This document shows, one piece after another, positions 1 through 64,000 of a DNA stretch of 64,000 nt. The position numbers were made by a program, and so were the translations under genes. Location: positions 2,790,001 to 2,854,000 of the forward strand of contig CP048715.1 of NCBI GenBank assembly GCA_022641835.1, read 5' to 3'. Position 1 is the stretch's first letter; every line of letters starts with the position of its first letter. This DNA comes from Petasospora fabianii (Eukaryota; Ascomycota; Saccharomycetes; Phaffomycetales; Wickerhamomycetaceae). Under the pieces are notes generated by a model. It did no database searches and was not told where the DNA came from. It saw only the letters and a list, made by a program, of their open reading frames with translations.

Positions 1-1
1 T

Positions 2-403
2 TTCCCAGACACTAAGATCGACTACATTGTCGGTCTTGAGTCCAGAGGCTTCCTCTTTGGTCCATCTGTCGCTCTTGAGATTGGTGCTGGCTTCGTCCCA
101 GTTAGAAAGGCTGGTAAGCTTCCAGGTAAGACCGCTTCCGCTACATACGTCAAGGAGTACGGTGAGGACAAGTTTGAGATTCAGTTGGAGGCCATTCCAG
201 AAGGTTCCAACGTTGTTGTGATGGACGACATTATCGCCACCGGTGGTTCTGCTAAGGCTGCTGAGCAGCTCATCAAGGCTGTTGGTGCTAACCTTATTGA
301 GTTTAACTTTGTCATGGAGTTGGACTTCTTGAAGGGTACCGAGAAGCTTGCTGCTCCATCATTCACACTCTTGTCTGGTCAGACCGAGAAGCTTAAGAAC
401 TAA
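2..403 (+). CDS. APT1: adenine phosphoribosyltransferase, C-terminal part
   Basis: This enzyme joins adenine to PRPP to give AMP and pyrophosphate, the purine salvage step of the cytosol. The window cuts the gene: 133 codons are present, reading from the second base of the window, and about 50 residues of a usual yeast protein of about 187 are missing upstream. The fragment opens with the conserved IDYIVGLESRGFLFG stretch. The PRPP-binding loop VVVMDDIIATGGSA is at residues 71-84 of the fragment and contains the paired acidic residues and the Thr-Gly-Gly turn typical of type I phosphoribosyltransferases. The frame closes with TAA at 401-403. The next gene, MED13, converges on it with 118 bp between stop codons. 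Identity is clear; only the start is unseen. Confidence 0.93.
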   Translation, partial: FPDTKIDYIVGLESRGFLFGPSVALEIGAGFVPVRKAGKLPGKTASATYVKEYGEDKFEIQLEAIPEGSNVVVMDDIIATGGSAKAAEQLIKAVGANLIEFNFVMELDFLKGTEKLAAPSFTLLSGQTEKLKN

Positions 404-521
404 TTACGATTTGCATGTTGACGCAATCTTGTATCATAGTCATGGTTGGGAAGAATAATAAAACTATGTTGGAAAGTTGATAAAGTAGCTTTTAACATGA
501 TATTGATCATATTATATACAG

Positions 522-3500
522 TCAAGTCTGTGAGCCATTATCAATTTTAACATGTGTCAAACACTTCATCGCTTTATCAACAGCTTTAACATGCCATGGG
601 ATCAACGAATCATTTGGATGGGTCACGCCATACAATTCACCAATCGTAGCCAAGTTTCTACACTGAATCAATAGCTCGTGCATCAAGTCCCAAGACGAGA
701 ACGTACTTGGACAACTAAGCAGATTTAGCTCAAATGCCTGGAGCTTGTTGTTCGTGTGTTTCACCGGCTTGATCAAGAAACCAGTCTTAATACTCAATCT
801 AGTGGGGGTGTTCGCTAGTGGAGAAGCGTAGTCTGTAATGAGTCCATAAACGGTATCACTCACATCATTGATTACAGAACCATCATCAGCATGACGACCT
901 TCAGATGGGGAATCATGTGTTGTTGCTCTTCCCATGGTGAACAAATCTGGTGAGTTGACTGCTGGTTGAGGTGTAAAGATCGTGGATGGAGTCAACCCTG
1001 TTGATGAACCAACTGTGCCAGCAGCCTCAACCTTATTGCTCGTCAATGCACCACTGAAGCTCTCATCCTGATTGAACAACTGATTGAAGGGGAAGCCCGG
1101 GTCATTGGCCTTCAGCAACAATCTCGTGTTCTGGTTCATGGACACCAAAATTAGTGTCAAATCCTTGCTCTTGGAACTCATTCTCTTTAGCTGTAACAGC
1201 TCATCATCAGTAATCATGCCATTTGATCTTGTCAGCACCAAATACTTCCTTCCCTTAAGTTTCGATGAGAGTGAGATAGTAATCTGCCACATTTCATCCA
1301 TGACCTTCTCCAAAGGTTCCTTAGTCTTCGTACTTCCAGCCCACGCCTTCACCTTACGGACGTTGGCCTTGTTGTCAGCCCAGGCAGCAACACACCACTC
1401 TTTGTCAATTGACCTCTCGAATGCAAGGTGAATAAAAGAGTCTTGAGCCAGGATCTTCTCTGCCACTGGACGCTCTGTAAGCTGGAAGTTGATCTTGTAT
1501 GAAGGTGAGCTGGACAGCTTGGCAAATGTGTCCTGAGGGTTGCAGACGTTGTTGAAGATACAAAGTGCCATACGTGCAAGTCTGTTGATGGAAAGAACAG
1601 AAAAGACACCATCATGAGTCACAAAGGAGCTTGAGATGATTTTGAGATGCACTTTGATCGGAAGCGTTTTACCACTGGACGTGGTCAAAAGCGTTTGCTT
1701 GATCTTGAGGTATATTTTGGTGATGCTAATGGTAGAGGTAAGGTCTTCACCATAGTCAGGAAAGATGACAACAATGTCCTTGTAGTTCATGCCACGGACA
1801 AGAATCTGATGAGCGGCCCTAAATCCACTTAAAACTTGGTCTTCGTAGTCGACATCGTTGAATCCTGCTGTAATAAGACCGGGTGCACCCTGAGCCGAGT
1901 AGACCATCTTCTCCATTTCTCCAAGCTGGCACTTCTTGTACACCTGAACCAACGAAGATAGGAAGTACGTAGCCTGCTCACTTACTTCCTTTGGTGAAAG
2001 CATCAGCACTCTAACGTCCTTCTGTCCAGTTAAGGAACCAAAGCTGAGAGTATTCCATAGATGTACAGCACTGGCATTGACTGAAATTTCTTGGTGAAGA
2101 CGCTTCACTTTGACCTTCGGCTGTGAGATGACGAAGCACGACTTCGACTCTTCTGCAGGTTCCTGAGCTTCCTTGACCTGCGGAGGTGTAGTGATAAACT
2201 CGGTACCGTGAGAGTAATCTGGAGCTTTAAATGACGATAGAGGTGACTCGATGACTGTTGGGGTTTTCTGTGGCTTGTTATATGGAATACCAGAGTACTC
2301 AGACAAGCTAGTGGGATGGAACTCAGGATAAACCAAGGCAATCGCCCGATGGAGATTGTCACACTCGCTTTCTTCAAAGCATAAACCGCGAGGAATTACC
2401 TCTGAGAGACAGCTGTCATCCCACACAACTTGATCAATCAGTGTATCCACCAACTCCTCAGATCCTTCCTTAGAAATGTTTGGACTGTCCAAGTAAACCT
2501 GATCTGGCATAGTGTGCAGTGGAATCATCCTCAACAAGAAGGGCCAGATATTAGGGTTTCCATTACTGGCGACACCAGGAGACAAGGAGCCAGCCTTGTT
2601 CTCACTAATAACACCTTCAAAACTCTGGGTACTTGAAGTGCCATCAGTCTTGATTCTCTTTAGGTCCGGCTCGATGGAACCTTCCGGAGGAATGCTCATG
2701 TTAGAACTGACGAGGTCATCACCAGTAACAATGGAGTTGCCAGCTTCATCCTCATCACTCTCTGACTCACTACCACTTTCACTGTCGCCTTCATCTTCCG
2801 AATCATCATCATCACCTTCATCCTTACCAAATCCTTCGTCCAATACCGTAGCTGGGGTACCGCCACTCGTCTCCCCAGTTGGTGTATCAGAACTTGCCAC
2901 ATGGAACTTACCACCATTAGCATACTTGTCATCCACATTACTCTTGATGATTGGATTGAAGTTGAGTGGTGAAAAGATACTTCTCTTCCTCGAAACGGTT
3001 TTCGGACTCTGCACTGGTAGTGGAGCACCAGGATCCGTATATGGGGGTGTACTTGGCATCATCATTTCATGTAGGGGGATATCATACGGGTCTGGAGTTT
3101 GAGTGTGTGTAGCTGGCTTGTCCTCAGTGTCTATCGGTATTAGTGATTCTGGGGCCCCGTCCTCGTCTTGGCCAGCAAGCATTTCCAGTTCAGATGCGAG
3201 ATCCGCATGAAGGCCAAGATCATCGTCATCGTCAAGATCAATATCGTTGTCAAGCATGAGTGTGTCTGTGTTGGCATTGGCGTGTCCCGTGATGACATTG
3301 GTAGCTGACTTCGGCTCATCGAAGAAGTCAAAATCTGGTTCAGCATTCGGTGAATCTCCTCCAAAGAGCTCTGCATCCAGATCATCCCATTCATCTTTGT
3401 TGCTACTAAGCTCTTCTTCCTTCCGTGGCTCTTCGGTGATTGGTGCGGTTGCTTGAAGTGGAAAACCGTCGGGTGTTGGCTTAGAACTGGGTGTCTCGAT

Positions 3501-4564
3501 GTGATGTGTATGGTGTAGGTGATCAACGTCTGCTGGGGTATTGTGTGCTGTGGGCACAGCTGAGGGTGTCTTAGTTGTGGCAGTGGCCTTGAGCTTGACG
3601 AAGCTGTCAATCAAAGAGAGTGGATCAGTGAACTCCTTCTTCCAATTGATCTCAGTGGCTCTAAGTTTAGAGGCAGGTTGAACCACACATAGTTCAGCTG
3701 GCCACACTAGGAACTTGTTGTTGGGTACCGGTTTGAAGAAATCCGCAACTGGAGCAGTCATTCCGTTGAGGTGAGCTAAATTGGGGATGAGTCTGATCCA
3801 TGTGCAGGCGTCCACATCGATCTGGATACCATGTAATGTCTCCAGAGACTCTGCGATGGACGTTGCGTTGAGTGGTTTGGAGGCCGTTGATTCCGCAAGC
3901 GTTTCATCCGTCAGATAGGCCCTTATACCAGATGGAACAAGATAGATGGTATTTTCCTTATTAACGCTCCTTTGTGATACCGGGTATTCGTTCAGCAATT
4001 CGAAGTTGTGTTGCCTGGTGGTAAGCGATACCAATAGATCCCCGGTTTCAACGAGCTTGGGTTCGATATGGAGAATATGACTAGATCCCGGTAGTAGCCC
4101 GGCACTCCCAAACGGAATAAGCTCACGGCGTAGCACAAGTGTGAGTACAAGCTGTTTCTTGATAGCCTTGATGAAAGTAGCGCATAGTAAACTCATAAGA
4201 CTGGAGGGCGTACCGGCGTTACTCTTGTACATGTTGTGAGGATCAAATGACTTAACTGGCGATGCCTTGAGACCAAACTTTGCATTCGGGTTCGGTGGAT
4301 CATCACCATTGAGTGAAAATGTCCAGAGATCTTTCGAGTAGAGTACCGCTAGCAGTCGTGGGTAATTCTTCCTGAGATCCAACTCTGCATCCAGCAGAGA
4401 CTGATCGTCATTGTTCTGCGGCGAGAAAACAGTATACTTCACCTCTTTAACCTTCATCTTTTCAGCACTTGTTAGTATTTAAGTTGATATGAGAATCAAT
4501 GAGCTGTACATACCAGATGGTAAAAGTTGGTGGTGGCGCCCAAGACATCAAGTGCTGCAGCCAT
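522..4564 (-). CDS. SSN2: Mediator kinase-module subunit Med13 (Ssn2/Srb9), spliced
   Basis: Med13 links the Cdk8 kinase module to core Mediator and helps repress RNA polymerase II transcription in the nucleus. The coding sequence is two exons, 4564-4514 (17 codons) and 4457-522, giving 1328 residues. Without the first exon the protein would start MKVKEV; with it, the join reads NFYHLMKVKEVKY, which lines up residue for residue with the start of yeast Ssn2 as I remember it (SFYRVEKIKKINY). An N-terminal domain (about 1-330) is followed by a long disordered middle with a dense Asp/Glu/Ser run near 555-590. A MID/PIWI-like C-terminal half begins near 815 (VRVLMLSPKEV). Yeast Ssn2 is about 1420 residues, so length fits. 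It diverges from MRPL36 across 392 bp. Confidence 0.91.
4458..4513 (-). other. MED13 intron (56 nt)
   Basis: On the minus strand the 5' splice site is GTATGT, the branch site TACTAAC lies at 4477-4471, and the 3' splice site is AAAAG ending at 4458. The branch motif ends 13 nt before the 3' splice site. Splicing is in phase 0 and joins His16-Leu17 to Met18. Support comes from the perfect branch motif and the restored family alignment. Confidence 0.9.
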
Positions 4565-4956
4565 TGTGTGTATCTGGGCTCCTGATAGTATGACCGGCTG
4601 GGTTGAGAAGACGATAAATTTGGTAGACACGCAGGAAGCGTAGTGGGGTCAGTTTTTGGTGGCCGGTGGCTGGTCAGCAGCGATTTAGAGTAAAAAATCC
4701 CCTTCAACACGCAATTGATCAGTATTGGTGGAGATTGGGTGTGGACTCTCTAGATCTTTGACCCACAATAAACCCTCGTCTCCGGACTCACCCATACGCA
4801 ATCATTTGTATGGAGGTGTTCGGGTTTTCGCGATCACCATGCGAAAATTGTTGATCAATGGCGAGCTCAATATGGCCATTATCATGGTGAACCTTTTGAG
4901 GCCTCTGCTTTCTCTTCCCTAAGTGAAACCCTCATTCCACCCATCTACCCGTCACA
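4565..4956. promoter_or_regulatory. divergent promoter, MED13 / MRPL36
   Basis: This 392-bp gap lies between two divergent start codons. I see no convincing coding sequence; the short open frames in it lack family resemblance. CACCCATACGCA at 4789-4800 resembles a Rap1 site, with one base off the usual core. No TATA box is obvious near either start. Confidence 0.5.
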
Positions 4957-5490
4957 ATGTTCTCCACATCATCACGGACGATATCCCAAGCAGCCGTGCC
5001 TTTGCAGCGCCGCTTCGCCTCTCATCACGTCATGGATGGTGCCCTCCCAAAGCGTCCACTCAAGAAAATCGCTCTCGGAAAGGCCCGTCCTGCTATCTAT
5101 TACAAGTTCAACTGTAAGACCGAGTTCAGTGATGGTGCTGTTGTCATAAGAAGATCTCAGTTCCCAAAGGACGAAATGAGACTCATCCAGGATATGAGAA
5201 ACTCGCCGATGTGGAATCCATACAGATCGGACCTCGAGGTTGTTGATGCCAATGCAGGTGGTAGAATGCAAAAGTTCAAGGAGAAATTCAACAAGTTTGC
5301 TGTCAAGGAGGATGATTCAAAGAAGAGTGATGGTGCTGAGAAGAAGGAGACCAAGAAGGCGGAGAAGAATGTTGAGGAAGAAGAAGAGAGTTTGGAGCTC
5401 GACGACTACCTTGATCTTTTGGGTATGAACGCAAAGGAAGTTCAGACTGGTGGTAAGCTCGCAACCAAGCAAAAGTCTAAAAAGAAATAA
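4957..5490 (+). CDS. MRPL36: mitochondrial ribosomal protein bL31m (Mrpl36)
   Basis: A 177-residue subunit of the large mitochondrial ribosomal subunit. The N-terminus, [11 protein letters not shown] to about residue 23, is rich in Ser, Thr and Arg without acids, as expected of a matrix-targeting presequence. Residues about 37-112 form the bL31 core, with conserved runs [28 protein letters not shown] and [18 protein letters not shown]. The rest is a charged Lys/Glu tail ending KQKSKKK; yeast Mrpl36 also has such a tail, which ends in a DDYL segment followed by lysines. Its length equals that of the S. cerevisiae protein within a few residues. It converges on NOP10. No oddity seen. Confidence 0.95.
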
Positions 5491-5849
5491 GGTATGATCT
5501 TGATGTCATGTATATACAAAACAATTTAACGACCTTTGAGATAGATGAAGACACAGACGAGGTATTAGCGTTGACTTCCGCCGACAAACCTATAAGGCGA
5601 ATGATCTACAGAGACTTCAGATAACCGGAAACCCAAAATTGTATTATACAAAAGTCAAACCAAATTCAGAAAGTGAAAGCTATTCCAAGGTGGGAATCCC
5701 CTGAGAATGCTGGCACATGCGTTCTTTTGAAAAGTCATGAAAAGCTCAACCGCTTATTGCGCCATTAGCATAGAGCCAAAGACAAGCTGAAGCAGTCGAA
5801 ATGAAAAGTAGCTGGTGATTAGATGTGATGCTTTTATCCGAACGCACAT
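5491..5849. other. convergent 3' intergenic gap, MRPL36 / NOP10
   Basis: This 359-bp gap sits between two stop codons and must hold both 3' untranslated regions. I looked for tRNA and C/D snoRNA boxes and saw none I could defend. A/T-rich stretches such as 5503-5526 could serve as 3' end signals. Confidence 0.4.
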
Positions 5850-6044
5850 TTAGTACTTGATAGCCTCCTGCTGAGTTGGCAACAAACCGAAACGCTTCTT
5901 CAAGGTGACTCTGTGACGGGAGTACTTGTCATCTGGAGAGAATCTGGCTGGGTGAGCAGACTTGGTAATCTCGCCGTCCTCGGTGGTTTTTTGGAGAGTG
6001 TAGACTCTTTTTCCGTCTGGGCCCAATGTGTACATCAAATGCAT
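5850..6044 (-). CDS. NOP10: H/ACA snoRNP protein Nop10
   Basis: Nop10 is the smallest core protein of H/ACA ribonucleoproteins. It works with Cbf5, Gar1 and Nhp2 in rRNA pseudouridylation and pre-rRNA processing in the nucleolus. The gene encodes 64 residues beginning [17 protein letters not shown] and including [26 protein letters not shown], almost identical to other fungal Nop10 proteins. The frame stays open about 260 bp upstream, but family alignment fixes the start at the ATG at 6044. The C-terminus is a few residues longer than the 58-residue S. cerevisiae protein ([11 protein letters not shown]). It diverges from SWA2 across 275 bp. Confidence 0.97.
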
Positions 6045-6319
6045 GGTGGTTGTAGGTGTTTGGTAAATGGAGTGTGTGTGGAGTTGAGTACTATGGTGAT
6101 GGGCTTCGCAGAAATCTTTTGTCTCGAATTTTTTTCCAGGGCGCCGAATAAGGAATGGTTGCGGGCGATGGCCACGCTGAGCGTGATGTGCGGATGTTTT
6201 AAGTCTACCTGTCGATTCGATCCGATTGCAACACCGTGTTTCTTGTCTCTTACAATCAATTTCTACAACCCATCTAGCCCAATTGATCCACTTTTTAAGC
6301 GTCACTAGGTCACACCAGG

Positions 6320-8599
6320 ATGTCCAACGATCACTTTGCGGACCTCTTGGCAGGGGTTACCAAGAGGAAGGATGACTCCAAACTCTCTATGGCTGAGAGG
6401 CAGAAGTCTAGCACGCCGTCATCACTGAGTCGGAATGGTGGTTCTTCTTCTCAATGGGGCGACTTTGACATTCTTGCCAGATCATCCTCAAACTCACAGA
6501 GTGGATCTCTCTTTGAAGGTTTTGATTCACTCAACTCCACCACTGCCCCTCAAAGAGCACAGACAACGTTCCACCAGCCACAGCCCACCCCACAAGAACA
6601 TCTTTTTGAGGGCTTCGGCAACTCAGCTACTTCCACCCCACCCCTCAAGAGCCCACAACAATTACAGAATTCAAGCACGTCGAATATCGATCTGCTTGAC
6701 GATTTTGACTTCGGTGCATCTTCAGGTCAGGCCGCTAATCCACTCAACAGTACACTACAGCCACATCCACAACGACCACAACAATCCCAGCAGCAATCAC
6801 TAGATGACTTGTTTGCAGTGTTCGATGCACCAGTCCAGCAACCTGCTACACCAAATCCTACACCAGTGACCGCTCCACGCACATCGTCATCGCAGTCCAT
6901 CCCATCTCGTCCAGCGAGATCCGATCACTCATCCTCTATATCATCACAGCACACCACACCAAAACCAGTTAACAACAATGCATTTGACGAGTCTGTGGCA
7001 GCTATAGTTGACATGGGCTTCTCAGCGGAACAAGCAGTGCGTGCACTTCAGCACACCAGGGATGGTCTTAATGTCCAAGAGGCTATCAACTTCATCATGA
7101 CTGAGGCCCACAACAAAACAAGGGCCAAGGCCGGTCTTCCACCTCAGGACATGAGATCATCGCCTTCAACTGGCACCCAGAGAAGAGGTAATGGTAGTGA
7201 AGCATATATTCAGGGCTTCTCCAAACTGATGTCTGGTGTCACAAAGAAAGTGATGAAGGAAGCCCAGCAGTTTATGGCACAGCCATCAACACCGAGCGAC
7301 GGACGTCCTGCGTGGATGAGAGATGCTGAAAAGTACAAGAGACGGACCCCTGAGTATGAAGAGGACCCAGAGCCAATAACTACAGATGAGCTCAACAAGC
7401 TTCATTTGGATGATAGACCGCAGCCACCACGTCCAAGAAAGCAATCTATCTCCAAGCCAATGCCACTAGAAAGACCTCAGCATCCAGTTCCAGCGCCTCC
7501 TTTATCAAAGCAAACACCTGAACCGGAAGTAGACCTATTTTCGCCAATGCCATCGAAGGCTACGCAGGCTGCTCCAGAACCGGAAGTTGACCTCTTCTCC
7601 TCTCCAAAGCCAACCTCATCTTCAGACCAGATGATGACTTCCTCCAAGAGAAGAGCCGCTCGTCCAACTAAACCGTCACATACAACACCAAAGGTCACAA
7701 GACCAACACCATCCATATCAAGCACTCAAATGGAGTTCTTTGAAGACTCCCGTGAACAAGGTGGTATCACTTTCAAAAATGGTGACTTCACTACCGCCCT
7801 TACGCATTACCAAACTGCACTCAGTGCTCTCCCACAGGGCCATGTTCTACAGATCCTTGCCATGTCAAATGTGATCACATGTCTCCTCAAAGTTGGTGAG
7901 AACCGTAAGGCTATTGACATGTCCACAGAGGCCCTTGATCTCATCGGGAAGGATAAGGGTGTGGGTGAAGAAATTGAAGGTAAGAGCATGAAGGATTTCT
8001 GGATCAAGATCATGTCTAAAAAAGCTGAGGCCCTGGAACATCTGGAGAAGCATTCCGACTCTTTGGAGGCTTGGAAATCTGTCATTGACAACGGTGGTGC
8101 ATCGAAGCAGGCTTTAGATGCCAAGAGAAGACTAATGGATGTTGTGAATCCAACAAAGAAGAAGTCTGCTCCTGTCAAGAAGGCTACACCACCACCATCG
8201 TCGTCCAAACCAGAGCCAGTGAAGACATACGAAGCTGTGGACCGTGTGAAGCGTGAGCATCAGAAACAGGAGGCTGAGGAAGCGGAAAAGTTCAAGCTGC
8301 ATGATGTCGTCGAAGATAAGTTGAACGCCTGGAAGCAAGGAAAGGAAGACAATCTGAGGGCGCTCATCTCTTCGTTAGATACAGTTCTCTGGGATGGGGC
8401 CAACTGGAAGCCAGTCAGTATGGGTGAACTTGTGGTGCCAAAGAAGGTTAAGCTATCCTATATGAAGGCTGTGGCTAAGACCCACCCAGATAAGGTGCCT
8501 GTTACTGCTACCAGTGAGCAGAAGATGATTGCCCAGGGGGTATTTGTTACCCTCAATACTGCATGGGAAACATTCAAGTCCCAGAATGGTCTGTCATAA
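6320..8599 (+). CDS. SWA2: auxilin-like J-protein Swa2 (clathrin uncoating)
   Basis: Swa2 recruits Hsp70 to clathrin-coated vesicles and drives uncoating in the cytosol. The 759 residues show the full family order. A disordered N-terminal half carries clathrin/adaptor-type motifs (two LFEGF, one DDLF, and two EVDLF near 395 and 420). A UBA domain lies at about 219-262 ([15 protein letters not shown]). TPR repeats run from about 470 to 600, and a C-terminal J domain from about 676 to 759. The HPD triad that activates Hsp70 is at residues 722-724, within [12 protein letters not shown]. The start [10 protein letters not shown] matches yeast Swa2 (MSDPFAHLL). Its length is slightly above the 668 of S. 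cerevisiae because of Gln/Pro/Ser-rich linkers. Confidence 0.95.
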
Positions 8600-9030
8600 C
8601 GCTTTGGTGGCAACTCTTAATCATGAGGTCTAGTATTTCCACTCATATGATTGATGAATGTACAATGTGCCTATTATAGGTTCCAAACTAGCATCCTTGT
8701 GTTTCGCCAGACAAGTAGTGCATGAATCATGTGCAGCGAATGCCAAAACAAAGAATAAACCAACATGCCGCACTCTCATTCATTAGTAGCTTCATGCTTC
8801 AGACTTTAAGGATAACTGTAGCAGGTCGGAGCCGCCGACCACTTGACAGTCTTTGGATAGAGGCTTGAAGACCAAGCGTTAAAAGCTCAATACGATCGGA
8901 TGTAGTCATCGGTGGTTTGTGCGCGAAAGTGCGTTAGACCCTGCCCACACCTTTCTTTCCTTCCAAAGTCTCTAACACTTGACACTCCTCAGTAACCCAG
9001 TCGCCCAGCAACCCGACCTATAACTTTGTC
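8600..9030. promoter_or_regulatory. SWA2 3' region and PAN5 promoter
   Basis: This 431-bp gap has no gene that I can see. It must hold the SWA2 3' end and the PAN5 promoter. The only ordered element is an inverted repeat at 8824-8840, listed separately. Confidence 0.4.
8824..8840. promoter_or_regulatory. possible zinc-cluster factor site, CGG-N5-CCG
   Basis: GGTCGG and CCGACC form a perfect 6-bp inverted repeat separated by five bases, about 190 bp upstream of the PAN5 start. Inverted CGG half-sites are the usual targets of dimeric Zn2Cys6 activators, whose spacer length sets specificity. The factor is unknown, and a chance palindrome is possible. Confidence 0.35.
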
Positions 9031-10080
9031 ATGACCAAGTCCGGCTCCATCCATATCCTCGGCTGCGGTGCCATCGGTGGCCTTGTTGGCTACGAGGTGT
9101 CTACTATCAAGTCCGCTCCAACCATCACGCTTCTCTGGCGTAATCAGCAGAGGCTCAACAATTTTATCGAGAAGCATCAGTCCACTGTGACGCTCAACCG
9201 ACTCTTCAAGCCAGACGAGCCAGCACTCACCTCTAAGCTGAATGCTGCTTCTCCTGAGACTCTCGCCGCCCCTATTGAGAACCTCATCGTCACCACAAAA
9301 ACATACCAGACACAGGCTGCCCTTAAGCCATATCTCCACCTCATCTCACCTAAGACTAACATCCTCCTCATTCAAAACGGACTCGGTGTTGTGGATGAAC
9401 TGTACAGAGATGTCTGGCCACAGGTTGAGTCTAGGCCAAACATGTACCAGGGTGTTACCGGTCACGGCGCTTTCATCACACCTCACGAGACCGACTTTGT
9501 TGTGTCACACGCTGGTTATGCCGACATGAACATCGCAAAGCTTCCAAGAGACCTTAATGTTACTGAGCAGTTGGATCCTGAGCCACCAACTTTCATCAAG
9601 CAGCTGATTGATGCTAAGGACCTCAACACTAAATACATGCCATATACCGACCTTTTGCTCATCCAGCTCAAGAAGTTCATGGTCAACGCATGCATCAATC
9701 CAGTAACGGCCATTGTGAACTGTGTGAACGGTGAATTGATTAAATGTGACAATGTGCAGGAGCTTTTCATGGATATCATTAGCGAGGCTGTCGATACCTT
9801 CTTTGCCTGTATCCCTGCCCTGAAAGGCAACGGGGCTGCCGCAAAGTTCCTGGACAAGAAGGCTATGTATGATAACGTCATGAACGTCGGAACTGTCTTA
9901 AATGTGAAGAACTCGTCATCCATGAGACAGGACGTCTTGAACCTGAGAGATACCGAGATCGACTACATCAATGGCTTCGTTGTCACACTAGCTGAGAAGA
10001 ACGGTTTGAAGGCTGACGCTAACAAGACAGTGAGAAACTTTGTTAAGTTGAGACTCTCTCTTGACAGAAGCAGATCCTAA
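9031..10080 (+). CDS. PAN5: 2-dehydropantoate 2-reductase (ketopantoate reductase)
   Basis: This cytosolic enzyme reduces 2-dehydropantoate to pantoate with NADPH in pantothenate and CoA synthesis. The 349 residues start with an NADP-binding Rossmann fold carrying GCGAIGG at residues 11-17. The C-terminal ApbA/PanE domain holds KKFMVNACINPVTA at about 214-227. The family's catalytic lysine is probably Lys214 or Lys215, followed by the conserved Asn219 and the NGEL turn. S. cerevisiae Pan5 is 379 residues. Yeasts have other members of this reductase family whose substrates are less certain, so a paralogue is possible. The start ATG follows a pyrimidine-rich leader and fits the Rossmann strand; no upstream ATG competes. 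Confidence 0.78.
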   Translation: MTKSGSIHILGCGAIGGLVGYEVSTIKSAPTITLLWRNQQRLNNFIEKHQSTVTLNRLFKPDEPALTSKLNAASPETLAAPIENLIVTTKTYQTQAALKPYLHLISPKTNILLIQNGLGVVDELYRDVWPQVESRPNMYQGVTGHGAFITPHETDFVVSHAGYADMNIAKLPRDLNVTEQLDPEPPTFIKQLIDAKDLNTKYMPYTDLLLIQLKKFMVNACINPVTAIVNCVNGELIKCDNVQELFMDIISEAVDTFFACIPALKGNGAAAKFLDKKAMYDNVMNVGTVLNVKNSSSMRQDVLNLRDTEIDYINGFVVTLAEKNGLKADANKTVRNFVKLRLSLDRSRS

Positions 10081-10303
10081 ACCTGGGCTCTAGACCATGC
10101 GATTTTAATGAATACAATAGATGATAGATCAAATAGTAAGTTACTTTAACTCAACCCAAAACACTTAGTGTGTCCCGTATCAAAACTTTTTTTTCCGCGA
10201 TCAACATGGGAAACGAAATTGTAAACAAACCCTCTTGAGGGACTCTGAACATCCACCAGGTCACCCAATCCCTTACCCATCGCCCTCATTTCTACCTGTG
10301 GAA

Positions 10304-13300
10304 ATGCCCCTTCACTGGTCGCTGCCTCTGTTTGAGCAGCTGTACGCTTCAATCCAGCAACAGCGCTGCGATGTGGCCCTGTTTAAGTCTCTCAAGGATG
10401 ATCTCATCAACCTCACACGTTCACCGGCAAAGTCTCCCAACAGTAGGACAGAGCTCGAAAAGGGCAAGCTCAAGTTCAGTGATGGGCTCGAATATGAGCT
10501 CAACGACTCATTCAAGTTCAGTGCTGCAACTCTCAGCGATGAATTGAACCTTGACGAAGTGGCAGCTGCCGAGATTCTAAGCAGCGCCGAGGGATCTGGT
10601 AATGCTCTGCTCGACAGCGCAAAGGCTGCTCACTACCTCCGTAAACAACACATTCTCAGCATTGTCAGTTACGTATTCAATTGTGATGATCAGCAGCTCA
10701 TCAAAGAACTATGGTCCGAGAAGTTCGTCGATGACCTCATGGAGGCGTTCAAGTTTGTCCACGAGGAGCTCAAAAGCATACATCAATCCGTTGCAAGAAC
10801 GAGGTTTGTTGGCGACTACAGCGCTGCTGACTTCCAACTAAAACTCACATTTAGAAGGGATTTCTTGAACCAGCAACACGAGATGCTGGGTGAGATCTTG
10901 TACGGCCTTGTCTCTCAGAACTTGATCAACAAAACCAACTTTGTTCGCTTCCTCGACTTTGCTTCATCATTCGACATTGACGATATCTTCATCACACACC
11001 TTCTTCCAGCTTTGTTCCTGTTCTGTTCCAAATTGGATAAACTTAGAGAGGATGATGTGAAGGTTCTTCATAGTGATCTTCTCAAAGCCCTCAAGGACTC
11101 TGACATCTATCAACGTCCAGTTAAGCTCATCGTGATTCTCGTCTTCATCACATATTTCATCAATTGGTGCAAAGCATCCAATGACAGAATCAATGCCTTC
11201 GACTTCGACATTGCTATTGAGACACCGATGACAACCGCTGTTCAGCTTGGCGCCATCGAGCAGCTCCTCATTATCTGTGCCGAGACATCAGATAACGATT
11301 TCGAGCTCTTCTACGACCTTAGATCACTTCTGGAGCAGCACCTTCCAAGACTCGTGCCAAAGAGAATTCTCGACATCAACGAAGATGAAACCAAGAAAGT
11401 TCGCTCGCAAGATCCGCAGGCAGCTCCTGTGTACATTGTCACCAAGGCTTACAAGCTTTCTGAAAACTTATCAACGCTTCTGACGGAAACTATTCACAAC
11501 TTTGTCCAGTGCTTCATCTTTGATGCTGCGTTCCTCTTGATCAAGATCAAGGACTCTGAAGAAGACTCGTTACTATCTGGAGAGGACTCGCTACTTGATG
11601 ACATCTCCAAGAAAGCTGATCTCGAGAGATTCTACCTCGCAGTCTACTACCTCTACGCCAATCGTGAAGATCTCATATCCACATTCTGGGAAGACAGAGA
11701 ATCCAACGCATACGGCTTTATTGAATGGGCATCCAAGGGTGACGATCTGTTAATGAGATCAACATTCCTCGTCATGTTGTCCGCCTTGACCAAAGGTGAG
11801 GAGAATGCCAATCACGTCTATCACTTCATTGCCAACTCCGACAAGGTGTCTTGGTCCGTTATCATCAACATCTTGAACGCACACATAGAGGCAATCTTTA
11901 AGTTTGAGGCTAGTGGTGATGACAAGGATCTCAATGAGGAGACCATTCTCTCAATTTCGTCATACTTCACCCTCATCTACAAGGTTGCCGAAAACAACAC
12001 AGCTGCTAAAGACTTGTTTGACTTGTCCTTGTACGACACACTTTTCCTTTTCATCAAACTTGACACCCCATTGATTGGTGCTGTGCTACATGTACTAGGT
12101 GCTTTGGTCTCTGAAAACACTGACAGAAGAACCATCATTTGGGAAAGATTGGACCAATGGTTGTTTGCCCAGGATGGCTCTATCGATGAGTGCTTCCAAT
12201 CGAGACTCGTTGCATTCCCAGACATACTGGGCTTTGTTCATCTCATTGAAGTTCTGCTCAGACCAAGATCCACATTTGGAAAGTTCACACTGCCATATCC
12301 ACAGAACCTTGGTCATCCATACAGAAAGCCAGGTCTCACGCCATACCTGGACTTCCTATTGTCCAATGTGTTCTTCTATTCACCGTCCCTTTACTTTGCT
12401 GAAAAGGTTGCGCTCCAAGACCCAATCTTGCGAATTATTGATCATTGTCTTTCCTCGTTCGACCCAAAAATAATATTGAACTCCTTCCCGGCCGGTGTTG
12501 ATCTCAACAAGGTTGTTTCTACTGGTGAATTTACGACCTACACTCAAGCCAGCTCAGCACCAATCGTGATGAACTACCTCTTTCAGGAGAAGATCTATAC
12601 CACGCTCCTTGATATCACATCTACTGGCTTTGACAATATTTGTGACAAATCCTTCGATGAAAAGCAGGTTCAAGTTGTCGACCTTTCTCTCCAGATCATT
12701 GAGAAAGTGCTATCATTAGAGGTTACATATATTGATGAGCTTCTTCCAATTCTCAAGAAGGATAACAGATTTTTCATGCCTTCTAGAGTCGGCACACATG
12801 GTCTCAGCTCATTCTACGACGCCATCTTGTTCAACCTGCCTGTCGTTGCCCACATCGCTCTCTACATTGGCTCTTCTCACCTTCCGATTGCCGACAAATC
12901 CATCAAGCTTATGACTAGATTTTCAAAGTCTTCTCAGTTTGGTTCCAACAATCCAAATGGCGCCGGCAAGACTAAGCTGCTTACCATCATGGATAGCGTC
13001 AATGAGTCTTTGAGAATCAAGGTAAACATGATCAACCAACTTGAGTCTGAAATCACATCTGCTGAGAATCTGGCTCTGAAAACTCAGATTCTTGACTTCT
13101 TGAACATGAACTTGTCTGTGTCATCTCGCAAAATCACTGTTGCTCACTTTTTGCTTGGATTTGACTTTTCGAATGGCCTGTCTCTGGGCTCCAAGTCCTC
13201 CTTATCTATGATTGCTTCCAAGAAATCTCTCTTCAAAATGTTGCTCTTTGTTCTTGAGTCCAGCTTATTGACCATCGACACTACCAACATTGACTATGCT

Positions 13301-15277
13301 CCAATGAGACTTGCGTCGTTGTCACTCGAGATTGTATTGAAGCTTTGCAGAAACCCACTCAGCTCAGGCATCGTTCTCGAATTCCTCAGCGAGTACGGCT
13401 TGCTCAAAACCCTACTCAATACTCCAAGAATTGATCAATCGACTCAGTGGAACAAGGAGAAATTTAACCCATTGATTTCATCAAAGACGGCCTTCAACGG
13501 TGGTCCAGCCATGGGTGCATTTCTGTCGTTGTTGAAACAGAGAAGTTTGGTTCTTCAGTACTTGAGCTTGGAACTACACAGAACCTCGGCTGAGGGCTCG
13601 ATATCGAAGACAAACCACTACATTGACCTCTTAATTGATGGCTATGGTGTTTTTGCTGGTCCTCCTAAGGTGCTGTCTTTCTTGGATGTCCTTGAGCTCT
13701 CACTTGATGACGTGTCTACTATTCCAGAGGATGATTTGCACGTCTTCAATTCTGTTGACCTGGCTTTGGACTTGAACAAGATCTCACCAACTATTAACTG
13801 TGATGGTCCTATTTTCAACCTAGAAGATGTTGATGCCTTGCTTGATTTGCACTTGCGCTCCAAGTGGGTTGATGGCTCATATAAGACTGACGAGCAGGCT
13901 AAGGCTAAGGAGCAGGAGATTGAAACATTCAAAAGCGAGTTGAAGAGAGCTGACTCCAAGCTGTCGGTGTTATCCAATGCTTTGGTTCCAGTTCCAAGCT
14001 CCATCAAGAGTAATGAGTCGGAGGCTGCTGAAGAGAAGGATGCTATCAAGACCAAGTTGACAAACTTTTTGTCCTACAACAAATTCAAAACTTTCCAGCT
14101 TGCTTCCTTGCATTCCTGGGTTCAGCTAATTCAGGTCATTGTCACTGATGGTAAGATAAATCCAATCAAGAGATCAAACTTCATTTTGGAGGTGTTCCAG
14201 AGTATCATCCCACGTATCAACGACTACGTTGAACAAGACATCCTCTATGCTGAGGAGTTGGTATCGCTGTGTGTCTCACTTTACGACATTTACCACCAGG
14301 ACAGAAAGAGCACTGAGGATGGGGAATCCAACGTTGTTGATGCCTATGAGAGACTCTACCCATTGTTCAAGACGGCTATTCATGGTATTCTCAGTCCTGC
14401 TTCTTCTATCACCCTTCGCTCTGATCTCTACGTTCTAGGTAACAAGTACCTGTCGTGGATCTTGAAGCACAAGGATACATCAAAGGAGATTTTGCAGTCA
14501 ATCAAGCTCTCAAGTGATCGTCTCATTACTGTCATCTGCAACGATGCCATCAGTGGCGAAGGACCAACACGAATCACTGGTATTCTTCTCCTGGAGTCTC
14601 TCTTCCAGCTTTCTAACATCAACCAGTTGAACTTTGTTCTGGACACTCTTGTGAAGAACAATTTGTTGCTTCTTCTTGTGAAGTCCATCAAGAGGGCTGA
14701 CGATACATTGCTTCTCTCGTATGAGTCCAAAATCTCCCTCGATGCCTTACTCTATGAGCTCACTGCATTCAAGGCCATACTTTCATTCCTTATCAGGGTT
14801 GCAGAGACCCGTCATGGTGCCCAACAACTTCTTCAGAGTGAAATCTTCCAGACAATCAAGTCTTGCCAGTTCTTGTTGATCGATCCGGATCTCGGTATCG
14901 AGCTTGTCTTTGGTGAGACAAGTGTTCAAAACTCCACTTTTGTCAAGGTCAACTTGAGCTTGGACACACCGTTATCCTTGGCTACCTCTCCAAATGGTGT
15001 TTCGTTGTTTGAGCTATTCATTCCAACTTTCCAGCTTGTCTCTGCCATCTTGCTCAGTACATCATCTGAGAACAAGCCGGTGATTCATCAGGTGAGAAAC
15101 CTGTTGAAGCATTTCAAGAAGTTGATTGTGGGTGTGCTAAAAAGAGATATGCTTGTTGAGTCTAAGAAAGAGAAGGATGTGTACAGTCAAGAAGGTTCCA
15201 AGGGATCAAGCTTGAAGGAATTGGTGAATCTTCTTGTCTTGTTGAGTACATTGACAAAGTTCGACCCAGAGGAGTGA
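10304..15277 (+). CDS. NUP192: nucleoporin Nup192 (inner ring scaffold)
   Basis: Nup192 is a large alpha-solenoid of the nuclear pore inner ring that binds Nic96 and Nup53. The protein is 1657 residues, against 1683 in S. cerevisiae. Near the N-terminus, SRTELEKGKLKFSDG and ATLSDELNLDEV match yeast Nup192. They are followed by KFRRDFL-type and EILYGLVSQNL segments; a CTG codon falls on a conserved leucine here. The frame is open upstream to 10235, but the first ATG is at 10304, and MPLHWSLPLFEQLYASI aligns with the family start. The rest is helical and leucine-rich with few low-complexity runs. It converges on NSP1, another pore gene, with 122 bp between stops. Confidence 0.94.
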   Translation: MPLHWSLPLFEQLYASIQQQRCDVALFKSLKDDLINLTRSPAKSPNSRTELEKGKLKFSDGLEYELNDSFKFSAATLSDELNLDEVAAAEILSSAEGSGNALLDSAKAAHYLRKQHILSIVSYVFNCDDQQLIKELWSEKFVDDLMEAFKFVHEELKSIHQSVARTRFVGDYSAADFQLKLTFRRDFLNQQHEMLGEILYGLVSQNLINKTNFVRFLDFASSFDIDDIFITHLLPALFLFCSKLDKLREDDVKVLHSDLLKALKDSDIYQRPVKLIVILVFITYFINWCKASNDRINAFDFDIAIETPMTTAVQLGAIEQLLIICAETSDNDFELFYDLRSLLEQHLPRLVPKRILDINEDETKKVRSQDPQAAPVYIVTKAYKLSENLSTLLTETIHNFVQCFIFDAAFLLIKIKDSEEDSLLSGEDSLLDDISKKADLERFYLAVYYLYANREDLISTFWEDRESNAYGFIEWASKGDDLLMRSTFLVMLSALTKGEENANHVYHFIANSDKVSWSVIINILNAHIEAIFKFEASGDDKDLNEETILSISSYFTLIYKVAENNTAAKDLFDLSLYDTLFLFIKLDTPLIGAVLHVLGALVSENTDRRTIIWERLDQWLFAQDGSIDECFQSRLVAFPDILGFVHLIEVLLRPRSTFGKFTLPYPQNLGHPYRKPGLTPYLDFLLSNVFFYSPSLYFAEKVALQDPILRIIDHCLSSFDPKIILNSFPAGVDLNKVVSTGEFTTYTQASSAPIVMNYLFQEKIYTTLLDITSTGFDNICDKSFDEKQVQVVDLSLQIIEKVLSLEVTYIDELLPILKKDNRFFMPSRVGTHGLSSFYDAILFNLPVVAHIALYIGSSHLPIADKSIKLMTRFSKSSQFGSNNPNGAGKTKLLTIMDSVNESLRIKVNMINQLESEITSAENLALKTQILDFLNMNLSVSSRKITVAHFLLGFDFSNGLSLGSKSSLSMIASKKSLFKMLLFVLESSLLTIDTTNIDYAPMRLASLSLEIVLKLCRNPLSSGIVLEFLSEYGLLKTLLNTPRIDQSTQWNKEKFNPLISSKTAFNGGPAMGAFLSLLKQRSLVLQYLSLELHRTSAEGSISKTNHYIDLLIDGYGVFAGPPKVLSFLDVLELSLDDVSTIPEDDLHVFNSVDLALDLNKISPTINCDGPIFNLEDVDALLDLHLRSKWVDGSYKTDEQAKAKEQEIETFKSELKRADSKLSVLSNALVPVPSSIKSNESEAAEEKDAIKTKLTNFLSYNKFKTFQLASLHSWVQLIQVIVTDGKINPIKRSNFILEVFQSIIPRINDYVEQDILYAEELVSLCVSLYDIYHQDRKSTEDGESNVVDAYERLYPLFKTAIHGILSPASSITLRSDLYVLGNKYLSWILKHKDTSKEILQSIKLSSDRLITVICNDAISGEGPTRITGILLLESLFQLSNINQLNFVLDTLVKNNLLLLLVKSIKRADDTLLLSYESKISLDALLYELTAFKAILSFLIRVAETRHGAQQLLQSEIFQTIKSCQFLLIDPDLGIELVFGETSVQNSTFVKVNLSLDTPLSLATSPNGVSLFELFIPTFQLVSAILLSTSSENKPVIHQVRNLLKHFKKLIVGVLKRDMLVESKKEKDVYSQEGSKGSSLKELVNLLVLLSTLTKFDPEE

Positions 15278-15399
15278 TTAGATGAGCTATTATTATGATC
15301 TTGCACTGTACAGTACAAAATAAAGTTATTAATGGCTAAACAGCTTGTATTCACTATGGTACACCGTCATATTCTTTTGTCGTAGCGTGGTCGATGTGG

Positions 15400-17214
15400 T
15401 CAGAGACCAAGGTTCTTGAACTGATCAAGCTTGGTATTCACATCATCAGAGTTCTTCTGTATTTTGTTGAGAGCATCTAGATGGGTATTGAGGAGTTTGA
15501 CGATCTGGTACAGTGTGTTGTCATCCTCCGGCGTAGCGCCATCCTTTGATGAGAGGCCGTTGGCCTTATTGAAAGAGTCACTAACCTCGTTAATCTCACC
15601 AATAAGAGAGGACAAGTTGAGACCGAGTGTGTTCAAGTTTTCATCCAAGAGCTCTGCTGTACGGTATGCTTGCTCTCTCTTCTGGTCATTTGTGATGACC
15701 GATGTGTCTCTCTGCTGATTGTTTGACGACAACACCTCAGAGAGGAGTGTCTCAGCCTTTGACTCGTAGTTGTCAAGGAATGTCTCAAGTTCTGATTGTT
15801 GTCTCTCGACATAGAGTAGTTGTTGTTCAACTTTGTTCTGTGTCTGTTCTGCAGCAACAACGTCTGTGTATAATTGACTGATCTTCTCACCACCATCGAC
15901 CAAGACTCGGTCCCACTCGTTGATCTTTGTAGAGTATGTCTGGAAGTCAGTGGAGGCCTTTGCTAGTTCACCTGACCACTTTGTTATCATATCCTCGAGC
16001 GTCTTGTTATCAAGAGACACTGGTTTTGGTTCGACGGTCTTCGATGCCTCCTTCTTTTCGTCACGATCAATCACACTGCTGGAGAAGCTAACAGTCTTCT
16101 TCTCCTTATCCTCATCTTCCTTCTTCTTCTCCTCTGGCTTGGCACCAAACAACGATGGCTTGGAGGCATCTGATTTGGTTTCAGCTGGCTTGGTTTCAGT
16201 TGGCTTGGTTTCAGCTGGCTTTGCCGCACCGAACGAGAAGCCACCAGTAGCGGTAGTGCCAGCTGCATCCTTCTTTTCATCGGCCTTGGCAGCTGGCGCA
16301 TTGAATGAGAACCCAGAAGAAACCGTGGTTTGGTCCTTCTTGTCTCCCCCAAGTGAGAATGCTGGAACTGCTGGCTTGCTTGCATCGGTCTTAGTCTCAG
16401 CTGGCTTAGCGGCGCCGAAAGAGAATCCACCGGTGGAGGAAGTTGGGGCGGAGTCCTTCTTCTCCTCTGGCTTGGATCCACCGAGAGAGAAGTTCAATCC
16501 ACCAGCTGGCTTTGATTCAACTGGCTTGGCACCACCGAAGGAGAAACCACCAGTAGTGGCTGCTGGCGTCGTTGTGGAAGCTGGGGCAGTAGCACCAAAG
16601 CTAAACGAAGGAGCAGCGGCTGGCTTAGACTCAGACGGCTTAGACGTACCGAAAGAGAATGAATTAGTGGATGCAGCTGGGGCATTGTCTGTCTTAGCAG
16701 CACCAAATGAGAATGATGGTGTCGCAGCTGGGGTAGCTGTATTAGAAGCTGGCTTTGACTCAGCTGGTTTGGCAGCACCAAAACTGAATGGTGAAGAAGC
16801 AGCGCCAGTGGATGCAGCAGCCGTTGAATCAGCAGGCTTGGAGTTTCCGATCGAGAATCCACCAGATGGTGCAGCTGACGTATTTGTCGAGGATGTACCG
16901 AACGAAAAGGACGGCTTGTCTGCTGGCTTGGAGGCACCGCCGAAGTTGAATCCTGTTGAACCAGTAGATGAAGAGCCACCAAAGAGGGAGCCACCAGTAG
17001 ATCCTGCCGGCTTGTTGGATCCTGATGATGCACCAAAAGAGAAGTTTAAGGCTGGCTTGGCGGAACCGGTGGAAGCTGGAGCGCCAAATGCTGGTGTAGA
17101 TGAGCCAACATTGAAGGCGTTAATGTTGTTGTTCTCCTTGCTTGGCGTGGATCCGAAAAGGGAGCCTGCACCATTGGCGTTTGTATTTCCGAAGAGCGAA
17201 TTGCCGTTGGACAT
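15400..17214 (-). CDS. NSP1: FxFG nucleoporin Nsp1
   Basis: Nsp1 lines the central channel of the nuclear pore with Nup49 and Nup57, and also joins the Nup82 complex. The 604 residues fall into two parts. Residues 1 to about 370 are disordered Ser/Ala/Lys/Pro with about ten FxFG units (SFSFGAAK and GGFSFGAAK types) and degenerate FSLG, FSIG and FSFN versions. Residues about 385-604 form the coiled-coil Nsp1_C domain, starting near SLDNKTLEDMITKWSGEL. It is shorter than S. cerevisiae Nsp1 (823) because there are fewer repeats. The ATG at 17214 opens MSNGNSLFGN. The opposite strand is open for 434 codons across the repeats, which I take as a by-product of the composition. It diverges from DIB1 across 213 bp. 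Confidence 0.96.
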   Translation of the reverse strand: MSNGNSLFGNTNANGAGSLFGSTPSKENNNINAFNVGSSTPAFGAPASTGSAKPALNFSFGASSGSNKPAGSTGGSLFGGSSSTGSTGFNFGGASKPADKPSFSFGTSSTNTSAAPSGGFSIGNSKPADSTAAASTGAASSPFSFGAAKPAESKPASNTATPAATPSFSFGAAKTDNAPAASTNSFSFGTSKPSESKPAAAPSFSFGATAPASTTTPAATTGGFSFGGAKPVESKPAGGLNFSLGGSKPEEKKDSAPTSSTGGFSFGAAKPAETKTDASKPAVPAFSLGGDKKDQTTVSSGFSFNAPAAKADEKKDAAGTTATGGFSFGAAKPAETKPTETKPAETKSDASKPSLFGAKPEEKKKEDEDKEKKTVSFSSSVIDRDEKKEASKTVEPKPVSLDNKTLEDMITKWSGELAKASTDFQTYSTKINEWDRVLVDGGEKISQLYTDVVAAEQTQNKVEQQLLYVERQQSELETFLDNYESKAETLLSEVLSSNNQQRDTSVITNDQKREQAYRTAELLDENLNTLGLNLSSLIGEINEVSDSFNKANGLSSKDGATPEDDNTLYQIVKLLNTHLDALNKIQKNSDDVNTKLDQFKNLGL

Positions 17215-17427
17215 GACTGTCTGAGGGCGGTTGGCTGTTGTTGTTGGAGAGAGAAGAGTTGATCCAGGACCCGTGTTGACTGTTGACCAGTTTGTTTACG
17301 TTTCGGTGTTGGCCAATTCTCGAAAATTTTGAGGGCTCGCGAATTGGTGGTGATGTTTGATCTCGCGGGTAGAGGAGTCAAAGACGGCAAATAGGCAGAG
17401 ATCCTGAGCAAATAACGAGAGTTCAAT

Positions 17428-18083
17428 ATGGGAAGTGTCTTCTTGAATCATCTACGTACAGGATGGTGAGTCAAACTATGTATTTTTTCCCGAAAGAATA
17501 AGCGTTCTAACAAGCAGACAGGCACGTTGATCAGTCCATCATCAGTGGTGAGTATCTCTCTGAACAGTGAATTTTTGGTGGCACAGCCTATCAACTAAAC
17601 CTTCCATTTCCACTCCCAATACCTTCACATACTAACAAACCTTCATAGAAGACGAACGACTTGTCGTAATACGATTTGGGCGCGATTGGGTAAGTTTACT
17701 CCTCTTACATTGATGGAACATTTAACACGATCAAAGCACGTACTAACAAATCTTCACAGGACAAAGACTGCATGCTTATGGACGAAGTATTGTATGACAT
17801 TTCCGAGAAAGTTGTGAACTTTGCTGCCATCTACCTCTGCGATATTGATGAAGTACCCGACTTCAACGAGATGTATGAGTTATATGACCCCATGACCATC
17901 ATGTTTTTCTACCGAAATAAGCATATGATGTGTGATTTCGGTACAGGTGATAACAACAAGATGAACTTTGTGGTTCAGGACCGACAGGAAATGATTGATA
18001 TAATCGAGACTATTTACAGGGCTGCGAGAAAGGGTAGGGGTCTTGTTGTGAGTCCCGTACAACATACTAGAAGAGGTGACTAA
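17428..18083 (+). CDS. DIB1: U5 snRNP protein Dib1 (Dim1/U5-15K), four exons
   Basis: Dib1 is a thioredoxin-fold protein of the U4/U6.U5 tri-snRNP that helps hold the spliceosome before activation. Joining 17428-17465, 17522-17547, 17649-17689 and 17760-18083 gives 142 residues, against 143 in S. cerevisiae. The joined sequence reads MGSVFLNHLRTGW, HVDQSIISEDERLVVIRFGR and DWDKDCMLMDE across the splices, then the highly conserved VNFAAIYLCDIDEVPDF and HMMCDFGTGDNNKMNF. Each junction falls inside a conserved run, so the exon map is firm. Only the last exon would be found without splicing. It is unusual for a budding-yeast gene this short to have three introns, and its product is itself a splicing factor. 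Confidence 0.96.
17466..17521 (+). other. DIB1 intron 1 (56 nt)
   Basis: The 5' splice site is GTGAGT and the 3' splice site ACAG at 17521. The branch site is the variant TTCTAAC at 17505-17511, 10 nt from the intron end. It interrupts the Trp13 codon (phase 2). AAG and CAG triplets also follow the branch site, but only the AG at 17521 keeps the conserved Trp-His-Val-Asp. Confidence 0.88.
17548..17648 (+). other. DIB1 intron 2 (101 nt)
   Basis: The 5' splice site is GTGAGT, the branch site TACTAAC at 17630-17636, and the 3' splice site ATAG at 17648, 12 nt after the branch motif. It interrupts a Glu codon after its first base (phase 1). Confidence 0.93.
17690..17759 (+). other. DIB1 intron 3 (70 nt)
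   Basis: The 5' splice site is GTAAGT, the branch site TACTAAC at 17741-17747, and the 3' splice site ACAG at 17759, 12 nt after the branch motif. Phase 0, between Trp and Asp of the conserved RDWDKDC segment. Confidence 0.93.
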
Positions 18084-18947
18084 TGAGCAATTTGTAATAT
18101 TGGCCATTGCTTCCAATAATGATTTAATGAAATTTATTCGAACAGTTTCATGTAGTTTCCAGTACATCTCACCATAAGCGCATTACCTTATAGTCGAAAA
18201 GATCATCTCTAAGAGGGGCCCCTTCAGATACCTTTTCTCCCTCACAGCTATATCCATATCGCTACCTCGCTCCTTGAGTGATTTAATGACGACGTAATCC
18301 TGAAATTGATTCCTTTTGCCATAGGCTGGTACAATTCCACAAGTTGAATACACTAAATGTTGGGGAACTGCTTTGAACTAATCATTACTGGCTCTCCTGA
18401 GCTTTTATGTAGAGAAAAGCACTGTTGCTTCCTGTAGGGCCCAATGTCAAGCGATTTTGCTTTCTAGGGATACCAAAGCCGTACTTTTGGGTCTGGGGAT
18501 GCAGAAGACGGGTCTGCCAGGTTTTACAATGAGGACTGTTAAGTTCGTGGTCTTGAACCCAGTGAGTGTCGCTCTATCAGGCAGCTTTACATCTCTCCTC
18601 AGAGAGAAGATAGCCAGTCTGTTGTCGTCTGGGCGGCTGTGCCTTCGTTGCAATTACACTATCTATATATACTAAGCACTGATACCCGGCAGCTATGAAT
18701 AAGCCTTTAACCAGCAGAAACAGTGTCGTGAGGAGTGCAAACGTCATAGTAATCTCAAGGCGGCTGTATGTTAACGATGGAGGGGGCATCACTTACGTAA
18801 GCGTATGCGCACGGCTTACATGAACGCTTACTCAGCCATTCTCGAAATTTTTTCCCTGGATTTGTCGTGGACTATAGTACTTGCAAGGTCTTCTTAATGC
18901 TGAACTACCCCATCTCCCAGATCTGTTCCCCATAATCACCATCCACC
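18084..18947. other. DIB1-SSZ1 gap with hairpin-rich segment
   Basis: This 864-bp gap is long for the window. It holds the DIB1 3' end and the SSZ1 promoter. I see no conserved protein. From about 18460 to 18640 several short inverted repeats follow each other: CCAAAG with CTTTTGG, GCAGA with TCTGC, and TCTCTC with GAGAGA inside CTATC with GATAG. Such a row of stems could be a small noncoding RNA gene, for example of the H/ACA class; an ACA triplet lies near 18656. No family-specific box confirms this. AGGGGCCCCT at 18213-18222 is a perfect palindrome. Confidence 0.3.
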
Positions 18948-20570
18948 ATGGCTTACATCGGTATTTCCTTCGGTAACACCACATCCTCTATTGCCGCTCC
19001 ATCTAAGGACGGCTCCATCGAGGTTATCGCTAACCCAGATGGTGAGCGTGCCATCCCATCTGCCCTCGCCTACATTGGCGACGACGAGTACCACGGTGGT
19101 CAGGCTCTTGCCCACCTCATCAGAAACCCACAGAACACCATTGTCAACTTCAGAGACTTTTTGGGTCAGACCTACGAGAACGTCGACGCCACTTTGACCG
19201 AGCGTTCTGCCAAGGCTAAGGACATCAACGGTGCCGTTGGTTTCGAGGTCGCTGTATCTGATGAAAAGACCTTGTCTTACACCGCCAAGCAGGTCACCGT
19301 CAGACACTTGGAGCAGTTGAAGGCTGCCGCTAAGGACTATCTCGGTAAGGAGATCGAAGGCTCCGTCATCGCTGTCCCAACCAACTTCACCGACAAGCAG
19401 AAGGAGGAGCTTCTCTCCGCCGCCAACGAGGCCGGCTTGAACGTGATGCAGTTGATCAACGAGCCATCCGCTGCCTTGCTTTCCCACGTTTCCCAAGACG
19501 ACAGACTCACTGAGGATAAGACTTACGTTGTTGCTGACTTTGGTGGTGTCAGATCCGATGCTGCCGTCATCTCTGTCCGTGGTGGTATCCTCACAATCTT
19601 GGCCACTGCCCACGACTACGAGCTCGGTGGTGATCAGTTGGACGCTGCCCTTTCTGAGTTCCTTGCTAAGGAGTTTGAGAAGAAGTACAAAGCTGACCCA
19701 AGAAAGACTGCCCGTTCTCTTGCCAAACTCAAAGACGCTTCCATCCTCGCCAGAAAGACATTGTCTAACGTCTCTTCTGCCACCATCTCTATTGAGTCTC
19801 TTGCCGATGGTATTGACTTCCACACCACTATCAACAGACTTCGTTTCGAGTTGACCGCTAGAAATGTTCTTTCTCAGATGACTGGCTTTGTTGAAGATGT
19901 CGTCAAGAAGGCCAACTTGGACGTTCTTGACATCGACGAGGTTGTCCTTGTTGGTGGTGTCTCCAACACACCAAAGCTCGCTTCTAACGTCGGTCTCTTG
20001 TTCCCAGAGTCCACAACCATCATTGCTCCATCCACTTCCACTAAGGCCTCTTTCCCAGAGGAGTGGGTTGCCCGTGGTGCCTCTATTCAGGCCTCTTTGC
20101 TTGAGAACTTTGATGCCGAGGATATCAAAGAATCTCAGTCCCCAGTTGTCGTCAACACACAACATTTGGTCAACGCTATCGGTCTTGTCGGTGCCAACAA
20201 CGAGTTCATTTCCGTCTTGAAGGCTGAGACTACGTACCCAATCAGACGTACTTTGTCTTTGGACTGCCCAAAGGGTGACGTTCTCCTCACTGTCGTTGAG
20301 GGTCAGGCTACCATCAAGGAGACCACACTCGAACCACCAGCTAGAGATGAGGATGATGAGGATGACGATGACTACTCTGATGAGGAGCCAGAGGTTGTCA
20401 AGGAGAAGGTCTTTGTTCCAGGTACCAAGCTTGCTGAGATTGCTGTTAGAGATGTCACTACTGACAAGCTCGAGGTTATCTTCAACATCACAAAGGATGG
20501 TGTTCTCTCTGTCTCTGCCAGAGAACCAAGACAGGGCTCTGTCGCATTCAAGGGTGAGATTACTTTCTAA
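18948..20570 (+). CDS. SSZ1: ribosome-associated Hsp70 Ssz1
   Basis: Ssz1 is an unusual Hsp70 that pairs with the J-protein Zuo1 in the ribosome-associated complex and stimulates Ssb on nascent chains. The 540 residues begin MAYIGISFGNTTSSIA. They include NPDGERAIPSALAYIGDDEYHGGQ, INEPSAALL, the phosphate-loop region VVADFGGVRSDAAVI, and VLVGGVSNTPKL. The family's shortened substrate-binding domain follows an acidic stretch, DEDDEDDDDYSDEEPEVV, near 465-482, which yeast Ssz1 also has. S. cerevisiae Ssz1 is 538 residues. Codons are strongly biased toward GGT, GCC, AAG and GAG, as expected of an abundant protein. It converges on TRM9 with 78 bp between stops. Confidence 0.97.
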   Translation: MAYIGISFGNTTSSIAAPSKDGSIEVIANPDGERAIPSALAYIGDDEYHGGQALAHLIRNPQNTIVNFRDFLGQTYENVDATLTERSAKAKDINGAVGFEVAVSDEKTLSYTAKQVTVRHLEQLKAAAKDYLGKEIEGSVIAVPTNFTDKQKEELLSAANEAGLNVMQLINEPSAALLSHVSQDDRLTEDKTYVVADFGGVRSDAAVISVRGGILTILATAHDYELGGDQLDAALSEFLAKEFEKKYKADPRKTARSLAKLKDASILARKTLSNVSSATISIESLADGIDFHTTINRLRFELTARNVLSQMTGFVEDVVKKANLDVLDIDEVVLVGGVSNTPKLASNVGLLFPESTTIIAPSTSTKASFPEEWVARGASIQASLLENFDAEDIKESQSPVVVNTQHLVNAIGLVGANNEFISVLKAETTYPIRRTLSLDCPKGDVLLTVVEGQATIKETTLEPPARDEDDEDDDDYSDEEPEVVKEKVFVPGTKLAEIAVRDVTTDKLEVIFNITKDGVLSVSAREPRQGSVAFKGEITF

Positions 20571-20648
20571 ATAGTCCAGGGTGTTCTATGATTAATATAG
20601 TGGTTTGTACGTACATGAGTTAGGATCGATTGAGGCTGTTAATGTAGA

Positions 20649-21529
20649 TTAAACTCTTTTTATCACAGCGTACCAGTTGTCCCTTTCGTAGCCGTTACGC
20701 ACAACCACGCCGCCTGCATCCTCAGCGTTCTTCTCCAGTTCCCCCTTTTTGTAAAGGTGGTAATATCTATACTTTGTGTTATCCTCTTCGGGTTGCTTCT
20801 TCTCTTCCGTTGGCTGTGAAGTATCAGTTGTATGCGTTGTCTCTTCCGTAGTTATTGGGGAGTCTGCCTCTGTGGTCTCCTCTGGTTTACTTCCCTTCTT
20901 TGATCTTCTCTGTTTTGGCTTCTTCGGTTGTTTTGGTTGTTTTGGTTGTTTCTTCTGTAAAACCCACGGGACTAAAACATCCTGTGGATCTCCCTCCTTA
21001 TACCCTCTTCTGGAGTTTTCCTGCTCCAATGCCCATACGTATATGAGAGCCTCACCACCAACCTTCAACTTAGACAGGATATGCTTGATGGCTTCTGTGC
21101 GTCTTTCTGGTGTTGAAAAGTGATGAATTACAGCGATACTGATAGCAAAATCGAATCTGTTGTCAGGGTGTGGAAGAGAAAGTCCATCAGCCACCATTAC
21201 TTCATGTCCAAACTCACGGGCACAGCCGATAAGACCATCTGATCTGTCACTTCCCACAATGAACACGTCTTTGTTTACACCAAGATACTTTCCATTGCCA
21301 CAACCAACATCAATACCGATTGTTCCTCTCGTTCTCTCTTTCAGAAACTCCTCTACGATTGGCCATGGCTGTTAAAGGCTCAGTTAGTATGACATGCTCA
21401 TCGCTGATCAACAAAACGGGACAATTAGCATACCTTGTATCGCGTCTGGGAAAAGTGTGATGCGATTTCATTGTACACAGTATGTACATATGTCTGCTCC
21501 TGTGAGACAGGATCTAGGGAGGAATCCAT
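20649..21529 (-). CDS. TRM9: tRNA wobble-uridine methyltransferase Trm9, spliced
   Basis: Trm9, with Trm112, makes the last methylation of mcm5U and mcm5s2U at the tRNA wobble position. Exons 21529-21434 (32 codons) and 21368-20649 give 271 residues. The join restores HFSQTRYK-PWPIVEEFL, matching yeast Trm9. SAM-binding motif I is IGIDVGCGNGKYLGV, followed by GSDRSDGL, ADGLSLPHPDNRFDFAISIAVIHHFST and ALIYVWALEQ. An insertion of about 60 residues, absent from the fold, begins KKQPKQPKQPKKPKQRR and continues as a Thr/Glu/Pro-rich acidic stretch. It replaces a shorter Lys-rich loop of S. cerevisiae and partly comes from a 9-bp repeat. Without the first exon the protein would lack its N-terminus. 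Confidence 0.95.
20922..20948. repeat. 9-bp tandem repeat inside TRM9
   Basis: Three tandem units of TTTTGGTTG (the first reads CTTCGGTTG) encode the Lys-Gln-Pro run of the Trm9 insertion on the minus strand. As the unit is 9 bp, copy-number change stays in frame. Confidence 0.85.
21369..21433 (-). other. TRM9 intron (65 nt)
   Basis: On the minus strand the 5' splice site is GTATGC, the branch site TACTAAC at 21389-21383, and the 3' splice site ACAG ending at 21369, 14 nt past the branch motif. Phase 0. Splicing restores the conserved TRYK-PWPIV. Confidence 0.93.
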
Positions 21530-21747
21530 TTTCAGCTGCGTTATGTCCCTCAAAAGAAGGCAGAAAGAGACATAAGCGCACCCCATCGGACAAAACTCCA
21601 CTCGTGCAAAAATCGCGAGGAAGACATCCGGACACCACTCAACCTAAATCACTTCATCAGAACTAAGAACTACATTCATCATTGTTACTCGTAGCTTTGC
21701 AATTGCTAGAAGGATCGCCTTCTTTCGCACATTCACATTCCATTACC

Positions 21748-23466
21748 ATGTCTCTTGTTTCCGGAGCCGCCATCTTCAAGAAGAAGATCGGTCTTCTCAC
21801 AATCTATGAAGACAGGGCACCATCCGTCCTCCAGTGGCGAGCGGCAGATGAAGGTACCGTTGTGGAGATCATTCTCTCCACCATCGTCAACCTCCAGGCT
21901 ACACCAGCGACGTCTGAGAAGATGATGCTGAAGATTGTCACTAAGCAAAGTCAAACAGATGAGCCCGTGAACCAAGTGTTTTCGTTCAACAACAGAACGA
22001 TTATGGACAATGTGAAGGAGGCACTCCAGCAGATTGCTGCAAGAAACAAGACAGCAGTCCAGACGTCACAGAAGGGTGGTAAGGCAGATGAGAAGCCACT
22101 GATCAATACATCGTTCCTAGATGAGGCGCTTGATACGAAAAAGTTGTTGAAGAATCATGAATTGCAGCAGAAGTTGCTGCTCGATGATAAGAACTTGATG
22201 AGTACTTTCAAAGAAGCCGTCATCAACCAAGGATTGGATGGTGAGGAGTTTTGGAAGACAAGAGTCCACTTGTTGAGAGCTTTTGCACTTACAAATTCTC
22301 AAAAGAAAGGTCCGTTTAATGTGTTGAGTACGATCAAACCTACGGCGACAGCAGATAACCAGGTGAATGTGAGTGTCACACGAGAGAAGATCCATGCAAT
22401 ATTCGAACAGTATCCAGTTGTAAGAAAGGCATACGATGACAATGTCCCGCGATTGAGTGAAGGTGAATTTTGGTCAAGATTTTTCAGTTCTAAGCTGTTT
22501 AGAAAGTTGAGAGGTGAAAAGATTGCAACGAATTTAAGAGGTGATGTCATCTTGGATAAGTACATCAACATGGACATTGACTATGAGAAGGATGAGGACC
22601 AAGTCTTGGACCATAAGGTGAATAAGACCATTGATGTTGATGGAAATGAACAGGATGATTCTACGAAGAAGGGTAATGGTCCAGATATGACGATGAAACC
22701 CAACGCGATCCCGGAGACCGTTGCAGTGCTCAAGAGTATGAACAGACTCAGTCACAAGATGATGAGAAGCTTGGAGATGGAGTACTCCCGTCAATCAACT
22801 CCAGATCTGCAAAAGACAAGGGAGGAGAGAGAGTTTGAACGAGTCCGTGAAGAACTTGTATTTAACGATTTGGAACAGCAACACGTTACAGAATATGCTG
22901 AGATCCATATTCATAACGATACTGATACACAAAAGAGAGCAAGGCTGCCCACAAAGCAGCAATACATAGCATACACTACTGAGGCGAGGGCACAGTTTGA
23001 AGATAAGATTGATTTGTCAGAGGTATATCGTGAGTCGAAGAAGCCTAAGATCGATAAAGCTGCTCAGGATATTCTCACTTCTGTACGGATGAACTCTAAG
23101 CAGTCTAAGCAGAGTTGGCAGGTATATCGTTCTTTTGAAGAGCAACAATCACACCAGGCTGTTGATGAAGTTGATCCATCGTTTGATCAAGGACTTCTAG
23201 AATCACTGAGAATCACCCATGGAACGTCAGTGGAGTTCTTAAGACACTTTTGGTTGCATTTTAACTCTGGTGATCCATCACAGATGTCTACCGTTTTTTC
23301 ACTTTACAAGAGTTTAGTGAAGTCGAGGGATCGTTTGGATAAGGCCGTTGCCGATGTCAAGGATGAAAAATCGAGGGCTTTAGCCAAGGCGTATTTTGAT
23401 CCATTGAGGCAGTCGATTGTGGTGGCTATCGCTAGGTATCAAGAGGAGGTCAATCGTAATAGTTGA
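21748..23466 (+). CDS. TFB1: TFIIH core subunit Tfb1 (p62)
   Basis: Tfb1 is the p62 subunit of TFIIH, needed for RNA polymerase II initiation and nucleotide excision repair. The 572 residues open with a PH-like domain (MSLVSGAAIFKKKIGLLTIYEDRAPSVLQW, residues 1 to about 105). Two BSD domains follow: about 150-190 (GLDGEEFWKTR) and about 228-260 (LSEGEFWSRFFSSKLF), both with the Phe-Trp pair. A helical C-terminus includes the ERVREELVFNDLEQQ region. The frame is open 22 codons upstream of the chosen ATG, but the family starts at the PH domain. S. cerevisiae Tfb1 is 642 residues. It diverges from TRM9 across 218 bp and converges on NMA1. Confidence 0.93.
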   Translation: MSLVSGAAIFKKKIGLLTIYEDRAPSVLQWRAADEGTVVEIILSTIVNLQATPATSEKMMLKIVTKQSQTDEPVNQVFSFNNRTIMDNVKEALQQIAARNKTAVQTSQKGGKADEKPLINTSFLDEALDTKKLLKNHELQQKLLLDDKNLMSTFKEAVINQGLDGEEFWKTRVHLLRAFALTNSQKKGPFNVLSTIKPTATADNQVNVSVTREKIHAIFEQYPVVRKAYDDNVPRLSEGEFWSRFFSSKLFRKLRGEKIATNLRGDVILDKYINMDIDYEKDEDQVLDHKVNKTIDVDGNEQDDSTKKGNGPDMTMKPNAIPETVAVLKSMNRLSHKMMRSLEMEYSRQSTPDLQKTREEREFERVREELVFNDLEQQHVTEYAEIHIHNDTDTQKRARLPTKQQYIAYTTEARAQFEDKIDLSEVYRESKKPKIDKAAQDILTSVRMNSKQSKQSWQVYRSFEEQQSHQAVDEVDPSFDQGLLESLRITHGTSVEFLRHFWLHFNSGDPSQMSTVFSLYKSLVKSRDRLDKAVADVKDEKSRALAKAYFDPLRQSIVVAIARYQEEVNRNS

Positions 23467-23563
23467 TCTTCCTGCTACTATGAGGAATCCACAAAAGAAG
23501 ACAACGCATTTCATTTGCATTAAAGTTAGTGTAACATTGTAAGTGTACTCATGTTTATGAAAT

Positions 23564-24796
23564 CTAATCCTTGGACTCCAAGACCTGCTTGACTGGCTCC
23601 CTCTCATTGACGTAGAGTCCGTATTCCTGGATGTATCTGATAACAGAGTTTGGTAAAAGATACTGGACACTCATGCCTCTTCTAATGAAGAGCCTCACCT
23701 TTGTTGATGAGATATCGTTGTAAATCAGCTGTTTGATGACAAGCACATTAGCTCTATGTTCATACATGATGTCATGTGAAAGCAAGAATGAACGAACATC
23801 AGAACCGGTACGCTCCACGATAAGACATCCGTAACGACCTAAGATATGGTGTAGGTCCTCATCTGCCCATACGTTAGGCTCACCCATACTCTCGATCAAA
23901 TCACCACCTGCAAGCAACATGATTTTAACACCTCTCTTGGTGCCATCTGGAGTAAGCACACCGCCTCTCTTGACGTTAATCTCCTCATTGAAGTGATCCA
24001 ACACCTTGGCAGTACGAGTATATGTAGGTTGTAACGATTCCCATGCATCAACCATCAGCCACGAACTTGTTCTCTCACAAGCCAATTCACACATGCGAAC
24101 TCTGTGGTGAGATGGAGCCAAGCCTCGTTTCTTGTAGTTGTCACTAACGGGGGAGTAGTAACCACCAATCACTTCAAACCTCGTCTGTTCACGGATGGCG
24201 TCCATTGCCATTTCAAACATACGCAAGTGGAGATATGTGATTGGAGAGAAGGAGCCACAAGCAACAATAACTAGTGGTTGTTTGTTTGGGTTCTTCAACT
24301 TTTGAACGAGGCGATGGGTTGGGAACTGATAATTCTCTAGTGTCTTTGCCTGACGTGTGATTCCGTGTGGAACTTCTTCAAGATCAGCTGTCTGGTAGGA
24401 CTGGATGCGTGGCACCGATGAGGAGATAAGTGAAGCGTCATCGACAGCGTTAACATCCTCCTCTTCCTCGGATGACTCGTTAGATGAGAGTGGTTGTAGG
24501 TTCTCTGGTATCATTGGGATGGTAGACTCGATAGATTTATGGGAGTGTGAAGTGGAAGCACCGAGTGATCCTGCGGAACTGGGGTCAGTCTGAGAGTGAT
24601 TATGGCTGTGATGGTGGTGATGGTGGTGGTGTCTGTGTGTGCGTGGATGGATTGGGGCGTCGAGTGTGTTTGGATAGTCAGCGAGCACAGGAGGTTGAAT
24701 GGGGATGGCCTTTGGGATCTGTGAGGATGGTGCCAGGGGAGGAATCTCTGGATGTGTGGAAGGCGGACGGAAGTCTGGTGCTCGTTTCGGATCCAT
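23564..24796 (-). CDS. NMA1: nicotinamide/nicotinate mononucleotide adenylyltransferase
   Basis: This enzyme makes NAD or deamido-NAD from the mononucleotide and ATP, common to salvage and de novo NAD synthesis. The 410 residues have a long disordered N-terminus (1 to about 160) with Pro-rich and Ser/Glu-rich parts and eight consecutive histidines at 56-63. The catalytic domain starts with VIVACGSFSPITYLHLRMFE near 170, containing the nucleotidyltransferase Ser-Phe-x-Pro-x-x-x-x-His loop. GGYYSPVSDNYKKRGLAPSHHR and the ISSTKVR nucleotide-binding motif near 360 follow. The first ATG is at 24796. S. cerevisiae has two paralogues (NMA1, NMA2, about 400 residues), which I cannot tell apart here. 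Confidence 0.92.
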   Translation of the reverse strand: MDPKRAPDFRPPSTHPEIPPLAPSSQIPKAIPIQPPVLADYPNTLDAPIHPRTHRHHHHHHHHSHNHSQTDPSSAGSLGASTSHSHKSIESTIPMIPENLQPLSSNESSEEEEDVNAVDDASLISSSVPRIQSYQTADLEEVPHGITRQAKTLENYQFPTHRLVQKLKNPNKQPLVIVACGSFSPITYLHLRMFEMAMDAIREQTRFEVIGGYYSPVSDNYKKRGLAPSHHRVRMCELACERTSSWLMVDAWESLQPTYTRTAKVLDHFNEEINVKRGGVLTPDGTKRGVKIMLLAGGDLIESMGEPNVWADEDLHHILGRYGCLIVERTGSDVRSFLLSHDIMYEHRANVLVIKQLIYNDISSTKVRLFIRRGMSVQYLLPNSVIRYIQEYGLYVNEREPVKQVLESKD

Positions 24797-25267
24797 TGCC
24801 AATCTGCTCTTTCGGTCTCTGTGGTAGTAGCTGATGGTGGCTGCTGGTGCTGCTGCGGATGGAGCTCTCCGAAGGAGAAAGGATCATTTTGCCGGGTGGC
24901 CATCAGCCTATGGGAGGGGACGGTAGGGCCACTCATTGCGCGACAGTGGCTTATGTTAAGTGTTGAGAGGCTTGAACAAGATAAGTGAACAGTTTAGTTG
25001 GATTAGAGGTCAATTCTTTGTGTATTCTGATGATTAGTTGAATCATTGGTAATAACAATAATATACACCGGAAATGAGAAAAGATCCCTACCGTGTCTCT
25101 ATCGTGCGGACGATATGATTCACCCAGTCAAACAACACCGCGAACTCTTCTCCAGTTTATCACCTCGTCCCGTCAACCTCTACATGATCAGAGCCCGTCA
25201 AAGCCGAGAAACTGTACACATTGGTAATCTACACTGGTACTAAGCAAAGTCTCTGTAAGGTAAATCA
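24797..25267. promoter_or_regulatory. divergent promoter, NMA1 / Rab-GAP gene
   Basis: This 471-bp gap separates two divergent starts. Short open frames on the plus strand (for example 25046-25243) resemble nothing I know. A TACTAAG at 25239-25245 resembles a branch site, but no suitable exon precedes it. I see no other clear element. Confidence 0.4.
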
Positions 25268-26425
25268 ATGAGTATCCAGCATTCCGAGAAGGTGCGGCTC
25301 ACACGCAAACATTACCCCACGCTCAAAGAGCTCAAGCTCGCGGTGCTCAAGGGCGAGTATCACCAGGGAATCGCATTCTTTTCACGGTCTTTCCTCTGGA
25401 AGACCGTGTGTCTCAACTCCTATAAAGTTGAGTTCCTCGAAGATGAGCTCAAACCAGTGCCGTCGGTTTCATCGGTGGAGGTTTCGAGTGCCAATGACAC
25501 TGACAATAACAGTGACACATCTCCATCATCAGTGGGCCGAACCAAAACGCCATCAACACTCGAGCCAACAACATCTGATCCCCTCTCACAGCCCACTCCT
25601 GATACCACACATCACACCTCTGATGAGCAAGACATCCTAGACGTGATTCGAATGGATGTGGATCGTCTCCTTATTGCCCCGATATTCACCCAATCCGAAG
25701 TGAAGGCAGACATTACTCAGATTCTCTATAATTATAACAACTTCACACCATATAAGCAAGGTTACCATGAGATCTGTGGACTCGTCTACCTCCAGCTTTA
25801 CAATGATGATCCTACCAATGACAAGATCCGCATTGAAACATTTAACATCTTTACATCGCTCATGCTTAGCGTGGTGCCAAATTTCTACAACGAGGACAGC
25901 TTAATTGGATGGTGCATATCCGTTTTCAACAAGTATCTACGCTTGATTGACCCTCCACTATATGACCTACTGGTAAGGCAATACCGCATTGAATCACAGA
26001 TTTGGCTGATTAGATGGGTTCGTCTCGTCTTCCTGCGTGAGCTCGGGATGGATAACACTCTCAAGTTACTAGACTTCTTAGTGTGTTATGATCATGATTT
26101 ATGTAAGCTGTTCCCATTCTTGATTGTGCTTTTCCTGATTAAGATCAAACTTGAATTGGCTCATTGTGAAGACAACGGTGAGGTGTTATATTTACTCTTA
26201 CACTACCCGCATAAAGAGATGACTATGGAGGAGATCAAAGAAATTGGTGACTATGCCATTCAGTTGTACGGCCTGACAGAGGATAAACTCGGAAATGCAG
26301 GCTTGGCACTAAACAATAAATGGTACCCAGGTATCAAGTGGGAAAAGATGAAGGATCTGGGTAGATTAAGGATGGAGCTAAAATTACAAAGAAGGGTCCG
26401 TGGTGCGCTTAATGGCAAGAAATGA
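25268..26425 (+). CDS. TBC-domain Rab GTPase-activating protein (Gyp6/TBC1D5-like)
   Basis: TBC proteins speed GTP hydrolysis by Rab/Ypt GTPases with an arginine and a glutamine finger. Both are visible in this 385-residue protein: IRMDVDR (the IxxDxxR box) near residues 128-134, and YKQGYHEI (the YxQG box) near 160-167. After an N-terminal helix (LKELKLAVLKGEYHQGI), a Ser/Thr/Pro-rich linker of about 60 residues (about 65-120) interrupts the domain. Later helices include SQIWLIRWVRLVFLREL and CKLFPFLIVLFLIKI, typical of the TBC C-terminal half. The form of the Q-finger motif suggests the TBC1D5/Gyp6 branch, acting on Ypt6 in yeast, but I did not place it firmly. Confidence 0.75.
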   Translation: MSIQHSEKVRLTRKHYPTLKELKLAVLKGEYHQGIAFFSRSFLWKTVCLNSYKVEFLEDELKPVPSVSSVEVSSANDTDNNSDTSPSSVGRTKTPSTLEPTTSDPLSQPTPDTTHHTSDEQDILDVIRMDVDRLLIAPIFTQSEVKADITQILYNYNNFTPYKQGYHEICGLVYLQLYNDDPTNDKIRIETFNIFTSLMLSVVPNFYNEDSLIGWCISVFNKYLRLIDPPLYDLLVRQYRIESQIWLIRWVRLVFLRELGMDNTLKLLDFLVCYDHDLCKLFPFLIVLFLIKIKLELAHCEDNGEVLYLLLHYPHKEMTMEEIKEIGDYAIQLYGLTEDKLGNAGLALNNKWYPGIKWEKMKDLGRLRMELKLQRRVRGALNGKK

Positions 26426-26702
26426 TATCTTTTTTTCCGTTAATACAGTCATAGTAGAATGCCCTAATCTGATTCAATGGTTCTTTGACAACTGAATAGC
26501 TCTTTAACTACATAAAAGGATAACTATCTTGCTGGAATACCCTCTGGCACTGTCGTCTTGAGTTGTCTTATGTAAGCAGGGTCTTTAAAAATCTCCTTAT
26601 GTAAGCACTCGCGGTACGTCAACAAAGAAGACCCCGGTGGCATCATCAACCCTCATCGACGCGTTATTAACCCTGAGCCAACACACACCACAGACTTGGA
26701 CA

Positions 26703-28271
26703 ATGGATCATACACCCACTGAGAAGTCACCTGATAATAGACGTCTGGCTGCCCTGACACCGCAAGAGAAGCAGACCAAGGCGCAGGAAATCCTTGACTC
26801 GGAGCCTAAAAAATCGCTCTTGACGAGACAGTGGCTCCTGGGGTCGTTCCTCTTTCTCTACGTTATCATAGGAGTTCCTTGTTGGTTCGTGCTCACAGAG
26901 ATATATAGGGCACCGCTCCCGTCAAACTTTATCACTGCACTATACCAAAACCAAAATATTGACATCAAAATTCAGAATGACATTTACTTGCGTGTCGGAG
27001 ACTCGCTCAAGTTCCCAGATCTCCCAGAGGCTACACAGATCCAGATTGATAGCGAAATTCAGAAGCTTATAAATGATCCAATTTCACCGCTGACTATCCA
27101 ATGGAACGCTTCCGTCAAGCTGGAGGATGAGATCCCAAAGGACTCATACATCCTTGACCTCGAGTTGGGACAGTCGGAGGGTATTGCCATGGATGGCATT
27201 GACAAGATCGCTACATTGATCTACAGACTTGGAAGTGTGAAAAATAACGACTTACCATTCTTCGTCACACAGACTGTTCTGCAGCATGTCTTCAAGACTG
27301 AACTGGAACTTTTCAAGTCCACGTACGAGAGAAGTATCAACGCCATTGCATATTCCCCAAACGTCCATTTGTCATTCAAGCTCTTAACCGGTGATGGTAA
27401 TCCAATGGCTTGGGAAATCGAGAAAGCGTTGGATGACTACTTCACTCCTCTTGTGGAAGAGCTCAAGAGCTTCGTCAATTTCACTATCGACACTGAGATC
27501 AAATACTACACTGAGCTCAACCTCCCAGAGGGCTCACATCAGATCAAAACCAGCGATCTCAGTACACTCTTGGATTTCTCTGAATGGGATATCTCATCAA
27601 ACCAGTTTTCATATCCTACATTGAACTTTGTTGTCTACTTCCCATCCGAGAAGCAGGCGCCATTAAATATTCATAAGGACCTCACAAGACAGTCACCAAT
27701 GGCTCAGAACGCATTCCTCATCCCACAATGGGGTTCCATCATCCTCCATGAAAATCCTCTCCAAGAGAACTCCCTCCTAACGGCTGAATACCTTAATCCA
27801 CTGCTCGAAATATTTACGTCCGAGCTCTTCACACTCCTTGGCCTTCCAAAGGATCCAAAGACCCCACGCATCCGTATCGATGCTATGAAGAAGTACACCA
27901 TCATTTCCAACCTCAATCGTGCTGTGGACTCACTACAATCCCTCCTCAAGCTATCTGAGTCCCTCCCAAATATCTCTATCCCAAAGACAGTTCTCAACAA
28001 CGTCAAGAAATCTCTTGAAGCCCGTGAACGTGCTGTGGAGAAAATCAACAAACACAAGGACTTCAATGGCGCCCTTGTCGATTCCATCGAGGCTATGGGT
28101 AGCGCTGAAGAGGCTTTCTTTGATCCAGAGATGGTCCAGCAAACTTTCTTCCCACAGGAACACAAGGTTGCTGTCTATATGCCATTGATTGGTCCGTTGT
28201 CGCTGATTATGATCCTTGGTACGATAAGGGTGTTCAAAGAGTACAAGATCTATAGAAAGAAGAGAGATTGA
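26703..28271 (+). CDS. GPI17: GPI transamidase subunit Gpi17 (PIG-S)
   Basis: Gpi17 is a subunit of the ER complex that transfers preformed GPI anchors to proteins. The 522 residues have the PIG-S layout. A short cytosolic N-terminus is followed by a membrane segment at about 44-66 (WLLGSFLFLYVIIGVPCWF) and then the characteristic EIYRAPLPS. A long luminal domain comes next, then a second membrane segment near 490-510 (MPLIGPLSLIMILGTIRVF) and a basic tail, YKIYRKKRD. The frame is open 22 codons before the ATG at 26703, which is the first ATG. S. cerevisiae Gpi17 is 534 residues. An ACGCGT lies 44 bp upstream of the start. Confidence 0.93.
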   Translation: MDHTPTEKSPDNRRLAALTPQEKQTKAQEILDSEPKKSLLTRQWLLGSFLFLYVIIGVPCWFVLTEIYRAPLPSNFITALYQNQNIDIKIQNDIYLRVGDSLKFPDLPEATQIQIDSEIQKLINDPISPLTIQWNASVKLEDEIPKDSYILDLELGQSEGIAMDGIDKIATLIYRLGSVKNNDLPFFVTQTVLQHVFKTELELFKSTYERSINAIAYSPNVHLSFKLLTGDGNPMAWEIEKALDDYFTPLVEELKSFVNFTIDTEIKYYTELNLPEGSHQIKTSDLSTLLDFSEWDISSNQFSYPTLNFVVYFPSEKQAPLNIHKDLTRQSPMAQNAFLIPQWGSIILHENPLQENSLLTAEYLNPLLEIFTSELFTLLGLPKDPKTPRIRIDAMKKYTIISNLNRAVDSLQSLLKLSESLPNISIPKTVLNNVKKSLEARERAVEKINKHKDFNGALVDSIEAMGSAEEAFFDPEMVQQTFFPQEHKVAVYMPLIGPLSLIMILGTIRVFKEYKIYRKKRD

Positions 28272-28495
28272 GTTGCTTGATTATCTTAATACCTCACGGC
28301 TGTGCATCGAGAAATGAAGCTCTTATGTTTATAGCTTGTCGCGTTAAAGCCAGATACGGCTGTAGCCTATCACAAGCTGAATAGACTTCGCTTCTAGATA
28401 GGTCAGACATGTTCCTACCATATCGTATCTAACACCAGTACTACAGCTTCATTTTATCATTACTTTAGTAGTACTATTCAAGTCTAATCAAAACA

Positions 28496-31400
28496 TTAGT
28501 TGTTGGTTCTTGTTTTTTCCAACTGATCCAGAATCTCATCGTACGCGTGACCCAGCTCGGCCACCTCATCATCCTTCTCAGATTCGACACTTTCCTGATC
28601 GGACAACGGATTTTCATCATCAGTATCCACATCATCTTCACTGAAAATGGTATTACGGTCAATGTTGCTTGCCGTGTTTTTCAATGTCTCCAGATCCAAA
28701 ATACCACCATTCGCTGATTTAGATGCGTCGTCCTGCTCATTATCCTTCGAGTATATCTCCCCAATGGCTATTCCCTGACTCTTGAGCTTCTCCAAGACAT
28801 CACCCATGTTTATGTAGTCGTTCGTCTCAAGAATCATATCTCTGAGCTGATCACCACTCCACTTCTCAATCTTTCTCATGTCCTCCTGACTCAAGTTGTT
28901 TGAAATTCCAGACTTGCGAATCATACCGACAACCTTCAAAGCAGAACCCTCCTCCTTCAGGTTGAGAGCATCAGATGAGCGAGCCACATCATGGTCTTCC
29001 TTGAGTAATTCAACCTTGTCATCATCACTGTCGGAGTCTTTCTGGGCAACACCAAATGGCAAAAGCTCTGAATGGCCCGTACCATCCAAGAAACTTGACA
29101 TGAGGGCACCGCTTGACTGGCGAGACATTGGTGTAGAGCCAGCAGGGCTGGATCCAGTAGACTGACTATCCAAAATTCTCCCGCCAGTTGCAGCGCCCAA
29201 CATCTTTCTGTGGTCAGGTGCCTTCTCATTTGCATCCGTGAATTTGGCCTGAAGCCTGGTGTAGATTTGATGAATAGCAGAACGCTTCGTCAGCAAGCTC
29301 AAACCCTTCTCAATTGACGCATCAATATAGTAGAAACGAATCAGGGCCTCCTTACCCTCGACATTCAACTTTCCTTGTAGTCTTAAGTGGAACAGTTCCT
29401 CGATATATTCGTGGATGCTCTGTCTCAATCTCAGTGCCGTCTTTATGAATTTCTCGATAACGACTGGATCTGGATCATCACCCGCATGAAGAAGAAGGTG
29501 TGACAGCTGTTCTCTCAGTCCACTAATTTCCTTATCATGCTCAGAGTTTGAATCGCCAGAGTTGTCATTATACAGGTTGGAGTGCATGTTTCTTACCGTG
29601 TAGAGACCAATGCTCTCTCTGAACTTCGGTGATAGCTCATCATAATCCAGGTCAACATTCATCACAGACTTGGAGAGCTTAACAGCATTCGTCAAGGCGC
29701 TGGCAGACACTGCATTGATATGATTTCCAACCAAAGAGATATATCTCAGAGACTTACAGAATGGAATAAGCTCAGCAAACGCAACAATGACTCCCTGTGA
29801 AAGATCGTTGTAATCAAGATGGATTCTAGCAAGCTTTGGGTAGATTGGTAAGCATTCAGTCAGACCAACAATCGCAGATGGGAAGATTCTCTTGTTGTTC
29901 GAAAGATCAATGTACTTCATGTCCCTGAACACAGCAAATTCATTGAACATTTTCTCCACGAGATGGTTATCGTTATTCAAGTTACATGAGTTGAGAGATA
30001 GGAACTGAAGAGCAGGACGGTTGACATCTTTAATTGCAGCAACATGGAGCAAAGGCTCCAACTTGTCACTCAAGTCGTTGTATCCCATGTCCAAACCAGT
30101 CACCTTCCAAGTGTTCAAGTGTTGGGCTAGCACCTCAATCTGGGCATGTGACAAGTCATTGTATGCAACACCAAGTTTGGTGGTGTTGATCACAACACCG
30201 AGCTCTATGAGCATCTTAAACTCCTCATCGGTCATCTTGGCACCATTTATCACAAGCTCATCAAGGCCACCACGGGCAGCAAGAGTGGTACTCAACAAAT
30301 TCCAGTTCATATCCGATCTAGATTGCATGTCACACTCCATACGATGTAGTGTCGACGCAGCAGCAGATTTCGCAGGTTTTTGAACACCTGTGTGGAGAGA
30401 TGGTACCTGTGTAAGGTCGAGGCGAGAGAGTGTACGATTCTTATTCAGGAACCAACAAAGAAGACGCCAGCCCATATCATCAAGTGGTGTATTTCTGAGT
30501 GTCAGCTTCTCAAACTCCTTCTTGTGAGTCAAAGAGGCAAGAATGATGCGGAACATGTCAGAACTGAGTGAGACACCGTCGAGCGAGACACAAAGCACTG
30601 GAGCAACGGAAATGAAGTCACTGAATGTCAACACTTCAATGAGAGATGGCTTCGGGTTACGAAGCTGAAGGAGAGAGATAGGATCAGTAGATCCTGGGGT
30701 GAGCTGCTTGAGTGTGGCAGGGACGGGAAGAATTTCACGAAGATGACAGCAACGAGTGTAGAGTACATCTAGTGGGACCTTTGAATCAGGTGGAGGGAAG
30801 ACGCCTTGGGAATCGTCATGCTGTTCCAGTGTGCGAAGCGAGATGGCACTTTTGTTGTGGCGGACCATTGGAGTCTCAATATTGATCTTGGATGCGCTTG
30901 CACTGACGGAGACATCCTCATCAGTGCTGGATGGAGCATGGCACAATTCACTTCTACGTTGAGTTCCACGAGCCTCTGCAGCCGCAGCTGCAGCTGCTAC
31001 CTTGATGGAGTGCGCCTGAGCATCATGATAGCTGGCTTCAGATGTAGAAGAAGCTGCTTGATTGTCTGTAGGTTGATTGTGTGGTGCATCAGCTTCGTCC
31101 TTTGGCTGTTGTCCTTCTTCAGGTTGATGTCCCCGTTGCTCTTCTTCTTGTTTGTCCGATTGGTGTGAAAGCACTTTGAGATGTCCAGATCCACCTACAA
31201 CGAGACCTCCGCTACCTTGTGTCATGATCTGTCTTCTCTCTGCAGCGCTGAGCTTGTGGATGACAATTGAGCCATCCTTGAGGATCTCAACCTCACCTTT
31301 ACGTGGAGTTCTTGATGGGATCTGCTGTGGAGGATCGTTATAGAACACTGGGACATCAAAGCTCACACGTTTGAGGGCTGGAAGGTCTTCAAGGCCTGGA

Positions 31401-32347
31401 ATTATGACCGGTTGGTTTGATGACTTTTGTGAGTCGGAGTTGTGGCCAGACTTTTCAAGGGAATGGGAGGCCGAAGTCACACGAGATAGCGAGTTGTCCG
31501 AGAAGGATGCTGTATGATGTCTTTTTAAGAACCCTGTAAGTCTGGAGGTCCCTGTTGAAGCTTCTGGTTTGCTTTCAGCCTCAAAATGTGACCTGACAAT
31601 TGCAGGAGGACGCGGAGCCTTTGCCGGATGTGGGGGAATTGGTCTTCCCAGTACGTCTCTTCTTGGCTTAGCAGGGGATGGCTGTGAGGTGGATTTATGG
31701 TTCGGTTTGAAATCAGATAAAACAGTGGATGGGGCAGATGATGTAATTGATGCGCTGTCAGAATCACTCACGTCAAAAGTTGGCGCCTTTTTAATTATGT
31801 CAGAGTTAGTGGTAAGGTCCGGCATGCTTGTGTCCTTTTGGAGTTTATCGAGACCCTTGGATTTGTAGTGTCTCAAGAATTCCTCAAGACGTGGATCAAG
31901 TTCCGCTTGGGACGATGATGTCTTTGATTTATGAAGAGAGCCTCCATCAGTTGCCAGAACTCTCTGTGGCTCTGGTGATGCCGATCTGCGTGCCTTGGTA
32001 GCAGGTACCTGGAGAGAATCGTGATGTGTATCTCCCTTGTTCTTCTTGCGGCCAAACAACGACTTGAAAAAGCCCTTCTTCTCCTTCCCATTCTCAAGAG
32101 CCGACAAGGACTTGGACCTACTCAAAACATGTCCTAGCTGCTGTTCAGCTGGTGAGTTATTGCGAATATGACCAACAGCATCCTGGATGGGCCCGTCCGG
32201 GGGTGGGGTTTCCGGTGAAGGAGTGGAATCCACGTGCTTCTTTGGCTTCGGCATTGGAGTCGTAGCTTCCGGTAGCTGACCTCGTAGAAGCCAGTCAATC
32301 TCCATGTTGGAGACCCCTTGGTGATGATTGTTGTGCTTATCAGACAT
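28496..32347 (-). CDS. large leucine-rich-repeat protein with PP1-docking motif (Gip3/Her1 type)
   Basis: The protein has 1283 residues. A disordered N-terminal half (1 to about 520) is rich in Ser, Pro and Lys and has a run of alanines near 455. It carries KRVSF at 326-330, a classic RVxF docking site for protein phosphatase 1 (Glc7), followed by DPPQQIPSRTPRKGEVEILKDG, which I recall from the S. cerevisiae pair Gip3 and Her1. The central part (about 540-930) is leucine-rich repeats with LDLTQ, LDMGYNDLS, IDLSNNKR and VDLDYDELS turns. The C-terminus is helical and acidic. Gip3 is a Glc7-binding cytoplasmic protein and Her1 its duplicate; lineages without that duplication would have one gene, as here. 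Function is inferred from the family only. Confidence 0.7.
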   Translation of the reverse strand: MSDKHNNHHQGVSNMEIDWLLRGQLPEATTPMPKPKKHVDSTPSPETPPPDGPIQDAVGHIRNNSPAEQQLGHVLSRSKSLSALENGKEKKGFFKSLFGRKKNKGDTHHDSLQVPATKARRSASPEPQRVLATDGGSLHKSKTSSSQAELDPRLEEFLRHYKSKGLDKLQKDTSMPDLTTNSDIIKKAPTFDVSDSDSASITSSAPSTVLSDFKPNHKSTSQPSPAKPRRDVLGRPIPPHPAKAPRPPAIVRSHFEAESKPEASTGTSRLTGFLKRHHTASFSDNSLSRVTSASHSLEKSGHNSDSQKSSNQPVIIPGLEDLPALKRVSFDVPVFYNDPPQQIPSRTPRKGEVEILKDGSIVIHKLSAAERRQIMTQGSGGLVVGGSGHLKVLSHQSDKQEEEQRGHQPEEGQQPKDEADAPHNQPTDNQAASSTSEASYHDAQAHSIKVAAAAAAAEARGTQRRSELCHAPSSTDEDVSVSASASKINIETPMVRHNKSAISLRTLEQHDDSQGVFPPPDSKVPLDVLYTRCCHLREILPVPATLKQLTPGSTDPISLLQLRNPKPSLIEVLTFSDFISVAPVLCVSLDGVSLSSDMFRIILASLTHKKEFEKLTLRNTPLDDMGWRLLCWFLNKNRTLSRLDLTQVPSLHTGVQKPAKSAAASTLHRMECDMQSRSDMNWNLLSTTLAARGGLDELVINGAKMTDEEFKMLIELGVVINTTKLGVAYNDLSHAQIEVLAQHLNTWKVTGLDMGYNDLSDKLEPLLHVAAIKDVNRPALQFLSLNSCNLNNDNHLVEKMFNEFAVFRDMKYIDLSNNKRIFPSAIVGLTECLPIYPKLARIHLDYNDLSQGVIVAFAELIPFCKSLRYISLVGNHINAVSASALTNAVKLSKSVMNVDLDYDELSPKFRESIGLYTVRNMHSNLYNDNSGDSNSEHDKEISGLREQLSHLLLHAGDDPDPVVIEKFIKTALRLRQSIHEYIEELFHLRLQGKLNVEGKEALIRFYYIDASIEKGLSLLTKRSAIHQIYTRLQAKFTDANEKAPDHRKMLGAATGGRILDSQSTGSSPAGSTPMSRQSSGALMSSFLDGTGHSELLPFGVAQKDSDSDDDKVELLKEDHDVARSSDALNLKEEGSALKVVGMIRKSGISNNLSQEDMRKIEKWSGDQLRDMILETNDYINMGDVLEKLKSQGIAIGEIYSKDNEQDDASKSANGGILDLETLKNTASNIDRNTIFSEDDVDTDDENPLSDQESVESEKDDEVAELGHAYDEILDQLEKTRTNN

Positions 32348-33415
32348 CAATTTTGAATGTGAATGCTGGTAAGGATGTGTTTATGTATCGCTCGCTTGTT
32401 GCGCAATGGCTGCTTCAAAAGCAGGTTTATTAAGGGGCTGTGATGGAGTGCCGTGAGCGTGCAATGCAATTCGTGTTCTCTGTACAGTAGTAATAGATGC
32501 TCTTCCTAGTGTGCTGATGTGAATATGTGTTTGTATTCTCTTGCGCTGCATTTATCTATTGATGGAAACAGCCGACTAAGATGTTTCGGCCGTCCCCTCC
32601 CTTGTGCGCATAATCGTCCGATGAGACCCGTTGAGTGACGAGAGACTAGAAATCCGAGATAATCAGAGAATAAAGACTAGCGCGATTTGTATTTTGTGTG
32701 GGGGTGAAAGGGTCCTTCTAGGTCTATCTAGTCCATCTAGTCTATCTAGTCTCGCGTCAGATCACCTCACCAGCCACAGCAACTGTGATAGATAAGTTTA
32801 ATGTAACAGCATCATCAAAGGGTGTTGTGTATAACGATTAACATTCAAGCAGTAGTTGATCTACGAATTAATGTCGTGTCATTGAGAGATTATTCTCTCT
32901 CTAGACTGTAATTGTGGTCGATGAGGGCCATCGTGGGCCGAACATCGTACCAATATTCTGCATCGGGTGTTTCTCCGGTCTAACCTTAAGTACTATGCCA
33001 AGCTGAGCTGCGGTGTAAACTGGAGTTGACTATTACAGCACGTTCCTGCTAAGGTCAGCTGGTGATGCTTACTGATAGCACAAGCTAGTATCTATTTCGT
33101 GCTGTCTTTTACATTGTGTTCCTTGTTGTATTTATAATCACCGACATTGTAATGGCTGCTTGCTGTATGCATTAGAAAGGTGGATTATAAATGAGCGTTC
33201 TGGTGGGTACTACCTGTCATTCAATCTATATGGTTTCCAATGTATCTACCGACCAGGCATTGAAGGTACCTCTAAACGTCTCCCTGATATACTAATAGGC
33301 CATACACATACATTTTCGATAAAGTCGTTATCGTTATTCATTAGCGTAGTCTGTTTGATCCACAAGACCTATAAAGAGTAGTCGCTTAAGTTTCTTATCG
33401 GCAGCTAATGGATCA
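32348..33415. promoter_or_regulatory. 1.07-kb region upstream of the LRR gene
   Basis: One of the two longest gaps. It lies upstream of the Gip3/Her1-type gene and downstream of the ROG1-type gene, so most is probably a long promoter. It contains a 9-bp repeat (32718-32754) and two STRE-like pentamers (AGGGG near 32436, CCCCT near 32595). There are two tight inverted repeats, GAGAGA-TTAT-TCTCTC at about 32884-32899 and CGATG-AGGGC-CATCG at 32919-32933. I see no convincing protein or tRNA. Confidence 0.4.
32718..32754. repeat. CTAGTCTAT 9-bp tandem repeat
   Basis: Four imperfect head-to-tail units: CTAGGTCTAT, CTAGTCCAT, CTAGTCTAT and CTAGTCTCG. They lie about 370-410 bp upstream of the LRR gene start. 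Confidence 0.8.
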
Positions 33416-35668
33416 TTATGTCGATTTCCTTTGAGCGTGGAAGCGCTCAACCGAATCCAACTCCCTCTTTACAGCATCACGACCAAAATGATTCTCCACC
33501 ATATGATCCACAACACCCCATCCCCAAGCATTTACATACTTTCTTCTCACAGCTATGTTGTTATGAGCATCTGGCTTCAAGGTAACCAACACTTTCCTCC
33601 ACGCCATCTCATCGTGCCATGAACGTGCCAATTGCTCTTGTAACGTCTTCTTATTTCTCGTAAACTTCTCTTTGAATGCACGACGTTTCGTGTGCTGTGG
33701 AGATGGGAGAGATTCTGAAGTGTAAACCTCATCGTGGAAAACAGATGGTGGACGGGCACGAGGATCTGTAAGGTATTCTTGCGATGGCTCGGGACTGAAT
33801 ATGACATTGGCAGCGGTCAAAATTGTGGAAGCAACAGGTGGTATGTGATACTCCAGAGAGGCATTAGATTGAGATCTTGAAAGAGTATAAGTAGATCCCT
33901 GCTCTTCCTCTTCTGCGGGTGTACTGGCATCTTCAACCGCAGTGTTCTCACTAGTCAGTATTGTCTGTTCCTTAGAAGAGGCAGCATTCTTCTTCGAGGA
34001 TGGTCGGATCGTCTGTGTGCGAGTGTACTTCTTGAGTTTCTTTCTTTTCTGCTTTTTTGATGCCTCACTAAAGATTGATGATGGGTTCTTAACAAGACCT
34101 GCAATACCAGATGAGTGACCAGAAGCCTTGAACTCCTTCCCACTCGTCAAATTGTCATTTTTGGCTTTAACAACAACCTGCTGATTCTTATTGTTCGACC
34201 CTGGTGTCTTCTCCGTCTTCTCTTCTGGAATCTTACTCACAGTACCACGTCTTGGACGATTGGCTGCTTTGTCCTCTGCTGTTCTCACCTGTTGAAGCTC
34301 AGCGACGGCATTGGCATTCTCATCGTACTCCTTTTTCAACTTTTCAATATCACCAAGACCTCTCCAATCAAGAAACATCAGTGCTGACGTTCTCAAAGGC
34401 ACAATACCGTCATGAATAGCGTTGGCGTAAAGTGTCCTGGAAATAAAACTTTCAAACACCTGGTGAGCGGGAGGCAATGTCATTTGCTCTAAGATTGGCT
34501 TAGCTGTTAAACGGCGTGTGTTTTCATCAACATCCTTACCATGCTTTGTCTTCTTCATAACAGATGGGAATTTGTGTCGAAGAGTGAGATCTCGTCCAGT
34601 AGCTCCCAGCATTCCGAGGTCCAATGCAAAAGTCACAGCCTTCGGAAACTCTGTGATACCAAGCATTGGACTCGCCATAATGATGAAATTCACAGGCATG
34701 ATAGTCTTGAAGAAGTCTGGTCTGGTCCATCTGATAAATGCAATGGCATACGCCTGTACTGGTCCACCAAGAGAGTGAGCCACAAACGAGATACGATCAA
34801 TTGAGTAAGGAGACTCATCAACAACTTTGAGAACGTAGTTGGCAACTCTTGTACCGAGGTATTTGATCCCCTTCTCAGATTTGCCCACATTGCCGGAATA
34901 TCCTCGAACCATAACATTAGTACCTTCCGTATGTAGAGAGATATTTTCAATGTGATCCTTGATGTAGAGCATATCTGCACCAATGTTGGAGAAAATTCCG
35001 TGTGTAAGGATAACAAGGTGAACGGGCTTATCTGTATGCGGGGGTGGCTTAGTCCACAGAGTATGCGTATCCTCCATACCGACTTCAATGAGCGAGACGG
35101 GTGTATTGGTCTCGGTTGCCTTCTTGAGAAGTGAAATGTCATAGCCGATAGCGAGAGTGTAGTCAATGTGGAACGCTGTAGCGAGTGTGAGTTGAGAGAT
35201 GACATCTATGGTCCAGCCATAAAGATTGTCTTCAATACATGATTCTGCTGTGAAGTAAAGTTTGGCTTTAAATGATTGTCCCGGTTTGAGATCCGATTCG
35301 TATTGAATTGGTTCATCTGATTTCTCGAGATGGGAGTAGTTGTATGGGGTAACATCGATGTAAAGTGTGAAGGGCCCCGTCATGTAAATGGGTCGTAGGA
35401 GATCAAGCTCACTGTTCTTCAGATAAATCCATACGAAGCTTCCAACATTATCACTCTGTAGTTGCGCCTCATCAAACGGCTTGTGCACTCGAATATTGAA
35501 CCGGTTGACTTGACCAATGCCAAGAGCACCAACGGTGTAGTACATCAAGTTTTGATCAATTGTTTCCCTTCTCGGTACTGACGGGAAGGATGGCCAGCTT
35601 AAGGGTGTTATGGGAGAATTGGTGGAGCCTTCCGTCGCAGAAGCTACTCTGACGATTTGCTGCATCAT
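33416..35668 (-). CDS. ROG1: putative lipase of the Rog1/YDL109C (DUF676) family
   Basis: A probable serine esterase. S. cerevisiae Rog1 acts on monoacylglycerol. The 750 residues contain the alpha/beta-hydrolase domain at about 215-420. VHLVILTHGIF provides the oxyanion-side HG. FVAHSLGGPVQAY has the nucleophile elbow (A-H-S-L-G) with Ser299. An HDGIVP segment near 410 probably carries the catalytic His or Asp. The N-terminal 200 residues resemble a beta-rich accessory domain (GSFVWIYLKNS, PFTLYIDVTPYNYS). The C-terminus (after about 440) is Lys/Ser-rich and disordered, ending with a conserved-looking segment WRKVLVTLKPDAHNNI. Rog1 itself is 685 residues. Which yeast paralogue it equals is uncertain. 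Confidence 0.75.
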   Translation of the reverse strand: MMQQIVRVASATEGSTNSPITPLSWPSFPSVPRRETIDQNLMYYTVGALGIGQVNRFNIRVHKPFDEAQLQSDNVGSFVWIYLKNSELDLLRPIYMTGPFTLYIDVTPYNYSHLEKSDEPIQYESDLKPGQSFKAKLYFTAESCIEDNLYGWTIDVISQLTLATAFHIDYTLAIGYDISLLKKATETNTPVSLIEVGMEDTHTLWTKPPPHTDKPVHLVILTHGIFSNIGADMLYIKDHIENISLHTEGTNVMVRGYSGNVGKSEKGIKYLGTRVANYVLKVVDESPYSIDRISFVAHSLGGPVQAYAIAFIRWTRPDFFKTIMPVNFIIMASPMLGITEFPKAVTFALDLGMLGATGRDLTLRHKFPSVMKKTKHGKDVDENTRRLTAKPILEQMTLPPAHQVFESFISRTLYANAIHDGIVPLRTSALMFLDWRGLGDIEKLKKEYDENANAVAELQQVRTAEDKAANRPRRGTVSKIPEEKTEKTPGSNNKNQQVVVKAKNDNLTSGKEFKASGHSSGIAGLVKNPSSIFSEASKKQKRKKLKKYTRTQTIRPSSKKNAASSKEQTILTSENTAVEDASTPAEEEEQGSTYTLSRSQSNASLEYHIPPVASTILTAANVIFSPEPSQEYLTDPRARPPSVFHDEVYTSESLPSPQHTKRRAFKEKFTRNKKTLQEQLARSWHDEMAWRKVLVTLKPDAHNNIAVRRKYVNAWGWGVVDHMVENHFGRDAVKRELDSVERFHAQRKST

Positions 35669-35827
35669 ATTTGCTCTCTATTACGATAAGGGGACAGACG
35701 TAAACACAGGGGCTTGTAGCCTCACAACAAGTGTTAAGTCGTGTAGATGGGTCATAACAATTGTTTTGGCTCGGAAGTTGCGGGGATTACCGCGATGACC
35801 TCGGAATTAATACTGTCAGCCACCACC

Positions 35828-35844
35828 TCCGGTTCGAACCCGGA
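35828..35844 (+). other. isolated tRNA-like T-arm / B-box sequence
   Basis: TCCGG-TTCGAAC-CCGGA forms a perfect 5-bp stem with a 7-nt TTCGAAC loop and includes the B-box core GGTTCGAACC at 35831-35840. No acceptor strand complementary to the following seven bases is present upstream and no T-run terminator follows, so it is not a complete tRNA. It could be a lone TFIIIC site, a tRNA remnant, or chance. Confidence 0.4.
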
Positions 35845-35944
35845 AGGTCTTATTAAATTACCTAGATCTTGGACTACAATGGCTCTAGCTGGGCTGATTT
35901 ATGGTAGTCAGCATTCAGATTCATACACACAACATTTAAAAGCG

Positions 35945-37672
35945 TTACAAACTAAGTTGTAACTTCAATAGATCTGTTAGATGGTGGTAGGTGTAGTCCT
36001 CGTCATTAGCGTAGTGCTCAATCTCGGCCCTTCTGATCTTCTCACCCTCAATTGCCGCATCAAGTATCTTTTGCTTGTCTGATGGTTTGAGTTTTGGCTT
36101 AGTGAGGCTGGTCCACATATTGAAAAGGAGAAGCATCAGGATGCTCAATCTGTTATAGTCGAGCCTGAACTTCTCATAACCCCACGAATCCTCCATTCCA
36201 TCCCCGTCTTTCGCTAGATCATAGAACTTGTGATGAAACACCGTCTTAGAGAAAAGTATAAGAATGTTGTTCAAGTCCTCGCTGTTGACAAAATTTTCTT
36301 CAAGCTCATTTTGTAGGTCATTGTAAGAAGTGATCTGTACGAGACTGTGAAGGAGATGGTTGTATGTGAAGTCAACGGTAGTTGAGTTTGCCATGTCTTC
36401 TTTGGTGAGCCTGAACCAGATCATCAAGTCCTTTATGTCACCCTCGGTGATTATTCTGAGGGAGAGTTCGTTAACAATGTCATCGATAGAATTCTCGCTG
36501 AATGACATGTCGTTTACGTCTTCAGTACGAAGCGTAGACCATTCGCATGCAAGAGAAACAAACTTCTTCAAGAACGGCACTGCATCGGATGATATGAGAC
36601 GGCCGTGTTCTGGAAAGATGGGATCCACAATGTGGTACGACCTGGCGGTCTTGAGTTCATCGGGGAAGATCTGTTGTACCTTGTCCTTAGGTAGCGGAAG
36701 AATTGCCTCGATGAACTTTCGGGCCCAATAATGACGACCGATCTGAGAAAGCACCGCTTCCGTAGACGTCGAAGAGACATGCTCATTAGCACTCGTCATT
36801 TCTTGCAGTTCCTTGAATGACCTTAAGTCGATGTACATGATATCAGTGAGCAGATCAAGAATCGGCATCCACATTTCCCAGGCCTTACGCTTCACAGTCT
36901 GATCTGACGTTGAACAGTGCATGGCCCATTGAATTGCAGTGAAAATCCTTTCACCAGCCATCGCAGCATCGAATCTCTTATGTCTTAATATCATGAATGA
37001 CCTTTTGTCAACAGTTGATAAATCCAAATCATCAGCCTCATGAGTGAAATTGGTATTAGTTTCCACATCGTCAAGCTTTCCGAGCGCCAATTGAAGTTGT
37101 CTCTTCTGAGGAGATGTATCAAGTGTGTTATCATCTGGTTCTGGTTCTTGTGGCATTGAAGAGCTACTATTGATCTCATTGGCTGGTTCACTGTTTCTCG
37201 TGTAGTAATTCTGTTGGCGTAGTGCTCGTGATCTAAACTGCTTAGTGGGCTTCTCCTCGGCGAACGACAGTGAGTCAATGAGTTGATCCTGGGCATATTT
37301 GATGTCATGCGGTTCAATGTAAGAATCATTCGGCTCTCTATTAATGGTTTGTTGGCTGTGTATGTCCTTGTTCTTGACAATCTCGACAATGGTCTGAATG
37401 ATAGCGATGGCTCGCGTGCTCACTGTTCTATCAGAGGACATGTTTCCAAATTCCGCTTTGAGTTGGTCAGCATTGTTGTACTCGGTGAGTGTAGCGAGTG
37501 TGAAGAGAACATTGATAACAAGGGACGAGGGACAGTAGAGTCGGGGGAAGTTGTTGACGAGCGTCGACTCGAGATAGTTCAAAAGAGAATCATAATCTCC
37601 AATGTTGATGAAGGACTCGATGAGTGCAGCCTGATGACGCCTGACGTCCACATACGTTTCTATGTCTTCCAT
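35945..37672 (-). CDS. NSE5: probable Smc5/6 complex subunit Nse5
   Basis: Nse5, with Nse6, regulates the ATPase and loading of the Smc5/6 complex, which protects replicating and damaged DNA and controls SUMO ligation. The family diverges fast, so this call rests on remembered patches of the 556-residue S. cerevisiae protein. NVLFTLATLTEY near 56-67 matches its VLFTLSTLSEY, with the following TVSTRAIAIIQ in register. WEMWMPILDLLTDIM near 260-275 matches EIWMPLLEILIDLF. The 575 residues are mostly helical, with a disordered acidic stretch at about 110-200. The frame is open slightly upstream, but the first ATG is at 37672. It shares a 245-bp promoter with TEL2, another genome-stability gene. 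Confidence 0.65.
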   Translation of the reverse strand: MEDIETYVDVRRHQAALIESFINIGDYDSLLNYLESTLVNNFPRLYCPSSLVINVLFTLATLTEYNNADQLKAEFGNMSSDRTVSTRAIAIIQTIVEIVKNKDIHSQQTINREPNDSYIEPHDIKYAQDQLIDSLSFAEEKPTKQFRSRALRQQNYYTRNSEPANEINSSSSMPQEPEPDDNTLDTSPQKRQLQLALGKLDDVETNTNFTHEADDLDLSTVDKRSFMILRHKRFDAAMAGERIFTAIQWAMHCSTSDQTVKRKAWEMWMPILDLLTDIMYIDLRSFKELQEMTSANEHVSSTSTEAVLSQIGRHYWARKFIEAILPLPKDKVQQIFPDELKTARSYHIVDPIFPEHGRLISSDAVPFLKKFVSLACEWSTLRTEDVNDMSFSENSIDDIVNELSLRIITEGDIKDLMIWFRLTKEDMANSTTVDFTYNHLLHSLVQITSYNDLQNELEENFVNSEDLNNILILFSKTVFHHKFYDLAKDGDGMEDSWGYEKFRLDYNRLSILMLLLFNMWTSLTKPKLKPSDKQKILDAAIEGEKIRRAEIEHYANDEDYTYHHLTDLLKLQLSL

Positions 37673-37753
37673 CGCCAATGATGACTTCTCTAGCTTGTTA
37701 TCGACCCTCTGGGTTGTTTTTGCAAAGATTGCATAGAGATAAAGATAAAAAGT

Positions 37754-37759
37754 ACGCGT
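37754..37759. promoter_or_regulatory. MCB box (ACGCGT) in the NSE5 / TEL2 promoter
   Basis: A perfect ACGCGT, target of the G1/S factor MBF in yeasts, in the 245-bp divergent gap, about 85 bp from NSE5 and 160 bp from TEL2. CGCGTCTGCGCGAG at about 37831 adds two CGCG cores. A single hexamer can arise by chance. Confidence 0.45.
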
Positions 37760-37917
37760 GGAGAAGGTATCTGGTATCAGCGTGCCGAATATGACATAAG
37801 CATATAGATGAGCTTACCCGGTCGATGATCTGAGCGCGTCTGCGCGAGTCGTCTTTAACTCTCTTACGAACTACATCGAGATCACTCAGTTCTGACAACT
37901 CAATTGAAACACACACT

Positions 37918-39936
37918 ATGGACTTCAACGAATGCCTTGCTGAGCTTCGGAACTCACCCAGTGCTGATAGGATCAGTGACATCACCACGGAGATCCTCCA
38001 GCATGATCTCGACCTCAAGACACGACTCCATGTCGTCACTACCTACCTCCAGCATATCATCCCTGTCTACTCTAGCCTCAAAGTTAATATTAAGTTCAAA
38101 GTACGGCACTTATTCCTGAACACTGTTGGTATCTCTCAGGTACTCAGCCACTATAATCAGGCTAAACACGATATCTACTTCACATTTATGAAAGATCTTC
38201 TCATCGAACCCACGGCACTGTCGTCCGTTATCAAGTCCACGAATGGAAACCGTCTTGAGCTTACACAGGTGAAGTCTCTGTTCTTTGGCTCAAAGATCTT
38301 TCAAGTATTTGAAGGAAAGTTCACTCTCGACAAGTACCTCCACATACTCTGTGCCCAACTAGTCGAAGCGTCTAAGGCGGGGCTTGCATTACCAGAATAC
38401 TTCCTCTCTTTCCTCACTATCCACCCGATTGAAGCCAAGTTTCCACTGTTTGACACTTTTTTTACGCTATCAAACTTTGAATACCTCAAAACTGCTTATA
38501 GAGAAATGTCGAGTCTCCAGAAACGAAAACTTATAACTTCATACCTTCTCCCCTACCTAGCGAGATTCACCACCGCACAAAACGTTAGTACTGTGTCCAA
38601 CATCCTCTTAAGTCTTGACATCACCCAAATTGAAGACGTTGTTCTACTGAAAGCCACTGAATTAAATCACAGAGAGCTTCTTTACTCTGTGGCTTTCTTG
38701 ATATCAAACAAGGTGAAACAGATTACGAAACTTTTAGAACTTTGGGGCGCAGACGCCTACGTCAAAGACACGCCAGTAATACATCAGGAGCAACTGACCA
38801 CTTTGATACTGATACTCGTGAAACACCTTGAGAAGCCACAAAAAAAGGATCTCTCCACTGATAAGGCATTCCTCTCTGCAATCACAACGAGGCTATCGAG
38901 TAATGACACCACCTTAAGAAACTATGGTATGATGGTGGCAAAGGCTGTGACAGACGGTGAAATTGAGTTCACCATCGAGGATGAGATTCAGATTTCCCTT
39001 CCACGGATTGATCCATCTTCACCAATTGCCTTCGAGCAGCTAAAGCTCCCATCAGGGATCTCAGATCTCACTATTGAGTCTCGCAAGGAGACGGCTCAAG
39101 ACTCCGATAATGAAAGAGACTCCGATGACGAAAACTACGACTATGACAGTGATGAGGACCAGTCTCCGCCTGTGTTCATTAAGGATCTCTTGACCAGGCT
39201 CAAAGACGACAAAACCCCAAGCATCACGAAATTGCTATCTCAGACAATAAGACTCGTCAGACAAAAGTCCACGTTCAAGACCGAGATAGAGTTCTACAGT
39301 GAAGAGTTAGTATCCGTTCTTGTCGGTTTGATCAACAACTACAATGAAGAAAAGTTCGACGAGTTGAAGCTGAACTCCATCGTTTCTGTGATTGTTGTGA
39401 ATCCTAACATCATCAAGCATGTCATGACACTACTCTTCACGGGAGACTACTCGCTCCAACAGAGAATGATTATCCTGAGTTCTATATCGCTTTCCGCTCG
39501 TGAACTGCGTGGTCTTGACGACTCAATGATTGACAAACCAGAGTTCGACTTCCCTACAAACCAAATTCCGCAACGTCAAAGTAAGCCATCAATCACAGAG
39601 GTTCCCTCAGAACAAAAGATCATGGAAATCACCGATGATGTGGCGGATCAGGGGATCGGACGTGGTACTATCACGCGTGTGTCCAGGAAACTTACGAATT
39701 CCAAGCCCACCAGCAAGCCAAACAACTTTGCTAAAGTTGCTCCGAAATTCTTCTATCCGCTGTCTCATGCTTGGAGTGAGGGTATCAACATGGGCGCATA
39801 CAATGAAATGTTCATCAAGCATTATCTCCAGACAATGGAGCTTATTGTCCAGGCTGCATACCCTTGTCATGGGTTTGAGGATATGGCTGCCATCATGATG
39901 AGCATCAAAGAGAACTCAGCCATGATTAATGTATAA
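37918..39936 (+). CDS. TEL2: telomere-length regulator Tel2 (TTT complex)
   Basis: Tel2, with Tti1 and Tti2, helps PI3-kinase-like kinases (Tel1, Mec1, Tor) fold with Hsp90. The 672 residues, against 688 in S. cerevisiae, are helical-repeat-like. An acidic linker lies at about 390-415 (DSDNERDSDDENYDYDSDED), a stretch where Tel2 of other species carries casein-kinase-2 sites for Hsp90 co-chaperone binding. The C-terminal domain starts near 415 (PPVFIKDLLTRL) and ends with the Tel2 signature KFFYPLSHAWSEG and YNEMFIKHYLQTMELIVQAA. The start MDFNECLAEL follows a short leader with an adenine at -3. It converges on NCP1. Confidence 0.87.
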   Translation: MDFNECLAELRNSPSADRISDITTEILQHDLDLKTRLHVVTTYLQHIIPVYSSLKVNIKFKVRHLFLNTVGISQVLSHYNQAKHDIYFTFMKDLLIEPTALSSVIKSTNGNRLELTQVKSLFFGSKIFQVFEGKFTLDKYLHILCAQLVEASKAGLALPEYFLSFLTIHPIEAKFPLFDTFFTLSNFEYLKTAYREMSSLQKRKLITSYLLPYLARFTTAQNVSTVSNILLSLDITQIEDVVLLKATELNHRELLYSVAFLISNKVKQITKLLELWGADAYVKDTPVIHQEQLTTLILILVKHLEKPQKKDLSTDKAFLSAITTRLSSNDTTLRNYGMMVAKAVTDGEIEFTIEDEIQISLPRIDPSSPIAFEQLKLPSGISDLTIESRKETAQDSDNERDSDDENYDYDSDEDQSPPVFIKDLLTRLKDDKTPSITKLLSQTIRLVRQKSTFKTEIEFYSEELVSVLVGLINNYNEEKFDELKLNSIVSVIVVNPNIIKHVMTLLFTGDYSLQQRMIILSSISLSARELRGLDDSMIDKPEFDFPTNQIPQRQSKPSITEVPSEQKIMEITDDVADQGIGRGTITRVSRKLTNSKPTSKPNNFAKVAPKFFYPLSHAWSEGINMGAYNEMFIKHYLQTMELIVQAAYPCHGFEDMAAIMMSIKENSAMINV

Positions 39937-40122
39937 TGAAATCAATTTTTCCCTTAAGCACTCAAGGGTATAAGACAGTTAATGATGTTGATCTGCACTG
40001 GATGATACTACAATCACGTATTACCAAAGACCACTTGAATTAAACCTATGACGGAGAAATGTGTAACATCTCACCATAGAGAAATGAATTGTTTTGTTCT
40101 ATGTCTAGCCAATGGACTTTGA

Positions 40123-42135
40123 TCACCAGACATCCTCCTGGTACTTGTTCAAAGTTCTGAAGTTTTTCAAGATCTCGTGTGCCTTCTCCTCAGGGAAGTT
40201 CTTGCTCTCGGCGAGGATCTTACAAAGAGTGTCGTTGACATCTCTGGCCATCTTAGCAGCATCACCACAGACGTAGATGAAGGCACCAGCATCAATCAAC
40301 TTCATGATCTCATCCTTGCGCTCGTACAACTTGTGCTGAACATAAACCTTCTCCTTACCCTCTCTAGAGAAGGCATTGACCATCTCGAAAGATTCACCAA
40401 GGGCCTTAGCGTACTGTGGCCACTCCTCCTTGTACAAGAAGTCCTCCTGGGAGTTTCTGCAACCGAAGAACAAAATCATCTTACCGAACTCCTTACCCTG
40501 CTGAGCCTGAGCAACACGGTCACGGATGAAACCTCTGAATGGAGCAACACCAGTACCTGGACCGATCATGATAACTGGAGCAGAAGCGTTCGTTGGGAGT
40601 CTGAAAGTGGACTTACGAACGTGAACTGGGAGCTTGAATGGGGCGAATGAGCCTCTTGGTCCCTTGAGGTCGTATGTCTGGAATGGGGTAGCAGATTCCT
40701 TATTCTGCTCGAGCTCAATGTTACGGATCAAGTTGGTGGCTACACCGGTGATGGTTCTGTCCTCAAACTTCTCAGCCTCGACGACGGCGGTAATGTGAAT
40801 GGTAGTCTTTTCAGACAAGTTGGAGGAGGAAATAGAGTAATAACGTGGCTGCAAGTGAGGAATAGATTCAATCAAGAACTCCAGAGAGAGAGTAGTCCAG
40901 CGAGCACCGCCAGAGAGAAGCTCGAGAACATCAGCAAGGTCGTACTTCTTAGCGTGGATCTCCTCAGCGAAGACGTTCTTGGACTTAGAGAGTCTGTCAC
41001 ACTCCTCCTTGGCATTCGCATTCGGAGCAAACTGCTTCAAGTTGGCAAGTGTCTGTCTGGAGACTGGACCGGAGATCTCCTTGTAGTTTCTGAAGATGGC
41101 CTCAATTGTACATGGAGTTGGGAACGGAATGCTGACGGTGGAATCCAATGGCTTCAAGTCAATGACGTGATCCTTGTCTTCCCACAAATTAGTGATCTTC
41201 AAGAACTTCTCAAGCTTCTCATTGGAGTTAGATGGCCAGACAGCCAAGTGGTCACCAGTGCTGTAACGAAGATCGGTATTTGAGAGGTCGAACTCAGCAT
41301 GAATGCAAGACCTTCCTTTAGAATTGAAGAGCTCCTTAGAAGAAGAAATTGGGGCCAGGTATGGGTGGGCATGGTCGAAGGGACCCTTGGAGAGGTCTGT
41401 GGATGTGAGATAGGACTTATCGGGCTCACCAAGGTAAACCTTGTCCTCATCGAACTCACCTGGGTCCAACTTGGTGAGCTTGAGGGATGGCTCAAATGCA
41501 GCATCGGACTCCTCGAGGTTAAGAGTGTCCTTCAAGAGGTCGAGTGTATTTTCCTTCCAAGCCAAGTAATCTTCATCCAAAGTTCCAGCACCGTCATCAC
41601 CCTTGCCGAACTCACCAAGAATAGTGGCACCGGCATTGTTAAGGGAGTTATAAGCCTTCTGAGCTGCACCGTTGAAGAACTCGTAAGTGGAGTTACCCAA
41701 GCCGAACAAGGTGTACTTGAGGTTACCAAGGTCACCTTCGGACAATGTAGAGACGTGCTCCTCGAAGGGAACAGACTGGTCTGGGAAATCACCCTCACCG
41801 TAGGTAGCGATGAAGAAGGAGACGATGCAGTCGAGGTCGTTCAAAGTTTCAAAGTCGTAGTCAGCGAGGTCGGCAACCATAACATTGAGTTTGAACTTGG
41901 CCTTGAGCTCCTTGGCATACTTGTGAGCATAGTCCTCAGCAGTACCTGTCTGGGAACCGTAAAAGATAAGGTACTGCTTCTTGTTCTCTCTAACAACCTC
42001 AGCGATGTCACGAGAGTCAGAGACAACGCGAGTCCCATCGTCGGCAACGGCCCAAAGAACTCCCTTGGAGAAGTAAGCGAGCAGAGCGACAGCAAGAGCC
42101 ACAAGCACGGAGTAGTCGAGGGTATCGAGAGCCAT
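40123..42135 (-). CDS. NCP1: NADPH-cytochrome P450 reductase
   Basis: This ER enzyme passes electrons from NADPH through FAD and FMN to cytochromes P450 (Erg11 in sterol synthesis) and to squalene epoxidase. The 670 residues start MALDTLDYS, with a membrane anchor at about 8-24. The flavodoxin domain carries YGSQTGTAED at 59-68 (FMN phosphate loop). The FAD domain has PRYYSISSS near 433-441, and the NADPH domain has GPGTGVAPFRGF and FFGCR. The protein ends in EDVW, with the aromatic residue that stacks on FAD. S. cerevisiae Ncp1 is 691. The frame is open 92 codons upstream, but the family start and the membrane anchor fix the ATG at 42135. Confidence 0.96.
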   Translation of the reverse strand: MALDTLDYSVLVALAVALLAYFSKGVLWAVADDGTRVVSDSRDIAEVVRENKKQYLIFYGSQTGTAEDYAHKYAKELKAKFKLNVMVADLADYDFETLNDLDCIVSFFIATYGEGDFPDQSVPFEEHVSTLSEGDLGNLKYTLFGLGNSTYEFFNGAAQKAYNSLNNAGATILGEFGKGDDGAGTLDEDYLAWKENTLDLLKDTLNLEESDAAFEPSLKLTKLDPGEFDEDKVYLGEPDKSYLTSTDLSKGPFDHAHPYLAPISSSKELFNSKGRSCIHAEFDLSNTDLRYSTGDHLAVWPSNSNEKLEKFLKITNLWEDKDHVIDLKPLDSTVSIPFPTPCTIEAIFRNYKEISGPVSRQTLANLKQFAPNANAKEECDRLSKSKNVFAEEIHAKKYDLADVLELLSGGARWTTLSLEFLIESIPHLQPRYYSISSSNLSEKTTIHITAVVEAEKFEDRTITGVATNLIRNIELEQNKESATPFQTYDLKGPRGSFAPFKLPVHVRKSTFRLPTNASAPVIMIGPGTGVAPFRGFIRDRVAQAQQGKEFGKMILFFGCRNSQEDFLYKEEWPQYAKALGESFEMVNAFSREGKEKVYVQHKLYERKDEIMKLIDAGAFIYVCGDAAKMARDVNDTLCKILAESKNFPEEKAHEILKNFRTLNKYQEDVW

Positions 42136-42772
42136 TGAAGAGTGTGTTCTGGGGGTCTCACCGTGCAATGTGCTGGATATGGTGAGAGAAGTGAAGAGAA
42201 AAGGAGGAAAGATCAAGCCTAATCCCGTCGTGCGCGCAGAGTGGAAAGACTTTTTGGCGAAAAAACGGGTGATATATTCCTCATTAGGAGAAATTTTGCG
42301 CCGGAGTATCGCGAGAAGCGCCAAAAGGAACGCGTTCGTTTCGCCAATTAGCGTTTTGGCGATAACGCGTCGTTTAAAAGTTGGGTGTAAACGGCGCCAG
42401 GCTCTCAGCAATCGTTGCGATTGTGAGGATAATTAAGTACCACATAGTGGCTCTTGGACCTACTGCATCTTTATCGAGCTTCAGACATCACATGAACAGG
42501 TGAAAATTCCGAGCTCATGGAGACCGTTTAATGATTCCTAAACGTTAAACGAGGACTTGTGGCATGTTTGGTGTTCGGGTGTTGGTTTTATATTGTCCGA
42601 CCGGATCGCGGCATTGCCCGAGCAGAAATGGCAGACTATGGATCTATTGACACGGGAGGCTGTGACAGCAATTGCCTCCGGCTGGGCCACAGCACTGTAT
42701 GTATAACAGTTGAACTATGCCGCTCAATTGAAGTGACCATTGCCACGTTAATCATCGCTAACGAACCCAAAA
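42136..42772. promoter_or_regulatory. divergent promoter, NCP1 / INM1
   Basis: This 637-bp gap separates two divergent starts. The 180 bp nearest NCP1 plus the next 60 bp are rich in CpG motifs, listed as a separate cluster. I saw no sterol-response element of the TCGTATA type that would be expected for NCP1. The INM1-proximal half has no element I recognise. Confidence 0.5.
42252..42370. promoter_or_regulatory. cluster of TTGGCG motifs and two MCB boxes
   Basis: Within 119 bp there are four TTGGCG motifs. TTTTGGCGA lies at 42252-42260 (+), TTTTGGCGC at 42326-42318 (-, an exact E2F-type consensus), TTGGCGAA at 42347-42340 (-) and TTTTGGCGA at 42354-42362 (+). Two perfect ACGCGT boxes at 42330-42335 and 42365-42370 interleave with them. 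Such density suggests G1/S-type control of NCP1, INM1 or both. Confidence 0.55.
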
Positions 42773-43627
42773 ATGTCCGCTCCAGATCTTCAAAAAGTTC
42801 ATGATTTCCTTGTTTCACTTTCGAAAGAGTGCGGTGCTATCATTAGCTCCCACTCCGGAAAGGAGACATTTGACGACAAGAAGAACTCAGTTGATCTTGT
42901 CACAGCCATCGACAAGAAGGTAGAGGTCCTCGTTTCCGAAAAGACTCGTGAAGCATTCCCAGACTACAAATTCATTGGTGAAGAGACTTACATCGCTGGC
43001 GAAACTAAGCTCGATGATGCACCAACTTTCATTGTGGATCCAATTGACGGTACCACTAACTTCATTCATGGATTCCCATACTCGTGCATCTCTCTCGGCT
43101 TTGCCGTCGGTAGAAAGTCCGTCGTTGGTGTCATCTACAATCCACATTTGGATCTCTGCTTCCATGCTATCAGAGGTCAAGGTGCCTACCTCAATGAGAA
43201 GAGACTCCCAAACCTAAAGGAGAAGCCGCTTTCATTGCAGTCATCCATTGTTGCTTTGGAGTCCGGCTCTGACAGAGATGGCGAGTTGTTCGAAATTAAG
43301 ACCTCCACTTTTAAAAACTTGCTGGATAAGGATAAGGGTTTCATTCACGGGTTCCGTTCCTTCGGGTCAGCTGCTATGAACATCTGTCATGTTGCTACCG
43401 GTCAGCTTGATGCCTACTGGGAAGGTGGATGTCAAACTTGGGATGTCGCTGCTGGTTGGGTCATCCTTGAGGAGACTGGTGGTCTTTGTGTCAGTGGTGT
43501 TCCAGGAAAGTGGGAAAACGAGCTCGATAGCAGGGTCTACTTGTTTGTTAGAGGTGCACCAGAAGCTGACCAGAAAAAGTATGTTGAGGACTTCTGGAGT
43601 AACGTTACTGGTGAGTTGAAATACTGA
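42773..43627 (+). CDS. INM1: inositol monophosphatase
   Basis: This Mg-dependent, Li-sensitive enzyme frees myo-inositol from inositol phosphate in the cytosol, supplying phosphatidylinositol synthesis. The 284 residues have all family metal ligands. GEE is at 69-71 (Glu70), and DPIDGTT at 89-95 gives Asp89, Asp92 and the Gly-Thr-Thr phosphate loop. WDVAAGWVILEETGG begins at 223 with metal-binding Asp224. S. cerevisiae Inm1 and Inm2 are 295 and 292 residues. The ATG at 42773 opens MSAPDLQKVHDFL and no other ATG competes. Only 55 bp separate its stop from that of the convergent GYP2. Confidence 0.94.
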   Translation: MSAPDLQKVHDFLVSLSKECGAIISSHSGKETFDDKKNSVDLVTAIDKKVEVLVSEKTREAFPDYKFIGEETYIAGETKLDDAPTFIVDPIDGTTNFIHGFPYSCISLGFAVGRKSVVGVIYNPHLDLCFHAIRGQGAYLNEKRLPNLKEKPLSLQSSIVALESGSDRDGELFEIKTSTFKNLLDKDKGFIHGFRSFGSAAMNICHVATGQLDAYWEGGCQTWDVAAGWVILEETGGLCVSGVPGKWENELDSRVYLFVRGAPEADQKKYVEDFWSNVTGELKY

Positions 43628-43682
43628 ATATGTTCTTTGGTTTCATGTTTCATAAATATAAAGCAATTCATCATTCTTCATT

Positions 43683-46457
43683 TCAAATATCAAACTCAAT
43701 CAAATTATCATCGCCCTTAGACTTCTGCATATTGGCATGGAGGATGTTCAGATCGTTCTGTGTGTCTGTATCACCATTCTCCCTAGTCACAGGAACATCA
43801 GCGAGTGCCTGAACCTCGGCACCCTCGAGCAAGTCACAGTAGTCAGTAGCAGATGTTTGCGGATCAAAGTCATCATCTTCCTCCTCAGTGACAGTAACAG
43901 CAGTAGCAGAGGAGTTGTCACGTGGTCTGGATGCCTGCGTAGCACCAGAGTCCATACGGCGGCGAACATGATAAGCAACACGTCTACCATCAGCCATCAG
44001 GCCATCAAACATGTCACGTAAAGATCCTCCCTTGTCGGTAACAGCAATGGCTCTGTCAAGGTGGATAGAGTCAGCGAGTGTCTTGGTGAAAAGCAATTCG
44101 TACGTCTCATCAGCAAGGATAACCATGCGGAATGTAGCAAGAGACATGATAAGAGGGTGGTTAGGGTCCAATGCAGCATTAGCTTTCATCTTCTTGAGAT
44201 CCTTAGTCTCATCAAGATCAATCAGCTGTTCAATTTCACCTGGCTGGGCATATTCGAAGGCATGCTGGATGAATGCAGAGGCTGCAGAGAGGTAACGCTC
44301 TCCTTGCTCTCTTTGGAATTTCTCCTTGTCAATTTGAACCTGAGAAGGAAGAATGATCTCATTAGACTCAGAATCCTGCTGCAACTCAATGACTTTGTCT
44401 GTGACATAGGCCTCCACAGACTTGGATGTGATCGCGTCAAGGACCAGACCATCTTGAAGTGGCTTGGTAATGTACAACAGGCCCTCAGAAATCTGGAGAA
44501 TACCCTCTCTGTCAACCTCACCGGTCTTATCATAGTCGTAAATCTCAAAGAAGTTGGACACCGCCTCCATCATGTCTCTCTCAACAAGCTTGTCAAGACC
44601 AAGAACAACATCTGTGAGTGTGAGTTCACCGACATTATCCTTGTCCCATGTTCTGAAGAGTCTGTGGAGGAAGTCATCATCGTGGTAGTCGTAATCGCTG
44701 TCTGGCAGGACCCAGTCACAGAATCCTTGAAGGAAAAGCTTGAAATGATTGAAGTCCATTGAAGACTTACCGGTGCCCATACCGGTCTTATGAGACTGAA
44801 TACCTTCGTAGAATCTGTCGTAGAGATTGGATAAGTTTTCTGGCGTCAAGTTTTTCGTCCTTGGAAGGTTACGGATCTGTGACTTCTTGATGAACGATTC
44901 TATGTTGGACATGATCGCTGGTTTGTGTTTCGTACGCTCACGTGTAATTATCTCGTCAGTTATGGTGGAAAACTCCTTAAACGCAACAATGAGAAGCTTC
45001 TGGAACTCAGTGAGCTGTCTGTACTTTGGGTCGGTAGAGTTTGGGTGAGCTGATTCATCAAGACGAGAAAAGTAGTCCTTAATCACGGAGATGAACATTC
45101 CGTCATCATCAATCTCCAGGAGCTGTTCACCACAGACCCTCAAAACAGCCAATGCAACTTGGAAGAGGACCTTTGGCCCGTTGAGGAAGAAGATATCCAT
45201 GATACGGAACGCAAATACTAATGGCATTGAACTCAAAAACAGTGAGAGGAACCATGGCAGGGACACGACCGAAAGTTGAATGTCATACTTCTGAATGTGA
45301 GCCCATAGGATTGGCATCGTCTTTTCAACAAGCGACTCAAACACTTTCTGGTCTAGCAAGGTTCCATACATGGTCTTGGAGTAGTATCCTGGAACGTACT
45401 TCTCACATAAAACAGTTAATGTCCAAAACGCCTGCTCTTCTGTCTGGAAAATCAACAATGCAGCAGCAACAATGTTCATGGCTTGGCAGTACCCAACATC
45501 TGGATTCTTCCATGAGTAGGCAATGAGTACTCTTCGAAGTCTGTTGATACCTTCTTCAGTCTGATATGCTGGATATTCAGGAAGAGAGCGGTTCAAGTCC
45601 TTCTCGATTTCCTCAATTGCTAATGATACCTTACCCTCGTTGTCATCCAGTAGCTTCTGATAGGTACCCAGTTCTTGGAATCTCCAATACATAGCCCCGG
45701 ATGTGTATTCCCACATCTCACCTCTGAGCCTGTTTGGAAGACCAACCCTGATAAGTTTGAAGAACATCTTCTGGCGCGTCAGTGTCAAGTTACGACCGTA
45801 ACGATTGAAGTAATCATACCAAAGCCGAAGTTTGTTCTTGTCCTTGAGCTTTCTAGGATCACCTGGGAACTTGTAAATCAATCCCAATCCACCTTCTGGC
45901 GCCTTGATAGCGTCCTTATTAGCACCTGGTTCATTCTTCTTGATGATGAACTCTGAGTAGAGCGATGTCAGGAATGGATCAAGTTTGGAGGTATTTGGAA
46001 TGTTCTTCTTCAGCTGGACTTTGAGCCTGTGTGAGAATTGCTCTGAACGAGAGTTGATGCCGATGAATTGGACAAGTACCTTGGCACCTGATGCTGTGTG
46101 GATCGAAAGGGCAAACACGTAAGCCTTGGATGGGATACGCTCCACCTTCTTAATCGCTGAAATATTGAGAGTCAAGATGCAACTTTTCTTGTCAAATGAG
46201 TCCCTGAAGATGAGAAAGTGGTCTGTAAGGTACAATTTACCAGGGAACACCTGGTTTGTATGGTTTGAATGCGGAGTGTTGTGAGTGACTTCCGAGACGA
46301 TGAGCATCTCGGCGTTGTTCTCGTCAAGTATGGTTTCACCTTCTGGAAGGTTGTACTCCTGGCGAAAAAGCTCATCTCTAGAAGGACGCTTCGGTCCATC
46401 TTTGTCAAAAAGCGTGAGTTGTGAGGCCTTCTGCCTCAATGTATTGAGGAATGACAT
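43683..46457 (-). CDS. GYP2: Rab GAP Gyp2/Mdr1 (GRAM-TBC-EF-hand)
   Basis: Gyp2 (Mdr1) is a GAP for Ypt6 and other Rabs of the Golgi and endosomes. The 924 residues, against 950 in S. cerevisiae, start MSFLNTLRQKAS like the yeast protein. A GRAM domain lies at about 40-155 (PGKLYLTDHFLIFRDSFD, VLVQFIGI). The TBC domain starts near 235 (GLPNRLRGEMWEY), with the arginine-finger box IEKDLNR near 285 and the glutamine finger in VGYCQAMNI near 323. EF-hand-like helices follow at about 600-680 (TWDKDNVGELTL, IYDYDKTGEVDREG), as in the TBC1D8/9 group. The C-terminal 200 residues are variable and acidic. It diverges from ESP1 across 422 bp. Confidence 0.93.
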   Translation of the reverse strand: MSFLNTLRQKASQLTLFDKDGPKRPSRDELFRQEYNLPEGETILDENNAEMLIVSEVTHNTPHSNHTNQVFPGKLYLTDHFLIFRDSFDKKSCILTLNISAIKKVERIPSKAYVFALSIHTASGAKVLVQFIGINSRSEQFSHRLKVQLKKNIPNTSKLDPFLTSLYSEFIIKKNEPGANKDAIKAPEGGLGLIYKFPGDPRKLKDKNKLRLWYDYFNRYGRNLTLTRQKMFFKLIRVGLPNRLRGEMWEYTSGAMYWRFQELGTYQKLLDDNEGKVSLAIEEIEKDLNRSLPEYPAYQTEEGINRLRRVLIAYSWKNPDVGYCQAMNIVAAALLIFQTEEQAFWTLTVLCEKYVPGYYSKTMYGTLLDQKVFESLVEKTMPILWAHIQKYDIQLSVVSLPWFLSLFLSSMPLVFAFRIMDIFFLNGPKVLFQVALAVLRVCGEQLLEIDDDGMFISVIKDYFSRLDESAHPNSTDPKYRQLTEFQKLLIVAFKEFSTITDEIITRERTKHKPAIMSNIESFIKKSQIRNLPRTKNLTPENLSNLYDRFYEGIQSHKTGMGTGKSSMDFNHFKLFLQGFCDWVLPDSDYDYHDDDFLHRLFRTWDKDNVGELTLTDVVLGLDKLVERDMMEAVSNFFEIYDYDKTGEVDREGILQISEGLLYITKPLQDGLVLDAITSKSVEAYVTDKVIELQQDSESNEIILPSQVQIDKEKFQREQGERYLSAASAFIQHAFEYAQPGEIEQLIDLDETKDLKKMKANAALDPNHPLIMSLATFRMVILADETYELLFTKTLADSIHLDRAIAVTDKGGSLRDMFDGLMADGRRVAYHVRRRMDSGATQASRPRDNSSATAVTVTEEEDDDFDPQTSATDYCDLLEGAEVQALADVPVTRENGDTDTQNDLNILHANMQKSKGDDNLIEFDI

Positions 46458-46879
46458 ATGCCTCCCTGGTATACCGATAGAAGCGATGTGGCCTTAAGTA
46501 GATGTTCAGCGGTGCTTTCAACTTTAAACTTGCTCCCTGATGAGATTGAGCTCAGACTCTTTGGTGCCCCAAATTCAGAATGCAAGGATAGTGAATTGGT
46601 GAAAGTTGGGAAACCAATGATCAGAGGAAGTGGGCTGGGGCACGAGTGCGGTCTTCAAGATACTCCATTTGTCTGGAGTCGTTGGTTTCCTAATCGGGAC
46701 TACACCCTCTAATCATCCAGTACTAAAGAAAGGCGCGCCTCTTAACGCGTCGCCATAACAACAATAGGCTAGGGAATTCTCGAAAAGTAAACATACATCA
46801 GCTCGCTATATCAAAGCCAATTGCCGCCAGAACAACTCACCCTACCGCCCTACTGCTACTACCCTGTCTTGTCATCGTC
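46458..46879. promoter_or_regulatory. divergent promoter, GYP2 / ESP1, with MCB box
   Basis: This 422-bp gap separates two divergent starts. A perfect ACGCGT at 46745-46750, flanked by GGCGCGCC at 46732-46739, lies about 130 bp upstream of the ESP1 ATG. CGCG-rich cores of this kind are bound by MBF and by the RSC subunit Rsc3 in S. cerevisiae. No gene is visible in the gap. Confidence 0.5.
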
Positions 46880-49800
46880 ATGAACAGCGACTTGGACTAC
46901 ATTGCCAATAGCTATTCACAGCTCAAAGTTCATGGCTCGCCGTTGAAAGCGGTAAATGTCAACTCACCGTACAAGAGGCCGCCGCCATTACTCCCCACTA
47001 GAAAGAAGACATCACTTGCTCCACAACTTATCTCAGCAGATACTCCCGAAGAGCCGCATCGGCTGTGTATGAATGCTGTGGATCTTGTTCTCCGAAGATT
47101 CTCCACCATCAAGTCGCTTTCATCATCACATTTGCGTCTCGCATCATGCAGTTTCGTTCAGCTATACAAGGGAGATCTTCTATCCAGGAAAAGCGAGATC
47201 GTCAAGAAGCACCAACAATTTATCCTCAAACTCATTGAGCTTGAAGCATCTCTGGGTACTGACTTCGCTATGGTGGTACGGGAGATACGATGTGCCGATA
47301 CTTTCGGTTCCCATCTCGAAGGTGGCCCACTCGACTTCTGCAGCCACACCGACACAACACTCAAGTTTCTTGCCCTTCAAGTGGTATTCAAGATGCTTCA
47401 ACGAGGAAACTTCACATACTCTGAAGACGTGCTCAGGTTTTTTATGCAAGACAAGACGTTTGTCGCTTCTTTGTCGAACTCTCACAAGACTATGCTCATC
47501 AAGTTAGTCCTCTCCATGACACGAACATCACCTACACCACAATTCAAACATTGCATGAACATCAAATTCCTCCAGTACCTCACACAATTTAACCTCAAGT
47601 TTGAGCAATTCATCACCAACATGAGCCGGGAATCGTTTACTGAAGACATTGAGTCTGCGGTTCTCGCACTCGATACGTTTCATCAAATCCCATATTTTGT
47701 ATTAAGCTATATGGTTGTCGATAGGTCTGAAAGACTCTCAAACCTCGCCAAAAAGTTTGAAATCATGACTCAGTTTGCTTCATTGGATTGGCAGAGCGTT
47801 AGGGTTGACTCAACCCCCTCAAAATCTACTCTTCGGCTCATCAACATACCTAATGTCAACTCTGAACTGATCCGCACTGAATTGAAAGCTGTCAACCGCC
47901 CAAGTAAAGAGCTTTTGACTGGATTAGGTGCATACTTAGTCAAGTCAGCAAATGATCAGGAAGGCGTTGACATGTCTCTCTTCCAGTTCTTTGTGAAGCA
48001 CGTTGTCGAACTTACCGGCGAGACCAACCGGGTCCTTGACAAGGTTCTCATGAGCTTGAAAAGCGCTAAGCTCTCATCTGAATTTGTTGAAAACGTTTTG
48101 TCACTTCTTTGTGAGCTTTATCTGAAGTTTTCTGATTACAAGAGATTAAGAAACTTGTCCAACCTAGCCTTTCATCTCAAGCACTACTTCACATCCATCA
48201 AAAGTGAGACGTACATGTTCCTCAAAAACGAGAAAGGCTCTGACCTAGGCTACAAGTTCAAAAAGGCAGTCCACCTCCTCTCCAAAACATCTAAAGACCT
48301 CACGGGCGTCATTGGTCTCATCTTCAACAATGAAATCATGGACAGTATGGGATACTCCAGGTTCCTCGAGAAGATTGAGGCGTTCGACAAACAATTCGGT
48401 TCAAAGAAGGTCTTATCGAACCTTTCTAACCTGAACATGACCGAACTCACCGAGGAGAACAGAGCATTGGTGTTCATGCTTGCGACCAGATATGGCCATG
48501 AAAATCTCACTGATCTCTTTGAGAGATTGAACATCACCAATCCGATCTTGCATATGGCATGTGTTGTTTCGTACAGTGACATTCGGACTGTTAAAAACTT
48601 CAAGACTACTTCCACTTGCATCACCAACGCTGACCCATTGATTAAGTGCTTCTATTATTTGGCATTGGAAAAGAAGAGCAAGTCTACCACCAACGTCCAG
48701 AAGATCCACCATATGTACTTGAGCAGTTGGGTTCCTAGAAATAAGTATCCTCTCACCAAATTTGAGATTCAGTTCTTAAAGGTTTTCGTTGACTACTTAA
48801 AGTTCATCAACTATCAGAAGGGCTTAAGACAACTTTTAGAGGCCGTTGAGAAGTACGTCGCTCAAAGTAATCATCTATTCAACGATTGGTTAGAGTTCGA
48901 AAAGCTAGAGAATGCATTGAACCTGAAGCTGATCATGAAGCTTTCGCCTGCTGACTTCGATAAAGAGATGGAACAGCGAGATTTCGAGGTGGATGTCGAC
49001 TCTTTTGTGAGATCATTGTCTTACAAATTGTTGAAGTTGAGGTACTATTTAATCAATTTCGACCACAACCAGCTCGAAGAAGTCGCCGTTGATATCACCA
49101 AGACTGTTTCGTTCCATTCTGATGTTCTCAGCACTGACAACAAGAACCACTACCAGAGAGATAAATTCCTTGATATCTTGATCCTTCTATTGAAGCTCCA
49201 CCAGTCGAGATCCAAGCTTATGTGGGTTGAAGGTCATCATCTGGAATGCATTGTGTCGGCTGTCTCTACCATTCAGTTGTCCAAGTCCATCTTGAAGAAT
49301 GATCCTGGTAACTTGCAAGTTTTGCATCGCATGGCCTCCTCCTTCCGAAACTTGATCAATACGCTGATTCATTTGGGCATCACCAAGGATGCTGACTACT
49401 ACATTGGCGAGTTCAAGAAGTTTAATGAGTCTGTGTCTCACTTCAAACCGCTCTACGCCCAGAACAACTACTTCATCACATACTTTCTCCACGTCGCTGG
49501 TAGACAGGAAGAGTGTGAATCGCTAAAGCTCGCAACAGACGAGATTTTCAAGTCGCTACAGTTGCTTGGTGAGGGTGAGTCCGGCGATGTGTACATTGAC
49601 AACTACAAGTTGATCTACTACAGAATTCTCTCTGACATTTACTTCAGCAATGAGGAGATCAGTTGGGAAGCTCGTGGAAATTTCAGGTCTTTCTTGACCT
49701 TTGTTGAGAAAGAAGGTAAACTTCTTGCAAATACTTGGAAGATGTACTATGAATATCACTTCAACTCTGCGGCTGTTGATCTGACTTTGAACAGATCTCA

Positions 49801-51706
49801 GAATCCATATCTGAATGCCATGAACTACATGCTGAACTCCAGGCGCCTTTTTGTGAATGCTCAGAACTCCTTGAACATGGACCCATTATTTTCCACGCTG
49901 GAGGACTCTGCTATGTCGATACCAGCGAGTGTTGTTCATGAAGAACTTGCCCCAACTCCAGCTCCGACGCCAGGTAAGAGTAAGACAAAGACCGTGAAAA
50001 ACGTCAAGAAGGCGATCATTGGGATGAGACAGTCGAAGAGTATGATCATGGATCTCTTTCCAGAACTCCAATACTTGGCCAACTATCAGAGAAATGAGCT
50101 TCACAGAGTTATGTGCTTGGATTTGTTGACATTGTCTAGTATTTCCAACTACAAGAATGATAATGTTCGTGATTGTTTCATGCTCAACAACCATGTCAAA
50201 GGTCAGCCATTTGAAAGTGAAAAATTCATGGTCGGTGTCACCAAGAAGTCACCAAATATGATTCCAGATTTCTCATTGAGTGGTCTGGCGCCGACAGTGA
50301 AGTTCGAGGAGCCAGACATGACGCTTGTGAGAAAGAATAACTGGCAGGTTATTAGTATTGATGTGAGCACACTGAACGATGAGCTTATTATTTCTAGACT
50401 TGATGAATCTCCCAAGATGTTGAAACTCCCCCTGACAAGGTTATGTGTGAGAACTGGTGAGGAACCAAACTTCAAGCTTGCCGACTGCTTGTCAGAGCTC
50501 GCTCAAATCATCAAAGAAAGCGACGAGACAATGACTACCGAGGCAACTTCGATAATTGATTCTCCGGAGGCAAGGAAGCAGTGGCACGAGACGAGAGCTG
50601 CTCTCGATGAGAGATTGTACACGTTGTTGTGCAAAATCCAGCACTACTGGATCGGTGGTTTCACTTCCGTCTTTAGTCCTTTGAAGGTTACTCAACAAGA
50701 TTTGGCAGAATTCAAGAGGCGCTTCTTGAACATCATCCGTCTCAACATTCCATCCAGAAGTCAGAAGGCTATGTCTTCGAACAAAAACGTTGAAATTGAT
50801 GACTTCATTGTTGAACTCTTTCTCAAGTTAGGTGACCCGGCAAAATTGGTCTCGACTGAACCAATGGAGGACTTGATCTACTTTGTCTTGGACATTTTGT
50901 TGTTTCACGGTGAAGAGAATGCATATGATGAGGTTGATATTGATAATATATACGTTCAAGTTGAAATGCTGTTGACCGACTTCATTACTGCCAATCCTTC
51001 CCCAGAGGTGTATTCCCATACTGTCTTACTGGTCGGCAAAGAGTTGGTGAAGATACCATGGGAGAGTTTGCCATGTCTCCGTTCAACTCCAGTGTCAAGA
51101 ATTCCATCCTTGAACATGCTTGTCGATCTCTTAGAGAAGAACCAGGCTTTGCTGACTTCCAAGAAGAATGGATCCATCATCTTGAACCCAGCTGGTGACC
51201 TCATGAAGACTCAAGAAAGATTTGAACAGCCACTCAAGTACCTCAAGGATGATCTCCTGTGGAGTGCTATTGTGAATGAAAAACCAACAGAGGATATATT
51301 TAAGGAGGCATTGGAATCGAACATTGCAATCTATGTCGGCCATGGTGCTGGTACGGCATATATCAGGGAAACCACTGTCAAAGGCATGGACAATATCGGT
51401 CCTACACTCCTTTTAGGCTGCTCATCGGCAGCTCTCCAGTCGAACAGTCAGCTTGAAGCCAACGGTACCATTTACTCATACTTGATTGGTGGTTGTCCGA
51501 TGATTGTGGGAAATCTCTGGGATGTGACCGATAAGGACATTGACAAGTTCAGTTTGTCTGTCTTCCAAAAGTGGGGTCTCTCTTCTTCATCAGAGGAGAA
51601 GGCGAATATATCCGAAGCAGTGGCTCTGTCAAGAGATGAATGCAAGTTGAAGTATCTCAATGGTGCAGCTGCGGTCGTGTACGGCTTGCCATTGAGCCTT
51701 GTTTAA
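46880..51706 (+). CDS. ESP1: separase Esp1
   Basis: Separase is the caspase-fold protease that cleaves cohesin Scc1 at anaphase. It is held inactive by securin. The 1608 residues, against 1630 in S. cerevisiae, have a long helical N-terminal region to about 1150 with little similarity to anything outside the family. A disordered link follows near 1010-1050 (APTPAPTPGKSKTK). The C-terminal protease domain carries both catalytic residues: His1488 in IYVGHGAG and Cys1514 in LLLGCSSAAL, followed by GGCPMIVGNLWDVTDKDID. The start MNSDLDYIANS is the first ATG. It is followed by convergent MSN5 with 95 bp between stops. Confidence 0.95.
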   Translation: MNSDLDYIANSYSQLKVHGSPLKAVNVNSPYKRPPPLLPTRKKTSLAPQLISADTPEEPHRLCMNAVDLVLRRFSTIKSLSSSHLRLASCSFVQLYKGDLLSRKSEIVKKHQQFILKLIELEASLGTDFAMVVREIRCADTFGSHLEGGPLDFCSHTDTTLKFLALQVVFKMLQRGNFTYSEDVLRFFMQDKTFVASLSNSHKTMLIKLVLSMTRTSPTPQFKHCMNIKFLQYLTQFNLKFEQFITNMSRESFTEDIESAVLALDTFHQIPYFVLSYMVVDRSERLSNLAKKFEIMTQFASLDWQSVRVDSTPSKSTLRLINIPNVNSELIRTELKAVNRPSKELLTGLGAYLVKSANDQEGVDMSLFQFFVKHVVELTGETNRVLDKVLMSLKSAKLSSEFVENVLSLLCELYLKFSDYKRLRNLSNLAFHLKHYFTSIKSETYMFLKNEKGSDLGYKFKKAVHLLSKTSKDLTGVIGLIFNNEIMDSMGYSRFLEKIEAFDKQFGSKKVLSNLSNLNMTELTEENRALVFMLATRYGHENLTDLFERLNITNPILHMACVVSYSDIRTVKNFKTTSTCITNADPLIKCFYYLALEKKSKSTTNVQKIHHMYLSSWVPRNKYPLTKFEIQFLKVFVDYLKFINYQKGLRQLLEAVEKYVAQSNHLFNDWLEFEKLENALNLKLIMKLSPADFDKEMEQRDFEVDVDSFVRSLSYKLLKLRYYLINFDHNQLEEVAVDITKTVSFHSDVLSTDNKNHYQRDKFLDILILLLKLHQSRSKLMWVEGHHLECIVSAVSTIQLSKSILKNDPGNLQVLHRMASSFRNLINTLIHLGITKDADYYIGEFKKFNESVSHFKPLYAQNNYFITYFLHVAGRQEECESLKLATDEIFKSLQLLGEGESGDVYIDNYKLIYYRILSDIYFSNEEISWEARGNFRSFLTFVEKEGKLLANTWKMYYEYHFNSAAVDLTLNRSQNPYLNAMNYMLNSRRLFVNAQNSLNMDPLFSTLEDSAMSIPASVVHEELAPTPAPTPGKSKTKTVKNVKKAIIGMRQSKSMIMDLFPELQYLANYQRNELHRVMCLDLLTLSSISNYKNDNVRDCFMLNNHVKGQPFESEKFMVGVTKKSPNMIPDFSLSGLAPTVKFEEPDMTLVRKNNWQVISIDVSTLNDELIISRLDESPKMLKLPLTRLCVRTGEEPNFKLADCLSELAQIIKESDETMTTEATSIIDSPEARKQWHETRAALDERLYTLLCKIQHYWIGGFTSVFSPLKVTQQDLAEFKRRFLNIIRLNIPSRSQKAMSSNKNVEIDDFIVELFLKLGDPAKLVSTEPMEDLIYFVLDILLFHGEENAYDEVDIDNIYVQVEMLLTDFITANPSPEVYSHTVLLVGKELVKIPWESLPCLRSTPVSRIPSLNMLVDLLEKNQALLTSKKNGSIILNPAGDLMKTQERFEQPLKYLKDDLLWSAIVNEKPTEDIFKEALESNIAIYVGHGAGTAYIRETTVKGMDNIGPTLLLGCSSAALQSNSQLEANGTIYSYLIGGCPMIVGNLWDVTDKDIDKFSLSVFQKWGLSSSSEEKANISEAVALSRDECKLKYLNGAAAVVYGLPLSLV

Positions 51707-51801
51707 TGATGCATATGACTACAATAGTAAATCCAAATGTAGATACATGATCATAGGTATTTTTCATCAAGAGATCGTTTTTCTATAATACATTCGAAGT
51801 C

Positions 51802-54800
51802 TCAGTTATCACCAAACAGAGTACCTAATGCGTCGTTCTCTGTGAATGGATCGTTAAGCACATCACTCTCAGTCTTCTTCTTTCTTTGGATCTGCTCAAT
51901 TTGTTTGTTTCTGGCTCTCTTCATCTTCTCATCGTCATCATCGGTCTGCTTCACGGTGTGGAGGAATACTAGCATGACATTTCTTTGCTCCTTCAGATTC
52001 TTAGCTTGGGAGAGATGGAGCTTCAATGTCTGGATGTCAAGGTCGGTAGCGTTTGGGAAATAGCTTCGCAAGACAGATGTGATGTAGTCACCACGTGTGA
52101 ACATGGTGATATACAGCGTCGTGAAGACATATGCAGTCTCATTCTGAGCTTCACGGTATAGATCATCTGTCAAAACGTGTATCAAAGACTTGGTGAGATC
52201 ATCACAGAGGAACTTGTCAACCTCATCATCCTTCAACATGATATCCTGCAAGATACTTCTCAGAATCAACACCGCATTGTAGGAACATCTGGAATCTTTA
52301 AACATGATGACGTGACAGATTAAGCGGAGGAATGGACCAAGAATTTCCTTGTTGTCAAAAACAACTCTCCTGATCTCAAGCTGGGTATCGGTCAGTGGCG
52401 TCTTGTAGGCATACTGCCCAACACAATCAACGAGAAGCCTGATGACAACTTGTGTCACTTGTCTCAATAAGTGCTCTTCCATCATCTCCTCACTCAACTG
52501 GGCATCATCCTCATCGAACTGGAATCCACTAATGTAAACTTTCTCCCACTTACTCATCAAGAGAGCATCCAAAGTGTTGAACATTTGAGGAAGAAGCTGA
52601 GGCATGAATGTTCTAACGTAGTTAGGCGGACAATTCTTGATGACTGGTCTCAACATGTAGTTGATCATGTGTTTCCAAGAATGCAATGTGATACCAACGT
52701 TCTCGCCAGTAGCTGCTCTCCAGAAGACATCGGCAATATCAGGGACACTATAGAATGTATCATCAAGCTGGGAAATGGTGGCCAAGGACAAGAAGACGTA
52801 CTCTCTTGTGTAACGGATGATGTGGCCAACAGAGTCAGCAAAGTCTCTCAGTGTATGCATTGCCTTGACACTCTCCTCCATAAACTCATCTCTGGACTGA
52901 ATGGAAACTCCCATCTGCCAGAATCTCTCAATGGTCGTGTCTCTTGCAAAGGACTGAACAATTGCTGGGAGCTGCTTCCAGTTGTCTGGATTGTGATATG
53001 CTTGAATCTGGTACAGGAGTTGCAAGATGTGTGGAATGATTGGAGTGACTCTTGGTTTCCAGAGTTTCAAGAGGTTCTTGAAGTCCTGGGAATCCTTTGG
53101 AAGCTTCTCAATAGAGTACTGAATCAACAGCCTCGTGGACCTGATAGGGAAGAGTGCTGACCATCTATCCTTTAATTCTGTTTTGAGTCTCAATCCCTGT
53201 TCATCCATCGGCGTGTTGAGGAGATCGGTATCAGCTGTGATGCCTCTTGACTCGAAGTACTCAGCAATCTTCACGATACCAAGTCTCTCCATGAACCATG
53301 GCAGGTCGCTCAATCCTTTGACAGTATCTGGGTCAGTCCAAGATGCAATTTCTGGTTCCACAATTCTAATGAATCTCTCCTCCTTGTTCTCGATTGAGGA
53401 TCTCTGCGAGACGACAAGGAGAAACGCCTTGAAGGAGACGGCCTCGGTGTTTGATAGACGTGGTAAGAGGTTCTGGAATACCGTTTCCAGCTCATCCAGG
53501 ATTGCCTTTAAGTTCTCTGGCATCAGGAATCCAAGTCTGTTCAGCTCAGTACCACAGTTTGTTCTGAGATCCTTGACAGCAGCAGCGAGATCATCGGAGG
53601 CGTTCGGTGGTGACTCGAAAGTGGCAACAGTGAGTAATCTCTCAATGACTCTGAAGGTCATATTATCTTTCAATAATGGTGCAAATTGAACATATGTCTG
53701 TGTGAACTTTTTCAAAACGACAGGGTCCTTGACATCCATGGCCAAAAGCTTCTCAAGAAGTGACTCAACCTTTTGAAGAAGGCCATCAAGCTTCTCATTA
53801 TAGTCAGCGTTGCCATACCAAATTTTCCAACGTATGACACCCTTTACTGCAGCCGTTACAATGTCAAGTTGTGCAATGATGGTAATAAAAGGCTCCCTGT
53901 GGTAGTCCAACTCTGGAGACGTAATGGCCTTGTTACCAATTTCAGAGGAGAAATACGATTCCAAGCGTTGATTCAGCCACAAGAGACCCTCATCAGCTCT
54001 GATACAGATCACAAGTCTAACAATATCATCAATGAGCTTCTTATAACTGCTGACAAATGTGTAAGAGTCTGCTTGTGAATTGAAGTCCACCTCGAGGAAC
54101 TTCTGGGCTGGGTGGTCTTCATGATACTCGGCAAAGTTCTCCATCTTCGAAGCAGCAACTTCCAAGAGATCAAAAAGAAATGGTTCAATCATAGAAATTT
54201 TGTCGGTTTCTCTGAGCATGTATCCCCAAAGATTTAAAGAGATGGCGGATACTGTTAAACTCTGGCTTGCGGTGGATGATAAGATGAGCTTGAAGTAGCC
54301 ATTGATGTCGGATTTCTTCAAGTCGATATTTGGAAGGTGTTCACTGAGATTCACCATCGCTTCAGTGAGCTTCTTGCAACATGAGTAGATCTCGTCGTCA
54401 ATATCATCTGGATCACTCTGGATCTCGTTGTAAATTCTAGAGAGGAGTTGGATTCCCTCGGGCTTGAAGATGGTGCCAGTAATTTGGTCCTGGTCATCTG
54501 GGGAGCTGAATGATCTGGTGAAAAGGATGTGGAGGCAGTTCACTGAAAGTATCTTGATCTTGATGTTACCGATAACTAGCGTGCTCAAGATTGTGTTGAG
54601 AATTTGAGATTGTGTGATTAACGTTCCTGTTGGCCAGTTTAAGCAGGTCTTCAAGGTTTCGAGCGTCTTGATAACACCACTGTGGTCACCATTGCGAATG
54701 CATTCGTTCAAAAATTCCTGCCAAATCAGGAACCAGCCCTCCTTAGAAGCCTTTGACTCCTTAAGATTCGCATCTGGCTCGTACTTTTGGTCAATCAACG

Positions 54801-55398
54801 ACTGTGGAAGAAGAACATTGGAGCACGACGAGCACAACACAGAATTTCTCCCCGACGTGATTGGATCATCAAGAATATACACGTCCTCAAACAGCGTTCT
54901 GAAAATGCTGAGAACTAAATCTCTTGTCTGTGAAGATGCCATCCACAGCTGTAAAAGGTCGGAATCCATTGTGTGCCAACCTTGGACGAGTTCCTGGTAC
55001 CCGGCTTTGGTATTCTCGTCCGCTGTGAGGTAAGATCCCCAACATCTTTTGGCAACGGAGACCCAAAGAAATGCCAGCTTCTCCTTAAGGTAATGAGGGT
55101 CATTGTCCAATAGCTTAGTGGCCAAGTCAATAATCCATTTACGGATGGCGAGTTTTTTCTCTTCGTCATATGCGGCCCAGTGGCGATTGATCGAATTCTG
55201 GAGAAGTGTGAGACCAAAATGACGCACAATGGCATTCTGAGTTGGCAAGGCCAGTTCATATCCCCATAGTGGTGATTCGTCTTGTCGCTTTACCTGCTCG
55301 AGGAATTGTTGTGCTTCTTGACGCGCTTGGTTTGAGGACTTGGGAGAATGAATGAGTTCGAGCGCACTCACAATCTGTTGAGCACCTTCAGCATCCAT
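51802..55398 (-). CDS. MSN5: karyopherin Msn5 (exportin-5 family)
   Basis: Msn5 exports phosphorylated proteins (for example Pho4, Crz1 and Far1 in S. cerevisiae) through the nuclear pore with Ran-GTP, and can also import replication protein A. The 1198 residues, against 1224, start MDAEGAQQIVSALELIHSPKSS, close to yeast Msn5. They continue with the importin-beta N-terminal signature ARQEAQQFLEQVKRQDESPLWGYELAL and the exportin-1/5 HEAT region LAFLWVSVAKRCWG. The remainder is HEAT repeats, ending in a charged tail, KMKRARNKQIEQIQRKKKTES. The chosen ATG at 55398 matches the family start. The next gene in the same direction, RPF1, begins 489 bp beyond. Confidence 0.93.
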   Translation of the reverse strand: MDAEGAQQIVSALELIHSPKSSNQARQEAQQFLEQVKRQDESPLWGYELALPTQNAIVRHFGLTLLQNSINRHWAAYDEEKKLAIRKWIIDLATKLLDNDPHYLKEKLAFLWVSVAKRCWGSYLTADENTKAGYQELVQGWHTMDSDLLQLWMASSQTRDLVLSIFRTLFEDVYILDDPITSGRNSVLCSSCSNVLLPQSLIDQKYEPDANLKESKASKEGWFLIWQEFLNECIRNGDHSGVIKTLETLKTCLNWPTGTLITQSQILNTILSTLVIGNIKIKILSVNCLHILFTRSFSSPDDQDQITGTIFKPEGIQLLSRIYNEIQSDPDDIDDEIYSCCKKLTEAMVNLSEHLPNIDLKKSDINGYFKLILSSTASQSLTVSAISLNLWGYMLRETDKISMIEPFLFDLLEVAASKMENFAEYHEDHPAQKFLEVDFNSQADSYTFVSSYKKLIDDIVRLVICIRADEGLLWLNQRLESYFSSEIGNKAITSPELDYHREPFITIIAQLDIVTAAVKGVIRWKIWYGNADYNEKLDGLLQKVESLLEKLLAMDVKDPVVLKKFTQTYVQFAPLLKDNMTFRVIERLLTVATFESPPNASDDLAAAVKDLRTNCGTELNRLGFLMPENLKAILDELETVFQNLLPRLSNTEAVSFKAFLLVVSQRSSIENKEERFIRIVEPEIASWTDPDTVKGLSDLPWFMERLGIVKIAEYFESRGITADTDLLNTPMDEQGLRLKTELKDRWSALFPIRSTRLLIQYSIEKLPKDSQDFKNLLKLWKPRVTPIIPHILQLLYQIQAYHNPDNWKQLPAIVQSFARDTTIERFWQMGVSIQSRDEFMEESVKAMHTLRDFADSVGHIIRYTREYVFLSLATISQLDDTFYSVPDIADVFWRAATGENVGITLHSWKHMINYMLRPVIKNCPPNYVRTFMPQLLPQMFNTLDALLMSKWEKVYISGFQFDEDDAQLSEEMMEEHLLRQVTQVVIRLLVDCVGQYAYKTPLTDTQLEIRRVVFDNKEILGPFLRLICHVIMFKDSRCSYNAVLILRSILQDIMLKDDEVDKFLCDDLTKSLIHVLTDDLYREAQNETAYVFTTLYITMFTRGDYITSVLRSYFPNATDLDIQTLKLHLSQAKNLKEQRNVMLVFLHTVKQTDDDDEKMKRARNKQIEQIQRKKKTESDVLNDPFTENDALGTLFGDN

Positions 55399-55887
55399 TG
55401 TGGGAAGAATTGGAACTGGAGAACCGATTCAAGAGAAATAATAATCTTCAGTAAATGTCTGACTTCAATTACCGCTCAGTTTTGAGAGCGAACCGAAAGT
55501 TGTTCAAAGGTGATTCGTGAAGGCGGTGCGTTGGGCGGAAGGCGATGACCTCAGCGAATGCGGCGACGGGCGGAAGTACGCGGGCAGTGCTTTGCGAAGA
55601 AGGAAACGAGTCCGGGATCCTCGATAAATTTGTGACTTCCAGGAGAGTTTTGAGAAGACGTTTTCTCAAGCAAATAGACGAGAATTTAAAAGAGTAGATC
55701 TTTGTTATGAACTAGTTTGGAGAACCATCCATTTTTTGTTTTGTTTTCGTTTTCGCGGAAAGTCGGTCTCTGGGGCGACAAGGGACTGATAAGGGCGTGG
55801 GGGATTAAACACACACATACGAGTTCTACAGCAGTGAGTAAAAGGGTCGTAAACGTAATATTAAAGTTATGCAAATGCCATGGCTCC
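55399..55887. promoter_or_regulatory. MSN5 promoter and RPF1 3' region
   Basis: This 489-bp gap lies between two minus-strand genes. It is G/C-rich near 55520-55600 (several GGCGG runs), then A/T-rich toward RPF1. I see no gene and no repeat. Confidence 0.35.
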
Positions 55888-56763
55888 TCAGAGGTAGAAT
55901 TTTCTCTTGTCTCTGTCCATGTCCGGTCTGTGCTCCCACTCGATCTCCTCCTTGATTCCCTTCTGCATTCTTCTTAGCCTGAGCGTAAATTGCGGGCCAA
56001 GCTCTTGCAGTCCAACTCTCTCCTCGTTTCTGAAAATATATCTGTGTCTTCTGAAGAAAATATAGTCTCTCTGGTTGTGCAGTGTTACGACATTTCTACC
56101 TTCAAACTCCGGTCTGTGAGGGAAAAGAGACTGGAAAAGTCTTCCAACGGTCTTACCAAGTCTTGTTGTGAAGTTGTTAAGCACAAGCTCTGGAATGTGA
56201 TCTGTAGCTGTACCATGACCCTTAATCTTCTTTCCCGGTGTGAAAGATGATATCGAGAAGTAGAATGTTGGGCCTTCCGGAAGGTGGATAAACGTGATAC
56301 CATTGACGTTCTTCTTGTCCTCATTGATCACTATTAGATCAGTGTAGTCTCTATTGCTGCAAAACTTGGACATATCCTTCATGCTAAACTCTCTCTTACG
56401 CTTAATAAATGTAGCATTTGGAACAATCTCCATTAACACGTTGGCAAATTCGTAAGCTGCCTTACGTGCATTGGCATTCGTTGTGATAAGGATCTTTGGC
56501 TCACGGCCATCAAAGTATGAGCTAAAATCATCCTCACCTTCAACTTCAGCACCAACAGTTTCATCATAGACTCTCTTGGATTCAATAGTCTCTGGGACAT
56601 TAGTCGCCAATCTCTCCTGTTTCAACTCTGGATTGGCCTTCTCCTCCTTGGCTCTGGTAGCACGAAGCTGATGACGTTCCTTATTCTTCTTGTCTTTAAG
56701 CTTAGCAAACAGCTTCTGACGAATCTGTTTGTTCTTAATGGTCACCTTCTCCGCAGGAGCCAT
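55888..56763 (-). CDS. RPF1: ribosome biogenesis factor Rpf1 (Brix domain)
   Basis: Rpf1 is a nucleolar Brix protein needed to assemble the 60S subunit. The 291 residues, against 295 in S. cerevisiae, have a Lys/Arg/Glu-rich N-terminus (KNKQIRQKLFAKLKDKKNKERHQ broken by short turns). The Brix domain spans about 90-280: KILITTNANARKAAYEF, TDLIVINEDKKNVNGI, LPEGPTFYFSISSF, VVTLHNQRDYIFFRRHRYIF and LGPQFTLRLRRMQKG. The C-terminus reads WEHRPDMDRDKRKFYL. The frame is open 83 codons upstream, but MAPAEKVTIKNKQIRQK aligns with the family start, fixing the ATG at 56763. Confidence 0.96.
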   Translation of the reverse strand: MAPAEKVTIKNKQIRQKLFAKLKDKKNKERHQLRATRAKEEKANPELKQERLATNVPETIESKRVYDETVGAEVEGEDDFSSYFDGREPKILITTNANARKAAYEFANVLMEIVPNATFIKRKREFSMKDMSKFCSNRDYTDLIVINEDKKNVNGITFIHLPEGPTFYFSISSFTPGKKIKGHGTATDHIPELVLNNFTTRLGKTVGRLFQSLFPHRPEFEGRNVVTLHNQRDYIFFRRHRYIFRNEERVGLQELGPQFTLRLRRMQKGIKEEIEWEHRPDMDRDKRKFYL

Positions 56764-57038
56764 CTTGTGTATTAGTGTACGACTCTGTGATCCACCAAGT
56801 GTCGACAGTAGACCTCCAAAAGATAAGTGAGATGAGGTTTGTAAGGGAATTGCAACCCAAATTTTTTTTCTATGTGCCTCTCGCGGAAATGGTAACTTCC
56901 GGGGATGAGCCCCCGGATTTAAATTGTGGTGTCCAGGTTTTATGGGGATAGTCATCATCTTCCTCATGGGATTATCTCTCTTATCCCCTTGATTCAGCCC
57001 TGAATCATTCAATATACGGGAAGAAACTCTTCTGTGTC
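56764..57038. promoter_or_regulatory. RPF1 / IPK1 divergent promoter with PAC- and RRPE-like motifs
   Basis: GATGAG, the core of the PAC element of ribosome-biogenesis genes, occurs at 56831-56836 and 56904-56909. An A8-T-rich block at 56861-56869 (AAAAAAAAT on the minus strand) resembles the RRPE element. The pair fits control of RPF1; the full GCGATGAG form is absent. Confidence 0.4.
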
Positions 57039-57869
57039 ATGACTTCGGAGCCTTCCAAGCTTCTGACACTTTCAAACCCCGATGACTGGATCTTCTTTGC
57101 CAAGGGAAACGCCAATCTGGTGTACAAATACATAGGCATCAACACTCCACATCTCATCAAGAATCGGACACTTCTTCGTCTACGACAAAAAGGTCAGGAG
57201 TATGATACAAAGATAGTGTACGAATTCACTGAGAAAGTACGAAAGGACTTCCCTGAACTGATAACATTAACGCTTGCTCGAGTTACATTTCAGATTGAAG
57301 GCGGTCTCAATGATGGATTTGGTCTTCTGATGGAGAATATTATTCCAGATTCAGCACAGATCAAGCACAAGACGGCATACTACACGATTTATACGTATGA
57401 TCATGGATTAGTTGTTGAGATTAAGCCCAAATGGCTAACGAAGACGCGCTATGGATGTCGCAATTGTGCACATCATCGATACAAGCATGGAGATAATGCA
57501 GACTGGTGTGTACTTCGTTTACTTGTTGATGGTGATACAATTGAAAGCACACTTCGGAATATGCATCTCCCTCCAAAAGCATGTGGGCCCCTAACAAGGT
57601 ATATGGAATCAGACGGCTCAGTGCTAAAGAAGATACAAAGGAGACAGAGACCGCTGGACGAGTTGGAGACTCTGAAGGAGGCACAAGTTAACGATGAGCT
57701 CTGCTACCAGATGTCCTTAAGAGATACGACAGTATTTTTCAATCTCAAAATTGAAGTTCAAGAGTGGAAGTATTCGGACGTTGTGATGACGGATTTTGAT
57801 CCAAAGTCATCGAAGAAATGGAGGCATTGGGTCTCTACAGAACGTAAACTTATCCAAGACTTTTATTGA
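57039..57869 (+). CDS. IPK1: inositol-pentakisphosphate 2-kinase Ipk1
   Basis: Ipk1 phosphorylates IP5 to phytate (IP6), which supports mRNA export with Gle1 at the nuclear pore. The 276 residues, against 281 in S. cerevisiae, include WIFFAKGNANLVYKYIG at the start (nucleotide loop) and the signature EIKPKW at 127-132. A cysteine/histidine cluster begins CRNCAHHRYKH at 140-150 and fits the family's zinc site. VFFNLKIEVQ and MTDFDPKSSKKWRHW near the end carry the metal-binding Asp. The ATG at 57039 is the first ATG. Its stop codon lies only 6 bp from that of convergent HTD2, so the two transcripts must overlap at their 3' ends. Confidence 0.94.
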   Translation: MTSEPSKLLTLSNPDDWIFFAKGNANLVYKYIGINTPHLIKNRTLLRLRQKGQEYDTKIVYEFTEKVRKDFPELITLTLARVTFQIEGGLNDGFGLLMENIIPDSAQIKHKTAYYTIYTYDHGLVVEIKPKWLTKTRYGCRNCAHHRYKHGDNADWCVLRLLVDGDTIESTLRNMHLPPKACGPLTRYMESDGSVLKKIQRRQRPLDELETLKEAQVNDELCYQMSLRDTTVFFNLKIEVQEWKYSDVVMTDFDPKSSKKWRHWVSTERKLIQDFY

Positions 57870-57875
57870 TCATCT

Positions 57876-58673
57876 TTACTCTGCATCCAAGGTTGCTTCC
57901 ACAAGCAGCTGGCCATCCGTCTTTTGAATCCAAGCATCGAATACACTGTCTTCGTTCTCTCGCAGACACAACTTTATCTCGTCACCGGCAAAAATGGGGG
58001 CAATATTCTTATATGTGAACTCTTTAATCTTCAAATCATCATACAACGTATTCACCCACTCAAGCAAAAGCGTAACACTCAATGGGCCTTGCAACAGTAC
58101 ATTAGGATACCCTTCACTTTCAGCATACACTTTGTCATAGTGGATTTTGTGAGAATTGAACGTCAAGGCTGAGTATCTGAATAGCATCAGCTCGGTTGGT
58201 TTCATGATGTGGGAGAACGATGGCTTTTTCTCCACAAACACCGGCTCTGGTGGAGTATAGTACGTATTTGTGTATATAAGAGTTCTCTTCTCTTCAATGG
58301 CAACATCCTCACCCGAGATAATCTCACGATTAATTGTCACGTAGTGCTTGTCTCGAAGCTTGCGGAATGCATCAATTGATTCCACGCAAATCGACTTTCG
58401 GTCGAAGGGCACTGAGTGATGGAACTTCATCGAACCTCCAATCCACATGCGTCTCTTGAAAGAGGTATCATCAGGCTGTTGATGTGCGTCATATCCGTCC
58501 TTTGAAAGTGCGTCTTCCTCAGACTTGGGGTTGAAGTAAATCAGGTGGTAGCCCGGTGGGATATGTGACGTGAGTGGCCGTTGCACGTTGAAGTACGAGT
58601 ACAGCGTGGCCTTAAGACATTGAGAGTGAGTCCGGGAGAGACAATCTGAGAGGATCCAGGTCCTTGAAAGCAT
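57876..58673 (-). CDS. HTD2: mitochondrial 3-hydroxyacyl-thioester dehydratase Htd2
   Basis: Htd2 performs the dehydration step of mitochondrial type II fatty acid synthesis, which supplies octanoate for lipoic acid. The ATG at 58673 gives 265 residues opening MLSRTWILSDCLSRTHSQ, aligned with yeast Htd2 (MKSKTWIFRDVLSSHRT) and suitable as a targeting sequence. Conserved parts include MWIGGSMKFH, ESIDAFRKLRDKHYVTI, FRYSALTFNSHKIHYDK (hot-dog-fold catalytic region with a histidine) and LLQGPLSVTLLLEWV. S. cerevisiae Htd2 is 280. The frame is open upstream to 58910 and has another ATG at 58842, but that extension is composed of low-complexity Arg/Glu/Thr from a CT repeat. An exact GCGATGAG (PAC) lies at 58775-58782. 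Confidence 0.88.
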   Translation of the reverse strand: MLSRTWILSDCLSRTHSQCLKATLYSYFNVQRPLTSHIPPGYHLIYFNPKSEEDALSKDGYDAHQQPDDTSFKRRMWIGGSMKFHHSVPFDRKSICVESIDAFRKLRDKHYVTINREIISGEDVAIEEKRTLIYTNTYYTPPEPVFVEKKPSFSHIMKPTELMLFRYSALTFNSHKIHYDKVYAESEGYPNVLLQGPLSVTLLLEWVNTLYDDLKIKEFTYKNIAPIFAGDEIKLCLRENEDSVFDAWIQKTDGQLLVEATLDAE

Positions 58674-58792
58674 TGGAGAGCGATTGAAGATATAGTATGA
58701 CGCTAAATAACGGTTCGATTTAAGCGTTGATATATTTGTCCTCCTTGGTACTTTTGCGCGGGGAAGATAATGTCGCGATGAGTCGGTTCCCG

Positions 58793-58822
58793 TCTCTCTC
58801 TCCGTATCTCTCTCTATCTCTC
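58793..58822. repeat. CT-rich microsatellite upstream of HTD2
   Basis: Interrupted CT dinucleotide repeat (TCTCTCTCTCCGTATCTCTC type) in the gap between the permease stop and the HTD2 start; on the HTD2 strand it is GA-rich and could lie in its leader. Confidence 0.75.
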
Positions 58823-58918
58823 CGGCAGTAGTATTTGTATTCATGAGTCTAGAATTGAGTATAATTTCAAAAGCTTCAATTGATAAAATGCATACAGAAA
58901 AAAAATACAAAATATAAG

Positions 58919-61900
58919 CTATGCCTTCTCGGTCAAATTTTCGGCCTCAACGGTCTGGTCAACAAGGTTCTTGATCTCGCTCTCATCCATCTTCTTCAAC
59001 ATCTCTTCAGTGTTGAAGATCTGCACCTGAGTAGTCTTGAACTTTCTAGCCCTGACATTGTTACTGAAGAGCATGTCCAGCTCAGCGAAAGTTCTTCCCT
59101 TGGTCTCAGGGAACTCAAACCAAGTATAGATCAGCGACACGAAGCAGAAACCAGCCCAGAAGAGACCAGTCTTAGCTTTCCAGTTCCACTCTGTTGGATT
59201 AAGCATATATGGGGTGATGATGGACACTGGGATACCAGCCAAATTGTACATGTTTCTAGCGATACCCACAGTCTTAGCTCTCATAGTAGCAGATGGGATC
59301 TCAGCAACGGCACAGTAGGTGATAGGACCAATACTAGCGTCATAGACAAATGTGAACACCAAGAGAAGAGAACCAATGGCCCATGATGCACCCTGCGAGT
59401 CGGCAAAGCCCAAGCCACCAACACACACAAGCACAACGAAGTTGATACAAAGACCACCAAAGAAGATATCAAAACGGCCGAGTTTCTGGGAAAGAACCCA
59501 AGAGAGGATAGTTCCGATGAGACCAAGTGCATACTGAATAATAGAGAAAGTGAAAGACATACCCTTATCAAGACCAGCTTGGGTATAGAAGTATGTGGAG
59601 TAACCCATCAAGGCGGAACCGGTGATATTCTGGATAACCCAAATGAGTGAAGCGACTCTGGTTCTTCTGAAGTTTTTCTTAGTGAAGCAGTCCAAGTATG
59701 ACACATTAGAAACTTTCTGGTCCTCTTCTTTTAAAGTCAATTGAATCTTGTTCAACATGGCATCGGCAAGGATATCAACATCTGGAATATCAGAGTTTGG
59801 AGTGAGAAGTCTTCTAATACTGCGACGAGCTTCCTTGGCTTTATTCTTCTTGACAAGCCACCATGGAGACTCTGGGGCAAGGTAGATACCAATAATGATA
59901 GGAATTGGCCAGATCCACTGCAAAGCCCAAGGGATTCTGTATGCCCATATTGTTGTCATATTGAGTGTACCTCTCAAGACACAAGCAGCAATTAACTGAC
60001 CAATGACCCAACAAGCATTGACATAAGTAGTCAAGTAGACTCTCAAGACAACAGGGCAAACCTCAGAGGCATAAGACACGGTCAAAGTCTGGAAGGCACC
60101 CCAGACGCAACCACAGAAGAGTTCACCAACGAGCAACATCTCAAGATTAACACTGAAGAAGACGATGAAGACGAACACAATAGTAAGAGCCATTGCAACG
60201 ATCAAAGTACGTCTGTAACCCCACTTCTCACCAGCGATACCAGCAGCGTAAAGACCAAAGATACCACCAACGTGGGAGGACATAGAGAGACTAAGTTGCC
60301 ATTTTGCTGGAATCTGCCACTGATCGATGTCTGGATAGTATTCACCGTAGTTTTTCTGGAAAACGTCCTGGTTGTACAAAGAAGCCAAAAGGGATGTATC
60401 GAAACCCTCCATGATCAAAGCAGTAGAGAGGACGACGGACCAAAATGCAGCCTTTGGGAAAGTTTTAAGACCTTGTTTCAAAGGCATTATTTTCTCCTTT
60501 TGATCGTTATCCTGAGCATTCGAAGACATCTCAATGAATTTGGCAACGTAATCATTGAGAGCATCGTCAGCGATGTTGATCTCAGATCTAGCGATACCCA
60601 CAGTCTTAGCTCTCATAGTAGCAGATGGGATCTCAGCAACGGCACAGTAGGTGATAGGACCAATACTAGCGTCATAGACAAATGTGAACACCAAGAGAAG
60701 AGAACCAATGGCCCATGATGCACCCTGCGAGTCGGCAAAGCCCAAGCCACCAACACACACAAGCACAACGAAGTTGATACAAAGACCACCAAAGAAGATA
60801 TCAAAACGGCCGAGTTTCTGGGAAAGAACCCAAGAGAGGATAGTTCCGATGAGACCAAGTGCATACTGAATAATAGAGAAAGTGAAAGACATACCCTTAT
60901 CAAGACCAGCTTGGGTATAGAAGTATGTGGAGTAACCCATCAAGGCGGAACCGGTGATATTCTGGATAACCCAAATGAGTGAAGCGACTCTGGTTCTTCT
61001 GAAGTTTTTCTTAGTGAAGCAGTCCAAGTATGACACATTAGAAACTTTCTGGTCCTCTTCTTTTAAAGTCAATTGAATCTTGTTCAACATGGCATCGGCA
61101 AGGATATCAACATCTGGAATATCAGAGTTTGGAGTGAGAAGTCTTCTAATACTGCGACGAGCTTCCTTGGCTTTATTCTTCTTGACAAGCCACCATGGAG
61201 ACTCTGGGGCAAGGTAGATACCAATAATGATAGGAATTGGCCAGATCCACTGCAAAGCCCAAGGGATTCTGTATGCCCATATTGTTGTCATATTGAGTGT
61301 ACCTCTCAAGACACAAGCAGCAATTAACTGACCAATGACCCAACAAGCATTGACATAAGTAGTCAAGTAGACTCTCAAGACAACAGGGCAAACCTCAGAG
61401 GCATAAGACACGGTCAAAGTCTGGAAGGCACCCCAGACGCAACCACAGAAGAGTTCACCAACGAGCAACATCTCAAGATTAACACTGAAGAAGACGATGA
61501 AGACGAACACAATAGTAAGAGCCATTGCAACGATCAAAGTACGTCTGTAACCCCACTTCTCACCAGCGATACCAGCAGCGTAAAGACCAAAGATACCACC
61601 AACGTGGGAGGACATAGAGAGACTAAGTTGCCATTTTGCTGGAATCTGCCACTGATCGATGTCTGGATAGTATTCACCGTAGTTTTTCTGGAAAACGTCC
61701 TGGTTGTACAAAGAAGCCAAAAGGGATGTATCGAAACCCTCCATGATCAAAGCAGTAGAGAGGACGACGGACCAAAATGCAGCCTTTGGGAAAGTTTTAA
61801 GACCTTGTTTCAAAGGCATTATTTTCTCCTTTTGATCGTTATCCTGAGCATTCGAAGACATCTCAATGAATTTGGCAACGTAATCATTGAGAGCATCGTC

Positions 61901-62002
61901 AGCGATGTTGATCTCAGATCCTGAAGACGTGAGCTTAGTGGTTATGTCCTTTGCATGTTGGACTTCGTTCGGTTTAGTGATGTCTTCGACAAACTCGGGC
62001 AT
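58919..62002 (-). CDS. alpha-glucoside (maltose-type) MFS permease with internal in-frame duplication
   Basis: Sugar:proton symporter of the MAL31/AGT1 family in the plasma membrane. Signatures include MEGFDTSLLASLY, ALQWIWPIPIIIGIYLAPESPWWLVKK, GSALMGYSTYFYTQAGL, AEIPSATMRAKTVGIAR, ITPYMLNPTEWNWKAKTGL and PETKGRTFAELD. A normal member is about 580-615 residues; this frame encodes 1027. Residues 29-472 are repeated exactly as 473-916 (444 residues, 1332 bp). Removing one copy leaves 583, the family size. The first copy has membrane segments 1-10 and joins at the cytoplasmic 10-11 loop to the N-terminal tail of a complete second copy. Whether the 22-segment product exists is unknown; a misassembly is the main alternative. 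Substrate (maltose, trehalose or other) cannot be read from sequence. Confidence 0.9.
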   Translation of the reverse strand: MPEFVEDITKPNEVQHAKDITTKLTSSGSEINIADDALNDYVAKFIEMSSNAQDNDQKEKIMPLKQGLKTFPKAAFWSVVLSTALIMEGFDTSLLASLYNQDVFQKNYGEYYPDIDQWQIPAKWQLSLSMSSHVGGIFGLYAAGIAGEKWGYRRTLIVAMALTIVFVFIVFFSVNLEMLLVGELFCGCVWGAFQTLTVSYASEVCPVVLRVYLTTYVNACWVIGQLIAACVLRGTLNMTTIWAYRIPWALQWIWPIPIIIGIYLAPESPWWLVKKNKAKEARRSIRRLLTPNSDIPDVDILADAMLNKIQLTLKEEDQKVSNVSYLDCFTKKNFRRTRVASLIWVIQNITGSALMGYSTYFYTQAGLDKGMSFTFSIIQYALGLIGTILSWVLSQKLGRFDIFFGGLCINFVVLVCVGGLGFADSQGASWAIGSLLLVFTFVYDASIGPITYCAVAEIPSATMRAKTVGIARSEINIADDALNDYVAKFIEMSSNAQDNDQKEKIMPLKQGLKTFPKAAFWSVVLSTALIMEGFDTSLLASLYNQDVFQKNYGEYYPDIDQWQIPAKWQLSLSMSSHVGGIFGLYAAGIAGEKWGYRRTLIVAMALTIVFVFIVFFSVNLEMLLVGELFCGCVWGAFQTLTVSYASEVCPVVLRVYLTTYVNACWVIGQLIAACVLRGTLNMTTIWAYRIPWALQWIWPIPIIIGIYLAPESPWWLVKKNKAKEARRSIRRLLTPNSDIPDVDILADAMLNKIQLTLKEEDQKVSNVSYLDCFTKKNFRRTRVASLIWVIQNITGSALMGYSTYFYTQAGLDKGMSFTFSIIQYALGLIGTILSWVLSQKLGRFDIFFGGLCINFVVLVCVGGLGFADSQGASWAIGSLLLVFTFVYDASIGPITYCAVAEIPSATMRAKTVGIARNMYNLAGIPVSIITPYMLNPTEWNWKAKTGLFWAGFCFVSLIYTWFEFPETKGRTFAELDMLFSNNVRARKFKTTQVQIFNTEEMLKKMDESEIKNLVDQTVEAENLTEKA
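59255..60588 (-). repeat. permease duplication, copy A (downstream half)
   Basis: One of two directly repeated 1332-bp units. The homology ends at 59254/60586, where the bases differ, and shares the two bases TC at 60587-60588 with copy B. I compared the text and found no difference between the copies. Confidence 0.93.
60587..61920 (-). repeat. permease duplication, copy B (upstream half)
   Basis: The second unit, offset by exactly 1332 bp from copy A, so the frame is kept (444 codons). It ends at 61920; the next base differs from 60589. Confidence 0.93.
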
Positions 62003-62077
62003 TGTTGTCTGAGTGTAGAGTCTGTAGAGATGGAGACATGATAATCATCTAAGCTTCTAAAGTCCGGATCTACTGGC

Positions 62078-62085
62078 TATTTATA
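62078..62085 (-). promoter_or_regulatory. TATA box of the permease gene
   Basis: TATAAATA on the minus strand, 76-83 bp upstream of the permease ATG, a usual yeast position for a strongly regulated TATA-type promoter. Confidence 0.65.
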
Positions 62086-62443
62086 TTAAGACGCAAGGAG
62101 GTGGGGTGTGGGGTCCATGGAATCCGAATGTGGGTGGCTTGCCTTGGCCTCGGTATTGCAGTTGGCTGCGTCCCCATGGTATGCCGCAATAATTTGAAGA
62201 TGGGTGATGCAGTGTGGAGAAAAAGAGAGGTGCATAATCCAAATCGCATCATACACTTGCTGGTTTTTGTAACGAGCTCTGTTGGGTATTTTTTAATGTT
62301 TGTGCCTCAAGCAGAAACGGAGAAATTGGAGTCATTAGATGCTCCGAGCATCGCCAAGGCACTATGAAGGTAAACCGCGTGGATCAAACGATCGAGTCAA
62401 ACACACTCAAAGAGAGAAGGGGGAATATCTGTATCATCTGTTG

Positions 62444-62483
62444 ATACTTTGATACTTTGATACTTTGATACTTTGATACTATA
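62444..62483. repeat. GATACTTT 8-bp tandem repeat
   Basis: Four exact GATACTTT units and a fifth changed one (GATACTAT), about 440-480 bp upstream of the permease start. Confidence 0.9.
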
Positions 62484-62812
62484 ATATCAATTAATGCTCG
62501 CTGAAACACCTCCTCTGTATGAACTGAATGGACTTGGCGTTGAGGCTGAGTGCTGACACCTTGTCCCCCCCCCCCTCTCAATGCCTGACGCGTCTCACCA
62601 ACCTTCCCTGACTCCCCCCGAGGGAGCACGATGCAATTTGTCCGAGAATCAATGGCATGTCATTCCCAAGTGTCATCTCGGAGTCACACTATCAGCGGGC
62701 AAGCTGGGGTTACATTTCTCGGCGTTGGGGTGAGTGGTCTATCTTAGCTGCTTTGTCTTGGCCCCAATTGCTTATACTAACCAATAGATGGAGAAACTCA
62801 AAACTTGGCATT

Positions 62813-62824
62813 CCCCGGATTTTT
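62813..62824 (-). promoter_or_regulatory. Mig1-type repressor site
   Basis: AAAAATCCGGGG on the minus strand fits the Mig1 consensus (A/T-rich pentamer, one base, S-Y-GGGG) at every position, about 810 bp upstream of the permease start. Confidence 0.5.
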
Positions 62825-62885
62825 TTGGTTCGCGCCTCCGCTCAACTCCGGGTCTTCGGGGGTAAAGTCTCTTCAAGAGTTTGAT

Positions 62886-62897
62886 ATTTTGGTGGGG
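62886..62897 (+). promoter_or_regulatory. second Mig1-type repressor site
   Basis: ATTTTGGTGGGG on the plus strand also fits the Mig1 consensus at every position, about 70 bp from the other site. Distance from the permease start (about 885 bp) is long but within range for glucose-repressed yeast genes. Confidence 0.45.
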
Positions 62898-62914
62898 CTC
62901 TCTTCTAGTGGGCC

Positions 62915-62946
62915 TGGTCTACTGATCTACTGGTCTACTGGTCTAC
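62915..62946. repeat. TGGTCTAC 8-bp tandem repeat
   Basis: Four head-to-tail 8-bp units, three of TGGTCTAC and one of TGATCTAC. Confidence 0.9.
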
Positions 62947-63052
62947 ATGAGGATCATGTGGGTAGTTCTACTCCGTATCATTTTTATTTGTATGGCTCTT
63001 CAGGAAGAACCCTCAAACCACTCGCTATAATAGCACACTAGTTTAATGTCTA

Positions 63053-63066
63053 TCTCTCTCTCTCTC
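63053..63066. repeat. CT dinucleotide repeat
   Basis: A TC-repeat microsatellite of about seven units, ending about 15 bp from the TPS1 stop codon, in its 3' untranslated region. Confidence 0.8.
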
Positions 63067-63081
63067 TATAGACTCATTCCT

Positions 63082-64000
63082 CTACTTGCCAATCTTGTAA
63101 AGCTCCTTGACAAAGTTCTCACCCCAGAAGGCACTAGTGTACTTTGAGATGTAACTGAAGAGCTTCTGATGGTTGGCCTCTTTCTTTGCCTCTGGTAATG
63201 TCAATGACTCATAAATAGCCTGAGATAACTCATCTGTGTTCCATGGGTTAACAATAAGGGCACCATTCAAAGACTGAGCAGCACCTGTGAACTCAGAGAG
63301 AATTAGAGATCCCTTCTTTTCCTCTTGACATGCAATGTATTCATAACTGACCAAATTCATACCATCACGGGTAGATGACACGAGACAAACGTCAGAAATG
63401 GCATAAAGTGAAATCAATTCATCGAATGGAATCGATTTGTGCATAAAGTGGATAGGAACAAACTCAACTGTACCAAAAGTACCATTAATTCTTCCAACAA
63501 GCTCGTTAACGGTGGCTCTAAGGGACTGATACTCCTCAACGTCACCTCTAGATGGAACTGCAACCTGCACTAGCACAACTTTACCAATCCATTCTGGATG
63601 TTCGTTCAAAAACACTTCAAAAGCATGAAGCTTTTGTGGAACACCCTTGATATAGTCCAATCTATCAACACCAACAATGATCTTTGTATCACCAAACTTC
63701 TGCTTCAATTGCTCAACTCTCTTAACAACTGAATCCTTCTTCAACCCATCAGTAAAGTTATCAACGTCAATACCAATTGGGAAGGCACCAACGTTGACAT
63801 AACGACCTTTATATTCAACACCATTAGGCAACGTCTTAACACCCAACACTCTCTCAACAGAAGAGAGGAAATGTCTAGCATAGTCATATGTGTGGAATCC
63901 AATGAGATCACAACTGAGAACACCTTTGAGAATCTCCTGTCTCACTGGCAAGATTCTATAAATCTCTGAAGATGGGAATGGAGTATGAAGGAAGAAACCG
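63082..64000 (-). CDS. TPS1: trehalose-6-phosphate synthase, C-terminal part
   Basis: Tps1 joins UDP-glucose and glucose-6-phosphate to trehalose-6-phosphate. The product feeds trehalose storage and restrains hexokinase at the start of glycolysis. The window ends inside the gene: 305 C-terminal residues are present, against about 495 in S. cerevisiae. The first visible residues are GFFLHTPFPSSEIYRILPVRQ, so about 150-190 lie beyond. Catalytic landmarks of this GT20 enzyme are present: GVDRLDYIKG (UDP-glucose Arg and Lys), VEFVPIHFMHKSIPFDEL, and VSSTRDGMNLVSYEYIACQ with the donor-binding acidic residues. It ends KYTSAFWGENFVKELYKIGK. The permease gene follows on the same strand, 1.08 kb downstream. 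Confidence 0.97.
   Translation of the reverse strand, partial: GFFLHTPFPSSEIYRILPVRQEILKGVLSCDLIGFHTYDYARHFLSSVERVLGVKTLPNGVEYKGRYVNVGAFPIGIDVDNFTDGLKKDSVVKRVEQLKQKFGDTKIIVGVDRLDYIKGVPQKLHAFEVFLNEHPEWIGKVVLVQVAVPSRGDVEEYQSLRATVNELVGRINGTFGTVEFVPIHFMHKSIPFDELISLYAISDVCLVSSTRDGMNLVSYEYIACQEEKKGSLILSEFTGAAQSLNGALIVNPWNTDELSQAIYESLTLPEAKKEANHQKLFSYISKYTSAFWGENFVKELYKIGK

What the first reader, a model, noticed from the sequence alone, without database searches (positions are those of the whole stretch)
58919..62002. A maltose-type permease gene with an exact, in-frame tandem duplication of 444 codons
Seen: 59255-60588 and 60587-61920 are direct repeats offset by 1332 bp (3 x 444) with no difference that I could find, and the reading frame runs through both. 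Known: MAL/AGT1 permeases have 12 membrane segments and about 580-615 residues. Inference: the locus encodes a 1027-residue, 22-segment protein (segments 1-10, then a full 1-12). The fusion point joins a cytoplasmic loop to a cytoplasmic tail, so both units could insert with normal topology. Two fused symporter units could act as a dimer, be inactive, or reflect a selected dosage event at a sugar-uptake locus. Identity of the copies means the event is very recent, or that the assembly is wrong.
Basis: partly seen in the sequence, partly recalled or inferred. Interest (0 to 1): 0.82.

Follow-up and report, generated by a model that had tools for sequence, protein, structure and literature searches.

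The report
Self-duplicated sugar permease gene in yeast
In this genome assembly of a yeast very close to Cyberlindnera fabianii, most of one ordinary maltose-type sugar-uptake gene is repeated head to tail in frame, giving a double-length protein; it is either a very young mutation or an assembly mistake, and one PCR or a few long reads would tell which.

Summary
The host is very close to Cyberlindnera fabianii. The same gene in a database C. fabianii sequence (P0001) is a normal 583-residue permease, differing only at S127G. None of the 120 listed of 1126 hits is double-length; none of 16 short hits spans the junction. Best reading: one recent intragenic tandem duplication, private to this strain or assembly. 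Whether it exists in cells is undecided (about 0.6 real, 0.38 artefact); no reads were available. Unit 1 is a 10-helix fragment lacking 19 of 114 family-invariant residues; only unit 2 is a complete permease. Promoter and 3' end are single, so this is not a dosage event. Two working symporters in one chain is unlikely. Low to moderate interest.

The parts
58919..62002 (-). Tandem-fused maltose-type (alpha-glucoside) permease ORF, 1027 aa
   Evidence: Pfam Sugar_tr 528 bits over 2 stretches; NCBIfam sugar porter TIGR00879 over 2 stretches
60587..61920 (-). Repeat copy that is 5' in the gene (codons 29-472 and two bases of 28): part of the N-tail, helices 1-10 and the first nine residues of helix 11
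59255..60588 (-). Repeat copy that is 3' in the gene (codons 473-916 and two bases of 472), followed by the unique 3' end that completes a 12-helix unit
60587..60588 (.). Duplication junction, 2-bp shared sequence TC
58919..59254 (-). Unduplicated 3' end: rest of helix 11, helix 12, C-tail (codons 917-1027) and stop
   Evidence: 19 of 114 invariant columns of alignment A1 lie here
61921..62002 (-). Unduplicated 5' end of the ORF, codons 1-27 and the first base of 28; sequence upstream of the start is not duplicated

Best explanation
An ordinary 583-residue MAL/AGT1-type alpha-glucoside permease gene of Cyberlindnera fabianii (or a near-identical yeast) has, in this strain, undergone one recent tandem duplication of 1332 bp inside its coding sequence, joined at a 2-bp microhomology (end joining or template switching), which happened to be in frame. 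Transcribed from the single original promoter, it would give a 1027-residue chain: a 10-helix truncated unit, then a complete 12-helix permease. Most likely any transport is done by the second unit, with the first as a passenger that lowers folding or surface delivery. The 1334-bp direct repeat should be unstable, collapsing back to the normal gene by homologous recombination. Shown: the sequence, frame, repeat limits, a single-unit orthologue, the place of the breakpoint in a model. Inferred: that the duplication exists in cells, its mechanism, its expression, its effect and its instability.
For: Exact repeat and open frame. Single-unit 583-aa orthologue in a C. fabianii database sequence, identical to residues 1-472 at 471 of 472 places and to residues 473-1027 at 554 of 555, the one difference (S127G) being the same in both copies. 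All 120 listed of 1126 relatives are 568-646 aa. In the own genome 24 places match at E<=0.001 (27 candidates scored); apart from this gene's two pieces the best is a single-unit 582-aa paralogue, 73% identical in DNA and 74% in protein, in a MAL-type cluster, and the rest are at 27% or less. No N, and no other long exact repeat, at or near the breakpoints; that assemblers seldom break in such sequence is my judgement. In the model unit 2 has a continuous helix 11 (908-934) and the junction region 456-478 has pLDDT below 50. Intragenic microhomology-mediated tandem duplications are described in fission yeast ssp1 (review PMC13207564, passages seen).
Against: No reads, depth or second assembly of this strain could be consulted, so the duplication may not exist in cells. 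The 2-bp microhomology and the open frame would each occur by chance (about 16%, and 1 in 3). Zero differences between the copies is equally what an assembly error predicts. No other source searched shows the junction.
Confidence: 0.57

Rival explanations
1. Assembly artefact: the chromosome has one normal 583-codon gene and the second 1332 bp was added by a chimeric long read, an unmerged contig overlap or a gap-closing step.
For: The copies are identical over 1334 bp. No other source searched holds the junction: the 120 listed of 1126 protein hits are single-unit, none of 16 short hits covers more than 60% of the junction query, 0 exact matches in viral contigs (an off-target collection that may leave out the window's own records). 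Orthologue P0001 is single-unit.
Against: No N, low-complexity stretch or long repeat at the breakpoints that would explain an assembly break there; the nearest paralogue is only 73% identical in DNA. A plain contig overlap would keep the frame one time in three. P0001 differs by one residue, so it is another strain or allele and does not test this strain.
Confidence: 0.38
2. A fused two-unit permease in which the truncated first unit contributes function, for example by pairing its N-half with the second unit, altering substrate range or coupling.
For: The frame is open and, the copies being identical, both units carry the E-x-x-D motif and the invariant Arg (R472 and R916). A natural, functional MFS-MFS fusion, NarK1-NarK2, exists in Paracoccus (PMC5217062, abstract and linker section seen).
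Against: Unit 1 lacks most of helix 11, helix 12 and 19 of 114 invariant columns. NarK joins two units through a linker between helices 12 and 13; here the join is inside helix 11. No sequence divergence shows selection for a new role.
Confidence: 0.04
3. Remnant of two complete tandem permease genes fused by deletion of the sequence between them.
For: It would give the same junction, and a second MAL-type permease gene lies about 203 kb away on the same contig.
Against: It needs two events and two identical full genes; the only close paralogue found is 73% identical in DNA.
Confidence: 0.01

Closest known systems
Yeast MAL/AGT1-type alpha-glucoside:H+ symporters (sugar porter family of the MFS); direct orthologue P0001 of C. 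fabianii
   Same: 471 of 472 residues (1-472) and 554 of 555 (473-1027) identical to P0001; same start and C-tail; Sugar_tr and TIGR00879 matches
   Different: One 583-residue unit there; here codons 29-472 are repeated
Microhomology-mediated intragenic tandem duplications (fission yeast ssp1)
   Same: Head-to-tail duplication inside a coding sequence with short shared bases at the join (review PMC13207564, passages)
   Different: Here only 2 bp are shared and the frame stays open; mechanism and instability not tested
NarK1-NarK2 fused nitrate/nitrite transporter of Paracoccus
   Same: Two MFS units in one chain
   Different: [quoted passage not shown] here an incomplete and a complete copy of one unit
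Chimeric SeMALT413 maltotriose transporter of S. eubayanus
   Same: Recombination inside maltose permease genes (PMC6448828, abstract)
   Different: That is a mosaic of at least three paralogues; this is a repeat of one gene

Membership tests
MAL/AGT1-type alpha-glucoside permease | Sugar porter (MFS) domain | tested here: met
   PF00083 528.2 bits, two stretches; TIGR00879 662.1 bits, cut-off 237.8
MAL/AGT1-type alpha-glucoside permease | Closest relatives named as maltose/alpha-glucoside permeases | tested here: met
   P0001 'Alpha-glucosides permease MPH3', P0002 'General alpha-glucoside permease', P0008 'Maltose permease'; names as the sources wrote them, not tested functions
MAL/AGT1-type alpha-glucoside permease | Single 12-helix unit of about 570-650 residues | tested here: not met
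   1027 residues: an incomplete unit plus a complete one; unit 2 on its own meets it
MAL/AGT1-type alpha-glucoside permease | Residues Glu-120, Asp-123, Glu-167 and Arg-504 of Mal11 (PMC5662749, passages) | tested here: inconclusive
   By spacing, E532, D535 and R916 match and are invariant in 28 of 28 other rows; the Glu-167 position is G here and in P0001, E in 21 of 28. Mal11 itself was not aligned.
MAL/AGT1-type alpha-glucoside permease | Proton-coupled maltose uptake | not testable with these tools
   needs an uptake assay
Microhomology-mediated tandem duplication | Short shared sequence at the join | tested here: inconclusive
   2 bp; chance of 2 or more is 0.16
Microhomology-mediated tandem duplication | Reverts or is mixed in the population | not testable with these tools
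   needs reads or PCR
Functional fused MFS pair (NarK type) | Two complete 12-helix units | tested here: not met
   unit 1 stops nine residues into helix 11

The most novel reading that the evidence does not exclude
A natural, real and expressed 22-helix permease allele, in which the truncated copy modulates the attached complete one (trafficking, coupling or substrate range) and which switches back to the normal gene by recombination, so that a sugar-uptake locus flickers between two protein forms.
Probability: 0.05. Interest if true: 0.55.

Novelty: new variant of a known kind. Interest (0 to 1): 0.24.

Why it matters
If real, it is a clean natural snapshot of an intragenic tandem duplication caught before any divergence, in a kind of gene that is selected on in fermenting yeasts, and a ready test of whether an incomplete MFS unit in front of a complete one is tolerated. 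If an artefact, it is a warning about this assembly at a sugar-uptake locus and about double-length permeases in annotation.

Tried and rejected
Dosage amplification: rejected, since promoter, start, last 111 codons and stop are single. Loop-to-tail fusion: rejected on the model, with the caveat that the Mal11 paper's own model places the equivalent arginine in helix 10. Fusion of two diverged paralogues: rejected, copies are identical and the paralogue is 73% identical in DNA. General repeat-rich region: rejected for the stretches read; only this repeat reaches 40 bp.

Searches that led nowhere: junction-spanning short proteins, junction DNA in viral contigs, papers with 'in-frame tandem duplication' + transporter + yeast (0 papers), 24-transmembrane MFS fusions (0 papers), tandem duplication + in-frame + intragenic + yeast + microhomology (2 papers, listing only), false-duplication papers (listing only). 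These searches cover open-licence PubMed Central papers only, so they do not show that nothing like this is in print.

The strain was not identified. The genome has 16 contigs and 12,335,623 bases, unlike strain 65 (25 sequences, 12,188,250 bases; main text, part 1 of 2), YJS4271 (419 scaffolds; whole text) and TBRC 4498 (77 contigs; passages). JOY008 is called the complete reference genome (passages), but I saw no contig count for it there or in PMC11311480 (passages).

A hydropathy scan at one threshold gave 21 peaks, 10 in unit 1 and 11 in unit 2, some overlapping; too crude to count helices.

Full report
What was checked. The repeat is exactly as described: 59255-60588 equals 60587-61920 at all 1334 positions, offset 1332 bp, and the minus-strand ORF 58919-62002 runs through both for 1027 codons (spacing also). 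At the join the two parental ends share TC. In protein terms residues 29-472 recur as 473-916. No other exact direct repeat of 40 bp or more was found in the window, in the 10 kb to its left and 16 kb to its right that were read, or in the 10-kb paralogue locus (words occurring 20 times or more were left out).

Whose gene it is. The best relative of the protein, P0001, is a 583-aa protein named from Cyberlindnera fabianii. Compared piece by piece without joining, residues 1-472 of the window protein match P0001 at 471 of 472 places and residues 473-1027 at 554 of 555; the one difference, S127G, is the same in both copies. The paralogue differs from its C. fabianii counterpart P0002 at 5 of 582 residues. 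The window is thus from C. fabianii or a near-identical yeast, and P0001 is from another strain or allele. Serine at this place is common in the family (S 12, G 9, A 7 of 28 rows), so the shared serine does not date the duplication. One of P0001's names, CYFA0S03e04082g1_1, bears the prefix that I recall for strain YJS4271, a short-read assembly that could in principle have collapsed an exact repeat; the strain behind its other name is cut off in the listing.

How unusual it is. Of 7993 scored candidates, 1126 matched at E<=0.001; the best 120, all that are listed, are 568-646 aa long. A duplicated relative should have scored about twice as high (inference), so one within the permitted length range (about 565-1797 aa) is unlikely to have been missed. 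Shorter fragments were tested with a 191-aa junction query: 16 hits among 92 candidates, none covering more than 60% of it. In the own genome 24 places matched (27 candidates scored); besides this gene's two pieces, the nearest is a single-unit 582-aa permease, 73% identical in DNA and 74% in protein, about 203 kb away on the same contig, and the rest are at 27% identity or less. That paralogue sits in a MAL-type cluster with an alpha-amylase-family enzyme (alpha-glucosidase by likeness) and a Zn-cluster protein. The duplicated gene has a glycosyltransferase-20 gene (trehalose-phosphate synthase-like) next to it and another alpha-amylase-family gene about 7 kb upstream, C1:2859023-2860711. MAL clusters in C. 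fabianii are in print (PMC6070925, passages and section 3.2 seen).

Anatomy of the product. AlphaFold on 29 sequences gave mean pLDDT 75.5 and pTM 0.54, so the placing of the two units relative to each other is not to be trusted. In alignment A1 the 28 relatives cover the first ten residues and then unit 2, leaving unit 1 almost without aligned relatives; the model of unit 1, and the disorder at the junction, are therefore weak evidence. Helix 11 of unit 2 is residues 908-934. The breakpoint follows R916, nine residues into that helix. In unit 1 the same residues (464-472) fall in a stretch without helix (457-479), and the chain then enters the hydrophilic N-tail (from S473) and helix 1 of unit 2. 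The alignment with human GLUT3 puts R916 three places before the N-W pair of GLUT3, which I recall as part of its helix 11. If the stub does not span the membrane, the chain stays on the cytoplasmic side and unit 2 could insert normally; that is inference. Unit 1 lacks most of helix 11, helix 12 and 19 of 114 invariant columns. By residue spacing, R472/R916 correspond to Arg-504 of S. cerevisiae Mal11, described as the only transmembrane basic residue, and placed in helix 10 of that paper's model (PMC5662749, passages), a label that differs from mine. The spacing agrees within one residue with that in relatives P0119 and P0120, but Mal11 was not aligned. So the duplication boundary falls directly after a likely coupling residue.

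How it most likely works. One promoter, one start, one stop: the event gives one longer protein, not more gene copies. The complete unit 2 is the plausible transporter; unit 1 is a passenger that may cause retention or degradation. A 1334-bp direct repeat should recombine back to the normal gene, so a culture may hold both forms (inference); a review describes reversible intragenic duplications in fission yeast (PMC13207564, passages; the primary paper was not held).

Real or artefact. Nothing available decides it. For real: N-free breakpoints without other long repeats, no near-identical paralogue found, open frame, small microhomology. For artefact: zero differences and no second source. The lack of differences bounds the age only loosely: with recalled yeast mutation rates of 1.7e-10 to 3.3e-10 per base per generation, three expected differences would take some 3-7 million generations, and gene conversion could hide more.

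Verdict. Sound observation, ordinary gene, young or spurious duplication. The tandem permease is worth one PCR, not more, until shown to exist.

Noticed in passing
window 62441-62480: Five exact head-to-tail copies of an 8-base unit (TTGATACT) about 440 bp upstream of the permease start, between it and the glycosyltransferase-20 (trehalose-phosphate synthase-like) gene.
   Followed up: partly
window 61595-61597 and 60263-60265 (residues 136 and 580 of the 58919-62002 protein): The position that by spacing matches Mal11 Glu-167, a proton-coupling residue, is glycine in both units and in P0001; E in 21 of 28 relatives, otherwise Q (4), S (1), C (1). This permease may be less tightly coupled, with or without the duplication.
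   Followed up: partly
L030 5418-7166: The single-unit MAL permease paralogue differs from the database C. fabianii sequence P0002 at 5 of 582 residues, including R for L at 384, which by alignment falls in a stretch modelled as a membrane helix in the window permease.
   Followed up: no
window 18936-20165 (-) and 18948-20570 (+); 40123-42135 (-) and 41299-42138 (+): Long open frames on opposite strands overlap almost completely; probably one real gene each.
   Followed up: no
window 57876-58844 (-), 57039-57869 (+): Neighbours: a MaoC-like dehydratase match below its curated cut-off, and an inositol-pentakisphosphate 2-kinase match whose best stretch covers only residues 92-150.
   Followed up: no
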